From the NCBI RefSeq assembly GCF_013009075.1, contig NZ_CP053108.1, positions 2,356,001-2,420,000 on the forward strand: a stretch of 64,000 bases of DNA, written 5' to 3'. The position numbers and the translations under genes were made by a program. Under the pieces are notes generated by a model, which saw only the letters and a program-made list of their open reading frames with translations, was not told the DNA's origin and did not search any database. Origin of the DNA: Halomonas sp. TA22. GTDB lineage: Bacteria; Pseudomonadota; Gammaproteobacteria; Pseudomonadales; Halomonadaceae. Positions 1 to 64,000 of this stretch are shown here, in pieces. How positions within the stretch are numbered: the first letter of the stretch is position 1; the number at the start of each line of letters is the position of its first letter.

Positions 1-510
1 CGTTATCCGGCGCGCTTCCAGCTCGTGGCGGCAATGAATCCTTGTCCCTGCGGCCACCTTGGCGATCCGCGCAAGCGCTGCAGCTGCTCTCCGGCGCAGA
101 TCCAGCGCTACCAGGCGCGGCTCTCGGGGCCACTGCTCGACCGTATTGACCTGCAGGTGGAAGTGCCGGCGCTGCCGCCTGAGCAGCTCACCTCACAGCA
201 GGCCGGTGAAAGCTCTTCGGTAGTGCGTGAGCGGGTGCTGGCGGCGCGGGCAATACAGGCCCGGCGCGGTGCTCTTAACGCTCATCTGCCGGGGCGGGAA
301 CTGGAAAGTGCCTGTGCTCTAGACTCCGCCACCCGAACCTGGCTGGCCAGCGTGCTGGAGCGTCTGAACCTCTCGGCGCGCGCCTACCATCGTGTGCTTC
401 GGGTGGCACTCACGCTTGCCGACCTGGCCGGCGAAGCTCAGCCCGGGCGGGCGCATCTGATGGAAGCGATCGGCTATCGCCAGCTCGATCGCATGCTCAA
501 GTCGGCATAG
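1..510 (+). CDS. comM: ComM/YifB-family Mg-chelatase-like AAA+ protein (C-terminal part)
   Basis: The reading frame is open from base 1, so the gene starts left of the window; about 169 C-terminal residues are visible. The stretch AAMNPCPCGHLGD followed by CSCSP and LSGPLLDRIDLQVEVP is diagnostic of the ComM/YifB family (Mg-chelatase-like AAA+ plus C-terminal lid domain). In naturally transformable bacteria ComM is a hexameric helicase that promotes branch migration during integration of incoming DNA. The C-terminal region with ARAYHRVLRVALTLADLAG and the final Q-LDR segment is complete and ends in TAG. The downstream gene is convergent. Confidence 0.93.
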   Translation, partial: RYPARFQLVAAMNPCPCGHLGDPRKRCSCSPAQIQRYQARLSGPLLDRIDLQVEVPALPPEQLTSQQAGESSSVVRERVLAARAIQARRGALNAHLPGRELESACALDSATRTWLASVLERLNLSARAYHRVLRVALTLADLAGEAQPGRAHLMEAIGYRQLDRMLKSA

Positions 511-523
511 CAGGCCGCGGCGG

Positions 524-1015
524 CTACAGCGCAGTGACATCGAGCGCACCCTGAAGGTGCGCCTCCCACTGCACCAGGGGCTCGCCGGGACGGCGTAACG
601 TCACCGTCAGCTGGTAGGGCAGCAGCTCACGATCGGTCAGTCTGAGCAACGGGCCGTCGGCAACGAGCTGCGACTCGAGCAGCCACTGATTGTCCAGCAT
701 TCCCGTTTCTCCCATCTCCGGTGTCCAATTGAGCACCTGGGGGCTGTCGGGCTGGGCGAGCAGGGAGCGTGTGAAGCTTTCGCTGAAACGCTGACCATCG
801 ATGTGCAGACGCGCCTCGATCTCCGGCTCGGCCAGCAGCAGTACGATATCCGCCGTAGGCCGCTGCCATACCGGCTGCTCGAGCAGCCTGGCACTGGCGC
901 GCTCGCTGAGTCCGAACAGGGCCTGGCGCAGCGTGGCGGGGCGCTCCGGCGCGCCGGCACAGGCCGCGAGCAGCAGGCAGAGCATCACCACGGCAGCAGC
1001 TCTTAGAAGCGTCAT
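524..1015 (-). CDS. Small predicted lipoprotein, function unknown
   Basis: 163 residues. The N-terminus MTLLRAAAVVMLCLLLAACAG is a lipoprotein signal peptide with lipobox LAAC (Cys about residue 19). The mature part alternates short beta-strand-like segments (ADIVLLLAEPEIEARLHIDG, LVADGPLLRL, YQLTVTLRRP) and could have a fold like LpoB/FlgO, but this is a guess. The ATG overlaps the stop of the upstream hydrolase (ATGA), so the two are co-transcribed and probably translationally coupled. A longer frame begins at 1210, but its extra N-terminus lies inside the hydrolase and precedes the signal peptide, so it was rejected. Confidence 0.7.
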   Translation of the reverse strand: MTLLRAAAVVMLCLLLAACAGAPERPATLRQALFGLSERASARLLEQPVWQRPTADIVLLLAEPEIEARLHIDGQRFSESFTRSLLAQPDSPQVLNWTPEMGETGMLDNQWLLESQLVADGPLLRLTDRELLPYQLTVTLRRPGEPLVQWEAHLQGALDVTAL

Positions 1016-2010
1016 GAGGCAGAGCGCTCCTTGACGCCCGCCTGGGCGGCATGGGTGACCTGTATCCCAAGCAGGTAGTTCTCCAGTTCGAGAAATAGTG
1101 CCTGGCGAATCTCCTCGGCCTCGTTGACCAGATGGTGGCGGGCGGTGGGGTGACGGTAGATATGGGCATTGGGAAACTTGCGCCCCAGCACCTCGAGGTT
1201 CCAGGCCCAATCAACGGTCAGGTCCTGCTCGCCCTGCAGGATCAGGATAGGCAGCTCACTTGTGGGCAGTGCCATCAGGCGTGGCATCCAGCGGCGCATG
1301 GCGCCGACCCAGGTCAACGTCAGATGCTCGGACTGCAGGGGATCCTTCTCGCGCAGAAAGAGGCTGAACTCATCGTCCGACGAGTTGACGCGGTACTTTC
1401 TCGGCAGGGTGCGGATGAAGGGGCGTGCCAGCAGGTGCAACCAGCTGGAGCGCGGCCAACCGCTGGGCCGCACCAGAGGTGCCAGCAGGGCAAGTCCTGC
1501 CCAGCGTGTCTCCTCGCCATGACCCAACGCATCCGTCGCTAGGATGGCCGCCCCGGTGCTCTGACCGATTCCCACCCAGGGGTGCGGCGTCACCCCCTGC
1601 CGCGAGAGGGCCTCCTTCAGGGCTTCCAGGCAGGTCCCGTAATCGTCGAAGTCGTTGATCGAGGCGCGCGCCCCGCTGGAGAGCCCATGCCCCGGGAGAT
1701 CCCACAGCACCACGTTCCAGCCCTGGCACAACAGCAGTTCGAGCAGATGGCGATAGAGGCCCAGATGGTCGAAATATCCATGCACCACGAAGGCGGTACC
1801 GCGTGGCGAGGCGGGGCACCACACCTGGGTCCAAAGGCGGAATTCGGGGGTTTCGACAAAACCGGCATGCAGCGTCACCTGCTCGCAGAGCAGTGGCGCG
1901 AGTCGATAGTGGTCGAGATAATGACCGAGGTGTTCCGTCCATGGCTCGGTGCCGGACCTGGAGACAGGTTCCACTGGCCCGAGGGTGTGCAGCGACGCAA
2001 AAGCGGTCAT
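1012..2010 (-). CDS. Alpha/beta hydrolase, lysophospholipase/monoacylglycerol lipase-like
   Basis: 332 residues with serine-hydrolase landmarks in order: the oxyanion-region motif VVHGYFDHLGLY (about 75-85), the nucleophile elbow GQSTG (Ser about 150), the acid ILQGEQDLTVDW and the catalytic His in TARHHLVNE near residue 300. This arrangement fits PldB/monoglyceride-lipase-like hydrolases (Hydrolase_4 type). Substrate is unknown. I chose the ATG at 2010 because GGGAGG sits 5 bases upstream; an upstream ATG at 2028 lacks a comparable site. There is no signal peptide, so it is probably cytoplasmic. It is the first gene of a two-gene operon with the lipoprotein and is divergent from glcB. Confidence 0.8.
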   Translation of the reverse strand: MTAFASLHTLGPVEPVSRSGTEPWTEHLGHYLDHYRLAPLLCEQVTLHAGFVETPEFRLWTQVWCPASPRGTAFVVHGYFDHLGLYRHLLELLLCQGWNVVLWDLPGHGLSSGARASINDFDDYGTCLEALKEALSRQGVTPHPWVGIGQSTGAAILATDALGHGEETRWAGLALLAPLVRPSGWPRSSWLHLLARPFIRTLPRKYRVNSSDDEFSLFLREKDPLQSEHLTLTWVGAMRRWMPRLMALPTSELPILILQGEQDLTVDWAWNLEVLGRKFPNAHIYRHPTARHHLVNEAEEIRQALFLELENYLLGIQVTHAAQAGVKERSAS

Positions 2011-2131
2011 CGATCCCTCCCTCATCATGTCTCCATGCTAGCGCTCACTGTGTTTGCAGACCATGTTTCTGAGACGGCCTTCATCATTTGGTCGAGTCGT
2101 GAAGACCCGCTCGTTTTTTTCCATTAGTATG

Positions 2132-2146
2132 TGGAAGCTATTTCCA
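2132..2146. promoter_or_regulatory. IclR-like operator upstream of glcB
   Basis: The 15-mer TGGAAGCTATTTCCA agrees at 12 of 14 defined positions with the E. coli IclR consensus as I recall it (TGGAAATNATTTCCA). It lies inside a perfect 7-5-7 inverted repeat at 2130-2148 (TGTGGAA/TTCCACA). IclR represses glyoxylate-cycle genes, and the downstream gene is malate synthase, so the functional match is good. The site is 70 bases before the glcB start in the divergent region with the hydrolase. Confidence 0.6.
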
Positions 2147-2155
2147 CAAAATTCC

Positions 2156-2177
2156 ATCGTTGCGAGTCCGCAACGAT
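2156..2177 (+). repeat. Perfect 9-bp inverted repeat in the glcB leader
   Basis: ATCGTTGCG, spacer AGTC, CGCAACGAT. It lies between the IclR-like operator and the glcB Shine-Dalgarno. In RNA it would form a stable hairpin with a 4-nt loop; as DNA it could be a second operator. There is no T-tract, so it is not an intrinsic terminator. Confidence 0.5.
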
Positions 2178-2217
2178 TCGATCGCCTTCAGGGCGGTCAG
2201 CGCATCAGGAGACTCCC

Positions 2218-4392
2218 ATGACAGAACGTGTCAACCGTCACCGCCTGCAGGTGGCCACCGAGCTCGATCGCTTCATCAACGACCAGGCGCTGCCTGGCAC
2301 CGGCATCGATGCGCAGGCCTTCTGGGAGGGCGTGGACGCACTGTTCCACGATTTGACCCCGAAAAACCGGGAATTGCTCGCCGAGCGCGATCGCCTCCAG
2401 CAGGAGCTGGACAACTGGCACCGTCAGCACCAGGGGCCGGTGCACGACATGCCTGCCTATCGCGATCTTCTCAAGCAGATCGGCTACCTCGTCGACGCGC
2501 CGCAAAAGGTGAGCGCCACCACCTCCAATGTCGACCCCGAAGTGGCCGAGATCGCCGGTCCGCAGCTGGTGGTGCCGGTGAGCAATGCGCGCTATGCGCT
2601 AAATGCCGCCAATGCCCGCTGGGGCAGCCTCTATGATGCGCTCTACGGCACCGATGCCATCAGCGAGGCGGATGGCGCCGAGAAAGGCGTGGGCTACAAC
2701 CCTACGCGAGGCGCCAAGGTCATTCAGCGCGCGCGTGAGGTGCTCGATAGTGCAGCACCGCTGGAGAGCGGCTCGCACCGCGATGCAGCCAACTACGCGC
2801 TGCGTGACGGCAAGCTGGTGGTGACCCTGGATGGTGGCAGCGAGACCGGCCTGAAGCAGCCGGAAAAGCTGGCCGGCTATCAGGGGGACCTGGACTCGCC
2901 CAAGGCGATCCTGCTCACCAACCATGGCCTGCATTTGGAGATCCAGTTCGACCGCACCCATCCGATCGGCAAGACCGATCCGGCCGGCGTCAAGGATCTG
3001 CTGGTTGAGTCCGCGTTGACCGCCATCATGGATTGCGAGGATTCCGTTGCCGCCGTCGATGCCGAGGACAAAGTGTGCGTCTACGGTAACTGGCTTGGCC
3101 TGATGCGTGGCGACCTGGAGGAGCAGGTCGAGAAGAACGAAAAGGTGATCACGCGGCGTCTGCATGCCGATCGCGATTACACCACGCCGCAGGGTGGCAC
3201 GCTGACCCTGCCGGGCCGTTCGCTGATGTTCGTACGCAACGTCGGCCACCTGATGACCACCCCGGCCGTGCTTGATGCCGAGGGCAATGAACTGCCCGAG
3301 GGCATCCTCGATGCGGTGATGACCGGCCTGTTGGCGTTGCATGATCTGAACAAGGGTGACGACCAGCCGCGCAACTCCCGCGCGGGCTCGGTCTACATCG
3401 TCAAGCCCAAGATGCATGGTCCCAAGGAGGTCGCCTTCGCCAATGAGCTGTTCGGCCGTGTCGAGGATATCCTGGGCATGGAGCGCGATACGCTCAAGAT
3501 GGGCATCATGGACGAGGAGCGTCGCACCACCGTCAACCTCAAGGCGTGCATCAACGAGGCCACATCGCGAGTGGTGTTCATCAATACCGGCTTCCTCGAC
3601 CGTACCGGCGACGAGATGCACACTGCCATGCAGGCCGGACCGATGATCCGCAAGGGCGACATGAAGGGCGCCAAGTGGATCGCCGCCTACGAGCGCAACA
3701 ACGTGCTGGTCGGCCTGGCCTGCGGCCTGCGCGGCCGCGCCCAGATTGGCAAGGGCATGTGGGCGATGCCGGATCTGATGGCGGCCATGCTCGAGCAGAA
3801 GATCGGCCACCCCAAGTCCGGCGCCAATACTGCCTGGGTGCCGTCGCCGACTGCCGGCACGCTGCATGCGCTGCACTACCATGAGGTGGATGTCAGTGCC
3901 ATCCAGCAAGAGCTCGAAGGCCAGGGCGACGTCGACCTGCTCGACGATCTGCTCAGCGTGCCGGTGACCGAGAGCGCCGACTGGTCCGACGAGGAGATCC
4001 AGCAGGAGCTCGACAACAACTGCCAGGGCATCCTCGGTTACGTGGTGCGCTGGGTCGAGCATGGAGTGGGCTGCTCGAAGGTACCCGACATCCATGACGT
4101 GGGGCTGATGGAGGATCGCGCCACGCTGCGTATCTCCAGCCAGCACCTGGCCAACTGGCTGCACCACGGCGTGGTCAGTGCCGAGCGAGTGCGCGAGACG
4201 CTGGAGCGCATGGCCAAGGTGGTCGACGAACAGAACGCCAAGGATTCGGGCTATACCGCCATGTCGGCGGATTTCGAAGCCTCCACGGCGTTCAAGGCAG
4301 CTTGCGATCTGGTGTTCAAGGGGCGTGAGCAGCCCGCTGGCTACACCGAGCCGCTGCTGCACCACTGGCGCGCGGTACACAAGGCGAAGTAA
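2218..4392 (+). CDS. glcB: Malate synthase G
   Basis: 724 residues, the usual length for malate synthase G (about 720). It condenses glyoxylate with acetyl-CoA to malate in the glyoxylate pathway. Seen: [14 protein letters not shown] with the conserved active-site Arg, [30 protein letters not shown] and the C-terminal [18 protein letters not shown] with the catalytic Asp region. The frame is open further upstream, but AGGAG lies 6 bases before the ATG at 2218 and [20 protein letters not shown] is the usual N-terminus. Regulation by an IclR-type repressor is suggested by the operator at 2132-2146. It is followed by a strong hairpin. Confidence 0.97.
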
Positions 4393-4415
4393 TCCCGGCG
4401 CGAAAGTGCCCAATC

Positions 4416-4453
4416 CATGCCCTGCCGCGAAAGCGGCGGGGCATGTTCGTTTC
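4416..4453 (+). terminator. Intrinsic terminator-like hairpin after glcB
   Basis: A 13-bp stem (one G-T wobble) between 4416-4428 and 4433-4445 closes on a GAAA tetraloop and is followed by TTCGTTTCT. It sits 24 bases after the glcB stop. The T-tract is imperfect. Confidence 0.65.
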
Positions 4454-4528
4454 TATCGCCGCCGCGTCCTCGTTGCGCTATCTTGAGGCCCAACGACCAT
4501 CTTGACGCTGCGTCCGCCAGGAGAACCC

Positions 4529-4942
4529 ATGACCGTCATGACCGCCGCCGCCATCGAGGAGTTTCTCGACGAGGTCTTTCCGCATCGCCAAGGCACCATC
4601 GAGGGCGTCGACGAGATGCGCGCCACCATGAGTCTGGCCATTGAAGACGAGCATCTGCGCCCCGGGGCCTGTGTCTCGGGTCCGAGCATGATGGGACTGG
4701 CCGATGTCTGCCTCTACGTGGCAATCCTTGCCCAGATCGGCCCCGAGCCGATGGCGGTGACCACCGACCTGAACTGCCATTTTCTGCGCCGTGCACGTGG
4801 CGATCGGGATTTGATCGCCAATGCTCGTATCATCAAGCTGGGCCGGCGGCTGGCCGTGGGCGAGGTGGAGCTGTTTTCGGCCAGCGACGAGGCGCCGGTG
4901 GCGATCGTCACGGCGACCTACGCGCTGCCCGACTCCGACTGA
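4529..4942 (+). CDS. PaaI/YbgC-type hotdog thioesterase
   Basis: 137 residues. The segment GACVSGPSMMGLADVCLYVAIL followed by AVTTDLNCHFLRRA is the hotdog-fold helix and strand of PaaI-like acyl-CoA thioesterases; the Asp in LADV is at the usual catalytic position. The substrate is unknown. The ATG at 4529 is preceded by AGGAG at a good distance. The 3' end overlaps the convergent DUF423 gene by 25 bases. The ribosome-binding segment AGGAGAACCCATG is complementary, with one mismatch, to the candidate small RNA at 7281-7391. Confidence 0.8.
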   Translation: MTVMTAAAIEEFLDEVFPHRQGTIEGVDEMRATMSLAIEDEHLRPGACVSGPSMMGLADVCLYVAILAQIGPEPMAVTTDLNCHFLRRARGDRDLIANARIIKLGRRLAVGEVELFSASDEAPVAIVTATYALPDSD

Positions 4943-5310
4943 CCCCGCCAGGCGCACCAGGCCAGCGTCAACCACCCCGCGATGAAGGATACGCCTCCCA
5001 GCGGGGTGATCATGGCGATGCCGCGAGTACCGGCGAGCGCCAGCAGATAGAGCGAGCCCGAGAAGAGCACGATGCCCAGCGCCCATAGCGACAGCACCAG
5101 GCGCTGGCCGGCGAGCGGTGTGCGGGATCGCCAGGCAAGCACAGCGAGTATCGCCAGGGTGTGCCAGAACTGATACTGCACACCGGTCTCGAAGGCGGCC
5201 AGCAGGCGCGGCGTCAGCTGGCCCTGCAGCCCATGGGCGCCGAAGGCGCCGGCCATCACTGCCGTGGCGCCGCTGATTGCCATCACTACCCACCAGACCC
5301 TGTCGCGCAT
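4918..5310 (-). CDS. DUF423 family small integral membrane protein
   Basis: 130 residues with four predicted membrane segments. The family signature is clear: GATAVMAGAFGAHGLQGQL near the N-terminus, then FETGVQYQFWHTLAILAV and ITPLGGVSFIAGWLTLAW. E. coli YgdD is a member. The molecular function is not known. GGGAGG lies about 7 bases before the ATG at 5310. It is divergent from thiS and overlaps the thioesterase tail-to-tail. Confidence 0.88.
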   Translation of the reverse strand: MRDRVWWVVMAISGATAVMAGAFGAHGLQGQLTPRLLAAFETGVQYQFWHTLAILAVLAWRSRTPLAGQRLVLSLWALGIVLFSGSLYLLALAGTRGIAMITPLGGVSFIAGWLTLAWCAWRGQSESGSA

Positions 5311-5415
5311 TCCAACCTCCCGTACGTGGTGATCAATCGCGCATTACCGTACCCCGCAGGCCGCGAACAGGCTACAATAATGCCCCCTGAATATCGTGAT
5401 TCGCTGGAGGTCGTT

Positions 5416-5616
5416 ATGCAGATCCAGCTCAACGGCGAGGTGAGGGAGCTCGACGGCGAGGTGACGCTCCTCGAGCTCATCGAGTCCCTCGATCTTGCCG
5501 GTCGACGCATCGCCGTCGAGGTCAACGAAGAGATCGTGCCACGCAGCCAGCACGTCAGCCAGCGGCTGGCCGAGGGCGACCGCGTGGAAATCGTACACGC
5601 CATCGGCGGCGGTTGA
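5416..5616 (+). CDS. thiS: Thiamine biosynthesis sulfur carrier ThiS
   Basis: 66 residues, ubiquitin-like, ending in the Gly-Gly tail (HAIGGG) that is adenylated and thiocarboxylated to donate sulfur to the thiazole ring. NEEIVPRSQH is the usual central motif. The ATG at 5416 has GGAGG 6 bases upstream. It is directly followed by thiG, its partner. A TACAAT hexamer at 5373-5378 could be the -10 of its promoter. I saw no TPP riboswitch in the short leader. Confidence 0.95.
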   Translation: MQIQLNGEVRELDGEVTLLELIESLDLAGRRIAVEVNEEIVPRSQHVSQRLAEGDRVEIVHAIGGG

Positions 5617-5658
5617 GCGCGGGTGGCCAACGGCGGTGCTAACCGCATCGGAGAGACC

Positions 5659-6456
5659 ATGTCTGACTTTCTACAGGACCTGCCATTGCGGGTGGCGGGT
5701 CGCGACTTTACGTCGCGCCTGCTGGTCGGTACCGGCAAGTATCGCGATTTCGACGAGACGGCAAAGGCCATCGAGGCCAGCGGTGCCGAGATCGTCACCT
5801 TCGCCGTGCGACGCACCAACCTGGGACAGAATGCCGACGAGCCCAACCTGCTCGACGTGATCTCCCCCGAGCGCTTCACACTGCTGCCCAATACCGCCGG
5901 CTGTTATACGGCCAAGGATGCGGTGCGCACCTGCAAGCTGGCCCGCGAGCTGCTCGATGGGCATCGGCTGGTCAAGCTCGAGGTGCTGGGCGACGACCAT
6001 ACGCTCTACCCCAACGTGGTCGAGACGCTGAAGGCCGCCGAGGAGTTGATCGACGACGGCTTCGACGTGATGGTCTACACCAGCGACGATCCGATCGTGG
6101 CCCGCGAACTCGAGCGCCTGGGCTGCTGCGCGATCATGCCGCTGGGCTCATTGATTGGCTCCGGCCACGGCATCCAGAATCCGCACAACATTCGCCTGAT
6201 CGTCGAGCAGGCCCAGGTGCCGGTACTGGTCGATGCCGGTATCGGTACCGCCTCGGATGCCGCCATGGCCATGGAGCTCGGCTGCGAGGGCGTGCTGATG
6301 AACTCGGCAATCGCCCACGCGCGCCAGCCGGTACTGATGGCGGCTGCCATGAAGAAGGCCGTCGAAGCCGGGCGTGACGCCTTCCTGGCCGGGCGCATGC
6401 CGCGACGCCAGAGTGCCGAGCCCTCCTCACCCTTTGCCGGCCGCATCAACGCCTGA
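5659..6456 (+). CDS. thiG: Thiazole synthase ThiG
   Basis: 265 residues, normal length. ThiG forms the thiazole phosphate moiety of thiamine from deoxyxylulose phosphate, dehydroglycine and ThiS thiocarboxylate. Seen: [19 protein letters not shown] at the N-terminus, the imine-forming Lys in [28 protein letters not shown] and [18 protein letters not shown], which are TIM-barrel phosphate-binding motifs. The ATG follows GGAGAGACC. It lies 42 bases after thiS in the same operon, with trmB 35 bases downstream. Confidence 0.97.
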
Positions 6457-6491
6457 TATTCGCTCACTGCGACGAGACCGACTGCAACGCT

Positions 6492-7238
6492 ATGACTGAT
6501 TCACGCAACGACACCCCGGACCAACAGGCACCTTTGGCAAGCGAGGAAGCGCCCCTGCATCGACGCGGCATCAAGAGCTATGTACTGCGCGCCGGACGCA
6601 TGACGGTGGCTCAGACCCGCGGCTTGGAGGAGGTGTGGCCACGCATGGGCCTGACCCTGGCGGCGGGCCGTCAGGATCTCGATGGCCTGTTCGGTCGCCA
6701 GGCACCGCGTGTAGTGGAGGTCGGTTTCGGCATGGGCGCCTCGCTGATCGAGCAGGCCGAGCGCCATCCGGAGCGGGACTTCATCGGTATCGAGGTTCAC
6801 GCGCCAGGGGTCGGCAAGCTGCTCGACGAGGCCGACAAGCGTGGCCTTTCCAACCTGCACGTCTATCGTGAGGATGCGCTGCGCGTCCTTGATGAGTGCA
6901 TCCCCGAGGCGAGCCTCGATACCCTGCAGCTCTTCTTTCCGGATCCGTGGCCGAAGAAGAAACACCAGAAGCGTCGCATCCTGCAACCGGCCTTCGCCGA
7001 GCTGGTGCGAACCCGCCTCAAGCCCGGTGGGCTGTTCCACATGGCCACCGACTGGGAGCACTACGCCGAGCAGATGGCCGAGACCATGGCCGCCGCCCCG
7101 GGGTATCGCAACCTGGCCTCGGCGCAGACGGCACCCTTCGTGCCGCGCCCGGATTTTCGTCCCCTGACAAAATTCGAGGCTCGCGGCGAGCGGCTTGGGC
7201 ATGGTGTGTGGGATCTGATCTTCGCCCGCAGCGAGTAG
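6492..7238 (+). CDS. trmB: tRNA (guanine-N7-)-methyltransferase TrmB
   Basis: 248 residues. This SAM-dependent methyltransferase makes m7G46 in tRNA. Seen: the SAM motif [31 protein letters not shown], and the family-specific [17 protein letters not shown] with the catalytic Asp and basic tract, then [14 protein letters not shown]. It is downstream of thiSG on the same strand, the same thiG-trmB order seen in pseudomonads. No clear terminator follows on the plus strand. Confidence 0.96.
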
Positions 7239-7280
7239 CTGCGGCCAAGCTGCCGACCAGTTTCTGCCGTCATTTTGAGC

Positions 7281-7307
7281 AAAAAAACGCCACCCAAGCG
7301 GGTGGCG
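7281..7307 (-). terminator. Intrinsic terminator of the candidate sRNA
   Basis: An 8-bp perfect stem (CGCCACCC/GGGTGGCG, 7288-7295 with 7300-7307), 4-nt loop, followed on the minus strand by seven T (7281-7287). It is too far from the AEC gene end (7449) to be explained only by that gene, and a separate promoter lies between them. Confidence 0.85.
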
Positions 7308-7391
7308 GTAAGACCGTGACTAGCTAGATGAGGAGAAACCATGGCAGAAAACCTGACATTCTCTGCGATGGGTGGCGTTTGGCGACGCCAC
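7281..7391 (-). ncRNA. Candidate Fur-regulated small RNA (RyhB/PrrF-like architecture)
   Basis: About 111 nt, deduced from a promoter at 7398-7426 and an intrinsic terminator at 7281-7307. The predicted 5' end forms a 7-bp hairpin (7372-7378 with 7385-7391). The middle is unstructured and contains CCATGGTTTCTCCTCAT (minus strand), an exact antisense to a Shine-Dalgarno plus start codon. The 3' end is the terminator hairpin plus seven T. I do not recognise the sequence as RyhB, PrrF or NrrF. An alternative reading is a 41-codon plus-strand ORF (7341-7466, MAENLTFSAMGG...) with a good AGGAG site, but its upstream side has no promoter as convincing as the minus-strand one. Confidence 0.6.
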
Positions 7392-7397
7392 ATTTTC

Positions 7398-7426
7398 AAG
7401 ATAATAATTCTCATTCCCCGCGTCAA
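7398..7426 (-). promoter_or_regulatory. Sigma-70-like promoter overlapped by a Fur box
   Basis: On the minus strand: -35 TTGACG (7421-7426), 17-bp spacer, -10 TATCTT (7398-7403). Overlapping the spacer and -10, plus strand GATAATAATTCTCATTCCC (7400-7418) agrees with the 19-bp Fur consensus at 14 of 19 positions; the core AGATAATAATTCTCA fits the 7-1-7 model with two mismatches. Fur bound here would block RNA polymerase directly, as at ryhB and prrF. Confidence 0.6.
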
Positions 7427-7448
7427 GCGTAACGAGAATCTTTTTTAT

Positions 7449-8363
7449 TTAACTCACCAGTTTTAGCCATAGCGGCAGGCTCACCATCGCCAGCAGTGTC
7501 TGGCCGGTGATCAGCGCGGCCATCAATTCGGCGTCGCCGCCCATCTGGCGTGCAAGAATATAGGCCGATGTTGCTGTGGGTAGGGCGGCAAACAGCAGCG
7601 CCACATCGCGGCTGATCGGGTCGAGTCCCAGGGTCAGCGCAATGATCAGCACCAGGGCCGGCATCAGCACCAGCTTGATGGCATTGGTCACCCAGACGCC
7701 GAGGTCCAGGCACAACAGGGCGCTTGGTTTTAGTGCCACTCCCACCGCCACCAGACCCAGCGGCAGCGCGGCGCTGCCGAGCAGAGCGACGCTGCTGGCG
7801 CTCCAGCCGGGCAGGCCGATGCCGCTCACGTTGAGCGCGATACCGATCAGGCAGCCAACGATCAGTGGATTTCTCACCAGTGCCAGCAGGCTCTTGCCCA
7901 GGCTCGAGGGGCCCAGCGTACCGGCAGCGATAAAACTGATCACGCACAGCACATTGACCACCGGCACCATCAGCGCCACGGCAACCGCTGCGACCGTGGC
8001 ACCGGCACTGCCATGCAGCGCACTGGCGCCGGCCACGCCGACGTAGGTATTGAAACGCAGGGCGCCCTGAAATACCGACGTGAATGCTGCGGCCTCCAGG
8101 CCTAGCCGCGTGCGAAGCGACCACAGCAGGATGCCAAACAGCAGCATGGCGCCAAGCAGGGCGAGGGCGACGCGCGCGATGGGCACCTGGGTGACATCGG
8201 CCTCGGCCAGGTTGGCAACCAGCATGGCGGGAAACAGCAGATAGTAGATAAGCCGTTCGAGCTGCGGCCAGAAGTCGCCACTGGGTAGCCGCCGCCAGCC
8301 TAAGGCGGCACCCAGCAGGATCAGTAGAAACAGCGGTCCCAGCGCACTTGCCACACCATTCAT
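7449..8363 (-). CDS. AEC family (auxin efflux carrier-like) permease
   Basis: 304 residues with about ten hydrophobic segments, typical for AEC/bile-acid-fold carriers (Mem_trans family). Seen: a conserved early segment IYYLLFPAMLVANLAEAD, FNTYVGVAGAS, VRNPLIVGCLIGIALN and a C-terminal LPTATSAYILARQMGGDAE, which is the usual family end motif. Substrate is unknown; characterised relatives carry malate, malonate or amino acids. The ATG at 8363 is preceded by AAGGAG. It is monocistronic, divergent from the SCO1 pair. Confidence 0.88.
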   Translation of the reverse strand: MNGVASALGPLFLLILLGAALGWRRLPSGDFWPQLERLIYYLLFPAMLVANLAEADVTQVPIARVALALLGAMLLFGILLWSLRTRLGLEAAAFTSVFQGALRFNTYVGVAGASALHGSAGATVAAVAVALMVPVVNVLCVISFIAAGTLGPSSLGKSLLALVRNPLIVGCLIGIALNVSGIGLPGWSASSVALLGSAALPLGLVAVGVALKPSALLCLDLGVWVTNAIKLVLMPALVLIIALTLGLDPISRDVALLFAALPTATSAYILARQMGGDAELMAALITGQTLLAMVSLPLWLKLVS

Positions 8364-8481
8364 GGTGTCTCCTTTTTTATCGATACCCGTGGGCTGCGAC
8401 AACCTTTCACGGATCATCTTGCAACGAACACTGATAAGCTTATCGCCATTTCCCGTTACACTGGAGTACTCCGTCGCCGCC

Positions 8482-8994
8482 ATGTCGACTTCACTACCCT
8501 CCAAGGAGGAGGGAGCACCCCGCTCGCCCCTCCTGAACCTGCTGATCCTGGTGACGCTGGCGACCATGGTGGTGGCGCTCTGGTACCTGGCCGATTACTA
8601 CCTGCGCGGCAGTAGCCAGGAGGTGACCTGGTTTCCTCCCAGTTCCTCCTGCGACTTGCACCAGGCGCCTTGCGAAGCAGCGCTAGGCCTGCAGGCGCGC
8701 CTCTCCCTGTCGCTCGAGGGGGAGCTGAGCCCCTTGGCGATACTGCCGATGGAGGTTCGTCTGAGCGGAGTACATGCCGATGCAGTCACGGTCGAGCTGG
8801 TGGGGCGTAACATGAGCATGGGCATCAACCGCTTTCCGCTGGAGGCGCTTGGTAATGGTATCTTCCGGGGAGAAGGGCAGATCGGCATCTGCACGGAGGA
8901 GAGCATGCCCTGGCGGGCCCAGGTGATCATCGAGACGCCGGCCGGGCGCAAGGGGAGCTGGTTCGATTTCGAGGTGAAAAGGAGTGCGGCATGA
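8482..8994 (+). CDS. Membrane-anchored protein encoded with SCO1, function unknown
   Basis: 170 residues: a short cytoplasmic N-terminus, one membrane helix (LLNLLILVTLATMVVALWYLADYY, about 17-40) and a periplasmic beta-rich domain with three Cys (SSCDLHQAPCEAAL and GICTEESMPW). Its layout resembles FixH/YtkA-type proteins that help copper delivery, but sequence support is weak. Its stop overlaps the SCO1 start (ATGA), so a role with SCO1 in cytochrome oxidase CuA assembly is a reasonable inference. I chose the ATG at 8482; the frame opens at 8362 but that part lacks a helix or good ribosome site. Confidence 0.65.
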   Translation: MSTSLPSKEEGAPRSPLLNLLILVTLATMVVALWYLADYYLRGSSQEVTWFPPSSSCDLHQAPCEAALGLQARLSLSLEGELSPLAILPMEVRLSGVHADAVTVELVGRNMSMGINRFPLEALGNGIFRGEGQIGICTEESMPWRAQVIIETPAGRKGSWFDFEVKRSAA

Positions 8995-9590
8995 TGGGAC
9001 AGAAACGCTGGCTGGGGCTGGGAGCGGTACTGGTGGTGGGCATTGCCATCGCGTTATGGAGTTTGATGCAGCAGCGGACAGGCGCCAGTAATGGAGAGCC
9101 GCGTGGGGGCGACATTGCGCTTGCCTCCACTCAGGGTAACTTCTCCCTGGCGCAGCTCGAGGAGGATCAACTCGCGGTGCTGTTCTTTGGCTACACCTAC
9201 TGCCCGGACGTCTGTCCGATGACCCTGGCGGTGGTGCGTCAGGCAATGCAGCGCATGGAGAGCGAACTCACCGAGCGGGTCGTGCCGCTGCTTGTGACTG
9301 TCGACCCTGCACGCGACAGCCTGGAGCGGCTGGAGGAGTATGTGGGCTTCTTCGGCGAATCGTTCATCGGTCTACGCGGCAGCGAGGCGCAGCTCGAAGA
9401 TGTGACCGAGCGCTACGGCGTCTTCTGGCGCAAGGTCGACATGCAGGACTCCGCCATGGAGTACACCGTCGATCATAGCTCGTCGATGTATCTGGTCGAC
9501 CGGCACGGCACGATCCGTCAACGAGTCCTCTACTCGCCCACGCCCCATGCGCTGATCACGGCGCTGGAGCATGAACTCGAGGCAGGGTGA
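8991..9590 (+). CDS. SCO1/SenC/PrrC-family copper chaperone/thiol reductase
   Basis: 199 residues with an N-terminal membrane anchor and a thioredoxin-like domain. The copper-binding CxxxC is in FFGYTYCPDVCPMTL, and the conserved His in YTVDHSSSMYLVD. LLVTVDPARDS and a YGVFWRKV segment are also family features. SCO proteins deliver copper to the CuA site of cytochrome c oxidase at the periplasmic face. GGAG lies 7 bases upstream; two ATG codons (8991 and 8994) are possible. It ends tail-to-tail with the depolymerase-like gene. Confidence 0.93.
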   Translation: MMGQKRWLGLGAVLVVGIAIALWSLMQQRTGASNGEPRGGDIALASTQGNFSLAQLEEDQLAVLFFGYTYCPDVCPMTLAVVRQAMQRMESELTERVVPLLVTVDPARDSLERLEEYVGFFGESFIGLRGSEAQLEDVTERYGVFWRKVDMQDSAMEYTVDHSSSMYLVDRHGTIRQRVLYSPTPHALITALEHELEAG

Positions 9591-9593
9591 GGC

Positions 9594-10637
9594 TCACTCG
9601 CGCGGCGCATCATCCGGCTTGATCAGTTCCTCGACCATGGCCGCGATGGCGTTGACCTGACGCCCCTGGCGGGTGTCGTGGGTCGGGCTCGGCTGCCAGG
9701 TACTCTCCTCGAAGCCCCACCAGTCCCAGCAGGCCTGTGGGTTGGGCAGGCTCGGCGCCGCCTGGGGGTAGAGTACCACCAGCCGGTTGCTCTCGGCCCA
9801 CTCGTTGAGGCCGCTGTGACGCACGAAGCTCGTGTCGATCTGCTCATGGCTCATGTTGCAGCCATGCAGCGCGACCACCAGCCCGCAAGACTCCCCCGTT
9901 TCGCATGCCTGGGGAACATAGAGATAGCCCTGCTCATCGAAGGCTCGCCCTGTATGGAAGGCGCTCTGGTCGAACGACTTGAGGCTAGCCTCCGAGGCTG
10001 GCTCGGGAGCGTCGAGATCACCATATAGCCAGTTCAAGGCCTTGCCGGCGCCATCGAGATCGCAGGCCAGCAAGTGAGGGCTGCCCCCCCGCTGGCAGTC
10101 GGCCAGATCGGTGATATGGGTAAGCCCCGTGCCGCCCACTGGCCAGCCATGCGCCACATCCGATGTGTGCTCGACGCGTAACTGTTCGGGGCTTGCCAGC
10201 CACTCCCGATACTGCTCCGCCAGCAGCTCGCCAAGCTCGGGCGCTACCACCTCATCGGCTTGGCCGTGCCAAAGATAGACGCGCTGACGGGCCAGATCAT
10301 CGCGATTGCCCACCAGCCCCTCGGCCAGGTAGCGGTCGTGGCGATTCAAGAGCTCGGGTACGCTGGGTAGCCCCAGGCGCGTCCCCATGCACTGACCGAG
10401 CGCTAGGCGCAGGCTGCCTTGTGCGCAACCCCAAGGGCCCGCGGCAAATGCCGCAAGCCCGCTGAAGCGCTCGGGAAAGGCGGTGGCAAGCTGGGTCGCC
10501 ATGTACCCCCCCGAGGAGACCCCCATCACGCTGATGGCATCGCGATCGATAGCGAGTGACGGCAGGTCGGGCGCCTCTTGGGCCACTGCCGTGCCGCCAA
10601 GGCCGAGCGCAAGCAGCATGGCGGTGGTGCGCGCCAT
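9594..10637 (-). CDS. Secreted PHB depolymerase-like esterase
   Basis: 347 residues. A signal peptide (MARTTAMLLALGLGGTAVAQ) is followed directly by a lipase box GVSSGGYMATQ, then the acid site LWHGQADEVV and the His site DVAHGWPVGG. A second segment VVALHGCNMSHEQID supplies the oxyanion region. This unusual order, with the Ser near the N-terminus and the HGC motif near the C-terminus, is that of the periplasmic PHB depolymerase family (Rhodospirillum rubrum PhaZ1 type). It probably cleaves short poly- or oligo-hydroxyalkanoates outside the inner membrane. The ATG at 10637 is preferred; an in-frame TTG at 10652 would lie inside the FKBP gene. Confidence 0.8.
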   Translation of the reverse strand: MARTTAMLLALGLGGTAVAQEAPDLPSLAIDRDAISVMGVSSGGYMATQLATAFPERFSGLAAFAAGPWGCAQGSLRLALGQCMGTRLGLPSVPELLNRHDRYLAEGLVGNRDDLARQRVYLWHGQADEVVAPELGELLAEQYREWLASPEQLRVEHTSDVAHGWPVGGTGLTHITDLADCQRGGSPHLLACDLDGAGKALNWLYGDLDAPEPASEASLKSFDQSAFHTGRAFDEQGYLYVPQACETGESCGLVVALHGCNMSHEQIDTSFVRHSGLNEWAESNRLVVLYPQAAPSLPNPQACWDWWGFEESTWQPSPTHDTRQGRQVNAIAAMVEELIKPDDAPRE

Positions 10638-10641
10638 GCGT

Positions 10642-11328
10642 TTAGTCTTCAATGTCGAGCAACTCTACCTTGAAGATCAGCGTTTCGTTGGGGCCAATGG
10701 GGCCGCCGGTACCTGCCGGGCCGTAGGCGATATCGGAGGGCAGATAGATCATCCAGGCATCGCCGACGCTCATCAGCTGCAGTGCCTCCTGCCAGCCTTC
10801 GATCACCTGGTTGACCCGGAAGCTGACCGGTTCGCCACGCTGGTAGGAGCTGTCGAACACGGTGCCGTCGAGGAGCATGCCCTCGTAGTGCACCTCGACG
10901 CTGTCCTGCGGGCCGGGGCTTGCGCCGTCACCCGATTCCAGCACTTCGTACTGCAGGCCCGATTCGGTTACTTCGACCTCGTCGCGCTCGGCATTCTCGG
11001 CAAGGAACGCCTCACCCTCCGCGAGGTTGGCTGAAGCGATATGCTGGGAGGCGGCTTCTCGTTCGGCCATCGCCTGTTGCTGGAAACGGGTCAGCGCTTC
11101 CGCCATCTCCTGCTCGCTCATGGCCAGCTCGCCGTCGGCGTAGACATCCTCGATCGCCTGGGTGAAGGCCTCGATATCCAGATCGCTGACATCCTGTGCC
11201 AGGCTCTGGCCAAGGGTCACCCCCAGGCTGTAGCTGAGCTTGCCCTGCTCGCTTTCCGGCGCGGCCAGCGCAAAGGGGGCGGAAACCAGGAGAGTGCCGA
11301 ATGCCGCTGCGGTCACCAGTGTTTTCAT
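10642..11328 (-). CDS. FKBP-type peptidyl-prolyl isomerase (FkpA/FklB/Mip type)
   Basis: 228 residues: signal peptide (about 1-22), N-terminal dimerisation domain (SYSLGVTLGQSL through about 100), long helix, then an FKBP domain from about 120. Seen: VEVHYEGMLLDGTVFDSSYQRG, VIEGWQEALQLMSVGD and LPSDIAYGP, all FKBP active-site elements. It acts as a periplasmic proline isomerase and chaperone. GAGGAC precedes the ATG at 11328. It lies downstream of teaC on the same strand, 103 bases away, and 4 bases upstream of the PHB depolymerase-like gene. Confidence 0.92.
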   Translation of the reverse strand: MKTLVTAAAFGTLLVSAPFALAAPESEQGKLSYSLGVTLGQSLAQDVSDLDIEAFTQAIEDVYADGELAMSEQEMAEALTRFQQQAMAEREAASQHIASANLAEGEAFLAENAERDEVEVTESGLQYEVLESGDGASPGPQDSVEVHYEGMLLDGTVFDSSYQRGEPVSFRVNQVIEGWQEALQLMSVGDAWMIYLPSDIAYGPAGTGGPIGPNETLIFKVELLDIED

Positions 11329-11431
11329 GAAACGTCCTCAGTCGATGTATACCGTTCTCGGACTCTATCAGGACGCAATGGTTTCCGCACCCGGCAGACA
11401 TTGCTAACTGGGTGCAGGGCAGGCGAGTTCA

Positions 11432-12715
11432 TCAGCGGAAGGCCATGTCTCTCAAAAACAGGGCGATCTGCGGGAACATGATCAGCAGTGCCGCCGCCAG
11501 CACCAGCATGAACACGAAGGGTGGCGTGCCGCGAATCACCTCCCAGTAGGGCCGTCGGAAGATGGCGATGGCGGTGAAGATGTCGCACCCGAAGGGTGGC
11601 GTCGCCGAGCCGATGGCCACCTGCAGTGTGATCAGGATACCCACCAGCACGGGGTCGAGTCCCGAGGCGGCAATCGCCGGGGCAAAGATCGGCGTGAGCA
11701 CCAGGATTACCACGATCGGGTCGACGAACATGCAGGCCACGAAGAAGGCGATGGAGATCGCGATCAGCACGCCGACGGGGCCGGCCTCGTTGATGCCGAA
11801 GGTTTCGAGCACCGCCTGGGGGATCTGGGCAAAGGAGATGATCCACGAAAAGCCATTGCCCACGGCCACCAGGATGAAGACCACGGCGGTGATCAGCCCG
11901 GTCGACTTGGCGATGGTGTAAAACGCCGACGGCTTCATCGAGCGGAAGATCGCGAACTCCAGAATCACCGCATAGAGCACGCAGACCGCCGCAGCTTCGG
12001 TGGGGCTGAACACCCCGCCGTAGATCCCGCCGACGATGATCACCGGAAAGCCCAGCGGCCACAGCGCCTTCTGCACTGCCGAGAGGCGCTCGCCCCAGCT
12101 CGCCTTGGGTTCGGTGGGCACCTTCATTATCGTGGCGTAGAGGATGCAATAGGCCGAGAACATGAAAAGAATCAGCAGGCCGGGCCCGATGCCGGCGATG
12201 AACAGCTCGCCGATCGAGGTACCCGAGATGACCCCGTAGATGATCATGCCGATGCTTGGGGGAATCAGGAAGGCGATGTCGCTTGAGTTGATGATCAGCG
12301 CCAGCGTGAACGAGTCCTTGTAGCCCGCCTTGAGCATGCGCGGGCGCAGGGGCGAGCCGACCGCCACCACGGTGGCCTGGGTCGAGCCGGATACCGCGCC
12401 GAACAGCGTGCAGGAGGCGGCGGTGCTGACCGCGAGTCCGCCCTTGATATGCCCAACGAAGCTCATGACCATATTGATCAGCCGGCTGGCAGACTGGCCG
12501 CGGGTCATGATATCCGCCGCCAGGATGAACATCGGTACCGCGATCAGGGCATTGGGCCGAATACCGCCCATCATCTGCTGAATCAACGTCTCCATCTGGC
12601 CGGTGCCGCCAAAGGTCATGTAGAAACCTACGAAGGCGGCCGTGACCAGAGGAATCATCATCGGGAAGCCGAGCAGCAGCAGCACGATCATTATCGAAAT
12701 AATGATGGTTGTCAT
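11432..12715 (-). CDS. teaC: Ectoine TRAP transporter, large permease TeaC (DctM)
   Basis: 427 residues, highly hydrophobic, with the DctM-type arrangement of about 12 membrane segments. Seen: MIVLLLLGFPMMIPLVTAA at the N-terminus, PMFILAADIMTRG, SGSTQATVVAVG, FLIPPSIGMIIYGVISGTS and SATPPFGCDIFTA, all TRAP large-subunit motifs. It carries the substrate handed over by TeaA, driven by sodium. The ATG at 12715 has AGAGGAGAA upstream. It lies 28 bases after teaB and is the last gene of the transporter set. Confidence 0.88.
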   Translation of the reverse strand: MTTIIISIMIVLLLLGFPMMIPLVTAAFVGFYMTFGGTGQMETLIQQMMGGIRPNALIAVPMFILAADIMTRGQSASRLINMVMSFVGHIKGGLAVSTAASCTLFGAVSGSTQATVVAVGSPLRPRMLKAGYKDSFTLALIINSSDIAFLIPPSIGMIIYGVISGTSIGELFIAGIGPGLLILFMFSAYCILYATIMKVPTEPKASWGERLSAVQKALWPLGFPVIIVGGIYGGVFSPTEAAAVCVLYAVILEFAIFRSMKPSAFYTIAKSTGLITAVVFILVAVGNGFSWIISFAQIPQAVLETFGINEAGPVGVLIAISIAFFVACMFVDPIVVILVLTPIFAPAIAASGLDPVLVGILITLQVAIGSATPPFGCDIFTAIAIFRRPYWEVIRGTPPFVFMLVLAAALLIMFPQIALFLRDMAFR

Positions 12716-12743
12716 GATTGTTCTCCTCTCAGAGTGCTCAACT

Positions 12744-13316
12744 TCACGCTTCCTTATCCGTGTAGCTGTCCGTGACATGGGTGGAGAGATAAACCTCGGA
12801 AGAGGTGAGATTCTTGAGGCCTGTCAGTAAATATTGAATGCCGGTAACGGAAAAGCCGACCGGAACCCATAGGTACATCCACCACACGGGAATATTCAGG
12901 GAAGGCAATACCCGGCCTCGGCCATAAATGGTCTGGATATAACCGATGGAGTAGTAGCAGAGTGCGAACATGACCATGGCGGTGAACAGTGAAATCACGA
13001 TCATCAGCACGCGCCGCCCCCCCGTGGGCAGCATGTCATAAAAGGCCGACATGCGAATGTGCCGGCCATGGCGTGCCGCGTAACCGATACCGGCAAAGGT
13101 GATCATCACGATCAGGATGCGATTGACCTCCTCAGAGAAATGGAGGCTCTCACCGAATACGAAACGGCCGACGACATTGCTGACGGTATTGATTGCCATG
13201 AGAATCACGCCAAGTGCCAGAATCACGCCTTCGGCGCGGCTGATTCCAGTGTCGATCCAGCCGATGATGCCGGGCAGGGTCGAGCGGTATTGCGTTTCGG
13301 ACTCTTCGTCGTACAT
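12744..13316 (-). CDS. teaB: Ectoine TRAP transporter, small permease TeaB (DctQ)
   Basis: 190 residues with four membrane helices, typical for DctQ. Seen: [25 protein letters not shown], where the Arg-Phe and Glu residues are family-conserved, and [19 protein letters not shown] chose the ATG at 13316 because GGGAG lies 6 bases upstream; the ATG two codons earlier would touch the same site. It partners with TeaC in the membrane. A strong hairpin separates it from teaA, so it is probably expressed at a lower level than the binding protein. Confidence 0.87.
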
Positions 13317-13440
13317 GGGCATCTCCCTGAGACCTTCCCTACTCCTTGCTTGAGGATTACGCATAACGGCGTTGGAAAGCCAGGATTCCTTCAACGTTGA
13401 TAAGAGTGGGCTCTCGGGGCGGAGGAGAGCTGCGGTAATG

Positions 13441-13469
13441 AAAAGAGGGTAGCCCTGCGGCTACCCTCT
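13441..13469 (-). terminator. Hairpin between teaA and teaB (partial terminator)
   Basis: An 11-bp perfect stem (13444-13454 with 13459-13469), 4-nt loop, followed on the minus strand by TTTTC. It lies 29 bases after the teaA stop. Because teaB and teaC belong to the same system, it probably attenuates rather than ends transcription, giving excess binding protein over permease. Confidence 0.7.
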
Positions 13470-13497
13470 GATCGGCCCTGCATCGTTGTGCGGGCGC

Positions 13498-14511
13498 TTA
13501 GTTGGAGACGTCTTCCAGGTCCGTCTTGAACTGCTCGAGCAGCTCGGCACCGCGATCGCCGGTCATCTCGATGAAGCGCTCCTCGACCTGCGGGGCGCGC
13601 TCACGGAACGCCTGGATCTCATCCTCGTCGAGACGCGTCACGGTCACTTCATCGGAGGCTTCCTGAATCTGCTCCAGTGACTGGTCGGCAAGCCCCGAGA
13701 TGTGCTCGAGAATGTGCTCGTAGGCCGCTTCCGAAGCGTCACGCACCAGCTGCTGGTCCTCCTCGTCCAGTCCTTCGAAGAAGTCCTGGTTGGCCATCAT
13801 GGCAGTGGTGAACCAGCCATGACCGGTGAAGATCAGATGGGGGGAGACTTCATAGAGCCCGCCGGACTCGATCCAGAAGATCGGATTCTCCTGGCCCTGG
13901 ATCACGTTGGTCTGCAGGCCGCCGTAGACTTCGCCCCACGGCAGCGGCGTGGGCGTCGCTCCGAAGGCGCGATAGGTCTCCGAAAGCAGCGGGTTGGTCA
14001 TGGTGCGGATATTCTTGCCGCGCAGCTCGTCCGGGGTGCGGATCGGCTCATCAAGGGTAATGACCATCTCGCCTTCCGGATACATCTTGAGCAGCTCCAG
14101 CCCCTGTTCGGCATAGAGCTCAGGGAACGTCTCGTTGATCGCGGTGCTGGTGTTGAAGAACTCGATGACGGTCTCTTCATCGGTCGGCAGCAGGTAAGGA
14201 ATAAAGAAAATCTGCGCTTCGGGGATCAGCGCGCCGGTAAAGCCGGGAGATTGGTTGACGAACTGCAGGATGCCGGCCTGGGTCTGCTCCATGATGTCAT
14301 CGGATTCGCCAAGCTCGCCGAAGCGATAGACTTGTACGGTATGGTCGGAATTCTCCTCCACATACTCCTTGAACTTCATTGCGAAGACATCCTGGACATC
14401 GCCCTCGAACTCCTCATGGGCATAACGCCAAGTGTCGGAGTATACGGCCGCCGACATGCCGAGCAATAGTGCGCCAATACTGGCCGAAGTCAGTAAATTA
14501 CGTACCTTCAT
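13498..14511 (-). CDS. teaA: Ectoine/5-hydroxyectoine-binding periplasmic protein TeaA (DctP)
   Basis: 337 residues: signal peptide (MKVRNLLTSASIGALLLGMS..., cut about 25) and a DctP-type binding protein. Segments WRYAHEEFEGDVQDVFA, HTVQVYRFGELGESDDIMEQ, LPWGEVYGGLQTNVIQGQEN and FWIESGGLYEVSPHL closely match what I recall of Halomonas elongata TeaA, including the N-terminal Glu that binds ectoine. TeaABC takes up and recovers compatible solutes at high salt. AGGGGAA precedes the ATG. A TACAAT hexamer in the 99-base upstream region on the minus strand may be part of its promoter. No teaD-like Usp gene directly follows teaC here. Confidence 0.92.
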   Translation of the reverse strand: MKVRNLLTSASIGALLLGMSAAVYSDTWRYAHEEFEGDVQDVFAMKFKEYVEENSDHTVQVYRFGELGESDDIMEQTQAGILQFVNQSPGFTGALIPEAQIFFIPYLLPTDEETVIEFFNTSTAINETFPELYAEQGLELLKMYPEGEMVITLDEPIRTPDELRGKNIRTMTNPLLSETYRAFGATPTPLPWGEVYGGLQTNVIQGQENPIFWIESGGLYEVSPHLIFTGHGWFTTAMMANQDFFEGLDEEDQQLVRDASEAAYEHILEHISGLADQSLEQIQEASDEVTVTRLDEDEIQAFRERAPQVEERFIEMTGDRGAELLEQFKTDLEDVSN

Positions 14512-14610
14512 TATTATGTTCCCCTAGCAGGTTGAACCAGCAAAAAGGTATCCATGCTGGCATTGTACTGATAAAAAATACGCACTTATGCTTTCAGGCT
14601 AGCGTGGGGA

Positions 14611-15132
14611 TTAGTGACGGTCAAGGCGCGTTTCCAAGGTTTTCAGTGCCCAAAGATGCGTTTTTTTCTGCTTGGGTAGCCACTGTGCCAAGCGCTCGGC
14701 AAGCGTGGGATCCTGCGCTTCCAGGCAGCGAATGCCTTGCCCGGCTTCGCTCAAGCGTTGCAGCTGATAAAGGGTTTCTCGCTCGCAGAGCAGCTCGGCG
14801 CGCTTGAGTGCGGCCCGTAACTCGGCGAGCGATGCAGAGTGTTGGGCAGATGCCTTCAGTTGGCGGCGTCGCTGACGCAGCGGCTGGGTCATCTGGGTCT
14901 GCCAGCGGCGCACCTCGCCAAGCGCGACCTCGACCCCTTTGGCAGGTGTGAGGCCGTGCAGCTGCAGCCAGCAGATCCACAAAAGTTCACAGACATCGCC
15001 CCCCGCCTCATCCTGCAGATGAAGACAGGCATCAGCCACGCCTTCGCGCCCATAGAATGCAAGCGCATGCTCCCATAGCGGTCGTGCCTTGAGAGAAGCC
15101 CGCATCCTCTCGCACAATTGGGTAGAATCCAT
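14611..15132 (-). CDS. TIGR02444/DUF2390 family protein
   Basis: 173 residues, no signal peptide or membrane segment. The pattern LWEHALAFYGREGVADACLHLQDEAGGDVCELLWICWL is the signature of the TIGR02444 (DUF2390) family of gammaproteobacterial proteins of unknown function, commonly found beside the ABC-F gene yheS, as here. The C-terminal part is basic and helical. It is divergent from yheS with 63 bases between starts. It lies upstream of teaA on the same strand, separated by 99 bases. Confidence 0.75.
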   Translation of the reverse strand: MDSTQLCERMRASLKARPLWEHALAFYGREGVADACLHLQDEAGGDVCELLWICWLQLHGLTPAKGVEVALGEVRRWQTQMTQPLRQRRRQLKASAQHSASLAELRAALKRAELLCERETLYQLQRLSEAGQGIRCLEAQDPTLAERLAQWLPKQKKTHLWALKTLETRLDRH

Positions 15133-15195
15133 GGCGCGTCTCGCTGTCGTCCTGCCGTGCGTCAGGTCACCATCATTTTATCACTGGAGTCGGGC

Positions 15196-17145
<1,950 letters not shown>

Positions 17146-17148
17146 GGG

Positions 17149-17586
17149 CTAGCTCTCAAGCAGGAAGGTCACCGGTCCGTCGTTGATCAGTTCGACCCGC
17201 ATGTCGGCGCCGTACTCGCCGCTGTCGACGCGGGGCCAGGCGGACTCGGCACTCTCCACCAAGTAGTTGAACAGGCGCTTGCCCGCTTCGGGGGGCGCTG
17301 CGCTGGAAAAGCTCGGTCGCAACCCCTTGCCGGTATCGGCAACCAAGGTGAACTGCGAGACCAGCAGCAGATCGCCACGCGCCTGCTGCAGGTTGAGGTT
17401 CATCTTGCCCTCGATATCGCTGAAGACCCGATAGTTCAGCAACTTGTACAGCAATCTGTCGGCTTGCTGCCGATCATCGTTGCGCTCCACACCGATCAGG
17501 GCAAGCAGGCCATGATCGATGGAGGCGATGCGCCGGCCATGGACATCGACGCTGGCACGCCTGACGCGTTGGATGAGCGCTTTCAT
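17149..17586 (-). CDS. dtd: D-aminoacyl-tRNA deacylase
   Basis: 145 residues, the usual length. The enzyme hydrolyses D-amino acids wrongly attached to tRNA. Seen: [15 protein letters not shown] at the N-terminus, [21 protein letters not shown] with the catalytic SQFTL element, and [15 protein letters not shown] with the Gly-cisPro-type region at the C-terminus. The ATG at 17586 is preceded by GAGGAG. It converges on yheS with 3 bases between stops. A 36-bp inverted repeat sits 18 bases upstream of the start. Confidence 0.96.
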
Positions 17587-17603
17587 GATGACTCCTCGCT
17601 CGC

Positions 17604-17639
17604 CATACTGATACATTAGGTAATTAGTGTATCAGTATG
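17604..17639. repeat. Perfect 12-bp inverted repeat upstream of dtd (possible operator)
   Basis: CATACTGATACA (17604-17615), 12-base spacer, TGTATCAGTATG (17628-17639). It lies between the Usp stop and the dtd start. No T-tract follows on either strand, and the long dyad with a 12-bp gap is more like a dimeric regulator site than a terminator. I cannot name the regulator. Confidence 0.55.
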
Positions 17640-17664
17640 ACACAGGCCGACCGCAGGAGACACG

Positions 17665-18510
17665 TCACCAGGCGCGGCACACCATGATGTCGCAGTGGGG
17701 CTCGGCAAGCAGCTGTTCGGTGAGGTGACTCTGTCGTCCCAGCTGGCCGCGGCTGCCCATCGACAGCAGATCCGGCGGTTGGCGCCTGAGGCGATTCATC
17801 AGCACCTCGAGCGGATCGCCCTGCTCGAGTTCGAGCTGCAGGTCGGGCACATCCTCGAGTTCGGCCATGATCTGCTCCACTTCACGCTCCAATTGCTGGC
17901 GCAGACGCGCCACTTCGCGATCGCGCCAGCGTGCATAGTCGCTGTTCGAGCCGAGCTCACGTTCGCCGGGAACGTTCCAGGCATGCAGCAGCGTCAGCGA
18001 GGCCTCGGGATAGCGCTTGAGTGTTTCGCGCAGGGTGTGGCGACAGGCCAGGGAGAAGTCAATCGGCACCAGGATGTTCTGCCACTCCTGGGTCGCCAGG
18101 TGGCTGACCGAGAGTACCGGACAGGGCGCGCTACGCAGCACGCGGGCAAGCGTGGTGCCACTCACCAGATCGGGCTGACCGCGCTTGCGGTGCGTGCCGA
18201 GAATGATCATGTCCACCGAGCGGTCGTGCGCCTCGCGGATGATCTCGGCATAGGGCGAGCCGGCAACGATCTGGATCAGCGTGCTGGGCTCGACGAGGGC
18301 ATAATCCTCGCGCAGATCGGTCATCGTGCGCTGGATCTCCTCTACCAGTAACGGCTCCAGATCGCGTAGCGCCTGGCGTGGCAGATGAGGATCGAGAACA
18401 TGGAGGATGTCGAGACGCGCACCGCTCTCATTGGCCAGGCGAATGGCGCGAGCGAAGGCGGAGCGATTCTCGGCGGAGAGGTCACAGGCGAACAGTAGCG
18501 TCTGAGTCAT
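17665..18510 (-). CDS. Tandem universal stress protein (two Usp domains)
   Basis: 281 residues made of two Usp domains (about 1-140 and 142-281), like E. coli UspE. Domain 1 has TLLFACDLSAENRSAFARA and IILGTHRKRGQPDLVSGTTLARVL with a near-complete nucleotide-binding G-x2-G-x9-G-S/T pattern. Domain 2 begins NILVPIDFSLACRHTL and ends LLSMGSRGQLGR... and lacks the full G-x9-G(S/T) element, so only domain 1 is likely to bind ATP. The role is a general stress one. It is not next to teaC, so it is not placed like H. elongata teaD. No strong ribosome site is seen. Confidence 0.85.
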   Translation of the reverse strand: MTQTLLFACDLSAENRSAFARAIRLANESGARLDILHVLDPHLPRQALRDLEPLLVEEIQRTMTDLREDYALVEPSTLIQIVAGSPYAEIIREAHDRSVDMIILGTHRKRGQPDLVSGTTLARVLRSAPCPVLSVSHLATQEWQNILVPIDFSLACRHTLRETLKRYPEASLTLLHAWNVPGERELGSNSDYARWRDREVARLRQQLEREVEQIMAELEDVPDLQLELEQGDPLEVLMNRLRRQPPDLLSMGSRGQLGRQSHLTEQLLAEPHCDIMVCRAW

Positions 18511-18645
18511 GGTGTGTTCCGTTTCTCAGTTGGCTTGGCGCGCAAGCCTGGCTCGACAGACGGTCACTCCTCAGCATGGCGCCACTCTTCACGCTTCGCA
18601 AGTCACGGGTGCAACTCGGCTGGTTCGGTGCCCCTCATGACTCTC

Positions 18646-19464
18646 TCACCACCAGTGATGGAAATGGTGCACCGGGCCATGGCCGCTGCCAACGCGTAGC
18701 CTGTCGCTCGCTTCCAGCGCGGCGTTGAGCCACTGCTTGGCGCTATTTACGGCGCAAGTGAGCTTCTCGCCGCGGGCCAAGCAGGCGGTGATCGCCGAGG
18801 AGAGCGTGCAGCCGGTGCCATGCAGGTTGTCGGTATCGATGCGTGGTCCGTCGAGCCAGTAAACGCCGTCCGCTCCGGCGAGCAGGTCGGGGCAGCGCTC
18901 GCCCTGGAGATGGCCGCCCTTGAGTAGCACCCGGCCGGCGCCCAGGTGGTTCAGGGCCGGCAGCATCGCCTCCATAGCATCGGTGTCTCGTGGGGTATTG
19001 CACTCCAGCAGTACTGCCGCTTCCGGCAGGTTGGGGGTGATCAGGTCGGCCAGTGGCACAAGAATGTCGCGCACTGCCCTGATGCCGGCATCGTCGACCA
19101 GAATGTCGCCACTCTTGGCGACCATCACCGGATCGAGCACCACCCAGCGCGGACGCCGCCGGTTCAGGGCGTCGCGAATCACCTCGGCGACCTCGCGACT
19201 GGCGACCATGCCGATCTTCACCGCATCGATCTCGATATCGGCGAACAGCGTCTCGAGCTGCTCGGCGATGAACGCTGGCGGTACCGGGTGGACGCCGGTC
19301 ACACCTCGCGTGCTCTGGGCAGTCAGCGCGGTGATCACGCTGGTACCATAGGCGCCCAGCGCCGAAAAAGTCTTGAGATCGGCCTGGATACCGGCGCCAC
19401 CACTGGGGTCGGAGCCGGCGATGGTCAGGGCATTGGGTATGCAAGGAGAGTGGGGCATCGGCAT
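18646..19464 (-). CDS. thiD: Hydroxymethylpyrimidine/phosphomethylpyrimidine kinase
   Basis: 272 residues, normal for ThiD. It phosphorylates HMP and HMP-P for thiamine synthesis. Seen: [21 protein letters not shown], the HMP-binding [26 protein letters not shown], and [20 protein letters not shown] with the anion hole and catalytic Cys-type motif of the ribokinase family. It adds to thiS and thiG found 12 kb upstream, so thiamine genes are dispersed. No TPP riboswitch is seen upstream. Two ATG codons (19464, 19458) are possible. Confidence 0.95.
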
Positions 19465-19521
19465 GCGACCGCTATCGGTAAAATTGAATTCTAGCCTACT
19501 TCAGGCACTCTCGGAGGCGTC

Positions 19522-19953
19522 ATGCTGAGTCTGTTTCTGGTGGCGCTGGCGAGCGCCACCCTTCTGCCGGGGGGCTCCGAGGTATGGCTGGCGCGACAGT
19601 GGTGCGTCGGTCAGCCGGCCCTGGCGCTATGGCTGGTGGCGACCAGCGGCAATACGCTGGGGAGCCTGATCAACGTCTGGATGGGCCGCTATGCGCGGCG
19701 CTTCCAGGATCGGCGCTGGTTTCCCGCCTCGCGGTCGGGGCTTGAGCGAGCGGAGCGCTGGTATCACCGCTTCGGCGAGTGGAGCCTGCTGCTCTCCTGG
19801 GCGCCGCTGATCGGCGACCCGCTCACCGTGCTGGCCGGGGTGTTCCGGCTGCCCTGGTGGCGGGCGGTGCTGCTGATCCTGATCGCCAAGGGGGCGCGCT
19901 ATGCACTGGTGCTCTACCTGGCCCACCTCTGGCTGCTGCCGCTATGCCAGTAG
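19522..19953 (+). CDS. yqaA: YqaA family (DedA-related) membrane protein
   Basis: 143 residues with three to four membrane segments. Seen: [38 protein letters not shown] with the conserved NTLG motif, and [24 protein letters not shown], the family signature shared with VTT/DedA proteins. The function is unknown; DedA-type proteins are linked to lipid scrambling and membrane homeostasis. GGAGG precedes the ATG by 6 bases. Divergent from thiD, convergent with the TRAP permease gene. Confidence 0.88.
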
Positions 19954-19988
19954 CACGGAAGCCGCTCTTGCCGCTCCTGTGATACTGA

Positions 19989-21401
19989 TTAGAGCACCGA
20001 GGGGAGCCAGGTAGCCAGCCCCGGGAACAGCGCCAGCGCCCCGAGCATGGTCAGCTGCAGCAGGATGAAGGGGATCACTCCGCGGTAGATCGCCGTGGTC
20101 GGCACCGAGTCGGGCGTTACGCCGCGCAGATAGAAAAGCGCGAAGCCGAACGGCGGCGTCAGGAACGACGTCTGCAGGTTGACGGCGATCATGATGCCCA
20201 GCCAGATCGGATCGATACCCATGGCCAGCAGCACCGGGCCGACGATCGGCACTACCACGAAGGTGATCTCAATGAAATCTAGGATGAAACCTAGCAGGAA
20301 GATCACCAGCATCACCACCAGCGTGGCGCCAACCACGCCCCCGGGCATCGCCTCGAACAGCTCGGTGACCAGCTCCTCGCCGCCATAGGCGCGAAAGACC
20401 AGCGAGAAGAGGGCGGCACCGATCAGGATCAGGAATACCATGCTGGTCACATGGGTAGTGGTACGCAGCACGTCCTTGAGCACCGCAACGTTCAGGCGAC
20501 GCTTGGAGAGTGCCAGCAACAGGGCACCGAAGGCGCCTACCGCCGAGGCCTCGGTGGGCGTGGCGAAGCCCCCCAGAATCGAGCCGAGCACGGCAACGAT
20601 CAAAAAGACCGGCGGCACCAGCCCCTTGAGCAGCAGCGGCCAGACGCTGCCCTGATGGTTGAGCTCCTTCATCAGTTGCTGGCGGTCGGCGGGAGGAGCC
20701 ATCTGCGGCTTGAGCCAGGCGACGATAGTGATGAAGACGATATAGGCCATCACCAGGATCAGGCCGGGGACCAGTGCGCCGATGAACAGGTCGCCTACCG
20801 AGAGTGTGCGCGGGCTCCAAACGCCCATCGCCAGCTGTGCCTGCTGATAGGCGTTGGAGAGCACGTCGCCTAGCAGCACCAGGGCAATGGAGGGAGGAAT
20901 GATCTGGCCGAGGGTGCCGGTCGCACAGATCGTGCCGGTGGCGAGTGCCGGCGAGTAGCCGCGCTTGAGCATGGTCGGCAGCGACAGCAGGCCCATGGTC
21001 ACCACGGTGGCGCCGACGATACCGGTCGAGGCCGCCAGCAGCATGCCGACCAGCACCACCGAGATACCCAGCCCACCGCGCAGCGAACCGAACAGCATCG
21101 CCATGGCGTCGAGCAGCGTTTCGGCGATACGTGACTTCTCCAGCAGCACACCCATCAGCACGAACAGCGGCACGGCCAGCAACGTCTGGTTGGTCATGAT
21201 GCCATAGAGCCGGTTGGGCATCGCCGCCATGAAGTTGGCCTGGAAGGGGACCGCCACCCCCATGCCGTCGAGCATGAGGCCCAGCCCGGCGAAGGCCAGG
21301 GCGGTGCCGGCCAGCGACAGCGCGACCGGGTAACCCAGCATCAGTACCAGACACACCGTGGCGAACAGGAAGAAGGGCATGTAGACGAGCAGATTTTCCA
21401 C
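19989..21401 (-). CDS. TRAP transporter large permease (DctM, FcbT3-like)
   Basis: 470 residues, longer than TeaC, with about 12-13 membrane segments. Seen: LGYPVALSLAGTALAFAG, AVPLFVLMGVLLEKSRIAE, AASTGIVGATVVTMGLLSLP, LGQIIPPSIALVLLGD and LQTSFLTPPFGFALFYLRG. The length and N-terminus fit the mannitol/chloroaromatic (FcbT3) subgroup. The real ligand is unknown; no DctP binding protein gene is adjacent. The start lies 2 bases after the stop of the small subunit gene. Confidence 0.88.
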   Translation of the reverse strand: MENLLVYMPFFLFATVCLVLMLGYPVALSLAGTALAFAGLGLMLDGMGVAVPFQANFMAAMPNRLYGIMTNQTLLAVPLFVLMGVLLEKSRIAETLLDAMAMLFGSLRGGLGISVVLVGMLLAASTGIVGATVVTMGLLSLPTMLKRGYSPALATGTICATGTLGQIIPPSIALVLLGDVLSNAYQQAQLAMGVWSPRTLSVGDLFIGALVPGLILVMAYIVFITIVAWLKPQMAPPADRQQLMKELNHQGSVWPLLLKGLVPPVFLIVAVLGSILGGFATPTEASAVGAFGALLLALSKRRLNVAVLKDVLRTTTHVTSMVFLILIGAALFSLVFRAYGGEELVTELFEAMPGGVVGATLVVMLVIFLLGFILDFIEITFVVVPIVGPVLLAMGIDPIWLGIMIAVNLQTSFLTPPFGFALFYLRGVTPDSVPTTAIYRGVIPFILLQLTMLGALALFPGLATWLPSVL

Positions 21402-21403
21402 GA

Positions 21404-21955
21404 CTACAGCACCTCCTCGTGCTCGTGAATCTTAACGGCGGGCAGGTGACCGCGGAGTATGAGTATTTGACGGATTATCTGGGCGATGCCCTGGATCAGC
21501 AGCAGCGCCATCATCACCAGGATGAGGCTCTTGAGCAGATAGACGGCCGGAATGCCGCCATCGGAAGAGCGCTCCAGGATCGCCCAGCTGCTTCTGACGT
21601 AGCGCAGGCTGCCAATCGCGATGAACAGCACCACCGGCAACAGCAGGAACACGCTGCCGGCAAGATCGACCCAGGCGCGGCCACGCGGCGACAGCCGGCG
21701 GTAGAAGATATCCACTCGCACGTGACCGTCATGCTTGAGGGTATAGGCGGCGGCCAGCATGAACACCATGGCATGCATGTACATGACCGACTCCTGCATG
21801 ACGATGCTGTGCATGCTGAACACGTAACGCAGCACGACGATGGCGAACTGCACCAGCATCATCACCAGTACCAGCCAGGCAACGGACCGGCCGATGATTT
21901 CCGTGAAGGCGTCGAGCCATGAGAGCAGAGGGGGCTCGCGATTCGCGCGGTTCAT
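21404..21955 (-). CDS. TRAP transporter small permease (DctQ, FcbT2-like)
   Basis: 183 residues with four membrane helices. Seen: GRSVAWLVLVMMLVQFAIVVLRYVF, then the amphipathic family segment VMQESVMYMHAMVFMLAAAYTLKHDGHVRVDIFY and LSPRGRAWVDLAG. These are typical for the FcbT2-type small subunit. It is directly coupled to the large subunit gene. The next upstream gene on this strand is an unrelated EEP-family enzyme, so the binding protein must be encoded elsewhere or be lost. Confidence 0.87.
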   Translation of the reverse strand: MNRANREPPLLSWLDAFTEIIGRSVAWLVLVMMLVQFAIVVLRYVFSMHSIVMQESVMYMHAMVFMLAAAYTLKHDGHVRVDIFYRRLSPRGRAWVDLAGSVFLLLPVVLFIAIGSLRYVRSSWAILERSSDGGIPAVYLLKSLILVMMALLLIQGIAQIIRQILILRGHLPAVKIHEHEEVL

Positions 21956-22066
21956 GAGGCCTCTCGATTAGCGCTTGTTAGATTGGGTGGCGCGATATCA
22001 TCGCTGATTACAGCGCTAGCGTCACCCTTTCCTGCGGTATCCTGCGACGAGAGGTGGCGCTGGCGC

Positions 22067-22867
22067 CTAGCCGGGCATGGCACTGCTGTCGTCCAGGGCG
22101 GCCTGGCAGGCATCGGGCAGACGTATGTCGACAGCGATCGGTAGATGGTCGGAGAAGAGTTGATCGAGTACACGCACGTCGTCGGCGGCGATCGAGCTCG
22201 AGATCAGGATATGATCCAGCGCGCGACGCGGCTGCCACGAAGGATAGCTGAGCAGCGGGCGAACCGGATGCAGCGGCAGCGATGCGCAGAAGCGCGAGTG
22301 TGCGTTGAGCTGGTCCGGCGTGCAGTTGAGATCGCCCATTACCACCACGTGACGAAGCGGGGTGATGATCTCGCTCAGATAGTCGAGCTGGCGTACGCGG
22401 GCACGATGGCTCAGCGCCAGATGGGCGACGAAGAGGTGCAGGGCATCGTCACCTTCACCATAGCGGGCATGAATGGCACCGCGCCCGGGCAGGGTGCCGG
22501 GTAGGCGGTGCTCTTCGATCTTAGCCGGGTGAAGACGCGAGAGTAGACCATTGCTGTGCTGGGCGACCCGCCCCAAGTTGCGATTGAGTTGCTTGAAGTG
22601 GTGGGCGAAGCCCGCCCGGCTCGCCAGGTACTCGACCTGATTGACGTTGCCGGAGCGGAAGCTGCCGCCATCCACCTCCTGCAGGCCGACGATATCGAAC
22701 TTGCCGAGCACTTCGCTCATCAAGTCCAGCCGTCCGGCCCGCTTGGGGTGCGGAAAGAAATGCTGCCAGCTGCGCGTGAGGTAGTGATGGTAAGCCGATG
22801 TCTGGATGCCCACCTGTAGATTGAAGGTGAGCAGGCGCAGGTGGCCCGGTTCCCGCTCCATCATCAT
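22067..22867 (-). CDS. Endonuclease/exonuclease/phosphatase (EEP) family protein
   Basis: 266 residues. EEP active-site motifs in order: LRLLTFNLQVGI, IVGLQEVDGGSF with the metal-binding Glu, VVMGDLNCTPDQ with Asp-Asn, ALDHILISSS and LFSDHLPIAVDI with the catalytic Asp-His. It is related to E. coli YbhP-like predicted hydrolases; the substrate could be a nucleic acid or phospholipid. GGAG sits before the ATG at 22867; a GTG at 22897 would be 10 codons longer and is less likely. There are 32 bases to the dsbA stop upstream, so they are probably co-transcribed. Confidence 0.85.
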   Translation of the reverse strand: MMMEREPGHLRLLTFNLQVGIQTSAYHHYLTRSWQHFFPHPKRAGRLDLMSEVLGKFDIVGLQEVDGGSFRSGNVNQVEYLASRAGFAHHFKQLNRNLGRVAQHSNGLLSRLHPAKIEEHRLPGTLPGRGAIHARYGEGDDALHLFVAHLALSHRARVRQLDYLSEIITPLRHVVVMGDLNCTPDQLNAHSRFCASLPLHPVRPLLSYPSWQPRRALDHILISSSIAADDVRVLDQLFSDHLPIAVDIRLPDACQAALDDSSAMPG

Positions 22868-22899
22868 GCTCTCCAACCCGCTCACGACACCGCTCACCG

Positions 22900-23532
22900 T
22901 TACTCGCCCCTTTCGTCACGTACCCGTTCGATCAGTGCGCCGGCAATCTGCGGCATGTTCTCAAGGCTCCCCGCCGTCGACGGGCTGACCACATAGCGGC
23001 CATCGACGATCAGCGCTGGCACGCCCATCAGCTGGAATTCACGCATCCGCGCATGGGCCTGGTTGACCTGGCTCTTGACGCCGAACGAGCCGAGCGCCGC
23101 ACGCGCCTCCTCCTCGCTGACACCGTAGTCGCTGAAGAATGTCGCGACATCATCGACGTCGGTCAGCGACCGACCCTCCTGATGGATGGCGTCGAAGAAG
23201 TCGGCGTGCACCTGCTCAAGAATGCCCAGCTCCTCGGCCGCGTAGTAGGCCGCAGCATGCTTGTTCCAGTCACCGCCCATGGTCGCCGGCATATGGATTA
23301 CCTCGACGTCATCGGGAAGCTCCTCGAACCAAGGCGTGACATGCTCCTGCAGACGGTAGCAGTGTGGACAGCCATACCAGAACGCTTCGGTCACTTCGAT
23401 CTGTCCTTCGTCAACGCGGGTGGAAACCGGGTTGTCGAGTACCGTGTAGTGCTGGCCCTCGACCAGGGTCTGGGCCGACACCAGCGTGGAGAAACCGAGG
23501 CCCGCCAGGGCTACCATCAATGTCTTGAACAT
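22900..23532 (-). CDS. dsbA: Thiol:disulfide interchange protein DsbA
   Basis: 210 residues: signal peptide cut near residue 20 (VSA-QTL), then a thioredoxin fold with helical insert. The redox motif is CPHC in EAFWYGCPHCYRLQEH, and the cis-Pro loop is QLMGVPALIVDGRY. DsbA forms disulfides in proteins entering the periplasm. GAAGAAG precedes the ATG. The cytochrome c4 gene lies upstream on the same strand, the cc4-dsbA-EEP order seen in pseudomonads. Confidence 0.96.
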   Translation of the reverse strand: MFKTLMVALAGLGFSTLVSAQTLVEGQHYTVLDNPVSTRVDEGQIEVTEAFWYGCPHCYRLQEHVTPWFEELPDDVEVIHMPATMGGDWNKHAAAYYAAEELGILEQVHADFFDAIHQEGRSLTDVDDVATFFSDYGVSEEEARAALGSFGVKSQVNQAHARMREFQLMGVPALIVDGRYVVSPSTAGSLENMPQIAGALIERVRDERGE

Positions 23533-23670
23533 CTACTTCTTCTCCTTGATGAGGGAAGCGACATGCCTAGCGCAGTCGCCATCGTCCCGTGTGCTGTCTG
23601 TTGGAGCGGCGGTGCAGCGCTCGGTTCCCGTGCAAATCGTGAAACAAAACGTCACTCCACTTCAACCCAA

Positions 23671-23702
23671 TGAAGGAAGGCGGCCAAGGCCGCCTTCCTT
23701 CA
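23671..23702. repeat. 32-bp perfect palindrome between cytochrome c4 and dsbA
   Basis: 15-base arms (TGAAGGAAGGCGGCC and its complement) around a 2-base centre. It starts 41 bases after the cytochrome c4 stop on the minus strand. RNA from either strand would fold into a very stable hairpin, but no T-tract follows, so it is a transcript-stabilising or weak terminator element. Confidence 0.6.
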
Positions 23703-23743
23703 TGCGTCGGACAGACCGCCTCTCGCTACAGTGCCGCTACGAA

Positions 23744-24361
23744 TCAGTTATGCAGACCGTAGATATAGTTGGCCACCGCTTCCATGTCGGCATCGCTCAT
23801 CTTGGCGGCGATATCGCGCATGATCGCATTGGGGTCGTTGGCACGCTCGGCGTTGGCGAACTCCTGCAGGGAGGAGACCGTGTAGGCCGGGAACTGGCCC
23901 GAGAGCGCCGGATAGACGGCACTGCCGATGCCTTCACCGGTTGGGGTGTGGCAGGCCGCACAGGCGGGTATGCCCTTGGACATATCGCCGGCGCGGTAGA
24001 GCTCCTGGCCGCGGGCGATCAGCTCGTCAGCCGCTTCGGCCTGGCCGATGTTGGGCTCCTGCTGAGCATAGAAAGCCGCTACATCATGCGCATCCTGATC
24101 ACTGTAGTTAGCGACGATACCGGCCATCTCTGGCACCACCCGATTACCGTCACGAATGTCTATCAACTGCTTGGCGATATAGGAGGCCTGCTGCCCGGCG
24201 ATATGCGGGAAGGAGGGGGAGGGGCTGATCCCCTCAGCGCCATGACAGGCCGCACAGACCTGTGACATGGCACGTCCAGCGGCGGGATCGCCATCTATCT
24301 CTGCGTGGGCCACGCCAACGGCGCCCATGGTAATTGCCAGGCTTGCCAGTAACTTTCTCAT
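23744..24361 (-). CDS. Dihaem cytochrome c4
   Basis: 205 residues: signal peptide (MRKLLASLAITMGAVGVAHA) and two c-type haem domains with CAACH in VCAACHGAEGIS and ACAACHTPTGEG. Distal Met candidates lie in VPEMAGI and DIAAKMSDAD. Cytochrome c4 is a periplasmic electron carrier to terminal oxidases. The duplicated layout and length of about 190 mature residues are typical. The frame opens at 24538, but the signal peptide fixes the start at 24361. Haem maturation and the neighbouring DsbA share the same cellular compartment. Confidence 0.95.
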   Translation of the reverse strand: MRKLLASLAITMGAVGVAHAEIDGDPAAGRAMSQVCAACHGAEGISPSPSFPHIAGQQASYIAKQLIDIRDGNRVVPEMAGIVANYSDQDAHDVAAFYAQQEPNIGQAEAADELIARGQELYRAGDMSKGIPACAACHTPTGEGIGSAVYPALSGQFPAYTVSSLQEFANAERANDPNAIMRDIAAKMSDADMEAVANYIYGLHN

Positions 24362-24634
24362 CGCTAATCCACTATGCCGTTTCGTTGTTAACCGGTACGT
24401 ACCCTGGGTGCCGCCCAGCTTTCTCGAATCCGAAACTGGACTTGCCTTCGCTCGGCAGCGCCCTGAGTCGTTCCGGGTTCGCTGCCAACAAGAGCACGGT
24501 GGTACACTAGCGTGCCCCAGGTCGCAGACAAAAGACATCGCATTATAACGAATCCCCGGGATAACGTGAATGCACCTGCCCTGCGCCCGCGCCTTTCATA
24601 GGTCTTATCTCTTACGCCAGGATCCCGCCACGTC

Positions 24635-25261
24635 ATGTCGCATATCAATTATCAAACCGCCTGCTTCCTGACCAGTGCCGCCACCCTGGCCCAGTGCCCG
24701 CCTGACAGCGGCTCGGAAGTCGCCTTCGCCGGGCGCTCCAACGCCGGCAAGTCGAGCGCCATCAATGCCCTGACCCAGCACAAGGCGCTGGCCAGAACCT
24801 CCAAGACGCCGGGACGTACCCAGTTGATCAACTTCTTCAGTCTGGCCGGCGGCGAGAGCCAGCGACTGGTGGATCTGCCCGGCTACGGCTTCGCCAAGGT
24901 GCCCGAGCAGGTCAAGCTCGAGTGGCAGCGCCACTTGGCCGACTATCTTCAGCGCCGCCAGTCACTGCGAGGCCTGGTTCTAGTGATGGACGTGCGTCAC
25001 CCGCTCAGCGAATTCGACGAGACGATGCTCGGCTGGGCCGACGAGCAGGACATGGCCGTGCATATCCTGCTGACCAAATCCGATAAGCTCAAGCGGGGCG
25101 CGGCCAAGGAGTCGCTGCAGAAGGTGCGTAACCGCCTGCGTGAATGGGAGGATCTGGTCAGCGTGCAGCTCTTCTCCTCGCTCAAGCGCGAGGGGCTCGA
25201 CGAAGCGCGCCAGCGTCTCGACCAATGGCTGGCCGAAGATCCAGCCCCGCAGGCGCAGTAA
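24635..25261 (+). CDS. engB: Ribosome biogenesis GTPase EngB/YihA
   Basis: 208 residues. G motifs: G1 [15 protein letters not shown]3 [11 protein letters not shown] and G4 [10 protein letters not shown]; the Thr of G2 lies in [16 protein letters not shown]. EngB is an essential GTPase that acts in 50S ribosomal subunit assembly. It is divergent from the cytochrome c4 gene across a 273-base region that holds both promoters, the same pairing seen in other gammaproteobacteria. The ATG at 24635 begins [15 protein letters not shown]. Confidence 0.96.
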
Positions 25262-25342
25262 CATACCCTTGAGCCTGTCTGCGCGGCAGCTCGAAAATGC
25301 CTGCCCAACGCGGCGCGGTGGGTGCTGCTGCATGTAGGTGGT

Positions 25343-26287
25343 TCAGGGCGCGCTGTCGTCGCTATCGCAAAGACGTCGGGCACGGGGGTGGGCGGCATCG
25401 TAGCTGGCGGCCAGGTGCTGCCAGTCGAGCCGGGTATAGATCTGGGTCGTCGAGAGGTTGACGTGTCCGAGCAGCTCTTGGACGGCGCGCAGATCCTGGC
25501 TCGACTCCAGCAGATGGCTGGCGAAGGAGTGACGCAGACGGTGCGGGTGCAGATGCTCCGGCAGGCCGCGACGGCGCGCCAGCTCGGCCAGGCGCAGCTG
25601 TATGGCTCGGTGGCCGAGCCGGCGCCCATGCTGGGCGACGAACAGCGCCGGCTCCCCCGGGGCGGCCAGGCCATCGCGCAGCTCAAGCCAGCTCGCCAGG
25701 GCCTGGCGAGCGCGCCCACCCACCGGTACCTGGCGGGGCTTGCTGCCCTTGCCGATCACGCGCACGCGTTGTGCCTGCAGGTGGGCGACATCCAGCGCGG
25801 CCAGCTCGGCCAGGCGCAGGCCGCTGGAATAGAGCAGCTCGAGCATCGCCTGGTCGCGCCGCGCGAGCGGCGAGTCGTCATGGGGCGTATCGAGAAAGCG
25901 GCCGAGCAGGTCGATATCCACCGGATGTGGCAGATGGCGAGGCTGGCGCGGTGCCTGGGTCAGGCTGACCGGGTTGTGGGAAAGAATCGCCTTGGCCACC
26001 AGATGGGTGCAGAAGCGCGACACGGCGGCACGCCGACGGGCCAGGCTGCGCGGCGCCAGCCCGCGGCTGCGCTCGCTGCCCAGGAAGCGTCTCACCAGAC
26101 CGATCTCCAGGGCGCTCCACGTGGTGAGGCCGGCCTGCTCTGCAAAGCGCGCCAAGGCGTCGAGATCGCGGCGGTAGGCGGCTACGGTGGCGGGACTCGC
26201 GGTTGCCGCGAGCTCACCCAGGAAGGCCTCGGCCTGCTCGGCCAGCGGCGAGGCGTGCAAGACACTATCAGGCACTGTTGCCGCCAT
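25343..26287 (-). CDS. xerC: Tyrosine recombinase XerC
   Basis: 314 residues. N-terminal SAM-like core-binding domain (AEAFLGELA...YRRDLDALARF) and a catalytic domain with Arg in YSSGLRLAELAAL, HRLRHSFASHLLE (His-x-x-Arg), LLGHVNLSTTQIYT (His and nucleophile Tyr). XerC with XerD resolves chromosome dimers at dif. The ATG at 26287 lies inside the DUF484 gene end (20-base overlap), the standard DUF484-xerC arrangement; a longer frame from 26404 is a shadow of DUF484. Confidence 0.94.
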   Translation of the reverse strand: MAATVPDSVLHASPLAEQAEAFLGELAATASPATVAAYRRDLDALARFAEQAGLTTWSALEIGLVRRFLGSERSRGLAPRSLARRRAAVSRFCTHLVAKAILSHNPVSLTQAPRQPRHLPHPVDIDLLGRFLDTPHDDSPLARRDQAMLELLYSSGLRLAELAALDVAHLQAQRVRVIGKGSKPRQVPVGGRARQALASWLELRDGLAAPGEPALFVAQHGRRLGHRAIQLRLAELARRRGLPEHLHPHRLRHSFASHLLESSQDLRAVQELLGHVNLSTTQIYTRLDWQHLAASYDAAHPRARRLCDSDDSAP

Positions 26288-26987
26288 GGCGCACCAGCAG
26301 GCGTGCCACCACGTCGCCCAAGTACTCGGTGAACAGGGTGTCGAGGGTGGCACGGAAGTGCTCCGGATCGGGGCTCGCCAGTACCAGGTAACCCAACGGT
26401 TCACCCAGACACAGCCGTGTCACGGCGCAGGAACCGCCCTGCCGTGGGACCGGTACGTGCGGTAGCAGGCGCTTCCAGTCGGTACAGGTGAGCCGGGTAC
26501 AGCGACTGGTGCGCCCATCGAGCAAGGCGGCCAGGCGCTGGCCGGCGGCATTGTCGAGCACATGGCGCGGTGCTTGAGGGGGGTGAGGCTCGTGATCGGT
26601 GAGGCTCGCCGGGCACCACAGTGCCACCGCCGGGGTCTTGAAGCGTTCGCTGAGCTGGGTGGCCAACGCCTGGCCCATGGCGTCGCTGTCCTCGGCCTCC
26701 AGCAGGGCCAGCACCATCTCGCGGATGCGCCGGTACTGGCCCTCGTTGTGGCGTGCCGAGTCGAGCAGCTGCTCGAGTCGCCACTCGGCGCTCTCGGCAC
26801 GCTGGCGCAGGTCGTGCACCAAGCGTTCGAGCAGCGAAGTGGTGCCCTGGGTGCCGGGGTGGGGCACCTTGAGCTGCTGGAGCAGTCCTTCGCGACCGAC
26901 GAAAAAATCGGGATGACGGGCCAACCATTGGGCGACTCGGTCGGGGTTCAGTGTCTGGCGCGGTTCGGGAGCCGGAGCGCGAGCCAT
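26268..26987 (-). CDS. DUF484 family protein
   Basis: 239 residues. The N-terminal WLARHPDFFVGREGLLQQLKVPHP motif and the following helix SLLERLVHDLRQRAESAE are diagnostic of DUF484 (E. coli YigA-type). The C-terminal part resembles a GAF domain, with YLVLASPDPEHFRATLDTLFTEYLGDVVARLL. The function is unknown; its invariable position between dapF and xerC suggests a housekeeping role. A strong AGGAGG site precedes the ATG at 26987. Confidence 0.92.
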   Translation of the reverse strand: MARAPAPEPRQTLNPDRVAQWLARHPDFFVGREGLLQQLKVPHPGTQGTTSLLERLVHDLRQRAESAEWRLEQLLDSARHNEGQYRRIREMVLALLEAEDSDAMGQALATQLSERFKTPAVALWCPASLTDHEPHPPQAPRHVLDNAAGQRLAALLDGRTSRCTRLTCTDWKRLLPHVPVPRQGGSCAVTRLCLGEPLGYLVLASPDPEHFRATLDTLFTEYLGDVVARLLVRHGGNSA

Positions 26988-27024
26988 GAAGATACCTCCT
27001 GTCGCAAACGTACAGTGTGTGACG

Positions 27025-27858
27025 TCAGGCCAGTGCGACGCGGCCGTCAAAAACGCGTTCGGCGGGCCCGGTCATGCGTAGCGGTGCTTCACCGTCTGCC
27101 CACTCGATACTCAAGTCGCCACCCGGCAGGTGCACCGTGACCGGACTTGCGAGCAGGCCCTGGCGAATGCCGCTGGCCACCGCCGCGCAGGCCCCGGTAC
27201 CGCAGGCCAGTGTTTCGCCCGAGCCGCGCTCGAAGACCCGCAAGCGAATCTCATGGCGTGACACGACCTGCATGAAGCCGGCATTGACCCGCTTGGGAAA
27301 GCGCGGATGACGTTCGATCAGCGGCCCCAGGTGAGCGACCGGCGCCTCATCTACGCTCTCGACCTGCAGTACGGCATGTGGATTGCCCATCGACACCACG
27401 CCGATCTCCAGGCGCTGCCCCGCCACATCCAGGGAGTGCAGGGGCGCGTCCGCTTCGGCATCGAAGGGCAGCGCCTGCGGGGCAAAGCGCGGAACGCCCA
27501 TGTCCACGGTCACGCGGCCATCCTCCTCGACCTCCAATGTCAGCGGGCCGCCGCTGGTCTCGACGCGGATGCAGTGCTTATGGGTCAAGCGCTGGTCGCG
27601 CACGAAACGCGCAAAGCAGCGTGCACCGTTGCCGCAGTTCTCCACCTCGCTGCCATCAGCATTGAATATCCGATAGCGGAAGTCCATGTCCGGGTCCAAC
27701 GGCGGCTCGACGATCAGCAACTGATCGAAGCCGATGCCGAAGTGGCGATCGGCGAGTTGCTGGATCTGCTCGCTGCGCAGCCGGGCACGCTGGGTGACCA
27801 GGTCGATCACCATGAAGTCGTTGCCAAGCCCATGCATCTTGGTGAAATGCAGCAGCAT
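27025..27858 (-). CDS. dapF: Diaminopimelate epimerase
   Basis: 277 residues, normal length. It converts LL- to meso-diaminopimelate for lysine and peptidoglycan. The two catalytic Cys are visible in [13 protein letters not shown] and [31 protein letters not shown] is the standard N-terminus. Its ATG overlaps the lysA stop by one base (TGATG), so the two are translationally coupled. Confidence 0.97.
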
Positions 27859-29135
27859 CAGTCGCTCCCCTCACCGCCGGGAAGCAGCGACTCGCCGGCC
27901 CACAGTGCCTCAAGAGGCTCGCGACGGCGCACCAGGTGGGCCTGGTCGCCATCGACCATCACCTCGGCAGGCTTGGGGCGGCTGTTGTAGTTCGAGGCCA
28001 TCACGAAGCCGTAGGCGCCGGCCGAGCGCACCACCAGCAGGTCGCCAGGCGCAATCGCAAGGGCACGATCCTTGCCCAGGAAGTCGCCGGTTTCGCATAC
28101 CGGGCCGACCACATCGTAGTGCTGTGTCTCGCGCGACGTGCGGGTGTCGGCCGGCAGAATCTGCTGCCACGCCTGGTAGAGCGCGGGGCGGATCAGGTCG
28201 TTCATGCCGGCGTCGACGATGGCAAAGTTCTTCTCCTCGCCGGGCTTGAGGTATTCGACCCGAGTCAGCAGCACGCCGGCATTGGCGGCAATCGAGCGGC
28301 CTGGTTCGAACAACAGGGTCAACGGCCGGCCCCCTTCCCAGCGTGAGAGGCGCTCGAGCAGCGAGGCGGCGTAGTCGAAGGGCGCCGGGGGTTGTTCGCC
28401 CTGGTAGGGCACGCCAAGTCCGCCACCAAGGTCGAGATGCTCGATCTCGATGCCGCGGGCATGGAGCTTGTCGAGCAGCACCAGCAACCGGTCGAGGGCG
28501 TCGAGAAACGGCGAGAGTTCGGTGAGCTGGGAGCCGATATGGCAATCAAGCCCCACCACTTGCACGTTGGCCATCGCGGCAGCCGTTTCATAAACCGATA
28601 GCGCTTCGTCCACGGCGATGCCGAACTTGTTGGCCTTGAGCCCGGTGGAGATGTAGGGGTGGGTCTTGGCGTCGACATCGGGATTGACGCGCAGCGACAC
28701 CGGCGCCAGCTTGCCGAGCCTGCCGGCCACGGCGTCAAGTCGCTCGAGTTCGGGCAGCGACTCGACATTGAAGCACTTGATGCCGACCTCCAGAGCCCGG
28801 ACCATCTCCGCTTCCTGCTTGGCGACGCCGGAGAAGACCACCTTGGCGGGGTCGCCACCTGCGGCCAGCACCCGCTCCAGCTCGCCCAGTGAGACGATGT
28901 CGAAGCCGGCGCCGAGTCTTGCCAGCAGGTTGAGCACCGCGAGGTTGGAGTTGGCCTTAACCGCGTAGCATATCAGGTGCGGGTGATTGCCCAGAGCCTC
29001 GGTATAAGCGCGGAAGTGACGCTCCAGGGTGGCGCGGGAGTAGACGTAGCAGGGGGTGCCGAAACGCTCGGCCAGCTGCGACAGCGGGACATCCTCGGCA
29101 TACATTTCACCGTTGCGGTATTCGAAGTGGTCCAT
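27858..29135 (-). CDS. lysA: Diaminopimelate decarboxylase
   Basis: 425 residues, PLP-dependent fold III. The PLP-binding Lys is in [13 protein letters not shown]. Also seen: [52 protein letters not shown], and [11 protein letters not shown] with the active-site Cys. It makes lysine from meso-DAP, the product of the adjacent dapF. The start [16 protein letters not shown] is typical and lies 2 bases after the lptM stop. Confidence 0.97.
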
Positions 29136-29137
29136 GC

Positions 29138-29332
29138 TCAGCTCTCTTCATCGGGCGTTTCGTCGTCAGGCTCGGATGCGGGGACGGTGTGGGTGACGTC
29201 GCCCTGAGGGTCGTAGCGCTCGGCTGCGCGGGGGTCGTCGGGTGGGTAGAGGGGGCCCTTCTGACCACATCCCGCCACCATGAGCAGCGCCAGTGCCAGC
29301 ACCGCGAGGCGTGATCTCCCGGCGCTTTTCAT
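29138..29332 (-). CDS. lptM: LPS-transport accessory lipoprotein LptM (YifL)
   Basis: 64 residues. A lipoprotein signal peptide with lipobox VAGC is followed by the hallmark CGQKGPLYPPDD. This motif and the position just upstream of lysA/dapF are typical of YifL, now called LptM, which helps oxidative maturation of the LptD/LptE translocon in the outer membrane. The acidic tail is variable. The ATG at 29332 is 1 base from the argH stop; a longer frame to 29413 lies inside argH and is rejected. Confidence 0.9.
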   Translation of the reverse strand: MKSAGRSRLAVLALALLMVAGCGQKGPLYPPDDPRAAERYDPQGDVTHTVPASEPDDETPDEES

Positions 29333-29333
29333 G

Positions 29334-30737
29334 TCAGTGCTTCTCATCGAGAGCCGCCAGTGCATCCCGGGCGCGCTGCGCCGCGGCGCGTACCTGGTTC
29401 GGGGCGGTGCCACCGATATGGTTGCGCGCCGCCACCGAGCCCTCCAGTGTCAGTATCTCGAACACGTCCGCGTCGATCTGATCGGAGAACTGGCGCAGCT
29501 CCTCGAGGCTCATCTCGGCCAGGTCGCGCTTCTCGCGAAGGCCGAAGGCGACCGATTGACCGACGATCTCATGAGCGTCACGGAAGGCGACACCCTTGCG
29601 CACCAGATAGTCGGCAAGATCGGTGGCGGTGGAGAAGCCGCGCCGTGCGGCTTCCTTCATGCTGTCTGGCTTGGCCACGATGGCCGGCACCATGTCGGCG
29701 AATGCCCGCAGGCACCCCTTGACCGTGTCGAGGGTATCGAACAGCGGCTCCTTGTCCTCCTGGTTGTCCTTGTTGTAGGCCAGCGGCTGTGACTTCATCA
29801 GCGTCAGCAGCCCCATCAGGTGACCGTAGACGCGCCCGGTCTTGCCACGCACCAGCTCCGGCACGTCGGGGTTCTTCTTCTGTGGCATGATCGATGAGCC
29901 GGTACAGAAGCGGTCGGGCAGATCGATGAAGTCGAACTGGGCGCTGGTCCACAGGATCAGCTCCTCGCTCATCCGCGACAGGTGCATCAGCAGGATGCTG
30001 GCAAAGGCGGTGAATTCGATGGCGAAGTCACGATCGCTCACCGCGTCCAGCGAGTTCTCGGCGGGGCGGGTAAAGCCGAGCAGCTCGGCGGTGACGTGGC
30101 GATCGATCGGATAGGTGGTGCCGGCAAGGGCCGCGGCGCCCAGCGGCATCACGTTGACCCGGCCCCGGCAGTCGCGCAGGCGCTCCTGGTCGCGGGCGAC
30201 CATCTCCTGCCAGGCCAGCAGGTGGTGGCCGAAGGTGACCGGCTGGGCGGTCTGCAGATGGGTGAAGCCGGGCATGATGGTATCGGCCTCGCGGTCGGCC
30301 AGCTCGATCATCCCTTGGCGCAGGCGTGTCAGTTCGGCATCGACCGCGTCGATCTCGTCACGCAGGAAAAGACGGATATCGGTAGCCACCTGGTCGTTGC
30401 GCGAACGGCCGGTGTGAAGCTTCTTGCCGGTGATGCCGATCTTGTCGGTCAGGCGTGCCTCGATATTCATGTGCACGTCTTCGAGCTTCATCGACCACTC
30501 GAACTCGCCGCGCTCGATCTCTCCGGCGATCTCGTTGAGGCCCTCGACGATGGCGTCACGCTCGGCCTCGCTCAGTACCCCGACCCCGGCCAGCATGGTG
30601 GCGTGGGCGATGGAACCGCGGATGTCGTGGTGCGCCAGGCGCTGGTCGAAACTCACCGAGGCGGTAAAGCGCTCGACAAAGGCGTCGGTGGGTTCGCTGA
30701 AGCGTCCGCCCCAGGACTGGTTGGTAGACTTCGTCAT
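29334..30737 (-). CDS. argH: Argininosuccinate lyase
   Basis: 467 residues, normal for ArgH. It splits argininosuccinate into arginine and fumarate. Seen: the N-terminal [52 protein letters not shown], and the fumarase-superfamily signature [16 protein letters not shown] with the catalytic Ser loop. The ATG at 30737 begins [11 protein letters not shown] with AGGA upstream; the longer frame to 30839 is not supported. It is the first gene of a six-gene operon ending in xerC and is divergent from hemC. Confidence 0.97.
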
Positions 30738-31001
30738 CAACTGGGATCCTGCATGTTTGTCATGAAGAGTGGCATGAATGATCGGCATCAATCGTCTGCA
30801 AGCGCCTATGGTCTGGAAGTGTACCAGAGTCCACGCCACTGGCCACGCCGGCCAAGCGGGCGGGACGATTACGGACGTGGCGTTTTTCCTCCATGGGCCA
30901 GTGCATTATGATGGTGTCATGAGCAGAGGGCGTCGGCCCTTTTGTGCCTACCTTAACCAGGGGCTATCGATAGCGGCAGCCCCTGCCGATGGGAGATTGA
31001 T

Positions 31002-31949
31002 GTGGCTGCCATTTCCACGCTGCGAATCGCCACCCGCAAGAGCCTACTGGCCTTGTGGCAGGCTGAGCATGTCCGCGACCGACTGATGGCCGAGCATCCT
31101 GGGCTCCAGGTAGAGCTGGTGCCGATGTCCACCCGGGGCGACGTGATTCTCGATACTCCGCTGGCCAAGGTCGGCGGCAAGGGGCTTTTCGTCAAGGAGC
31201 TCGAAGAGGCGATGCTCGACGGTCGTGCCGATATCGCCGTGCACTCGATGAAGGATGTGCCGATGCACTTCCCCGAGGGGCTCGGCCTCTCGGTGATCCT
31301 GCCGGGAGCCGAACCCACCGATGCCTTCGTCTCCAACGACTACGCCTCGCTGGACGCGCTGCCCGAAGGGGCGCGCATTGGTACCTCGAGCCTGCGCCGC
31401 GGTCTGCAGATGCGCGAGCGGCGTCCCGACCTCGAGATATTGAGCCTGCGCGGCAACGTCCAGACGCGGTTGGGCAAGCTCGATGCTGGCGAATTCGATG
31501 CGATCATCCTCGCCACCTCCGGCTTGCGCCGCCTGGGACTGGGCGATCGCATCGCCATGGAGTTGCCGCCGGAGGTGTGTCTGCCGGCCTGTGGCCAGGG
31601 GGCACTGGGCATAGAGTGCCGCAGCGACGACGCCGAGATCATCTCACTGCTGGCGCCTCTCGACGACCCGGATACTGCCACCCGCGTACGCGCCGAGCGG
31701 GCCATGAACACCCGCCTGGAAGGGGGCTGTCAGGTGCCCATCGGGGGGCATGCGATCTTCGAGAATGATGGGCATACCTTGTGGCTACGTGCCTTGGTGG
31801 GCAACCCCGACGGCTCGCAGGTGCTGCGCGCGGAAGGGCGGGGCAACGCCAGTGAACCCGAAACGCTGGGTATTCGCGTCGCGGAGGATCTGCTCGATCA
31901 GGGGGCCGGTGAGATCCTCGCCGAGATTTATGGCAGCGAAGAGTTCTGA
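31002..31949 (+). CDS. hemC: Hydroxymethylbilane synthase (porphobilinogen deaminase)
   Basis: 315 residues. It polymerises four porphobilinogens to hydroxymethylbilane. Seen: [64 protein letters not shown] and the dipyrromethane cofactor-binding Cys in [13 protein letters not shown]. The start is a GTG at 31002 with GGGAG 6 bases before it; an ATG two bases earlier is out of frame. It is the first gene of hemCDXY and overlaps hemD by 20 bases. Confidence 0.96.
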
Positions 31950-32739
31950 GTTCCGACCGCGCGTCCTGCTGACTCGCCCCGGCGAGCGCGGCCAGCGCTT
32001 GGCCGAGGCGTTCTCGACACACGCTGTCGAGGCGCTGGCCCTTGACGTGATGTCCCACCAGTTGCTTCCTGAAACACCGGCCCAGCGCAGTATCTGGTTG
32101 GATATCGATCAGTATCGGCGCATCGTGGTGGTCAGCCCCTTCGCCGCCGAGTGCCTGGCCGATGCGCTGGATCGCTATTGGCCACAGCTGCCGCTGGGGC
32201 CGAGCTTCTATGCCGTGGGTGCCGCCACGGCCGAGGTCCTTCACCAACGCCTTGGCGTTAGGGTGCATGTACCGATGCCGGAGCGGGGAGAAACCAGCGA
32301 AGCCTTGCTGGCGCTGCCCTCCCTGGCTGCTCTTGATGAGCAGAAAGTGCTGCTGGTGGCGGGGGAGGGGGGGCGGCCGCTTTTGGCTGAGGCTCTGGTC
32401 GCACGTGGTGCTCAGTTGGCGCGCCTGGCACTCTATCGGCGCGTCTTGTTGCCGCCCGAAGGCGAGGCCAGGGAGTGGCTGGCGCAGGGCGACTACGCCG
32501 CACTAGTGATCTCAAGCGGTGAAGTGCTCGAATATCTGGCAGGATGGTGTGGGTCGAAGGCGTTGAACCAACCGCTAATCGTGTCCAGTCGCCGTTTGGC
32601 TACACTGGCAGACAGCCTGGGTTTCGCTGAGGTGCGCGTCGCGGGGGGCGCATCGGTCGCCGCCCTGATGGCAGCGGTGCTGAGTGCCTGCGACCTGGAT
32701 GACGCAGAAGACGATCATGACGATCTAGAAAAGGGCTAG
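31930..32739 (+). CDS. hemD: Uroporphyrinogen-III synthase
   Basis: 269 residues. It cyclises hydroxymethylbilane with ring-D inversion to uroporphyrinogen III. The family is poorly conserved, but [50 protein letters not shown] and a [33 protein letters not shown] ending give a clear match. The start within the hemC end (20-base overlap) indicates translational coupling. The acidic C-terminal tail is unusual but short. Confidence 0.92.
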
Positions 32740-32746
32740 CGACAAG

Positions 32747-34405
32747 ATGAGTAAGCAACCAAATGATCAGGACGAAAAGCAAACGTCATCCGATGCCACG
32801 CCACAGGCTTCTGCCAGTGCCAACAGCGGTGTCAATAAAGGCGCCGACAGCGACGCCAAGCGCACCGATGAGACGCATGCCGTCGCCTCGGGTGCCAGCG
32901 CTGTCGCCAAGCCTGATGATAAAGCCAAGTCTGACGAGAGCGGCAAGCCCGACAAGCCCGAAAAGGGCCGTTCGGAAGCGCGCTCGCGTCGCCGTCGCGG
33001 CCGGTCCGGCGGCGGCTCATCGTCCGATTCATCAATCGCTGCCGCTCCCCCGGGCGCTATTCTCGCCGATACTAGTAGTGCCGAACTGGCCCGTGCCGAG
33101 CAGGGCGAGCCGGCCACGGTGAGTCCGAACACGTCATCGAATGCCAGCACAGCGGAACCGGCCAAGCCCAACACTGGCAAGCCGGACTCAAACACGCCGG
33201 GTAAGGATAAACCTGCCCAGGATAACGTGGCCGACCCGCAGAAGAAGGTTCCGCCCAAATCGCAAAGCGACGAGACCAAACCCGCCGGTACGGCGGGCGT
33301 TGGCGGTGGAAGCGGTCGATCGGGAGCGGGGGGGCCGCCACGCGACACGCGCCGCGGTGGCGGCAAGTTCGGTCTGGCGGCACTGGTGCTGGCGATCGTG
33401 GTCGGAGCCGCCTTGATGGTATTTGCCTGGCAGGCCTGGGAGCGCCTGGATGCCCAGCAGCAGCGGCTGGCCGAGCTCGAGTCGGGCCAGCAGGCCAGTG
33501 GCGATAACATCAGCGAGATCGAGTCGCGTCTCGGGCAGAGTGCCGATCAGCGCGACGCAGCCCTCGACGAGGCGCTGCAGAGCATGCGTCAGGAGTTCGG
33601 CAGCTATCGCGAGGAGGTCAACGAGACTCTCGATCGCGTACTCAGTGAGCTTTCCAGCGTGCAGGAGACCGACGAGCGCGAGTGGCTGCATGCCGAAGCG
33701 GCCTATCTGTTGCGCCTCGCCAACCAGCGTCTGCAGCTGGAGCGCGACGTGGAGGGCTCCGCCGCGCTGCTGCGCACCGCCGATGCTCGCCTGGTCGATG
33801 CCGACAACCCCGCGCTCATGCCGATACGTCGCGCGATCGCCTCCGAGCTGGCTGAGCTCGACGCCGTGCCGCGTATCGATCGTACCGGTCTCTACCTGAG
33901 TCTCGATGCCCAGCAGCAGCAGCTTTCGCGCCTGCCGCTGAATCAGGATATCGAACAGCTCGCCGCCGCGCCCGGCGATGATTCACCGCCTACGGGCACC
34001 TGGCAGCAGCAGCTTTCGCGATTCGGTGGCGAGCTGCGCGATCTGGTCACCGTGCGTCGACACGACGAGGCGCTCGAAGCGCTGATCTCGCCCCAGCAGG
34101 AGTCCTATCTGCGCCAGAACGTGCGTCTGCTGGTCGAGCAGGCCCAGCTGGCGCTGCTGCAGGAGGAGCAGACGCTCTACGAGGCCAGCCTCGACAAGGC
34201 GATGGAGCTCGTCGAGCGCTACTACGATACTGACCGCGACGGCGTGCAGCGCTCGCTCGAGCGATTGAGCGAGCTGCGCGATGCGAGCATACGCCCCGAG
34301 CTGCCGGACATCAGTGGCTCCCAGCAGGCGTTGGCGGAGTTCATCGAGCGGCGCTTCAATGGCGGGACGGCCGAGGAGAATGGCGGCCAGGGAGATGACG
34401 CATGA
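32747..34405 (+). CDS. hemX: HemX family membrane protein with long disordered N-terminus
   Basis: 552 residues. About 200 N-terminal residues are low-complexity and rich in Ala, Ser, Lys, Asp and Pro, then comes one membrane helix (LAALVLAIVVGAALMVFAW) and a periplasmic coiled-coil plus helical domain (WLHAEAAYLLRLANQRLQLE is the family signature). E. coli HemX is about 390 residues, so the extension is large. HemX was once called a uroporphyrinogen methylase, but the sequence shows no methyltransferase motif; its role is unknown. The stop overlaps the hemY start (ATGA). Confidence 0.88.
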   Translation: MSKQPNDQDEKQTSSDATPQASASANSGVNKGADSDAKRTDETHAVASGASAVAKPDDKAKSDESGKPDKPEKGRSEARSRRRRGRSGGGSSSDSSIAAAPPGAILADTSSAELARAEQGEPATVSPNTSSNASTAEPAKPNTGKPDSNTPGKDKPAQDNVADPQKKVPPKSQSDETKPAGTAGVGGGSGRSGAGGPPRDTRRGGGKFGLAALVLAIVVGAALMVFAWQAWERLDAQQQRLAELESGQQASGDNISEIESRLGQSADQRDAALDEALQSMRQEFGSYREEVNETLDRVLSELSSVQETDEREWLHAEAAYLLRLANQRLQLERDVEGSAALLRTADARLVDADNPALMPIRRAIASELAELDAVPRIDRTGLYLSLDAQQQQLSRLPLNQDIEQLAAAPGDDSPPTGTWQQQLSRFGGELRDLVTVRRHDEALEALISPQQESYLRQNVRLLVEQAQLALLQEEQTLYEASLDKAMELVERYYDTDRDGVQRSLERLSELRDASIRPELPDISGSQQALAEFIERRFNGGTAEENGGQGDDA

Positions 34406-35625
34406 GAAAGCTGATCCTCCTGATCGTCATCGGGCTGGCGCTCGGGGCGCTGTTCGGTCAATTGATGGTATCGGTGCCTGGCTACTGGCTGATCCGGGTC
34501 GGCGATACCTCGGTGCAGACCTCCTTCTGGTTCGGCCTGATACTACTGTTGGCCGCCTTCATGGTGCTTCACTTCACGTTACGCATCTTCAGCCGCATGC
34601 GCCGCCCGGTGAGTCGGCTCAAGTTGTGGAATAGCCGCACACGCAATCGCAACGCCATGAAGCGTACCGTCAAGGGGCTGGTGGCACTGGCCGAAGGGCG
34701 CTGGAAGCGCGCCGAAAAGTCGCTGGTCAAGGCTGCCGACGACTCCAGCACGCCGCTGGTCAACTACCTATCTGCTGCTCTGGCGGCGCACTACCAGGGT
34801 CGCTACGAGCAGGCCGATACCCTGCTCAAGCGCGCCCATCTCTCCACCGAAGGCGCCGACAGCGCGGTGGGCATGTTTCAGGCCCAGTTGATGCTCGACC
34901 GTCAGCAGTTCGAGGAGGCCCTGGCCATTTTGACCCGGCTCGACAATCAGGTCCCTGGCCATCCTCAGGTGTTGAAGCTGCTCAAGCAAGCTTATCTCAG
35001 CGTCAATGACTGGGACGGCTTGCGCCGCCTCACGCCGCGGCTCGCTTCCCAGCAGCTGATTGCCCAGGAGGAGCGCCACACCCTCGAGCAGCGCGCCTAC
35101 CGCGAGCTGCTGATCGATGCGGCGCGCAGCCCCAACGATGTGGAGCGTGCGCGCAACTTATGGGCAGACATGCCGGACTACCTGCGTGGCGATGTCGAGC
35201 TGGTGGTGTTATATGCCGAAGCGCTAGTGCGCGGTGGCGAGGAGGCGATCGCCGAGCGCTTGCTGCGCCACTCGCTCAAGGAGCACTGGGATTCTCGGCT
35301 GGTGCTGCGCTATGGCCTGCTCAACGTGGATGCGGCGCGTCAGCTGGTCTATGCCGAGAAATGGCTGCAGGAGCGGCCCAACGATCCGGACCTGCTGTTA
35401 ACTCTGGGTCGGCTGTCGCTACGCAATGCATACTGGGGCAAGGCCCAGGAGTACTTCGAGGCAAGCCAGCGTCAGCGCCCGAGCGGTGTGGTATGTGCCG
35501 AGCTGGCTCGGCTGTATGCCAACCTGGGTGAGCACAACAAAAGCCAACTCTACTATCGTCAGAGCGTGGAGCTGCTCGACAAATCGCTCCCCTCACTTCC
35601 CCAGCCCAGCGACGACAATCCCTGA
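34402..35625 (+). CDS. hemY: HemY family TPR membrane protein
   Basis: 407 residues: two N-terminal membrane helices (LILLIVIGLALGALFGQLM and FWFGLILLLAAFMVLHF), then TPR-like helical repeats starting at RTVKGLVALAEGRWKRAEKSLV and continuing to the C-terminus. This is the proteobacterial HemY of the hemCDXY operon, not the protoporphyrinogen oxidase of the same name. Its role in tetrapyrrole synthesis is accessory and not settled. Last gene of the operon, followed by a hairpin with T-rich tail. Confidence 0.92.
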   Translation: MRKLILLIVIGLALGALFGQLMVSVPGYWLIRVGDTSVQTSFWFGLILLLAAFMVLHFTLRIFSRMRRPVSRLKLWNSRTRNRNAMKRTVKGLVALAEGRWKRAEKSLVKAADDSSTPLVNYLSAALAAHYQGRYEQADTLLKRAHLSTEGADSAVGMFQAQLMLDRQQFEEALAILTRLDNQVPGHPQVLKLLKQAYLSVNDWDGLRRLTPRLASQQLIAQEERHTLEQRAYRELLIDAARSPNDVERARNLWADMPDYLRGDVELVVLYAEALVRGGEEAIAERLLRHSLKEHWDSRLVLRYGLLNVDAARQLVYAEKWLQERPNDPDLLLTLGRLSLRNAYWGKAQEYFEASQRQRPSGVVCAELARLYANLGEHNKSQLYYRQSVELLDKSLPSLPQPSDDNP

Positions 35626-35649
35626 ATTTCACTCATATTACTTGCTCTC

Positions 35650-35673
35650 CGGGCGCCGCAAGGCGCCTTCTTT
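35650..35673 (+). terminator. Terminator of the hemCDXY operon
   Basis: GGCGCC (35652-35657), loop GCAA, GGCGCC (35662-35667), then TTCTTT. It starts 25 bases after the hemY stop. Confidence 0.7.
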
Positions 35674-35682
35674 ATATACTGC

Positions 35683-36009
35683 CCGTATGTCGTTCGCGGC
35701 GGCGCTCAGGTGGCCTTCCTGCTCGGCGAAGCCTACATTGCCATCGACTCGGCGATCATGACCGTACTAATCCGGGTACTGTCAGAAATCCTCCCGAAGA
35801 CCTTGGGCGCGACTGATTGGTGGGCAATGACTCCATCTCTCCCACCAATTCTGAAATTCATGATCGTCATTATGGGTCCTTTCATCTGGCTGACTGAACT
35901 CATTAACAACCGGCTTGGGAAGTCGAAGACCGATATCGTTCATAATATGCGCACTTACGCCAAGCAGAAATGGTTGAAGCGCCTCAAACGCGATGAGCCG
36001 ACTCGCTGA
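35683..36009 (+). pseudogene. Fragment of a DUF21/CNNM (CorB/CorC-type) transporter membrane domain
   Basis: The open frame reads ...AIMTVLIRVLSEILPKTLGA then PPILKFMIVIMGPFIWLTELINNRLGK, which matches the last part of the DUF21/CNNM membrane domain (the E-x-LPKT motif and the following helix). The first helices and the CBS domains of a full protein of about 350-430 residues are missing. No good ribosome site lies before the GTG at 35710 and the frame runs into the hem terminator region. It is therefore most likely a decayed remnant; a small functional protein is less likely. Confidence 0.55.
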
Positions 36010-36101
36010 ACCTGACGTATGGGCATCAATCAACCCAGCGTAATGCTGCCCAAGAGGCTACAAAGAGATAGCCTCGCATGACCTCGGAAAGGTACCTAAG
36101 C

Positions 36102-37808
36102 TCAGTAGAAGCGTACGCCCACCTTGACGACCTTGTCGCCCTGCACTTCGCTGACCACCCAGTGGATGCCGTGCCAACTCACATTATCGCCTACCACGGG
36201 ATGGCCGCCGACGCGTGTGGCAATGAACTCTCCTAATAACAGTTCCCCCTCCCCGGGCGTGATCGACAGACCATAGGCTTGAGCAATATCCACCAGCTTG
36301 GCTTCGGCATTGATGGTGAAGGGACCAAAGAATTCTTGTGTCTTCTTGAGCCGCGCTTCTCCGCTGAACAGCCGGTTTAAGGCGGGCAGATCCTCGTTGC
36401 GTCCGATGACACAGACCACATCCTCTAACTGTAGCCGGGTGCTGCCCTTGGGGTGCAACATGGTGTGTTCGCGGAAGAGGGCAGAGATCAAGGCACCCGA
36501 TGGGAAGCGGAGCATGCGGATCGGCGCATCATTCAGGGTCGGGTTCTCGACTCGATAGACATACATCTCATAGTCGTTCTCGGGCAGGATGCCAAGGGGG
36601 CCACGATGATTGGGCTCAACACCGGGAGGTACCTCCACTTTCATCCAGCGGGCCATCAAGGAGATGGTGCCTCCCTGGATCAATAGCGACATTAGTACGA
36701 CAGCGAAGGCGGCATTGAAATAGAGTGAGGCATCCTCGACGCCGCCAATGACAGGGAAGATCGCCAGTACGATGGGAACCGCACCTCGAAGGCCCACCCA
36801 GGAGATGAAACCGATTTCATGCCAACGGAACTTGAAGAACGGTTTGACCGATATGAGAACGGCCAATGGGCGAGCCACGAAGATCAGTGCCAGACCGACG
36901 ATCGAGGCTGGTAGCGCGTACTCGAGCAGGTCGGCCGGATTGACCAGCAACCCCAGCACCAGGAAGAGGCCGATCTGGCTCAGCCAGGCCAGGCCATCGT
37001 TCACAGGAAGAATGAAGTTGAGATGTTTGCCCGGCTGGTTGCCGATCATCAAGCCGGTGAGATAGATGGCCAGGAAACCGCTACCCCCCAAGTGGCTGGT
37101 CAGGCCGAATACGCAGAAGCCCAAAGCCAAGGCGAGCAGCGCGTAGAGCCCTGCGGCCAAGTCCACCCAGCGGATCAGGCGGGCGGCCAGTAAGCCACCA
37201 ACTACCCCGATTGCCATGCCGACCCCGAACTGTTGCACCAGGAATAGCAAGGTGTCTAGGATCCCACCCATATCCCCTACCAATAGCTCAATGAGCATGA
37301 TGGTGAGGAAGATCGCCATGGGATCGTTGGTGCCGGATTCGATTTCCAAGGTGGCGCTGACACGCTCGTTAATATTTACGCCTTGGCCATTGAGCATCGA
37401 GAACACCGCGGCCGCGTCGGTCGAACCGACGATGGCCCCTATCAGCAACCCCTCGATCAGGCTGAGGTTGAAGATCCACATGGCGATCAGCCCGGTGATG
37501 CCAGCGGTCAGAAAAACCCCGACGGTGGCCAAGGACATTGCGGGCTTGAAAGCGGCACGAAAGGTAGAGAGTCGTGTACGTAGCCCGCCATCCAGCAGGA
37601 TCAGGGCCAGGGCCAGATGGCCGATGATGAAGGCCATCGAATAGTCGTCGAAGCGAATGCCCAGCACGCCCTGTTCGCCAGCCAGCATTCCCAGGGCGAG
37701 AAAGATGACCAGCAGCGGCAGGCCGAATAGCGACGAGAGTCGGCTGGCCAGAATGCTCAGCGCAAGAAGAAAGCCGCTGAGGAGAAAAAGAGTATTGATG
37801 GAATCCAT
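36102..37808 (-). CDS. nhaP2: Potassium/proton antiporter of the CPA1/NhaP2 (CvrA) family
   Basis: 568 residues. An N-terminal exchanger domain of about 12 helices (LLVIFLALGMLAGEQGVLGI, LLIGAIVGSTDAAAVFSML with the ion-binding Asp, SGTNDPMAIFLTIML, SWVGLRGAVPIVLAIFP) is followed by a TrkA-C-like segment (DYEMYVYRVENPTLNDAPI...) and a CorC/HlyC-type C-terminal domain from about 480. This layout is that of NhaP2/CvrA antiporters, which control cytoplasmic K+ at high or changing osmolarity. I chose the ATG at 37808 with AAGG upstream; the longer frame to 37853 adds a non-membrane leader. Confidence 0.9.
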   Translation of the reverse strand: MDSINTLFLLSGFLLALSILASRLSSLFGLPLLVIFLALGMLAGEQGVLGIRFDDYSMAFIIGHLALALILLDGGLRTRLSTFRAAFKPAMSLATVGVFLTAGITGLIAMWIFNLSLIEGLLIGAIVGSTDAAAVFSMLNGQGVNINERVSATLEIESGTNDPMAIFLTIMLIELLVGDMGGILDTLLFLVQQFGVGMAIGVVGGLLAARLIRWVDLAAGLYALLALALGFCVFGLTSHLGGSGFLAIYLTGLMIGNQPGKHLNFILPVNDGLAWLSQIGLFLVLGLLVNPADLLEYALPASIVGLALIFVARPLAVLISVKPFFKFRWHEIGFISWVGLRGAVPIVLAIFPVIGGVEDASLYFNAAFAVVLMSLLIQGGTISLMARWMKVEVPPGVEPNHRGPLGILPENDYEMYVYRVENPTLNDAPIRMLRFPSGALISALFREHTMLHPKGSTRLQLEDVVCVIGRNEDLPALNRLFSGEARLKKTQEFFGPFTINAEAKLVDIAQAYGLSITPGEGELLLGEFIATRVGGHPVVGDNVSWHGIHWVVSEVQGDKVVKVGVRFY

Positions 37809-38096
37809 GCGCCGAACCTTGATCGGTGATGGCCGCCAGTATGACACATCCACGTGAACCTCAACGGTAGTCAGGGCGCTATAACATGAGGTGTCTCGTA
37901 GCTCAATGGCGATATCCTGAAGCGGCCTGAAAGTAACTATTTAATTTATAATAAGTTGTAATGCGTTTTGGCAAGGGCAGGGAAGTCGAAGAGGCTCTGG
38001 TGCATGTCGGAGCGGACACATTTTTCAAGCCATATTCTGCCAGTTCGACTCCCTCGACTTCGGTCGCCGGAGCCGGGTGGAGCCGCTCCAGGCTCA

Positions 38097-40448
38097 TCAA
38101 TCCTCGTCGAAGTTCTCCCCGGTCTTTGGGTTGGGTCTGGCGCGGGGATCGAAGCGGTCATCCGTTTGGCTGCCGGCCGCTTTCGGCTGGCCGGCGGGGC
38201 TTCCGTCGATAGTGAAGTTTTGCTGCATGACGCGCAGATTGGCGGGCGGTGCCGAGCCGGTCTTGTCCTGGCCGAAGTAGAGCGTGGTATGCGGGAAGGG
38301 TATCTCGATGCCCTTGGCGTCGAAGTGCAGCTTTACCAGCCGGTTGTAGGCGCGACCAATGCCCCAATGGGTGCCTGGCTTGGCCTTGATGCGCACGCGA
38401 ATATTCACCGAACTGTTGCCCAGCGCGACGACCCCCGCCACCTCCAGCGGCGCGACGATATTCATCTTGTGTTCCTCGTCGGCGGCCAGCTCGTCGAAGG
38501 CCTCGCGCAGGGCGATGATGGCCTCGTCGATGTTCTCGCGATAGGCGATACCGTATTCACCGACGTGGTAACCGAAGTCGCGCATGAAGTTGGACACCGT
38601 GTCGACACTCGAGAAGGGGACGATATGGTAGGTTCCCGACAGGTCGCGAATGCCTACCGAGCGGATGCTGAGGCGTTCCGCGGTTCCGGTGATGCCGCCG
38701 GCCGTGACCACGTCGCCGGTATTCATGGCATTTTCGATCTGAATGAAGATCCCGGTGATGATGTCCTGGACCAGCCTCTGGGCACCGAAGCCGATCGCCA
38801 GCCCCAGTACACCGGCACCGGCGATGAGCGGCCCGATGTTGATGCCGACCTGCGCGAGCACGATCATCAGCGTCATGGTGACCAGAGCGATCGCCAAGGC
38901 ATTGCGAAACAGCGAGAGCAGTGTCTTGGCGCGCGGGTCGGGCTCGCCGGTCCCCGTTTCGGGGTTGAGCTTGTGCTCGATCAGACTGGCGAGCGCCAGC
39001 CACGCGGTGACCGCCAGCATCAGGATCACCGCGACACTGATGGTCCTGCCGACGATGGTGCGGCCCAGGTCGGAGGCGTACCAGGCGGCGAGATTGAAGA
39101 CGCCCCAGACGTTCAGCACCAGCATGACGACAATGGCCAGGATGACGAAGCGGATGAAGCGCAGCGCATTGGGGATATAGGAGTTCAATCGGGGTTCCAG
39201 CAGCGGCAGCTTGCGCCGCAGGTCATCGGAGAGCGTGATGTGGTGGCCGATCGTCTGGGTCAGCAGACTGGAGATGAGGATGCCGGCTCCCGCCAGGAGG
39301 ATGGTGTAGAGCGAGGCCTGCATGACGAAGGGCAGCGCGTCCGCGGGGCGGGCCAGCGTGATGACCAGCACCATCAGGAAATAGAGAATCGCCAGCCAAT
39401 GCCAGATATGGGCCAGCAACTGCAGCGAAAAGCGGGTGGCGCCGAGGCTGGAGCGTTCGGCGATCGCCTCGAGGCCATGACGAAGCTTGAGCCGGTTCGT
39501 GAGTACGAAGGTCACGCCGTAGAAGAAGGCACCGAGCATCAGCAGGGTACCGACCGCCTCGCCCAGAGCGGGAGATAGATAGGCATTGATCAGCGGTACC
39601 ACCGCCATCAGACCGTAGCCGACGATACCGATCAGCCGCGCGATCCAGCGATTCCAGTAGGAGGCTTCCTCGGAGGAGATGGGCAGCAAGCGCAGCCGGT
39701 CGTAACGCGACGAGAAAAGCATGCGCACCGCCGCCTTGAACAGCTCGATGATGAGGAAGGCATTGAGGAACAGCGAGGCACGGATCGAGAGCTCGCCGGT
39801 CTCGCCGATGACGAAGGTGGCGAGCAAGTTACCGCCGACATAGGCGAGCGCGACGACCAGCACGTCGACGACCGCCGCCATGGCGACGGCCAGGACCAGG
39901 CGCACCAAGGGCGTCATGCCGCCGCTCTGCAGCGACCACTGATTGAGGCGGGTAAACACCTGCCTGGCCAGGCGGCGGAAGCCGAGGAAGAGCGCGAAGG
40001 TGGCGATGATCACCAGCGCTAGGTTGATCGTCGCCGTGATCAGCCCATCCAGATCGAACGCTCCGTCGCCGGGCTGGCCCCGGAACAAGGCATCGATGGC
40101 GGAGACCATGTTGGTGAACTGACTGCCAGCGTAACTGGCGATGCTGCTGGTGGCTTCGGCCAGCCGTCGAGGAAGCGAGACCTCCTGGGCTGCCTGGCGG
40201 CTGGCAATTATCGCCTCGGCGGAAATATTGCCCTCGAGCCCGGCAACGCTCTCCTGTTGGGCCAGACCACGCAGCTCTTCTATGAGTCGGTTGCGCGACG
40301 TATCGTTTTCTAGCAGATCGGCCAGAGTGGAGTAGGCCGGAGAATCGGGGGGCGGATCGGGCTGCTGAGCCTGAGCGGGGAGGCAGGTCAGCAGTAGGGC
40401 GACCAATAGCCCGCTTAGCAGCAGGAAGAGGTGACGTGGATACAGCAC
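38097..40448 (-). CDS. ybiO: Mechanosensitive channel of the MscS family (YbiO-like)
   Basis: 783 residues: signal peptide (MLYPRHLFLLLSGLLVALLL... cut near AQA), a periplasmic region to about 130, many membrane helices, and the MscS core near 560-640. The pore helix and beta domain read IAGAGVLGLAIGFGAQRLVQ then NTGDVVTAGGITGTAERLSI, the MscS signature. Length and N-terminal signal fit E. coli YbiO (moderate conductance). It releases solutes on hypo-osmotic shock, which fits a halophile. A 536-codon plus-strand frame over this gene is a codon-bias shadow. Confidence 0.92.
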   Translation of the reverse strand: MLYPRHLFLLLSGLLVALLLTCLPAQAQQPDPPPDSPAYSTLADLLENDTSRNRLIEELRGLAQQESVAGLEGNISAEAIIASRQAAQEVSLPRRLAEATSSIASYAGSQFTNMVSAIDALFRGQPGDGAFDLDGLITATINLALVIIATFALFLGFRRLARQVFTRLNQWSLQSGGMTPLVRLVLAVAMAAVVDVLVVALAYVGGNLLATFVIGETGELSIRASLFLNAFLIIELFKAAVRMLFSSRYDRLRLLPISSEEASYWNRWIARLIGIVGYGLMAVVPLINAYLSPALGEAVGTLLMLGAFFYGVTFVLTNRLKLRHGLEAIAERSSLGATRFSLQLLAHIWHWLAILYFLMVLVITLARPADALPFVMQASLYTILLAGAGILISSLLTQTIGHHITLSDDLRRKLPLLEPRLNSYIPNALRFIRFVILAIVVMLVLNVWGVFNLAAWYASDLGRTIVGRTISVAVILMLAVTAWLALASLIEHKLNPETGTGEPDPRAKTLLSLFRNALAIALVTMTLMIVLAQVGINIGPLIAGAGVLGLAIGFGAQRLVQDIITGIFIQIENAMNTGDVVTAGGITGTAERLSIRSVGIRDLSGTYHIVPFSSVDTVSNFMRDFGYHVGEYGIAYRENIDEAIIALREAFDELAADEEHKMNIVAPLEVAGVVALGNSSVNIRVRIKAKPGTHWGIGRAYNRLVKLHFDAKGIEIPFPHTTLYFGQDKTGSAPPANLRVMQQNFTIDGSPAGQPKAAGSQTDDRFDPRARPNPKTGENFDED

Positions 40449-40718
40449 GCTTTAATCTCCATGAATCAGCGTAGTCAGGGGGGCTTATGACATTGCGGCG
40501 AGTGCCATCACAAGCATGGCATCTCATCCCAGACAAGCCATGAGGTATGGCGTCATGATCGCCAGCCCGCTTGAGTCTAGCAGTTTCTATACAGCAATTA
40601 TGCATCTCTAATCTCTTATGCCATACTTCATAAGTCGGTCTTTGGCCGAAAAATGCGGTAAGAGCAGCAAGGATGCGCCCGGACTTTCGAGCACGGGCGG
40701 TGCGAAGGGAGAAAAAGG

Positions 40719-40928
40719 ATGTTGAATGTATCGCTTGAATTACGTTGTAACGTGTGCGGTAACGATCGCTTCACGATCCCTACCCTAGATGATCTCGATA
40801 CCGATATTCGCTGCGTCGAATGCCTGGCGTTCAAATGCCACGCCGACGAGCTCGAGCATCACATGATGATGGCCTCTTCACGCCGGCCATCACCATTTCG
40901 GGACATGGGGCGATCTCACGCTCGCTGA
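40719..40928 (+). CDS. Small zinc-ribbon protein
   Basis: 69 residues. Two pairs of Cys, CNVCGND and CVECLAFKC, fit a zinc ribbon. No other domain. GGGAGAAAAAGG precedes the ATG, and an intrinsic terminator follows, so it is a genuine single-gene unit. The leader from about 40675 contains a GC-rich inverted repeat (GCGCCCG...CGGGCG). The function is unknown; it could be a transcriptional or translational accessory protein. Confidence 0.65.
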   Translation: MLNVSLELRCNVCGNDRFTIPTLDDLDTDIRCVECLAFKCHADELEHHMMMASSRRPSPFRDMGRSHAR

Positions 40929-40960
40929 CTCCTGTTTTGGCAAGCAGGCAGTAAACGCTT

Positions 40961-40984
40961 ACCACCCCTTGCGGGTGGTTTTTT
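40961..40984 (+). terminator. Intrinsic terminator after the zinc-ribbon gene
   Basis: ACCACCC (40961-40967), 5-nt loop, GGGTGGT (40973-40979), then six T in total from 40979. It also separates the gene from the Fluc pair, whose first start is 38 bases later. Confidence 0.85.
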
Positions 40985-41021
40985 GTGCCAACGCGAAGAA
41001 AGAAGAGTCTAGAGACGTTTC

Positions 41022-41438
41022 ATGCCAACAACGCTAGGCCCACTGCTAGTGGTGACAATAGGCGGTGCCTTGGGGGGAGTGCTGAGAGTCTGGCTGACAG
41101 CACGCATCACTGCTCGCTGGGGGGAGGGCTTTCCCTGGGGCACTCTTGCTGTCAATACCAGTGGTGCCCTTCTGCTCGGCCTGCTGGTGGGGGTGACGGA
41201 TGCGACTCCGGCCGGGGCGGTAACCGGGCTATGGCTGCTGCTGGCGGTCGGCGTGCTCGGCAGCTATACCACGGTCTCCTCCTTCAGCCTGCAGAGCCTT
41301 GCGCTACTGCAGGGTATGCGGCCCTGGCAGGGGGTGGCCAATGTGGCGGCATCGCTTGGTGGTTGCCTGCTCGCCGCTGCCGTGGGTATCGGCACAGGCC
41401 AATGGCTCGTGTCGTTGCTGGCGGGAGGCAACATGTGA
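41022..41438 (+). CDS. crcB: Fluoride channel Fluc/CrcB subunit 1
   Basis: 138 residues with four membrane helices. Seen: VTIGGALGGVLRVWLTARI, FPWGTLAVNTSGALLLGLL and GSYTTVSSFSLQSLALLQ, the pore Asn and Phe-box region of Fluc. Fluc dimers export fluoride passively. A second crcB follows with a GTGA overlap, the arrangement of heterodimeric Fluc pairs. No fluoride riboswitch is visible in the short leader. Confidence 0.92.
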   Translation: MPTTLGPLLVVTIGGALGGVLRVWLTARITARWGEGFPWGTLAVNTSGALLLGLLVGVTDATPAGAVTGLWLLLAVGVLGSYTTVSSFSLQSLALLQGMRPWQGVANVAASLGGCLLAAAVGIGTGQWLVSLLAGGNM

Positions 41439-41860
41439 GCGACACGCAACGTTTCTATGCCGCCGTCGCGCTGGGCAGCGCCCTGGGCGCCATTGCCCGC
41501 TACCTGGTATCGATCGGGCTTCTCTCCCTGCTGGGGCCTGGTTACCCTTGGGGTACCCTTGTGGCGAACGTGCTGGGGTCGGTGTTGATCGGCCTGGTAT
41601 CGGTGTGTACTCAGGAGGGTGGGCGCTTTCGATCATCACCGCTATTGCGTCAGTTTCTGATGGCGGGATTTTGCGGTGGCTTCACCACCTTCTCCATCTT
41701 CAGCCTGGAAGTGGTAAGCCTGGCGGATCAGGGCGAGTGGCGGCAGGCAGCGGGGTATGTCGTGCTGTCACTAGGACTGTGGATGGGCGGCGTGGTGTCT
41801 GGCGTACGCCTAGGCACTCGCTTGAACCGCCGCCACGCCCAAGCTTCCTGCGGGGAGTAG
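41435..41860 (+). CDS. crcB: Fluoride channel Fluc/CrcB subunit 2
   Basis: 141 residues with four helices. Seen: ALGSALGAIARYLVSIG, YPWGTLVANVLGSVLIGLV and CGGFTTFSIFSLEVVSLAD, closer to the consensus than subunit 1. The start is GTG at 41435 with GGGAGG 6 bases upstream, overlapping the first gene's stop. The frame opens far upstream, but that part lies inside subunit 1. Confidence 0.92.
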   Translation: MSDTQRFYAAVALGSALGAIARYLVSIGLLSLLGPGYPWGTLVANVLGSVLIGLVSVCTQEGGRFRSSPLLRQFLMAGFCGGFTTFSIFSLEVVSLADQGEWRQAAGYVVLSLGLWMGGVVSGVRLGTRLNRRHAQASCGE

Positions 41861-41905
41861 CGCTGGCAGTGCCTGGCTTGGGCGCTGCCACCGCTCATGC
41901 CCGTC

Positions 41906-42454
41906 TCAGGCGTCCTCGTCATCCGAGGTATAGCGCTTGACCTCGGCATCCTCGCCGCACTCGGGGTCGATCAAGAAAGTGTTCTTCACATCCAGTAGCC
42001 CCAGGTGTTCGATAGTGCGACGTCCAAGCAGTAGAGGATAGAGCATCTCGCTGCGATCGCGCAGGCCAAACTGTTCTTCATAAATCGTATCGCCCAGGCA
42101 GATTTCCATCAGTACCACCTGACGCTCGGAGCGGCCACCTGCGCCTCGCACGGTGAGATCGCGATAGAGCGGACGTTCGAGCACTTCGGAGAGCGTCTCA
42201 TCGCTGCTCTCGTCATCGAGCTCGAGGCGGAAGCGTACCCACTCCTCTCCCTCCTTCTCGAAAATCTCGATATCGCGAGCATCCAGCGATGATGTCAATG
42301 CGCCGCTGTCGAGCTTGGCCTTGACCACCACGCCCCAAGGCTCGACCGAGGCCCTCTCCACCCAGCCAAACACCTTCTCCTCCTCTGCGCTTGCCAGGCT
42401 TGTACCCATCAGCAGCGCACCGGCGAGAACCGAACTCCATATTTCCTTATACAT
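41906..42454 (-). CDS. Secreted retropepsin-like protein (PF05618-type, RimK-associated 'zinc protease')
   Basis: 182 residues: signal peptide (LAGALLMGTSLASA), then VVVKAKLDSGALTSSLDARDIEIF, where DSGA matches the D-[ST]-G-A aspartic-peptidase motif, followed by EEWVRFRLELDD and LLGRRTIEHLGLLDVKNTFLIDP. This is the family often named ATP-dependent zinc protease (PF05618), although the sequence shows a retropepsin-like fold rather than a metalloprotease site. Cytosolic members accompany ATP-grasp genes; this one is exported and stands alone. GAGGAGG precedes the ATG. Confidence 0.8.
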   Translation of the reverse strand: MYKEIWSSVLAGALLMGTSLASAEEEKVFGWVERASVEPWGVVVKAKLDSGALTSSLDARDIEIFEKEGEEWVRFRLELDDESSDETLSEVLERPLYRDLTVRGAGGRSERQVVLMEICLGDTIYEEQFGLRDRSEMLYPLLLGRRTIEHLGLLDVKNTFLIDPECGEDAEVKRYTSDDEDA

Positions 42455-42722
42455 TAAGCCTCCTCAGCAATGGCGTCCTCGAAAGCCGGACGGCCGAATC
42501 ATTCCATTGCTTGGGAAGAGGTGCAAGGAGCAGAGCGGGTGTCTCCTGGCGCGGGTCAGAAGTTGGTGCAGTGTCAACGGCGGCACTCGTCTACACTTTC
42601 GGCATGGCTAAGACATTGACGTACCCAAGCGATATCTTCGAACTTGCCTTCGGTTCAAGTGACTTGAGCCCTGCTCCACATATGACGGTACCGAGTGCCC
42701 TTGGCCACCGAGGGCGTGCCGA

Positions 42723-43448
42723 ATGACCATGCTCGTGCAAGCATGCTTCGTCTTGAGCCTCTCCCTCGTGCATCTGTTTGCCGGCAAGCTTCATTACCAG
42801 AACAAGATTCCACGCAGCGCTTGGCTCTCGTTTGCGGGCGGTGTCTCGGTGGCCTATGTATTCATTCATATATTCCCGGAGCTCCAGGAAGCGCAACAGA
42901 CATTGGGTGATCAGGGCGTCATCGGCTTTATCGAGCATCACGCCTATCTTGTTGCCCTGTTCGGGCTGGGCGTCTTCTATGGACTCGAGTGTTGGGCTAA
43001 GAAACATCGCAAGAGGGCGGAGGCCGAAGACCCTGGACAGGAGAGCGACACGGGCGTCTTCTGGATTCATATCGGCGCCTTTGCCCTTTACAACGCCTTG
43101 ATCGGCTATCTATTGGTCTTTCGCGAAACCGCCTTTCTGGAGATCCTGTTCTTCTTTCTTGCCATGGGCTTCCATTTTCTAGTCAACGATCATGCACTGG
43201 CTCAGCATCATCGCCATGCTTACCTGAGCAAGGGGAGGTGGGTGCTCTCAGCGGCGGTGGTTGTCGGTTGGGGAATCGGGTGGCTTATCGAAGTGAGCGA
43301 GGCGATCACCAGCACACTCTATGCACTGTTGGCCGGAGGCTTGGTGCTCAACGTCATGAAGGAGGAGTTGCCGGAGGAGCGCCAAAGCCGTTTCTGGCCA
43401 TTCTGCATCGGCGCGACCCTGTGTTCGATGCTGCTGATCGCGATATGA
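42723..43448 (+). CDS. ZIP-like integral membrane protein, divergent
   Basis: 241 residues with seven or eight predicted helices. FAGGVSVAYVFIHIFPELQE and LLAGGLVLNVMKEELPEE resemble ZIP metal transporter helices, and HIGAFALYNALIGYLLV corresponds to the ZIP helix 4 motif but with Tyr in place of the metal-binding His. MGFHFLVNDHALAQHHRHAY is His-rich. It may be a transporter with altered specificity or a non-transporting relative. GAGGG precedes the ATG. Convergent with the small exported protein gene. Confidence 0.6.
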   Translation: MTMLVQACFVLSLSLVHLFAGKLHYQNKIPRSAWLSFAGGVSVAYVFIHIFPELQEAQQTLGDQGVIGFIEHHAYLVALFGLGVFYGLECWAKKHRKRAEAEDPGQESDTGVFWIHIGAFALYNALIGYLLVFRETAFLEILFFFLAMGFHFLVNDHALAQHHRHAYLSKGRWVLSAAVVVGWGIGWLIEVSEAITSTLYALLAGGLVLNVMKEELPEERQSRFWPFCIGATLCSMLLIAI

Positions 43449-43484
43449 CCACCGACGGCCATGGCTGCTCCAATCCGGCCTCTT

Positions 43485-43730
43485 TTATCGATTGGCACAC
43501 CACTGCATGTAGACGCCTTTGGTATCTGGACTCCCCCAGCGCCTGTGTCGATCCACGCCGAGCATCTCCTCCCTATTCCATTGGTCGACCCGGTCGCAGT
43601 ATCGCCGCTGTTCCGAGGTGAGATCATCGGCGGACAAGGGCTTGGATTTGACCTCTGTCGAAGTCATGTTCAACGCGACAGCCCCAGCGGTCACTACACA
43701 AGCCGCAACCACAGCGAGAGTTTTCATCAT
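43485..43730 (-). CDS. Small exported protein, function unknown
   Basis: 81 residues. MMKTLAVVAACVVTAGAVALN is a signal peptide or membrane anchor, and the mature part has two Cys (RRYCDRVDQW and MQWCANR) that could form a disulfide. The DDLTSEQRRYCDRVDQWNRE segment is hydrophilic and helical. GCAGGGA precedes the start. I do not recognise a family. It is the last core gene before the genomic island. Confidence 0.55.
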   Translation of the reverse strand: MMKTLAVVAACVVTAGAVALNMTSTEVKSKPLSADDLTSEQRRYCDRVDQWNREEMLGVDRHRRWGSPDTKGVYMQWCANR

Positions 43731-43880
43731 TATGCGTCCCTGCAGTATGATTTGGTTTGATCAATTTTCGGTAAGTATAGTCAACCAAGGAGTAATTACA
43801 AACGGTTGCAGGCGTGTCGCCATTAGCGAACACTTAATTGGCTGGGAGGGCGGCAAGAAGCTTTAGCGTATGCCATGAAC

Positions 43881-43903
43881 GAAAAAAGCACCCGTAGGTG
43901 CTT
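43881..43903 (-). terminator. Displaced original ssrA terminator
   Basis: On the minus strand AAGCACC, loop TACG, GGTGCTT, then TTTTC. It lies 14 bases beyond the left att repeat. In the uninterrupted chromosome it would sit just after the 3' end of ssrA; the island has moved it 19 kb away. Confidence 0.75.
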
Positions 43904-43917
43904 GATTCGTATGCTTG

Positions 43918-43933
43918 ATTGGTGGAGGCGGCG
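43918..43933. repeat. attL: left 16-bp direct repeat
   Basis: Identical to 63003-63018, the last bases of ssrA plus two flanking bases. It is the displaced original end of the tmRNA gene. Confidence 0.9.
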
Positions 43934-44298
43934 TCCATCTAATTCGGCTGGTAAATAACTGAATAAACAAAGCTATTGTTATTTTTATTTATTTTTATGC
44001 CCCCAAATATGCCCCTTAAGGTATGCTCTGCTCATGCCCGGCCAATGAGTTCGCTTCACGCTGGAGGCGGCAGCCTAGCCCTTTGGCTTACCTCAGTGGA
44101 GCTGCTTGACTGGCATCCAAAATATTGACCATAATCTCGTTGTTGCTTGGTCGCCTTGTCCGATGCTGCTTACATCCAAGGCCCGCAACGAGCCCCACCC
44201 GTAGCACCCGTTGTGCCCGATGCAATCCTTTTTGCCAGCATTGCACACGGCCCCCAGCAGTCGTGTCTGGCAAATAACCCTCCAAGGGAGGATGCATC
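43934..44298. other. Left end of island, non-coding
   Basis: 365 bases without a supported gene. It holds an AT-rich stretch, then ATGCCCCCAAATATGCCCC (43997-44015), a repeat also present near the integrase end and a candidate integrase arm site. The promoter of the downstream two-gene cassette must lie here; TTGACC at about 44125 is a possible -35 but I see no clear -10. Confidence 0.5.
43997..44015. repeat. Candidate integrase arm-type sites, left end
   Basis: Two tandem copies of ATGCCCC(C), spaced 12 bases apart. The same pair in the same orientation lies at 62871-62890, and further GCCCCC or GGGGGC copies surround the integrase start (62733-62900). Confidence 0.45.
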
Positions 44299-45321
44299 AT
44301 GGCATCTATCGCAATGCGCGTGGCGCAATCAGCAGCCAGTGCTATCCAGGCAGAAAATCTGCCGCTACAGTTACAAAATTGCCAGCAGTTTATACAAGCT
44401 GCGCTCCTCGGTCGCGGTGTCTCGAGCTTCGAGGACATGAAGAGGCTGGGTATCCCCGTCGTAATCGATAAAGGCCAGGAAAACGTCGCGAGTAACGCAT
44501 TTTCAACGTGGGGGCGTGTCCTGCGTGACGATATTGTGTCCGAGCGTGCAGATAAAGCTCTACGCCGCGTTTACGAGCGTTCGCGCAAGCCTCTGCCAGA
44601 CCCGGTGGAATTTCAGTTCCAGAAACTGAGAGTGGCCGCCATCATCACAGAGCACATCCGCCAGCATGGGCTTTTCGTCTATACACAACGGCTACTGTTC
44701 GCCCCGGCATTCAGGTCGATCGGCATGGGCTTGCTCAAGGAAATGAAACTTCCCGAGCTTCCTCCCTCCTCAGCGAGCTCCGCTATAGCATGTGACCTCC
44801 TGCCTGCTTTACCTTCGCACAACCTTAAGGAGCACCTGCTCTTCCTCGGTGGGCAGCACATGCGAGGGTTCGGTTTGCCGTTTGGCTCATTCGCAAAATG
44901 GGTCTCTGAAAACGAGCCCACCCTAGTCGAGTTTCCGGCACCTGATCTTAAGCCGGGTCGCATGGCACGCAAGGATCTCTTCTATGAGCATCCGAAGCAT
45001 CCGAAGCATCCGAGTGCAGAGCTAGGTCTGGGCTTCTTTCTCGCTGTTACGAAAAATCAAATCCCCGAGAATATCAGCATCGTGACGCCATTACTTCAGC
45101 ACAGGCAGGCCGAGGGTTACCCACAGCAGCCGTGGAGAGCTGAGTTCACGAGCGAGGGCATAAGCAAAAGGTTCATAAGCGCCGTCGAGCGTAAGCGGCT
45201 TGAGGCTGCGCTCTCGAATTTTGGCGGTCAAAGCGCACGCCTGAAGGTCTGTCCGAGCTGCTCGGAGATATACTCCGATGACAGGAACGACCTTAATCTG
45301 CGCTGCAGCTGCACTCACTAG
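44299..45321 (+). CDS. Unknown protein with C-terminal zinc-ribbon-like Cys cluster
   Basis: 340 residues, not recognised. No signal peptide or membrane segment. The N-terminal half is helical. A 9-base tandem repeat encodes KHPKHP near residue 235. The C-terminus has C-P-S-C ... C-S-C (VCPSCSEIYSDD and LRCSCTH), which could bind zinc. GGGAGG lies 7 bases before the ATG. It is followed after 16 bases by a 112-residue unknown gene and then a terminator, so they form a two-gene unit. Position at the island end, where cargo is often found, suggests an accessory or defence role, but this is inference. Confidence 0.6.
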   Translation: MASIAMRVAQSAASAIQAENLPLQLQNCQQFIQAALLGRGVSSFEDMKRLGIPVVIDKGQENVASNAFSTWGRVLRDDIVSERADKALRRVYERSRKPLPDPVEFQFQKLRVAAIITEHIRQHGLFVYTQRLLFAPAFRSIGMGLLKEMKLPELPPSSASSAIACDLLPALPSHNLKEHLLFLGGQHMRGFGLPFGSFAKWVSENEPTLVEFPAPDLKPGRMARKDLFYEHPKHPKHPSAELGLGFFLAVTKNQIPENISIVTPLLQHRQAEGYPQQPWRAEFTSEGISKRFISAVERKRLEAALSNFGGQSARLKVCPSCSEIYSDDRNDLNLRCSCTH

Positions 45322-45337
45322 CCCTAGGGAGAAGATC

Positions 45338-45676
45338 ATGGCAAACGACGTAATGCTGAATAGTGCCGATCGTTCTATCGACGGTGAGGTCCGCGATCTT
45401 CTGGGTCTAGCGACAAGCCTTGAAGCGCTGGGCGTACGAAAGGCGGAGACTGATGGGAACGTGCGCTATGTGCGTGATGCCCAGACCGGGGACATGATAG
45501 TTGCGGGGCGCGACGTGATCGTGAAGAAAACGAATGCTACGCTAGGCGTGCTGATAGCGTTACCGGATGCTTCTCAGGATGAAGTGCTGGCTGATCTAGA
45601 GTCCTTCACTCAGGAAATGCGTGGTACCGTGGTAGGCCGCAGCCAATCCTGGGTATCGCAGCGAAAGCCAGGCTGA
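45338..45676 (+). CDS. Unknown 112-residue protein, second gene of island-end cassette
   Basis: 112 residues, soluble and acidic. Two parts can be seen: DRSIDGEVRDLLGLATSLEALG (helical) and a beta-rich middle NVRYVRDAQTGDMIVAGRDVIVKKTNATLGVLIALP, then a helix DEVLADLESFTQEMRG. No known motif. AGGGAGAAG precedes the ATG at 45338. The longer frame from 45278 overlaps the upstream gene and has no ribosome site. It is probably a small partner of the 340-residue protein. Confidence 0.6.
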   Translation: MANDVMLNSADRSIDGEVRDLLGLATSLEALGVRKAETDGNVRYVRDAQTGDMIVAGRDVIVKKTNATLGVLIALPDASQDEVLADLESFTQEMRGTVVGRSQSWVSQRKPG

Positions 45677-45699
45677 GTGCAAAAAGATAGGTAACCGAG

Positions 45700-45731
45700 G
45701 CGGGAGCCTTTACGGAGCTGCTCCCGCTTTT
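45700..45731 (+). terminator. Terminator of the two-gene cassette
   Basis: GCGGGAGC (45700-45707) pairs with GCTCCCGC (45720-45727), 12-nt loop, followed by TTTT. It starts 24 bases after the second gene's stop. Confidence 0.75.
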
Positions 45732-46023
45732 GTCGATCAATATCGCTGAAACAGTACTATAGGTCCATGGCGGCAATTAAATGCGAGTGATTCGATAGTC
45801 TGTAGCCTGTTCCGTTGCTCAACTGGCAATCTGAACCGATAAGCCTAGGCCCCGGCTGAACGAAAGCCTGTTCCTTTGCTTGGGCCATTGGGTGTCCTGC
45901 GATTGCCAGCTGCTTTTCATCCGCACTAAGTTGCGATCTAATGCCGACGGCGATGTGTTGAACATGATTGGCTAATGATGTCGCTATACGGTGACTTAGT
46001 GCTCTGGACTCCATCCGCCAACT
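45732..46023. other. Island spacer with no supported gene
   Basis: It contains one minus-strand frame of 85 codons (45757-46014) with no family match and no clear ribosome site; I do not support it as a gene. Confidence 0.4.
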
Positions 46024-46149
46024 TTAGCGGGCTGCCGCTGTGATGCCTTCATGCTCGGTCAGTTTCGGGATGGACATGCGGATGGACATGCTCATGGGCG
46101 GTGCCTTCTTCTTGAGGATGGCTTCCTTACGCTCTGCGGGGTAATGCAT
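46024..46149 (-). pseudogene. N-terminal fragment of an IS helix-turn-helix transposase subunit
   Basis: 41 codons. MHYPAERKEAILKKKAPPMS... resembles the start of transposase OrfA-type proteins (about 90-100 residues or longer) that normally continue into EQEGISxATLYxWR; here TEHEGITAAAR is followed at once by TAA. GAGGTGATCAAC precedes the ATG. It is a truncated insertion-sequence remnant. Confidence 0.5.
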
Positions 46150-46181
46150 GTTGATCACCTCTCATTTCGTTTAGGTGACAA

Positions 46182-46451
46182 CTACGTTAACAGATAGGGA
46201 TTTTCGGTCACGCCGATCAAGAAGGCCTGAGACATGTCGCTGCCCACCTCGACCACATTGTCTTGGGCGCCGCCATGCTCCGCCTGGAAGGCGCTGAATG
46301 CTGTGATGTCGGCCTTGCCATGCCCAGGAACGTCGAAGATCATCGTTTCCTGCTGACACTGCATGTCGAGGAACACCGTGATATAGCGCTGACCTCGTCG
46401 AAAGGCTGTTTCGTCCACGCCGACAGCGGTCGAGTGCGATAGGTCCAGCTC
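46182..46451 (-). pseudogene. ISL3-family transposase fragment
   Basis: The frame reads STAVGVDETAFRRGQRYITVFLD, FDVPGHGKADITAFSAF and VEVGSDMSQAFLIGV. These are the DDE-domain motifs of ISL3 transposases (DET-x-RRG with the first Asp; DMS with the second). An in-frame TAG at about 46454 and a stop at 46182 cut both ends; a full protein has about 400 residues. No terminal inverted repeats were found. Confidence 0.75.
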
Positions 46452-46510
46452 CTAGCCCAGTTCAGGGGGTGAATTCCACATCCAGCGACGAAGAGCCTGT
46501 ACAAGCTCGG

Positions 46511-47374
46511 CTACAGATGCCGCGGAAGCTCTCCATTCTCCAGGTAATGCAATAGTTTCTGATCTTCCAAAACTGACCGATAGAATACGGCCTCCCAGCG
46601 ATTAATCGAAACATACTCTTCATGCTCTAAGAACATATCCACTTTTTCTCTAAAAAGCATTTTTCGATTGCCGTTACGATGCATCATGGCATTTTTAAGT
46701 AACTGGATATATTTTTTTCTGCTAAACTCTTTTAGCCTTCTGTTTATGCCAACCCCTTCAATATGGTTGCTTGCTAAATCATGTAAGTCTGCAGGGACGC
46801 CATCATGAATACGTATATTAAAGGAGGGAGTTTTAAAGGGTTCGTAAAAATCTATTTTAATCAAAGGGAATAAAATATCGTCGTAGTAGGGGTGAAGAAA
46901 TTTTTTTCCACCTTCATCTGTTACCCACTCTGTTCCCTTTTCTTCCTGACAGATAGTGCACATCGGTGTCAGGTTATGCAGAAGGACAGAAAACTCGGGG
47001 AATTCTGTTTTAGGAAGGTAGTGATCAAGGGTTGTTGGAGTTCCCGACTCACCGCATGAAGGGCAGAAAATAAGATCATGATTCCGCCTCATTTTATAAA
47101 GATTTGAGTGAAGCCAGCTCCCCTTTTGCGGATAGTACAAATTGATTAACGATTTTTTTCTGTCTTTGGCTTGCTGTTGGTCATCAGTATACATGCACAA
47201 AGCAAGAGGATGGACGACGGCAGGATCCCCCTCATGTGCAATATATATTGAGATGTTTCTCCACCAATCCTCTCTTATTCGATTGTAGAAATCCTTAAAA
47301 TGAACTCTTTCGCGAAAAGCTACTTCAAATACCTCTGCGGGAGCAAGCTCTGGAGCGACAGCCTTACTTACCAT
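46511..47374 (-). CDS. ptuB: HNH nuclease of a Septu-like defence pair (PtuB-like)
   Basis: 287 residues. The HNH core reads IFCPSCGES, TLDHYLPKTEFPEF, LLHNLTPMCTICQEEKG: two zinc-binding Cys pairs, the catalytic His in LDHYLPK and the Asn in HNLTP. The ATG overlaps the ATPase stop by 11 bases and has GGAGG close upstream, so translation is coupled. In Septu, PtuA and PtuB form a complex that degrades nucleic acid on phage infection. Codon use is AT-rich, unlike the neighbouring hsd genes, which suggests separate acquisition. No reverse transcriptase is nearby, so this is not a retron-Septu. Confidence 0.75.
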   Translation of the reverse strand: MVSKAVAPELAPAEVFEVAFRERVHFKDFYNRIREDWWRNISIYIAHEGDPAVVHPLALCMYTDDQQQAKDRKKSLINLYYPQKGSWLHSNLYKMRRNHDLIFCPSCGESGTPTTLDHYLPKTEFPEFSVLLHNLTPMCTICQEEKGTEWVTDEGGKKFLHPYYDDILFPLIKIDFYEPFKTPSFNIRIHDGVPADLHDLASNHIEGVGINRRLKEFSRKKYIQLLKNAMMHRNGNRKMLFREKVDMFLEHEEYVSINRWEAVFYRSVLEDQKLLHYLENGELPRHL

Positions 47375-49073
47375 TTCCTTCCTCCAAGCCAGTCAGTTTC
47401 ATTATTATCTCTTCGTTAATCTCTTCCCCTAGTTCATCAATAACCCTCTTGGCACTACCATATTCGATAAGTTTTTCTTCAAGCCACTCGTCAAAAGGTT
47501 TGCTCAAGGAGGAGTCACCAAAAACATATGAAGATATCCTTTGCATATCTCCCCCGAATGTCTCGAAAGGGGGTGAGGTTACAAGCAATCCATCTTCTAT
47601 CTCGTGGAAAACATGCACGCACTTAGTTGGGATCTCTCTTGCGATAGTTAGCGAATGAGTGGCAAGTATTGCTTTTGACTTAAATGAGGACAATACTTTT
47701 TTTAGCATTGATATAAATTTAATTTCAAATGTAGGGTGGAGAAAAAGTTCGGGCTCATCAATAACGACCAAACTATCCCTTCTTATCTCTCCAGCAATGT
47801 TAATAACTATGTAGCAAAACAGCCTCTGGCCTGAGCTAAGTTCAATTTTTTTACCTTGCCTGACAAAGACAACGCCTTCCCTGTAATCGATCCTATCTTC
47901 ATAATCAATTATGTCAAAGCTTAGCTCTTCGTGTGTTTTTCTGTCTAGTTCTAAATACTGCTCGCCGCCCATCTTAAATAAGTATTCCGGGAGGAAAGGA
48001 TTGTTTTCATCAAGGCCGTCTTTAAGCTTTACAGCCAGCTTTTCGCAGCCTAAAGCTTCTTTCAAAACAGTGCTAATAACATTAAATTTGCCTATCCAGT
48101 TAGGCATAAAGCCAAGCTTTTCATCATCTTTAAGTGCTTTGATCAGGGAGGTCACCGAATCGGTCGCCGGTAAATTGTGGTTAACGCGGATTTTTTCCAC
48201 GCCATCTTGCTCAAGTCTTTTCTTAAAACCAAAATATTTATAAGCATTCTTCTCAATTAAATTTTCATCTTCAATATCTAGAACAAAGTTCTCAAATGGG
48301 CTATAAGAAACGAGTATAAGTTTTGATAAGTTAGGGAATCCATCAAAAGGGACATGATCTAAACGTTCAAGTTCAGTCTTGCTTCCACTATCAATGCCAA
48401 GCCAGTACTCAACCAAAGATTTAATGCAATGAGACTTGCCAACTCCATTCGCACCAATAAGTACATTAATGTCATACGGAAGAACTGCAGAGTTAAACAT
48501 GAAATTGACAGGCTGTACGCTGCCCTCTCTCGTCCTAATATTAAGAGTGAAGTCGCTTATTGATGAGTCGCCGTGCTCTTCGAATATTCGCCAGCCATCT
48601 CTATATGCCTTTTTCGCACCTGCTTCTCTTAATAGAGATGTTATAAATTTATCATCTTTCACAAGGCTTTCTATTGATGGGTCATTTTCAATTTTTTCTA
48701 AATAGCCAGCATCCCTGAGATTAAGAAGAACTTCTTTTGCCTTTTTTGCCTCAAGCTTTCCGAGGAGAGCTGAATAAAAGTCCACGTCACTTGGAACGGA
48801 TATATATTCTTTGTTCGGAATTGGAAACTCCCCATCCCAGCTCTCGTTAGAAATCTCCTCAAGGTATATCGCTGTGTCATCTACATCTTCAATCATTATT
48901 TTTATAGCAAAAGAAAAGATTTTATCTCCATTTACAAATACTGCAGCATTAAGGGTTGTTCTGTACGAATAATCATCCCAGTTGTTATAAGACAGAACAA
49001 CAGCATCGCCCCATTCATGTGGGAGCATAGGTGATTGCTTCCAACCTCTTCCCGCCTGGTAAAAAACTTTCAA
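47364..49073 (-). CDS. ptuA: AAA/ABC-type ATPase of a Septu-like defence pair (PtuA-like)
   Basis: About 569 residues. Walker A is IGANGVGKSHCIKSL (about 205-215); the signature-like ELSSGQRLFCYIVINIAG and Walker B DSLVVIDEPELFLHP are followed by the switch His in ILATHSLTIARE. This is the SMC/OLD-like ATPase type of PtuA. I preferred a TTG start at 49073 (MKVFYQAGRGW) with GGAGG 8 bases before it; a GTG at 49088 is in frame but lacks a ribosome site. The DNA is AT-rich. It is not an OLD nuclease: no Toprim domain follows. Confidence 0.75.
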   Translation of the reverse strand: MKVFYQAGRGWKQSPMLPHEWGDAVVLSYNNWDDYSYRTTLNAAVFVNGDKIFSFAIKIMIEDVDDTAIYLEEISNESWDGEFPIPNKEYISVPSDVDFYSALLGKLEAKKAKEVLLNLRDAGYLEKIENDPSIESLVKDDKFITSLLREAGAKKAYRDGWRIFEEHGDSSISDFTLNIRTREGSVQPVNFMFNSAVLPYDINVLIGANGVGKSHCIKSLVEYWLGIDSGSKTELERLDHVPFDGFPNLSKLILVSYSPFENFVLDIEDENLIEKNAYKYFGFKKRLEQDGVEKIRVNHNLPATDSVTSLIKALKDDEKLGFMPNWIGKFNVISTVLKEALGCEKLAVKLKDGLDENNPFLPEYLFKMGGEQYLELDRKTHEELSFDIIDYEDRIDYREGVVFVRQGKKIELSSGQRLFCYIVINIAGEIRRDSLVVIDEPELFLHPTFEIKFISMLKKVLSSFKSKAILATHSLTIAREIPTKCVHVFHEIEDGLLVTSPPFETFGGDMQRISSYVFGDSSLSKPFDEWLEEKLIEYGSAKRVIDELGEEINEEIIMKLTGLEEGNGK

Positions 49074-49270
49074 GCTCCGCCCCTCCACTAAAAAGCAATT
49101 TCATAGATAGCCAAATGGCGCCTTGTGTCAAGCTAGATGTCTTTAGTCATGGGGAAAAAATTAAAATCATGACTTTAGTTACTTTTATCGCCGAGACAGA
49201 AAGACGACACAACAACAGCCCATGACAAATAGCAAGCATTCGGAGACAGGCTTTCATTAAACCCATGAAT

Positions 49271-52200
49271 TCATGTGATTAACTGCACATCTCCCCCAGT
49301 CCTCCCCGCGAGCAGCTTCAGAATCAACAGCGCAAACTGCCGCCCGGTCTCCTCGTCCTCCAGCAGCGGCATGCTGAGCTTCTCGTGATCGCTCATGGCG
49401 TCGAGTACGGCGTCGGTGACCCGTTTGGGGAACAGGCCATGCATAATCTGATCTTCGCTGTGATTACGCATCTGCGCCATGACGGCCTCGTCACGCTCAA
49501 TACGATCGGCAATGCCGTTGGCGAAGTGCAGCTTGTCATCATCGCTGACTTCAGCGCCGTAAAGGTCGTTGAGCTTGTCGATAATTTCGGCCAGGCGCTG
49601 CTTCTCGGGGTCGTGGGGCTTGCCTGAGCCAACTTCACTGACCGGCTTGAGGCCGTAGTCGCCTTCTTCCTCCTCAAGCCGTAGCTGATGCTCAGCGCGC
49701 TTGGTGAGGCGGTAGTGGGTCAGCTCCAGCTCGGAGACGTCGATACCCTCCTCGTCGAGGCGATCGACACGCAGCAGCGGGTGCAGGTGCTTGGCGTAGA
49801 CGCTCAGTTGTTCGAGCTCGCGGTCGTCAAAGTGGACGATCTGCGAGAGGAACTCGTAGGCACGCACGAAGCTCTGCAGGTTCTTGCGGAACAAGTCAAG
49901 CTCGTCACGGGTGGTACCGGCGTCCTTGAGCTCCTGCTCGGCACGGTGCAACCCGGTCTTGTCGCTATTCTTTTCCGCTTGTCGGCGTGCTGCCTGCCAG
50001 GTCTGGATCTGGTCGGTCATCGCCTTGTAGCGCGTCGTGAAGCGGTCCTTGGCCGGCTGGCAGTAGTAGCTCAGCTTGCTGGCAGCCGCCTTGGGATCGA
50101 AGAACGCCTTGGCGAAGGCTTCCACTTCCGCCCAGTGATAGATGCCTGCGTCATCCAAGTTTTTCTGCAAGTCGTAAACGACGTTGGCATCCGAGACATC
50201 AGCGAGCTCGGCCTTGCGGTAGTAGGGCGCGAACGACTCGCGGATCTCCTCAGGCTCGTTGAAGAAATCGAGGATGAAGGTCTGCTTGCCGGGAAAGGTG
50301 CGGTTGAGGCGCGAAAGGGTCTGCACGCAGTCCACGCCATGAAGCTTCTTGTCCACGTACATGGCGCAGAGCTTGGGCTGATCGAAGCCGGTCTGGAACT
50401 TGTTGGCGGCGATCATCACGTTGTAGTCGTCGGTATCGAACGCGTCGCGCAGGTCGCGCCCCTTGAGGCCGGGGTTGAGCAGGGTGCTGGTCTCGGTGAC
50501 TTCCTCCGGGATCGCCTCGTCGGGCAGCACGCTGCCCGAGAACGCCACCAGCGGGTGCACGTCCTGATAACCTTTCTCCTCCACGTAGGCGCGCATGGCC
50601 AGCGTGTAGCGCACCGCCTCCTGGCGGCTGGCAGTGACCACCATGGCCTTGGCCTGGCCATCAATCAGGTGCTTCACGTTCTCGCGGTAGTGCTCAACGA
50701 TCACCTCGACGCGCTGCGAGATATTGTAGGGATGCAGACGCACCCAGCGCGCCAGTGTACGCGAGGCCTTCTTCGATTCGACTTCCTGGTCCTCACCATC
50801 CGGATGCGCCAGCTTCCAGGCGGTGCCATAGGTGGTGTAGTTCTTGAGCACGTCGAGGATGAAGCCCTCCTCAATGGCCTGACGCATGGAGTAGAGATGA
50901 AACGGCTCGGGCTTGTTGTCGTTCCCTGCCGGCAACTCGGGATCGGGCGGGCGCCCGAACAGCTCCAGCGTCTTGGCCTTGGGCGTGGCGGTGAAGGCGT
51001 AATAGCTGATACGGGCGCTGGGCTGGCGGGCCGCCACGGCGGCATCGAGCAGCTCCTCGGCGCTGATTTCACCCGAGTCGCTATCCTCGTCATTCTCATT
51101 CTGACTGGCGCCCAGCAGGGCCTTGAGCTTGGTCGCCGAGGAGCCGGTCTGTGACGAGTGCGCCTCGTCGGCAATCACCGCATAGCGGCCATCGGCCAGC
51201 TGCGGGCGCTTGTCGAGGGCATCGAACAGCGCCGGAAACGTCTGGATGGTCACGATGATGATGCGCGTGTTGTTGGCCAGCGCCTCGGCGAGCTGCTCGG
51301 ACTTGCTCTGGTTGCCCACGTCGCGGGTAATCGGACACACCACGCCGCGGGCATGCTCGAACTGGTAGATGGTGTCCTGCAGCTGGCTATCGAGCACCGT
51401 CCGATCGGTGACTACCACCACCGAGTTGAACAGCTTGCTGCCGTCCGCATCGTAGAGATTGGCCAGCTGATGTGCGGCCCAGGCGATGGAGTTGGATTTG
51501 CCCGAGCCGGCACTGTGCTGCACCAGATAACGCTTGCCCGGTCCTTCGCGGCGGGTGGCGTCGAGCAGCTGGTTGACCACATCCCACTGGTGAAAGCGCG
51601 GGAAGATCAGCGTCTCCTTGGTCTGGCGCCGGCCATGGAAGTCCTCGCTGATCTTCTGCTCCAGGTGCAGGAAACGGCCCAGGATCTTGAGCCAGGCCTG
51701 GGGCTGGAAAATTCGCTCCCAGAGATAAGCCGTGGCGTAGTGGTTCTCGTCCGGTGCGGGCGGATTACCGGCACCGCCATCTTCCGTGCCCTGGTTGAAT
51801 GGCAGGAAAAAAGTGTCCTTGCCGGCGAGCTTGGTGGTCATCGCCACCTCGTCCTGGCTCACCGCGAAATGCACCAGCGCGCCGCGCTTGAAGGTCAGTA
51901 ATGGCTCGGGCTTGCGTGTCACCGGGTCCTTCACCGGGCGATCCTGGCGGTACTGGCGCTTGGCGTTCTCCACCGACTGCTTGAACTCGCTCTTGAGCTC
52001 CAGCGTCGCGGTGGGAATGCCGTTGACGAACAGCACCAGATCCAGGCGCGGGTTGTAGCCGTCACGGAAGTGGGGCGAGTAGGAGACTTCCGGCACCACG
52101 CGCAGGCGGTTGGCCTGGTAGCGCGCCAGCGAGTCAGGGTTCATGGCATGATCGGGCTGGAAGCTGCACAGGTCGATCTTGATGCCCGGCACCTTGAAGC

Positions 52201-52462
52201 CATGGCGCAGCACCTCGAGCGTGCCATGACGCTCCAGCTCGCGCACTACCGCCTTGATCAGCGTCGCCCCGGGGTTCTGCGGATTGTTTTTGCAGAGCTT
52301 CTCCCACCGGCCCGGATACGCCTCGCGGAAGTAGCCGAGCAAATCTTCGGGATAGAGGGCATTGGTCCGGTCGTAACCGCTGGCCGAGCCTGCTTTCCAG
52401 CCGCCGGTAGCCATGGCGTCGATGATGTCCTGCTGAAACTGGTGTTCCCTGCTATCGGCCAT
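49271..52462 (-). CDS. hsdR: Type I restriction enzyme, motor/nuclease subunit HsdR
   Basis: 1063 residues. The N-terminal nuclease core NPRLDLVLFVNGIPTATLELK has the PD-(D/E)xK residues. Motor motifs: VQHSAGSGKSNSIAW (Walker A, about 315), VIADEAHSSQTG (DEAH), AFTATPKAKTLELFG, and FQTGFDQPKLCAMYVDKKL plus LSRLNRTFPGKQ (motifs V and VI). HsdR translocates DNA and cuts it at a distance from the unmethylated target. GGAG precedes the ATG. Last gene of hsdM-hsdS-GIY-YIG-hsdR, 20 bases after the GIY-YIG gene. Confidence 0.96.
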   Translation of the reverse strand: MADSREHQFQQDIIDAMATGGWKAGSASGYDRTNALYPEDLLGYFREAYPGRWEKLCKNNPQNPGATLIKAVVRELERHGTLEVLRHGFKVPGIKIDLCSFQPDHAMNPDSLARYQANRLRVVPEVSYSPHFRDGYNPRLDLVLFVNGIPTATLELKSEFKQSVENAKRQYRQDRPVKDPVTRKPEPLLTFKRGALVHFAVSQDEVAMTTKLAGKDTFFLPFNQGTEDGGAGNPPAPDENHYATAYLWERIFQPQAWLKILGRFLHLEQKISEDFHGRRQTKETLIFPRFHQWDVVNQLLDATRREGPGKRYLVQHSAGSGKSNSIAWAAHQLANLYDADGSKLFNSVVVVTDRTVLDSQLQDTIYQFEHARGVVCPITRDVGNQSKSEQLAEALANNTRIIIVTIQTFPALFDALDKRPQLADGRYAVIADEAHSSQTGSSATKLKALLGASQNENDEDSDSGEISAEELLDAAVAARQPSARISYYAFTATPKAKTLELFGRPPDPELPAGNDNKPEPFHLYSMRQAIEEGFILDVLKNYTTYGTAWKLAHPDGEDQEVESKKASRTLARWVRLHPYNISQRVEVIVEHYRENVKHLIDGQAKAMVVTASRQEAVRYTLAMRAYVEEKGYQDVHPLVAFSGSVLPDEAIPEEVTETSTLLNPGLKGRDLRDAFDTDDYNVMIAANKFQTGFDQPKLCAMYVDKKLHGVDCVQTLSRLNRTFPGKQTFILDFFNEPEEIRESFAPYYRKAELADVSDANVVYDLQKNLDDAGIYHWAEVEAFAKAFFDPKAAASKLSYYCQPAKDRFTTRYKAMTDQIQTWQAARRQAEKNSDKTGLHRAEQELKDAGTTRDELDLFRKNLQSFVRAYEFLSQIVHFDDRELEQLSVYAKHLHPLLRVDRLDEEGIDVSELELTHYRLTKRAEHQLRLEEEEGDYGLKPVSEVGSGKPHDPEKQRLAEIIDKLNDLYGAEVSDDDKLHFANGIADRIERDEAVMAQMRNHSEDQIMHGLFPKRVTDAVLDAMSDHEKLSMPLLEDEETGRQFALLILKLLAGRTGGDVQLIT

Positions 52463-52482
52463 TCCGGCTCCTTGTTATTGAG

Positions 52483-53418
52483 TTATTGCGGTGCTGCTTC
52501 CGCTGCCGGCTCGACGGCACTGACCTGCTGGTCCTGCCATTCTCCGTAGGTCTGGCCGGTGCCCTCGACTTTCCAAACAGTACGGCCATTGACGTTGTAG
52601 CCGGCCACGATGGCGCCAGCGGCGCTGGGGCTGGAGAAGGCTTGATCCTTTGTGAAACGCCGCAGACCGTTGCCCGCATCGACGAGTACGCCCTCATCGC
52701 AGAGTTGGGCAAACAGCGTGTGGTATCCGGTTGCCTTGGCCTCCCATTGAGCGCGTGTCAAAGAGCCTTTCATGACGAAGAATTCGCCTTCGTATTCCTG
52801 TGCACTGGCGTGGATGCTTAGCTTGGGAATCTGCATGGCGAGTCGTGGTGACCCGGCCATATCTGAAGCCGTTTCCGCATGCTTTTCGGGACCATGGGAG
52901 TCGCGCAGGAAGTCGAACCCCAACACCGGCAATACGGTACGGATCTGCTCGATGAAAAACGCCATATCCGCCCGATCGGATTCCGGCAGGTTGCCATAAT
53001 CGTGAGCGGTGCCATTGACCAGCTTGCAGCGCCCTACATCACCGGCATTCCTGATCAGCAGGCTCTCCAGGTACTTTATGTGCGCCTTAGTCAGGTTCTG
53101 GTCCTTGCTGGTGATCAAGCAGACCTTCTCCCAGAAATCCTTGCCGCCCTGGCCTTCGGGGCGGTTATGTTGCTTCAAGCGAGTGCCGACATCGTCGCTC
53201 TCGCCGATATAGACCAGCGGGCGCAGGCTATTGTCCGGGTCCGGGCCAACCAGAAAATAGATACCGGTGCGCCCACACTCGGAGCGCTGCACCAGTTCGC
53301 TGAGCTTGGTGCGTGGTCCGGTGAGCACGTGGCCGGTCCAGTTCATGATTTCAGCGGTGAGCAGGCCGTTGGGCGTACCATCGACTAGAAACAGGCGAAT
53401 GCTGCGGCCCTGGGTCAT
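52483..53418 (-). CDS. GIY-YIG nuclease-like protein with C-terminal DUF4357-like domain
   Basis: 311 residues. The GIY-YIG core is GRTGIYFLVGPDP then PLVYIGESDDVGTRLKQHNR, with Arg and the later KYLESLLIRNAGD supplying the Glu. The C-terminal part (SLTRAQWEAKATGYHTLFAQL ... FSSPSAAGAIVAGYNVNGRTVWKVEGTG) fits DUF4357. The ATG overlaps the hsdS stop (ATGA), so it is made together with the R-M enzyme. Possible roles are an added nuclease or a modulator of HsdR. Its place inside an hsd operon is noteworthy. Confidence 0.82.
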   Translation of the reverse strand: MTQGRSIRLFLVDGTPNGLLTAEIMNWTGHVLTGPRTKLSELVQRSECGRTGIYFLVGPDPDNSLRPLVYIGESDDVGTRLKQHNRPEGQGGKDFWEKVCLITSKDQNLTKAHIKYLESLLIRNAGDVGRCKLVNGTAHDYGNLPESDRADMAFFIEQIRTVLPVLGFDFLRDSHGPEKHAETASDMAGSPRLAMQIPKLSIHASAQEYEGEFFVMKGSLTRAQWEAKATGYHTLFAQLCDEGVLVDAGNGLRRFTKDQAFSSPSAAGAIVAGYNVNGRTVWKVEGTGQTYGEWQDQQVSAVEPAAEAAPQ

Positions 53419-54788
53419 AGCGCCTCCGTACTAGTGCTTTCTTCCCGAGCCTCGGTTGTTTGCGCTGGGGGTTGCCAACCCCGCACATCGATCTTGCCGG
53501 TGACGGCGGCAGAAATTAGGGAGGAGCGGCGCTCTTGTAACAGTGAGATTGCAAAGCTCGTTTTGTTAATGAGTTGCTCAAGCCGTGAAGTGAAGTCAGA
53601 AACTCTATTGACAATTTTATTTTGCTCTTGCAAACAAGAAGGGGCCGCAATCCACGGCGAAAGCACATCCGAGTTGGAAAGATTTGCTTGTTTTGTTCCT
53701 GATGGAAGTGAGTATATCTGATTCAAATAGCTTTCAGACTGAAGCAACAAAAGTAGGAAAGCTGGCTCCATCTTCCCTGATAAAGGAGTTATCTTAGCAA
53801 CTCGCTGGTTTAGCAAGCTAGGCTCGTCTAAATCATACATTACAGCAAATCCATAGTCTCTTTTGCCAAGAGTTCCTGTAAGAGACATCAGCAGATCACC
53901 CCTTTTCACTTCAAAGTTCTTGTACTTTTCGCTGCTCGCCACTGGAATGTAGATAGGCTCTCGATTAAGTTGGAGTTTGCTTTGATAAAGATTTCCGATC
54001 CGAATTAGTTGAACGCCAGACTCAGAGAATTCATTGCTGTTAAACGCATAACCGCCACTAATTGCCGATACGTGTTTTACTTTACCTACTTTCCAATGCG
54101 CCGGCACGTCCCCTAGCCACTCCACGCCGGAATCCTTCATTGGCACATCGGGATCGAGACCTTTGGTCACGGCATGCGAAATCACCGCCTGGCGCTTTTC
54201 CTTGAGCAGTTCGATCAGGAGCTGCTGCTCTTCCACCAAGGCGTCGATGCGGGCGGTTTCATGGTCGAGGAAAGTGGCAATTTTAGCCTGTTCGTCCTTT
54301 GGCGGTAATAAAATTGGCATACGAGAGTGCTGCTGGGGCTCAAGGTCCCATTGATTCACTCGGATACCTTTTGAATTAGAAAGGTAACCTGAAATATATT
54401 CTTTTGAACGCATCAGGTGATGCAGATAGCGCGACACTTCATCATTCAAATTTGCATAAACATGGTACGCAGGGCTTACAATTCCTCTTATATCCGTTAT
54501 AGCCACAGAGCCCTGCCAAGCTTTCATTTTATTGATAGCAAGGTCACCTTTATCAACGAGTTGGTAGCTATCCAAATCGTCAGACGGCTTGTTGAAGTTA
54601 TCATCCCTCGATGATTTTGGAACAACACCATAGTCCCGGTATATAGAGAGGAGCTCCTCATTTTTGAAGCCTGTTCTCTTAACACGCTGAAACAGCGTCC
54701 AAAGCGGCTTAAGTTCCCAATGACTCGGCACTTCCCCCAGCCACTCGACACCGGAGTCCTTGTATTTGGGGTACTTCGGAAACGTCAT
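53415..54788 (-). CDS. hsdS: Type I R-M specificity subunit HsdS
   Basis: 457 residues, two target-recognition domains (TRDs) each introduced by the same motif: [19 protein letters not shown] (residue 7 on) and [19 protein letters not shown] (about 215 on). Each TRD ends in a coiled-coil spacer ([33 protein letters not shown] in the middle; [29 protein letters not shown] at the end). HsdS sets the DNA target for methylation and cleavage. TRD DNA is AT-rich while spacers are GC-rich, so TRDs were probably exchanged. The ATG overlaps the hsdM stop. Confidence 0.95.
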
Positions 54789-56767
54789 GCCGACAGCTCC
54801 TCGATCATCGCCTTGATCCGGTCGGTGCAGGCTTTCAGGTCGGCGTCGATCTCTTCCAGCGGGCGCGGCGGCACGAACTGGTAAAAGTGTCGGTTGAACG
54901 GGATCTCGAAGCCGACGATGCCGATACGCCCATCCAGTTCGTCGCGCTTGTCCTTGTCGATCCAGGTATCCGGCACGTGGGGCTGTACTTCGCGCTCAAA
55001 GTAGTCGAATACCGACTCGTCCAGCGGCACGTTCTCGTTATCGCGCAGGCTGGTGTCTGGCTCGGGGTTGCCGTTCTTGTCGGTACAGATCTCGGCTTCC
55101 GGATCGCGCTCGGACAGCGCATTGAGCACTGCCTTGAGCGCTGGGGCGCCGAGCTTGATCCCTTTGCTCTTGATGGCGGCTTTCAGTGCCTTGGTAAAGG
55201 CGTTACGGTTGCGGTAGAGCGTATCCTCATCCAGCGTTCGGCACGCCGTCAGGATCGCCTGCTGCTCGGCCTCATCAAGCTTCTGGATGGGCTTCTCGTC
55301 GAGAATCCGCTCGATGCGCTCGGGACTGGCCTGGAAGTTGAGCCGCAGCGGGCGCTCCACGGTGATGCGCCGGTAGCCGAAGGCCTCGACTGGGAAGATC
55401 TTGCTCTCCTCGGTCTCCTCGAATGCGCCAAACAGACGCACGACCTCCTCGATGTTGCGGTCGTCGATGAACTGGCGCTTGCTGCCCAGCGACTTGCGCA
55501 TCTTGGTGTGGCGCTCGGTGGCGTTGATCAATTGCACCTTGCCCCGGCGCTCGTCCGGCTTGCTGTTGGAGAGGACCCATACGTAGGTGGCAATGCCGGT
55601 GTTGTAGAACATGTCGGTGGGCAGCGCGACGATGGCCTCGACCAGATCATGCTGGAGCAGATAACGGCGAATCTCGGACTCCCCGCTGCCGGCCCCGCCG
55701 GTGAACAGCGGCGAGCCATTGAGGATGATGCCGATGCGTGAGCCGCCACCCTCGCGGGGGTCGCGCATCTTGCTGACCAGGTGCATCAGAAACAGCAGCG
55801 AGCCATCCGAGACGCGCGGCAGGCCGGGACCGAAGCGGCCGTCGTAACCACGCTGCTTGTGCTCGTCGGTGACCTGCTTCTGGACCTTCTTCCACTCCAC
55901 ACCGAACGGCGGATTGGCGAGCATGAAGTCGAACTTCTCGCCGGCCAGCTGATCGTCGGCGAGCGTGTTGCCGAGCTTGATCTGCGAGACGTCCTGCCCC
56001 TTGATCAGCATGTCCGCCTTGCAGATGGCGTAGGACTCGGGGTTCAACTCCTGGCCATGCAGCGAGACGGTCACGTCCTCGCTGACCTGTTGAATGTAAT
56101 CGTCGCTCTCGGAGAGGAAGCCGCCCGTGCCCGCGGTGGGGTCGTAGACGGTGACGATGCGGTGCGGACGCAGCTTGTCGTCGCGCCCGGTGAGCGCCAG
56201 CGAGGTGGTCAGGTGTACCACGTCGCGCGGGGTGAAGTGCTCCCCGGCAGTCTCGTTGGAGCTCTCGGCGAACTTTCGGATCAGCTCCTCGAAGATCACG
56301 CCCATGCCGTAGTTGCTGATCCGATCCGGGCTCAGGTCGATGCTGGCGACGCGCTGCACCACCTGATAGAGCAGGTTGTTGGCACTGAGCTGCTGGACGA
56401 AATCCTCGAAGTGGAAGTGCTCGAAGATCTCGCGGGCATCCTGGCTGAACGCCTGCACGTAGCTCATCAGGTCGTCGGCGGTCTGGGTGTCGGAGAGCGT
56501 GGCTAGGCTCAGGGGCGAGGCGTTGAAGAATTGCTGGCTGGCGGCACGCAGCAGCAGCTTCTCGCGTACCGCATCCGGCTTGCTGGCGTGTTCCCGAGCT
56601 GCGTCCAGCACCTTGGTCTTGGTCGGCTCGAGCACACACTCCAGGCGGCGCAACAGCGTGAACGGCAGGATGATGCGACCGTACTGGGACTGCTTGAAAT
56701 CGCCGCGCAGCAGGTCGGCAACGGACCAGATGAAGGCGGCCGTCTGGGAATGGCTTTCGGTATGCAA
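54785..56767 (-). CDS. hsdM: Type I R-M DNA adenine methyltransferase HsdM
   Basis: 660 residues. The N-terminal [21 protein letters not shown] is the HsdM signature. SAM motif: [14 protein letters not shown] (about 208-220). Catalytic motif: [10 protein letters not shown] (N-P-P-F, about 285). It forms N6-methyladenine with HsdS. The start appears to be TTG at 56767; no in-frame ATG lies near and the signature begins a few residues later. First gene of the four-gene hsd operon. Confidence 0.96.
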
Positions 56768-57079
56768 GGTGAACCCCGGCTTGGCTGTGCTGATGCTTTT
56801 GTGTTAACGCCATGATACACAGCAAAAGGGCGCTAAGGGCAGAGTGAGCTAGAGCCGGCTCATGATTGAGCCATTGTAGTCTGGGCAACGACCACCTCAT
56901 TATTTGCGTCTGCCTCACCGGCCTGATCGGCGACCGTGTGGATCATGCCGACCAGGTGTCTCAGTTGGGCACGGGCCAGCCCGGCCTAAGCCCCTTCCGA
57001 TAGCTTTGCGTCTATGCGTTTGGCCTGCTCGATCTCAGGCTGGTTTGAAGGCGACAGGCCTCGTGAATGGCGTCATCAA
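56768..57079. other. hsd promoter region with degenerate coding sequence
   Basis: 312 bases. The hsdM promoter must lie here. On the minus strand, bases about 57050-56860 read as a protein-like frame (IEQAKRIDAKLSEGA, stop, LARAQLRHLVGMIHTVADQAGE...) broken by an in-frame TAG, which looks like a decayed gene of unknown type. I see no other feature. Confidence 0.35.
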
Positions 57080-57616
57080 TCAACAAGAGATGGCACCTCC
57101 ATTTCCGCTCCCCAGCTGCACTAAAGAGAGTAAGCTGCGGTTGGCTGCGCGCCTGCCTGCATTCTCCTTGCGATGCTCCTTGAGCTCAGCGGCAGCAACC
57201 TCATGCCACCGCTGAACGTAGCGGCACGCCACTGGTGCCAAGCGGCTGGGCGGCAAGCTCATTAGCTGTGCCCAGACGTATTCTCGGTCTTTTCTCACCA
57301 TCGGTACCCGGCTGGCGATCCATACGATCCATTCGAGCCTTCCAGCCCCCTCGGCGGGGGGGCCAGGGGTGGCAACTCCGGTTGCCTCGATAGGGGGTGG
57401 AAGTTGCACGCCTGACAACTCGTCGGTTGTCTGGAGGTTGGCATCCTTGTTACCTCTGATCTTATGTAACCTGCTGATAGCAATAGCTTGGAGATCATTG
57501 GTTGCCGTTGGGTTGCATGAGGCGTTGCTATCACTCCGCCCTTCATCGGCTGAAAGTTGCCAGTTGCCTGCCCTAGGGGGCGCAACTGGCAACTCGGGAT
57601 GCGGGGCGGCCATCAT
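57080..57616 (-). CDS. Hypothetical protein downstream of RepA-like ATPase
   Basis: 178 residues, not recognised. The N-terminal half is low-complexity and polar; the second half (RLEWIVWIASRVPMVRKDREYVWAQLMSLP) is a helical domain. AAGGGGG precedes a double ATG that overlaps the stop of the ATPase gene, so it is probably the last gene of the replication operon. No membrane segment. Confidence 0.5.
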   Translation of the reverse strand: MMAAPHPELPVAPPRAGNWQLSADEGRSDSNASCNPTATNDLQAIAISRLHKIRGNKDANLQTTDELSGVQLPPPIEATGVATPGPPAEGAGRLEWIVWIASRVPMVRKDREYVWAQLMSLPPSRLAPVACRYVQRWHEVAAAELKEHRKENAGRRAANRSLLSLVQLGSGNGGAISC

Positions 57617-58620
57617 TTGTCCCCCTTGTCATTGATCAGCAGTCCGGCCTCCCTGGCCTTACGGGCGTATTTGGAAACGGTGCCCTTATTGACCTCCAAC
57701 TCGATGGCCACATCTTTCTGGCTCAACCCTTCATTGAGCCGATCCACCACACGGTCGAATGTACTGTCGTTGAGATGCTGCCACCCCCATGTGCTGCCAT
57801 TCTCGTCGCTGACCAGCGTCACCTCACGGGCCTTGGCATCGTCACCATAGAACGTCCGGTTTTTCTCGAAGTGCAGTTCGAAGTGGGCGCCCTGAGGCGT
57901 GTCATCACCTTTGGCGTATCTGAGGGCGATCACCGTATCGAGTACGTCCTCACGGCGGCTGGATCCCCGTTGTTGCCCACTTTTGCCGGCATGATGGACG
58001 AACATCACGCTCTTTCCCATGGCCCGCATTCGAAGCGCCCAGCCCTGTACCGACAGCCAGCTCTCGCCCTCGTTTTCCCTGCCAGAGCGGCAGAGGGTGG
58101 CAATGTTATCCACCACGATCAGGTCGGCGGCATCGCTGTGGGGCTCAAGAAGCAACTGACCCTCCGGGGTGGAAAGGTCAGGCATCGGCCGGAAGTCAGG
58201 CTGCATGTCTGGTGTAATGATGTTCAGGGAGCCAGGGGCGCTCACCACAAAGCCGTTGGCCACTCCGGCCGCCAGCCGCTCCTGTAAGGCTACAGCCGGC
58301 ATCTCTCCATCGAGGTAGAGCACGCGCACAGGGGCCGGCGCCTGCCAGCCAAGAAACTCTCGGCCACTGGCTGCTGCCAAAGCGGTGTAAATAGCGAACC
58401 AAGTCTTTCCAATGCCCCGGGGCGCGTAGACCATGGCTAGCCCTGATTTGGGTAGCCATGGATCCAATAACATCTTCCTCGGCGGTATATCCGTGGCCAG
58501 GAACTCTCCTAACTCGATGGCTGACACCATGGGAGCTAGGTCCTCCGACTCCTTCGCTTGGCGCTCGTCCGCCCACCGATCCAGCTGAGAGACTGCGCGA
58601 TCAAGTGCCGATTCAGACAT
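57613..58620 (-). CDS. RepA-like AAA ATPase (AAA_25 type, replicative helicase-like)
   Basis: 335 residues. Walker A is in MVYAPRGIGKTWFAI; Walker B is DLIVVDNIATL; KSVMFVHHAGKSGQQRGSS is the sensor loop of RepA/RSF1010-type hexameric helicases. A C-terminal helix-turn-helix (LSQKDVAIELEVNKGTVSKYARKAREAG) could bind DNA. In plasmids and P4-like islands such proteins unwind the origin after excision. The ATG at 58620 overlaps the primase-like gene by 8 bases. Confidence 0.82.
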   Translation of the reverse strand: MSESALDRAVSQLDRWADERQAKESEDLAPMVSAIELGEFLATDIPPRKMLLDPWLPKSGLAMVYAPRGIGKTWFAIYTALAAASGREFLGWQAPAPVRVLYLDGEMPAVALQERLAAGVANGFVVSAPGSLNIITPDMQPDFRPMPDLSTPEGQLLLEPHSDAADLIVVDNIATLCRSGRENEGESWLSVQGWALRMRAMGKSVMFVHHAGKSGQQRGSSRREDVLDTVIALRYAKGDDTPQGAHFELHFEKNRTFYGDDAKAREVTLVSDENGSTWGWQHLNDSTFDRVVDRLNEGLSQKDVAIELEVNKGTVSKYARKAREAGLLINDKGDK

Positions 58621-59137
58621 GACAGCCCACCTCATTGGCAGCGCCGCGCAGACGTCCTGCGGCCTTGGCCAAACGCTCCTCGTCTGCTGGCGCCAGCACT
58701 TGGCCGGTGCGTACAGCCTCGGCAGCGAGCATCACCACCAGCGCCTCGCGGGCAACGGCAGCGAGCACATCGCGCGGCACCCAGCGCTCCCCAGGACGCT
58801 TGCTGGTGCGAAAGGCAGCGTTGTTGCGCCTAGGGAACAGCTCGTGCATCGCCATGCCCACAGCGCTGAGAACATTAACGGTCGGACAGCCAACAAAACA
58901 CTTCACCAGGATTGTGCCGTCTTCGGTCTCGCGGATGGCCAGGCTAGGGGAGCGGTCATTGTGCGCAGGGCAGCAGGCTAGCCAGCGCCCGGTGCCGTTG
59001 ATTTTTACCTTGTCCAGATTGGACAGCAGCCGATGAATATCAGCACCGAGAGCGCTAGTGTTTCCCTGAGCCCTGTTGTAGTCAAAGCCTGGTGCCCGCA
59101 ACTCCCTAGAGGCAGATGCTATTGTTTGTGCCGTCAT
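58613..59137 (-). CDS. Primase-type CHC2 zinc-finger protein
   Basis: 174 residues. WLACCPAHNDRSPSLAI followed by ILVKCFVGCPTVNVLSAVG is the CHC2 zinc finger of DnaG/P4 primases (Cys, His, Cys, Cys). The Toprim catalytic domain is absent, so by itself it would bind DNA but not prime. The ATG overlaps the AlpA stop by one base (TAATG). It may work with the RepA-like ATPase in island replication; the frame extends to 59200 but that part overlaps AlpA. Confidence 0.78.
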   Translation of the reverse strand: MTAQTIASASRELRAPGFDYNRAQGNTSALGADIHRLLSNLDKVKINGTGRWLACCPAHNDRSPSLAIRETEDGTILVKCFVGCPTVNVLSAVGMAMHELFPRRNNAAFRTSKRPGERWVPRDVLAAVAREALVVMLAAEAVRTGQVLAPADEERLAKAAGRLRGAANEVGCHV

Positions 59138-59349
59138 TACTGCACATCCTCCCCACTTTGCCTGGCCTCGTGGCGCTCGCAGATCCGATTGGTGATCCAT
59201 TCATCAACCTCGTGCTCCACCCAGGCAACGCCCCTGCGGCTCACCTGGACCGGTGCGGGAAATTCTTCGGTGTCAATAAGTCTATAGAGCGTCGAATTGC
59301 TAATTGCGCAGCGCTGCAGCACTTCTGCTCGACGAATCAGGTTGGGCAT
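59137..59349 (-). CDS. alpA: AlpA family excisionase/transcription regulator
   Basis: 70 residues, a MerR-like winged helix. LIRRAEVLQRCAISNSTLYRLIDTEEFPAPVQVSRRGVAWVEHEVDEWI is the AlpA pattern. AlpA proteins activate integrase or act as excisionases in P4-like islands. AGGAAA precedes the ATG at 59349. First gene of the alpA-primase-repA operon. Confidence 0.9.
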   Translation of the reverse strand: MPNLIRRAEVLQRCAISNSTLYRLIDTEEFPAPVQVSRRGVAWVEHEVDEWITNRICERHEARQSGEDVQ

Positions 59350-59729
59350 GTCGCATTTCCTAGTTATGAATGGGATCGAGCCGTTTGTTACTGACTCACC
59401 TATCCATAAGGGGTTTTTTTCTAACTAACTCGACAAGAGGGTCTGTAGAGCGGAAGGCAGGGAGATTTACCACCGTTTTTTTTGCAGGCTTATATCAATG
59501 AGGCTTCAGCGCTTCATCAGCCTCCGCATATAACTGCTGATGGAAGTAGGCCCACAGCATCCGCTCATGGTCGTCCAAGCGAAGTTAGGCCACCTTGGTG
59601 GGATTGGAGAGCTACACGGGGAATTGTGTCGCGTCATAGGCCTTGTCCAAGGTGGCTAGCAGGCCCTAGAAGGGGTCGCCTTCCGTGGTCGAGGATGGCT
59701 GGCAAATGGATACCTCGCGCAGCGCGGCC
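59350..59729. other. Intergenic region between alpA and the relaxase gene
   Basis: 380 bases without a supported gene. It holds the alpA promoter on the minus strand and an AT-rich run (TTTTTTTTCTAACTAACTCG, near 59414). The 59500-59720 part is GC-rich and gene-like in composition but has no open frame I can support. Confidence 0.4.
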
Positions 59730-61115
59730 TCAGCGCCCGAACGATGAGCGCGGCTGAGGGCTAGCCGGGGCCGCCTCTTGAGCGCTGTCCGTCGATGTCT
59801 TGGGGGCTTCCCCTTTAACTAAGGCGCTCCCCTTCGGCGTCAGAGTGCCGTCCACCTCCAACAGGCCGCTCTCCGACCAGGCTTCCAGCGTTGTCTCCAG
59901 ATCGTCGCGGGCCACAGCCAAGCGCCACGCCCGCACGCGCTCGCCGTCCTCCATCCGGGCCAGGGCCTCCGGGGCCAGGCGGTACAGCCGGGCGGCACGC
60001 TCATCCTCGAGGCGCTGGCGTTTCGCACGCTTCACTTCCTGGCGGCGGAACTCCTCACGGTTGCGGGCCTCTTCGGCCTCACGGCGTAGGCGGCGGCATT
60101 GACGAACGAATCCCTTAATCTTGGCGACTTCCTCATCAGACAGGCCGTCCACCAGCTCCGAGAGGCGCTCCCGGGTCCGCTGATGGGTTTGGCGCTCCTT
60201 CTCCAAGGCGGCCTCCGTGCGCCGGGCGGTCTCCTCCATCTCGTTCGCACGACGACGCTCGATGTCGGCCGTCGCTGCTCTGGCTACCGTAGGCGCGTAG
60301 TGTTCGACCACGAAGGCGCTCACCCTGGCAGCGTGCTCCTCGGGGCTCTCTTTACCCCACAGCAGCCCTTGGCGAGCCAGGTCGTCGGGCGACAGGCTCA
60401 GGTTCACGTCCAGGCCGCGGGCCAGGGCTTGGTGATAGGCTTTGGTGGTGACGTGGGTGGCCGCAGAGTGACGCAGCCCCCGACGAAGCCCGTGTGGGAT
60501 AGCCACCTCCTCGGCGAACCTTGTCTGGAGCTCACGCAACTGGTCACGGCGGCCCATGAAATGCGTCGCGCTCAATGCCGTGCGGGCCGGCACGGGGAAG
60601 GTCTTCGGGCCCCGGATCCATTCGCCACGTTGCTTTCCCAGGATCACGTTACGCGTGCGTGTGGTCGCCGCGTAGTTCACCAGGGGGACGGCATAGACCA
60701 CCATGTGGGGGGTTTTCTCGTCTAACTGGATGTTCACGCCTACGATGTTGCCAGCACCGTGGCGGGCCTCTAGGAAGGCCAGGGCGTCGCGGAAGTACGA
60801 ACGCCACTCAACAGGGCCCCCCTGTTCGGCGAATGCCTCATGGGGGCCAGACACTAGGTATTCGATGATCAGTACGGAATCGGTAGCCACGTTATCAGCC
60901 AGCTCCAGGCGATTACGGATCGCGGCGCGTAGCTCCTTGGGGCTCGATACTGGCCGCCAGTCCTCGTTCAGGTGCGTCCTAGCCTTTTCGGCGTGTGGTA
61001 CTGGCATCGTGCGCCAGGTGTGGGCGGCGCTGGCCCCTAACTTTTGGCTGTTGAGCTTCGTCGCGCGGATGACGGCGTTGTTGCAGGTGGTTGTAGTCTT
61101 CATGCGAGCTGCCAT
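59730..61115 (-). CDS. MobV-like relaxase (plasmid recombination/mobilisation protein)
   Basis: 461 residues. The N-terminal RATKLNSQKLGASAAHTWRT is MobV motif I; motif III reads VGVNIQLDEKTPHMVVYAVPL, compared with the usual H-x-D-E-x-T-P-H-x-H. The first His is Gln and the last is Val, while DE-TPH is kept. The C-terminal half is a long charged coiled coil (EMEETARRTEAALEKERQTHQ...). MobV nicks oriT for mobilisation by a helper. GGAGGG precedes the ATG. Loss of two metal ligands raises doubt about nicking activity. Confidence 0.78.
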   Translation of the reverse strand: MAARMKTTTTCNNAVIRATKLNSQKLGASAAHTWRTMPVPHAEKARTHLNEDWRPVSSPKELRAAIRNRLELADNVATDSVLIIEYLVSGPHEAFAEQGGPVEWRSYFRDALAFLEARHGAGNIVGVNIQLDEKTPHMVVYAVPLVNYAATTRTRNVILGKQRGEWIRGPKTFPVPARTALSATHFMGRRDQLRELQTRFAEEVAIPHGLRRGLRHSAATHVTTKAYHQALARGLDVNLSLSPDDLARQGLLWGKESPEEHAARVSAFVVEHYAPTVARAATADIERRRANEMEETARRTEAALEKERQTHQRTRERLSELVDGLSDEEVAKIKGFVRQCRRLRREAEEARNREEFRRQEVKRAKRQRLEDERAARLYRLAPEALARMEDGERVRAWRLAVARDDLETTLEAWSESGLLEVDGTLTPKGSALVKGEAPKTSTDSAQEAAPASPQPRSSFGR

Positions 61116-61524
61116 GATGGCCCTCCGTGTCGCGTGGTTGAGATCTAGAGGGCCGGTATGTCCGTCACCCTCATATCTCTATAAGGGGTATAGGACGGTG
61201 CTACGCGATGAAGGGGTCGTACTGGTTGGTTACCAACCCATGCCTCCGGGGTGTCACAACAGTTGAGCCCCCTAGGGTTGGGTAATTCGACAGGAGATAG
61301 GCACAACGACGGGCAGCACTAGGGGTGAAGCACTGTCGCCTGTTAGGTAGGGAAGAGCGCGACTGTGGGGGGCGACTTGGCAGCTGGAGAATCCTAGGGC
61401 GGTTGAGCTACTCAGACTGAAGCCCCGTAACTCACTAGGGCTGTCGTGTGAAACGGGGCAGGTTTGATAGGGCGTTGCAATGCCCTTCCCCATGCAGGAT
61501 GAGGGCTGCCATGCCTGCCCATAC
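61116..61524. other. Non-coding region upstream of relaxase; candidate oriT
   Basis: 409 bases without a gene. It has an inverted repeat GGTTGG-TTA-CCAACC at 61224-61238 and a longer dyad GCCCCGT/ACGGGGC at about 61424-61458. MobV oriT sites lie upstream of the mob gene and contain short inverted repeats, so this is a reasonable location, but no known oriT core was matched. Confidence 0.35.
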
Positions 61525-62733
61525 TCATGTAACTGTTTCGTTTGCTCGAAGTGCATCGAGGTAATCGGCCCAGCTTTGTAGCATTTCGCGGCGCTGATCC
61601 AAATACTTGGTCCGGTTATAGGCGCGGCCGTTGCTGTCCTTAACTGCGTGTGCCAACTGCTGTTCGATGTAGTGCTCGGGATAATTCAGGCGCTCGGCAA
61701 GGATCGTCCGAGCCATCGCTCGGAAACCGTGTGCTGTCATCTCACCCTTGAAGCCCATGCGGTCTAGGGCGGCCTTGATCGTGGCATTGCTCATCGGGCG
61801 CTTGCTGCTGCGAATGCCCGGAAAGACATATTCGGTGCGCCCGGTCAGACCATGCAGTTCTCGCAGGATCGCCACCGCTTGGTAGGGCAGGGGGACAATG
61901 AGGGGCTGGCCGGTTTTGCTGGCTTCAAAGGTCCAAGTTGCTTCTTCCAGACCGATGTTGGCCCACCTGGCCTGTCGCAGCTCACCGGGGCGGGTGAAGA
62001 CCAGCGGCGCCAGCTTCAAAGCGGCGATGGTGGTGGGTTGGCCACCGTAGCCGTCGATAGCACGCAGGAGCTCGGCCACCTCCTTCGGGTCGGTCAAGGC
62101 CGCGTAGTGCTTGGTCTTGCTGGGTCGTAGCGCGCCGCGCAGGTCCGGGGTTGGGTCACGCTCCACCCGCCCAGTGGAGATGCCGTAGCGAAAGACCTGG
62201 CCGCAGAGAGTCTTCACTCGGTGCGCGGTCTCGATATGGCCACGCTCCTCGATGCGGCGCAGGCAGCCGAGTAGCTCGGGAGGTGTGATCTCGGATATTG
62301 GCCGTTTGCCGAGAAGAGGGTAGGCATCACGTTCCAGACGACGCTTATTGCGCTGGTAGTGCTCGGGCACCACGTCATGCTGATGTACCTGCTCGAGCCA
62401 TTCAGTAGCTACGGCCTCGAACGTGTTGGACGCGGCGTGTTCCCCTAACTGTTTGATGATTCGCTTGGTTGAGCTGGGATCAATACCTTGAGCCAGCTGG
62501 CGCTTTGCTTCGTCACGCGCTGCGCGGGCTTCCACCAGTGAAACCTCGGGATAGACGCCAATCGCCAAGCGCTTTTCCTTCCCGGCTAAGCGATACTTCA
62601 GGCGCCAGTACCTGCTGCCGGTCGGTGCGACCTCCAGATAGAGGCCTCCGCCGTCGGCCAGCTTGAAAGTCTTATCCCTAGGCTTGGCGTTACGAACAGC
62701 AGTCGCGGAAAGCTTGTTGATCTGTCGGCTCAT
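61525..62733 (-). CDS. P4-type tyrosine integrase
   Basis: 402 residues. An N-terminal DUF4102 arm-binding domain (KLSATAVRNAKPRDKTFKLADGGGLYLEV), a core-binding domain, then the catalytic domain with Arg in LVFTRPGELRQARW, HGFRAMARTIL (His-x-x-Arg), a second His in QLAHAVKD and the nucleophile Tyr in GRAYNRTKYL. It integrates the island at the 3' end of ssrA, 272 bases from the integrase start. Transcription is away from the att site. Confidence 0.96.
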   Translation of the reverse strand: MSRQINKLSATAVRNAKPRDKTFKLADGGGLYLEVAPTGSRYWRLKYRLAGKEKRLAIGVYPEVSLVEARAARDEAKRQLAQGIDPSSTKRIIKQLGEHAASNTFEAVATEWLEQVHQHDVVPEHYQRNKRRLERDAYPLLGKRPISEITPPELLGCLRRIEERGHIETAHRVKTLCGQVFRYGISTGRVERDPTPDLRGALRPSKTKHYAALTDPKEVAELLRAIDGYGGQPTTIAALKLAPLVFTRPGELRQARWANIGLEEATWTFEASKTGQPLIVPLPYQAVAILRELHGLTGRTEYVFPGIRSSKRPMSNATIKAALDRMGFKGEMTAHGFRAMARTILAERLNYPEHYIEQQLAHAVKDSNGRAYNRTKYLDQRREMLQSWADYLDALRANETVT

Positions 62734-62870
62734 GGGGGCACCTCGACATGGCGGTGGTCACATGCCCCCATGCTAGTGCCCCCAACTGAGGACAGGCTAA
62801 CCAGCAGCCAGGCGCCTATTGGCGCGGGTTCTGGCTGATTTGGGGGCATCAGGTTGTTTGGCTTCGACGT

Positions 62871-62890
62871 ATGCCCCCAGATATGCCCCC
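62871..62890. repeat. Candidate integrase arm-type sites, right end
   Basis: ATGCCCCCAGATATGCCCCC, a near copy of 43997-44015 in the same orientation. More copies of GCCCCC or GGGGGC lie at about 62764, 62778, 62843 and 62897. Their clustering by the integrase and presence at the other island end support arm-site function. Confidence 0.45.
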
Positions 62891-62934
62891 TTTGGTGGGG
62901 GCATGTCAAGACACGTTATGGAATGTCCAGACAA

Positions 62935-62957
62935 CAAAAAAGGGCCCGGAGGCCCTT
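62935..62957 (-). terminator. Current terminator of ssrA, inside the island
   Basis: On the minus strand AAGGGCC, loop TCCG, GGCCCTT, then TTTTG. It lies 48 bases beyond the tmRNA 3' end and is island DNA, so the island supplies a replacement for the displaced terminator at 43881-43903. Confidence 0.8.
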
Positions 62958-63002
62958 TCTAGTGCGGTTTCAGAGATGTTTTGGGATGTCCTGAAACCTG
63001 AT

Positions 63003-63018
63003 ATTGGTGGAGGCGGCG
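63003..63018. repeat. attR: right 16-bp direct repeat at the ssrA 3' end
   Basis: ATTGGTGGAGGCGGCG, identical to 43918-43933. Minus-strand bases 63018-63005 are the 3' CGCCGCCTCCACCA of tmRNA. Confidence 0.9.
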
Positions 63019-63384
63019 GGAATTGAACCCGCGTCCGCCGGTACTCGCTCTTCGGCTCTACATGCTTAGGTCCGTCTTTTGATTTAACGATATGGACTCC
63101 GACGAGCAGGATTCCATACCGCGATTCTTCAAATGTTTAGCGATTGACGTGAAGACACCACCAATCGCGATCCTATCATCTTTAGCTCGTATCCCCTCCG
63201 CGATGAATAGGCACATCGCTTTGGGGCCAGGCTAACTACAGCAGGGGTTTAAGCTGCCAGAGCGCCTTGAGCGTAGTTTTCGTCGTTTGCGACTATTAAG
63301 TTGTGATGTTGGATTTACGAGATACATCACGCTCTCGGCATGCACCTAGGAGGTTGTCACCAGCGTCGAAGCCATGTCGCCCCC
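63005..63384 (-). ncRNA. ssrA: Transfer-messenger RNA (tmRNA, ssrA)
   Basis: 380 nt. The 5' end GGGGGCGACATGGCTTCGAC and 3' end with GGTTCAATTCCCGCC (T-arm) and CCA are diagnostic. The 7-bp acceptor stem pairs GGGGGCG with CGCCTCC. The tag reading frame (63249-63290, minus) encodes ANDENYAQGALAA and ends TAA. tmRNA with SmpB rescues stalled ribosomes and marks the peptide for proteolysis. The 3' end was restored by the island integration. Confidence 0.97.
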
Positions 63385-63429
63385 ATAGTTACCAGGCGAT
63401 TCTATCAGCCTGGATATCCTTATGACCAG

Positions 63430-63921
63430 CTACTCCTTGTTTTGTTCCCGCATGATGCGTCCCTTCTGGCGGGTCCAGTCGCGATCCTTCTCGGTAGCGC
63501 GCTTGTCGTGCAGCTTCTTGCCCGTGACCAAGGCCAGCTCGCACTTGATCAGGTTCTTCTTCCAGTAGAGCTTGAGTGGGACGCAGGTATGCCCTTTGTC
63601 CTGGGTACGCGAGAAGATTTTGGCGATCTCCTTGCGATGCAACAATAGCTTGCGTGTGCGGGTCGGATCGGCGATCTCATGGGTGCTGGCTGTATTCAGA
63701 GGGGTAATGTGCGTACCCAGCAGCCAGGCTTCGCCATTCTTGATCAGAATATAGGTATCGGTGAGCTGGGCCTTGCCGGCACGCAGGCTCTTGACTTCCC
63801 AGCCCGCCAGGGCCAGGCCCGCTTCGAAGGTCTCGTCTATGTGATACTCGAAACGAGCCTTCTTGTTCTGGGCGATGACGGAGCTGCTGGGACCGTTGCC
63901 CTTGCCCTTTTTGTTGGCCAT
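63430..63921 (-). CDS. smpB: SsrA-binding protein SmpB
   Basis: 163 residues. Seen: [36 protein letters not shown], then [10 protein letters not shown] and the basic tail [21 protein letters not shown], which reads the mRNA channel. SmpB binds the tRNA-like domain of tmRNA. It is just upstream of ssrA (45 bases), the standard pairing. The tail is complete. Confidence 0.97.
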
Positions 63922-64000
63922 GGAACCTCATATATCGATGCGCCTTGTCGACTCCCCTTCGAGATGGGGGGAAGCGTGCTAACATTCAAGGCCTGAAGAA

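Follow-up and report, generated by a model that had tools for sequence, protein, structure and literature searches.

Within the 64,000-nucleotide stretch of the Halomonas sp. TA22 genome analysed here (the window), a minus-strand locus between trmB and a gene for an AEC transporter is very probably a single-copy gene for a divergent, iron-sparing small RNA of the PrrF family. The RNA would be repressed by Fur and would block ribosome-binding sites (RBSs) through an unpaired core, with acnB as its best-supported target. On the sequence side, this reading draws on the anatomy of the gene, its conserved structure, its homology to PrrF, the presence of fur and hfq, and the co-variation between the seed of the RNA and the acnB site. 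PrrF is a Fur-repressed, Hfq-binding RNA that represses mRNAs of iron proteins (PMC6321483, PMC13104616, PMC4211561). Candidate native PrrF genes, often in tandem, were found across the Halomonadaceae and in several other families of the Pseudomonadales, and these appear to be new, as does a switch of seed in Halomonas and Vreelandella; the open PMC literature, to which our search was confined, contained no report of a native PrrF in Halomonas.

Anatomy of the gene

The promoter outlined in the preliminary description was recovered in full by a consensus scan of the minus strand: a -35 element TTGACG (7421-7426), a 17-bp spacer and a -10 element TATCTT (7398-7403). Most halomonad copies also keep TTGAC at -35, and the homologous -10 of relatives is of the T(T/A)(A/T)CTT type. 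Over this promoter, as in PrrF, lies a Fur box, GGGAATGAGAATTATTATC (7400-7418, minus strand), which overlaps the spacer and the -10 element and is kept in relatives. It had been credited with 14 of 19 consensus positions; the box is indeed present, and the count against the consensus GATAATGATAATCATTATC is corrected to 15 of 19. This is the top match within the 64-kb window, and five simulated order-1 sequences of window length and the same dinucleotide make-up reached a maximum of 13. Upstream of 133 of 141 copies of the gene, we detected a Fur box with at least 11 of 19 positions, mostly 12-15, while random stretches of the same loci, taken as a control, mostly gave 8-10.

The predicted 111-nt RNA (7281-7391, minus strand) is supported by its fold, by an alignment and by matches to RF00444 and to a halomonad covariance model (R1, below), its start being placed from the -10 element. 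Its predicted fold (-44 kcal/mol, z = -4.7, equalled by none of 200 shuffles) agrees with the 5' hairpin and open middle proposed earlier, and comprises three hairpins and an unpaired core, with roughly 31 consecutive nt left open. In order along the minus strand, these are a 5' hairpin of 7 bp (7372-7391), a long middle hairpin with the conserved loop GUCAG (7339-7371), the unpaired pairing core TCTCCTCATCTAGCTAGTCACGGT (7313-7336), defined by alignment, and an intrinsic terminator (7281-7307). The terminator, likewise anticipated, has an 8-bp, covarying stem (7307-7288) followed by seven T (7287-7281).

The gene is single-copy in TA22; a search of the same genome for further copies returned only chance matches of 14-24 bases (E > 1), and a search of phages gave no match. 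The genome encodes hfq, and its main fur gene (G000:C1:2421438-2421803) lies 1.4 kb past the end of the window, with the tmRNA gene (63005-63384) upstream of it.

Conservation and covariation across the Halomonadaceae

Homologs were detected in 247 of 275 Halomonadaceae genomes, representing 20 of 24 genera (BLASTN, E ≤ 0.01), the weaker of these matches spanning the core and terminator only. A covariance-model scan placed the RNA within 3 kb downstream of trmB, on the opposite strand, at 52 of 62 named halomonad trmB loci (from Halomonas, Vreelandella, Billgrantia, Litchfieldella, Franzmannia, Chromohalobacter, Salinicola, Kushneria, Onishia, Modicisalibacter and others), and at none of 16 trmB loci outside the family. 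Other genera also hold copies at places away from trmB.

Many halomonads carry tandem arrays of two to four adjacent copies. Among pseudomonads, a tandem organisation has been described as exclusive to P. aeruginosa (PMC6321483); across the wider family, tandem PrrF is common. Three Vreelandella-type loci (L139, L140 and L082) contain three or four near-identical copies spaced by about 183 bp, with the Fur box retained in the first copy only; the remaining copies may depend on read-through from the first promoter or may be decaying.

We aligned 22 canonical transcripts and found that 88% of cells pair and that 15 of 28 stem pairs show double changes. These changes affect 4 of 7 pairs in the 5' hairpin, where 98% of cells are paired, and 7 of 13 pairs in the middle hairpin. 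Many are true replacements (GC to AU, CG to UA), although the kinship of the copies inflates the counts. On four of five measures, the observed covariation was unmatched by 500 shuffles (0/500), and sliding the partner along the alignment lowered pairing to 37-48%. The conservation test suggested in the preliminary description thus speaks clearly for a non-coding RNA.

These comparisons bear on two other readings of the locus. It might be a coding gene, formed either by the 41-codon open reading frame on the opposite strand (7341-7466) or by a frame open through the RNA. The former has a good Shine-Dalgarno sequence (AGGAGAAACCATG), but this follows from its being complementary to the seed. 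Codon-level conservation of that frame, named earlier as the outcome that would speak for coding, is absent: the same ATG opens anywhere from 4 to 83 codons across 63 copies, so the frame is not preserved, and the RNA stems covary. What the preliminary description had set against a non-coding gene was therefore not observed, the non-coding reading stands, and we consider a coding gene exceedingly improbable. Hardly more probable is that the locus merely forms the 3' end, with the terminator, of the AEC transporter gene upstream on the same strand. The locus starts just past the stop codon of that gene at 7449, and no terminator is predicted in between. Against this, the promoter and Fur box belong to the small RNA gene itself and are conserved, the gene recurs in tandem copies that mostly each carry a Fur box, and it occurs in other genera at sites away from trmB.

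Homology to PrrF

At default cut-offs, Rfam annotates only the tmRNA in the window and nothing at the small RNA locus. In the Rfam check proposed earlier, run as an E-value search, the PrrF model RF00444 aligned over its full length (1-150) with 48.5 bits (E = 1.5e-7). Its gathering score is 90 bits, a value that none of 101 Halomonadaceae genomes reaches. A gathering score is a curation threshold, set on known members of a family. We treat the sub-threshold score as a failure of automatic annotation rather than as missing homology; PrrF is missed here by public databases because its sequence has drifted.

Since RF00444 contains the promoter and Fur box, from which roughly half of the bits derive, we also scored the transcript alone. 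PrrF then remained the top model by bit score (23.5 bits, E = 0.019), while the short ncS54 model gave E = 0.013 through the terminator; taken alone, this is weak evidence. The matches to ncS54, RyhB and other weakly scoring Rfam models were all terminator-based and were set aside.

We therefore turned the comparison around with a covariance model (R1) built from halomonad transcripts only, devoid of promoter and Fur box, and ran R1 and RF00444 each over the same 245 genomes of the order. RF00444 exceeded its cut-off in nine genomes, all of family f21, which we take to be the Pseudomonadaceae. In all nine, R1 recovered PrrF at identical coordinates (E from about 1e-11 to 4e-7). Five further families (f2, f7, f20, f36 and f39) contain PrrF-like RNAs according to both models, under the Rfam cut-off.

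The cores tell a similar story. The conserved PrrF core UCUCCUCAUCAGGCUAAUCACGGU is matched at 21 of 24 positions in the window, and at 22 of 24 in most sampled Halomonadaceae. The form common in Pseudomonadaceae, TCTCCTCATCAGGCTAATCACGGT, is carried by the majority of f21 genomes as well as by f2 and f36; f7 and a single f21 genome have TCTCCTCATCAAGCTAATCACGGT; and TCTCCTCATCAAGCTAGTCACGGT characterises canonical halomonads. One Pseudomonadaceae copy (G294) is a single base off the halomonad consensus. Identity runs through GCTARTCACGGT (GCUARUCACGGU), far past the anti-Shine-Dalgarno part. Members of f39 have an altered core, CTCTCTCATCAAGCTAATCACGGT, possibly another seed change.

The strongest competing explanation is an independent iron-responsive RNA, whose likeness to PrrF would stem only from an anti-Shine-Dalgarno core, a Fur box and a terminator, as in the analogues RyhB, NrrF and BrrF. 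The score below the Rfam cut-off and the share of bits owed to the promoter region fit such an origin, and anti-Shine-Dalgarno sequences are expected in analogues. Nevertheless, we judge it improbable: the identity of the core extends well beyond the anti-Shine-Dalgarno part, the halomonad transcript-only model recovers PrrF in every Rfam-certified genome, the families in between have genes of like shape whose cores are intermediate in sequence, and RyhB attains an E-value of only about 1, at the terminator end. Identity beyond the anti-Shine-Dalgarno part, together with the reverse model matches, argues for homology to PrrF rather than analogy. The preliminary description was thus right to place the RNA among Fur-controlled RNAs of the RyhB, PrrF and NrrF type, but the reciprocal covariance models identify what it took for an unrecognised, new RNA as a diverged PrrF.

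Co-variation of the seed and the acnB site

The targets of PrrF in P. aeruginosa include acnB, which encodes aconitase B (PMC6321483). Across halomonads, the acnB RBS tracks the seed, with CTTGATGAGG pairing with CCTCATCAAG, AATGAGAGGG with CCCTCTCATT, and ACTAGCAATGAGG with CCTCATTGCTAGT. In genera with the canonical seed, CCTCATCAAG, the acnB RBS has CTTGATGAGG or a close form directly before a GTG start. In the Vreelandella-type genus g23, with seed CCCTCTCATTG, all seven acnB sites examined contain GAGAGGG (within AATGAGAGGG in four, GATGAGAGGG in two and AAGAGAGGG in one). In two Halomonas (g8) genomes with seed CCTCATTGCTAG, acnB has ACTAGCAATGAGG, fully complementary over 13 bases.

When acnB was compared with the RNA of the same genome in 39 genomes, the longest perfect complement had a mean of 8.3 nt, a value reached in none of 10,000 permutations that reassigned RNAs to genomes, a scheme that ignores shared descent. 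The preference was reciprocal: the mean complement of g23 acnB was 9.3 with the g23 RNA versus 5.3 with the canonical RNA, and that of canonical acnB was 8.0 with the canonical RNA versus 5.1 with the g23 RNA. Exceptions, with a complement of 5 nt, were G054, G063, G006/G008 and G129/G130, and two g10 genomes have no acnB. Counted conservatively, this amounts to two independent paired changes. This comparative co-variation across genera makes acnB the best-supported candidate target. We lean towards the view that the PrrF seed of Halomonas and Vreelandella was rewritten and the acnB RBS followed at least twice, leaving a natural record of sRNA-target co-evolution, with the rest of the regulon possibly rewired.

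Several lineages depart from these patterns. At position 7326 (minus strand), TA22 has a private T for the A of canonical halomonads; no other sampled canonical copy has CATCTAGC in place of CATCAAGC, and the change shortens the contiguous acnB pairing from 10 bases to 7. Two g11 loci, L045 (Larsenimonas-like) and L144, carry two tandem copies, and their acnB sites (AACGAGG or AACGAAGG) show no complementarity, so acnB may have left the regulon there. Species also differ in how many CTC repeats precede CATTGC, the seed being TCTCCTCTCATTGC in Halomonas cerina (L086) and TCTCCTCCTCATTGC in H. organivorans (L084).

Other candidate targets fared less well. Duplex energies singled out none of the classical targets in TA22: among 85 start regions, acnB ranked 16th, sdhC 36th and sodB 72nd. 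The energies for sodB and sdhC were not above background here, and the case for sodB as a target in TA22 is unconvincing. We left this ranking out of the evidence because simple duplex energies cannot separate targets from genes with a strong Shine-Dalgarno sequence. A thioesterase start in the window (4519-4531), proposed earlier as a target, does have the described complementarity with one mismatch; we rejected it, as this is a generic Shine-Dalgarno match and relatives conserve nothing further.

Proposed mechanism and implications

Homology to PrrF and the anatomy of the gene lead us to expect iron-regulated expression, binding and repression by Fur, dependence on Hfq and repression of acnB. 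In iron-replete cells, Fe-Fur would occupy the box that overlaps the -10 element and keep the gene off. In low iron, the RNA of about 111 nt would be transcribed up to its U-rich terminator, the presumed Hfq site. Its unpaired UCUCCUCAUC core would then pair with the RBSs of mRNAs for dispensable iron proteins, with acnB as the best-supported target, and block their translation.

Our results extend the range of PrrF from the Pseudomonadaceae to the Halomonadaceae and further families of the order, where current Rfam thresholds miss it. There is also a practical point. Knock-down tools built on the P. aeruginosa PrrF1 scaffold are being brought into Halomonas, an industrial chassis (PMC12164125, PMC13101641, PMC13414033), and cross-talk with a native PrrF could arise. 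The co-variation of seed and acnB site, in turn, makes sRNA-target co-evolution directly testable.

Comparison with known systems

The closest known system is PrrF itself (RF00444; PrrF1/PrrF2 of P. aeruginosa and ArrF of Azotobacter). The TA22 gene shares with it, in the same order, a Fur-box promoter, a 5' hairpin, a second hairpin, an open core and a terminator, along with 21 of 24 core positions and reciprocal model matches. It differs in its diverged stems and second hairpin, its sub-cut-off score and its single copy, and members from Halomonas and Vreelandella bear another seed, CTCCCTCTCATTGC or CTCCTCATTGC. RyhB (RF00057) would be alike in its working, as a Fur-repressed, RBS-pairing, iron-sparing RNA, but shows no homology beyond the match at the terminator end (15.7 bits against a cut-off of 55). 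BrrF (ncS63) of Burkholderia is a low-iron RNA with similar predicted targets; it is reported to lack its own Fur box, to adjoin hemP in every case and to be without relatives outside the Burkholderiales (PMC7377471). The weak ncS54 match obtained here concerns a different Burkholderia RNA and is terminator-based.
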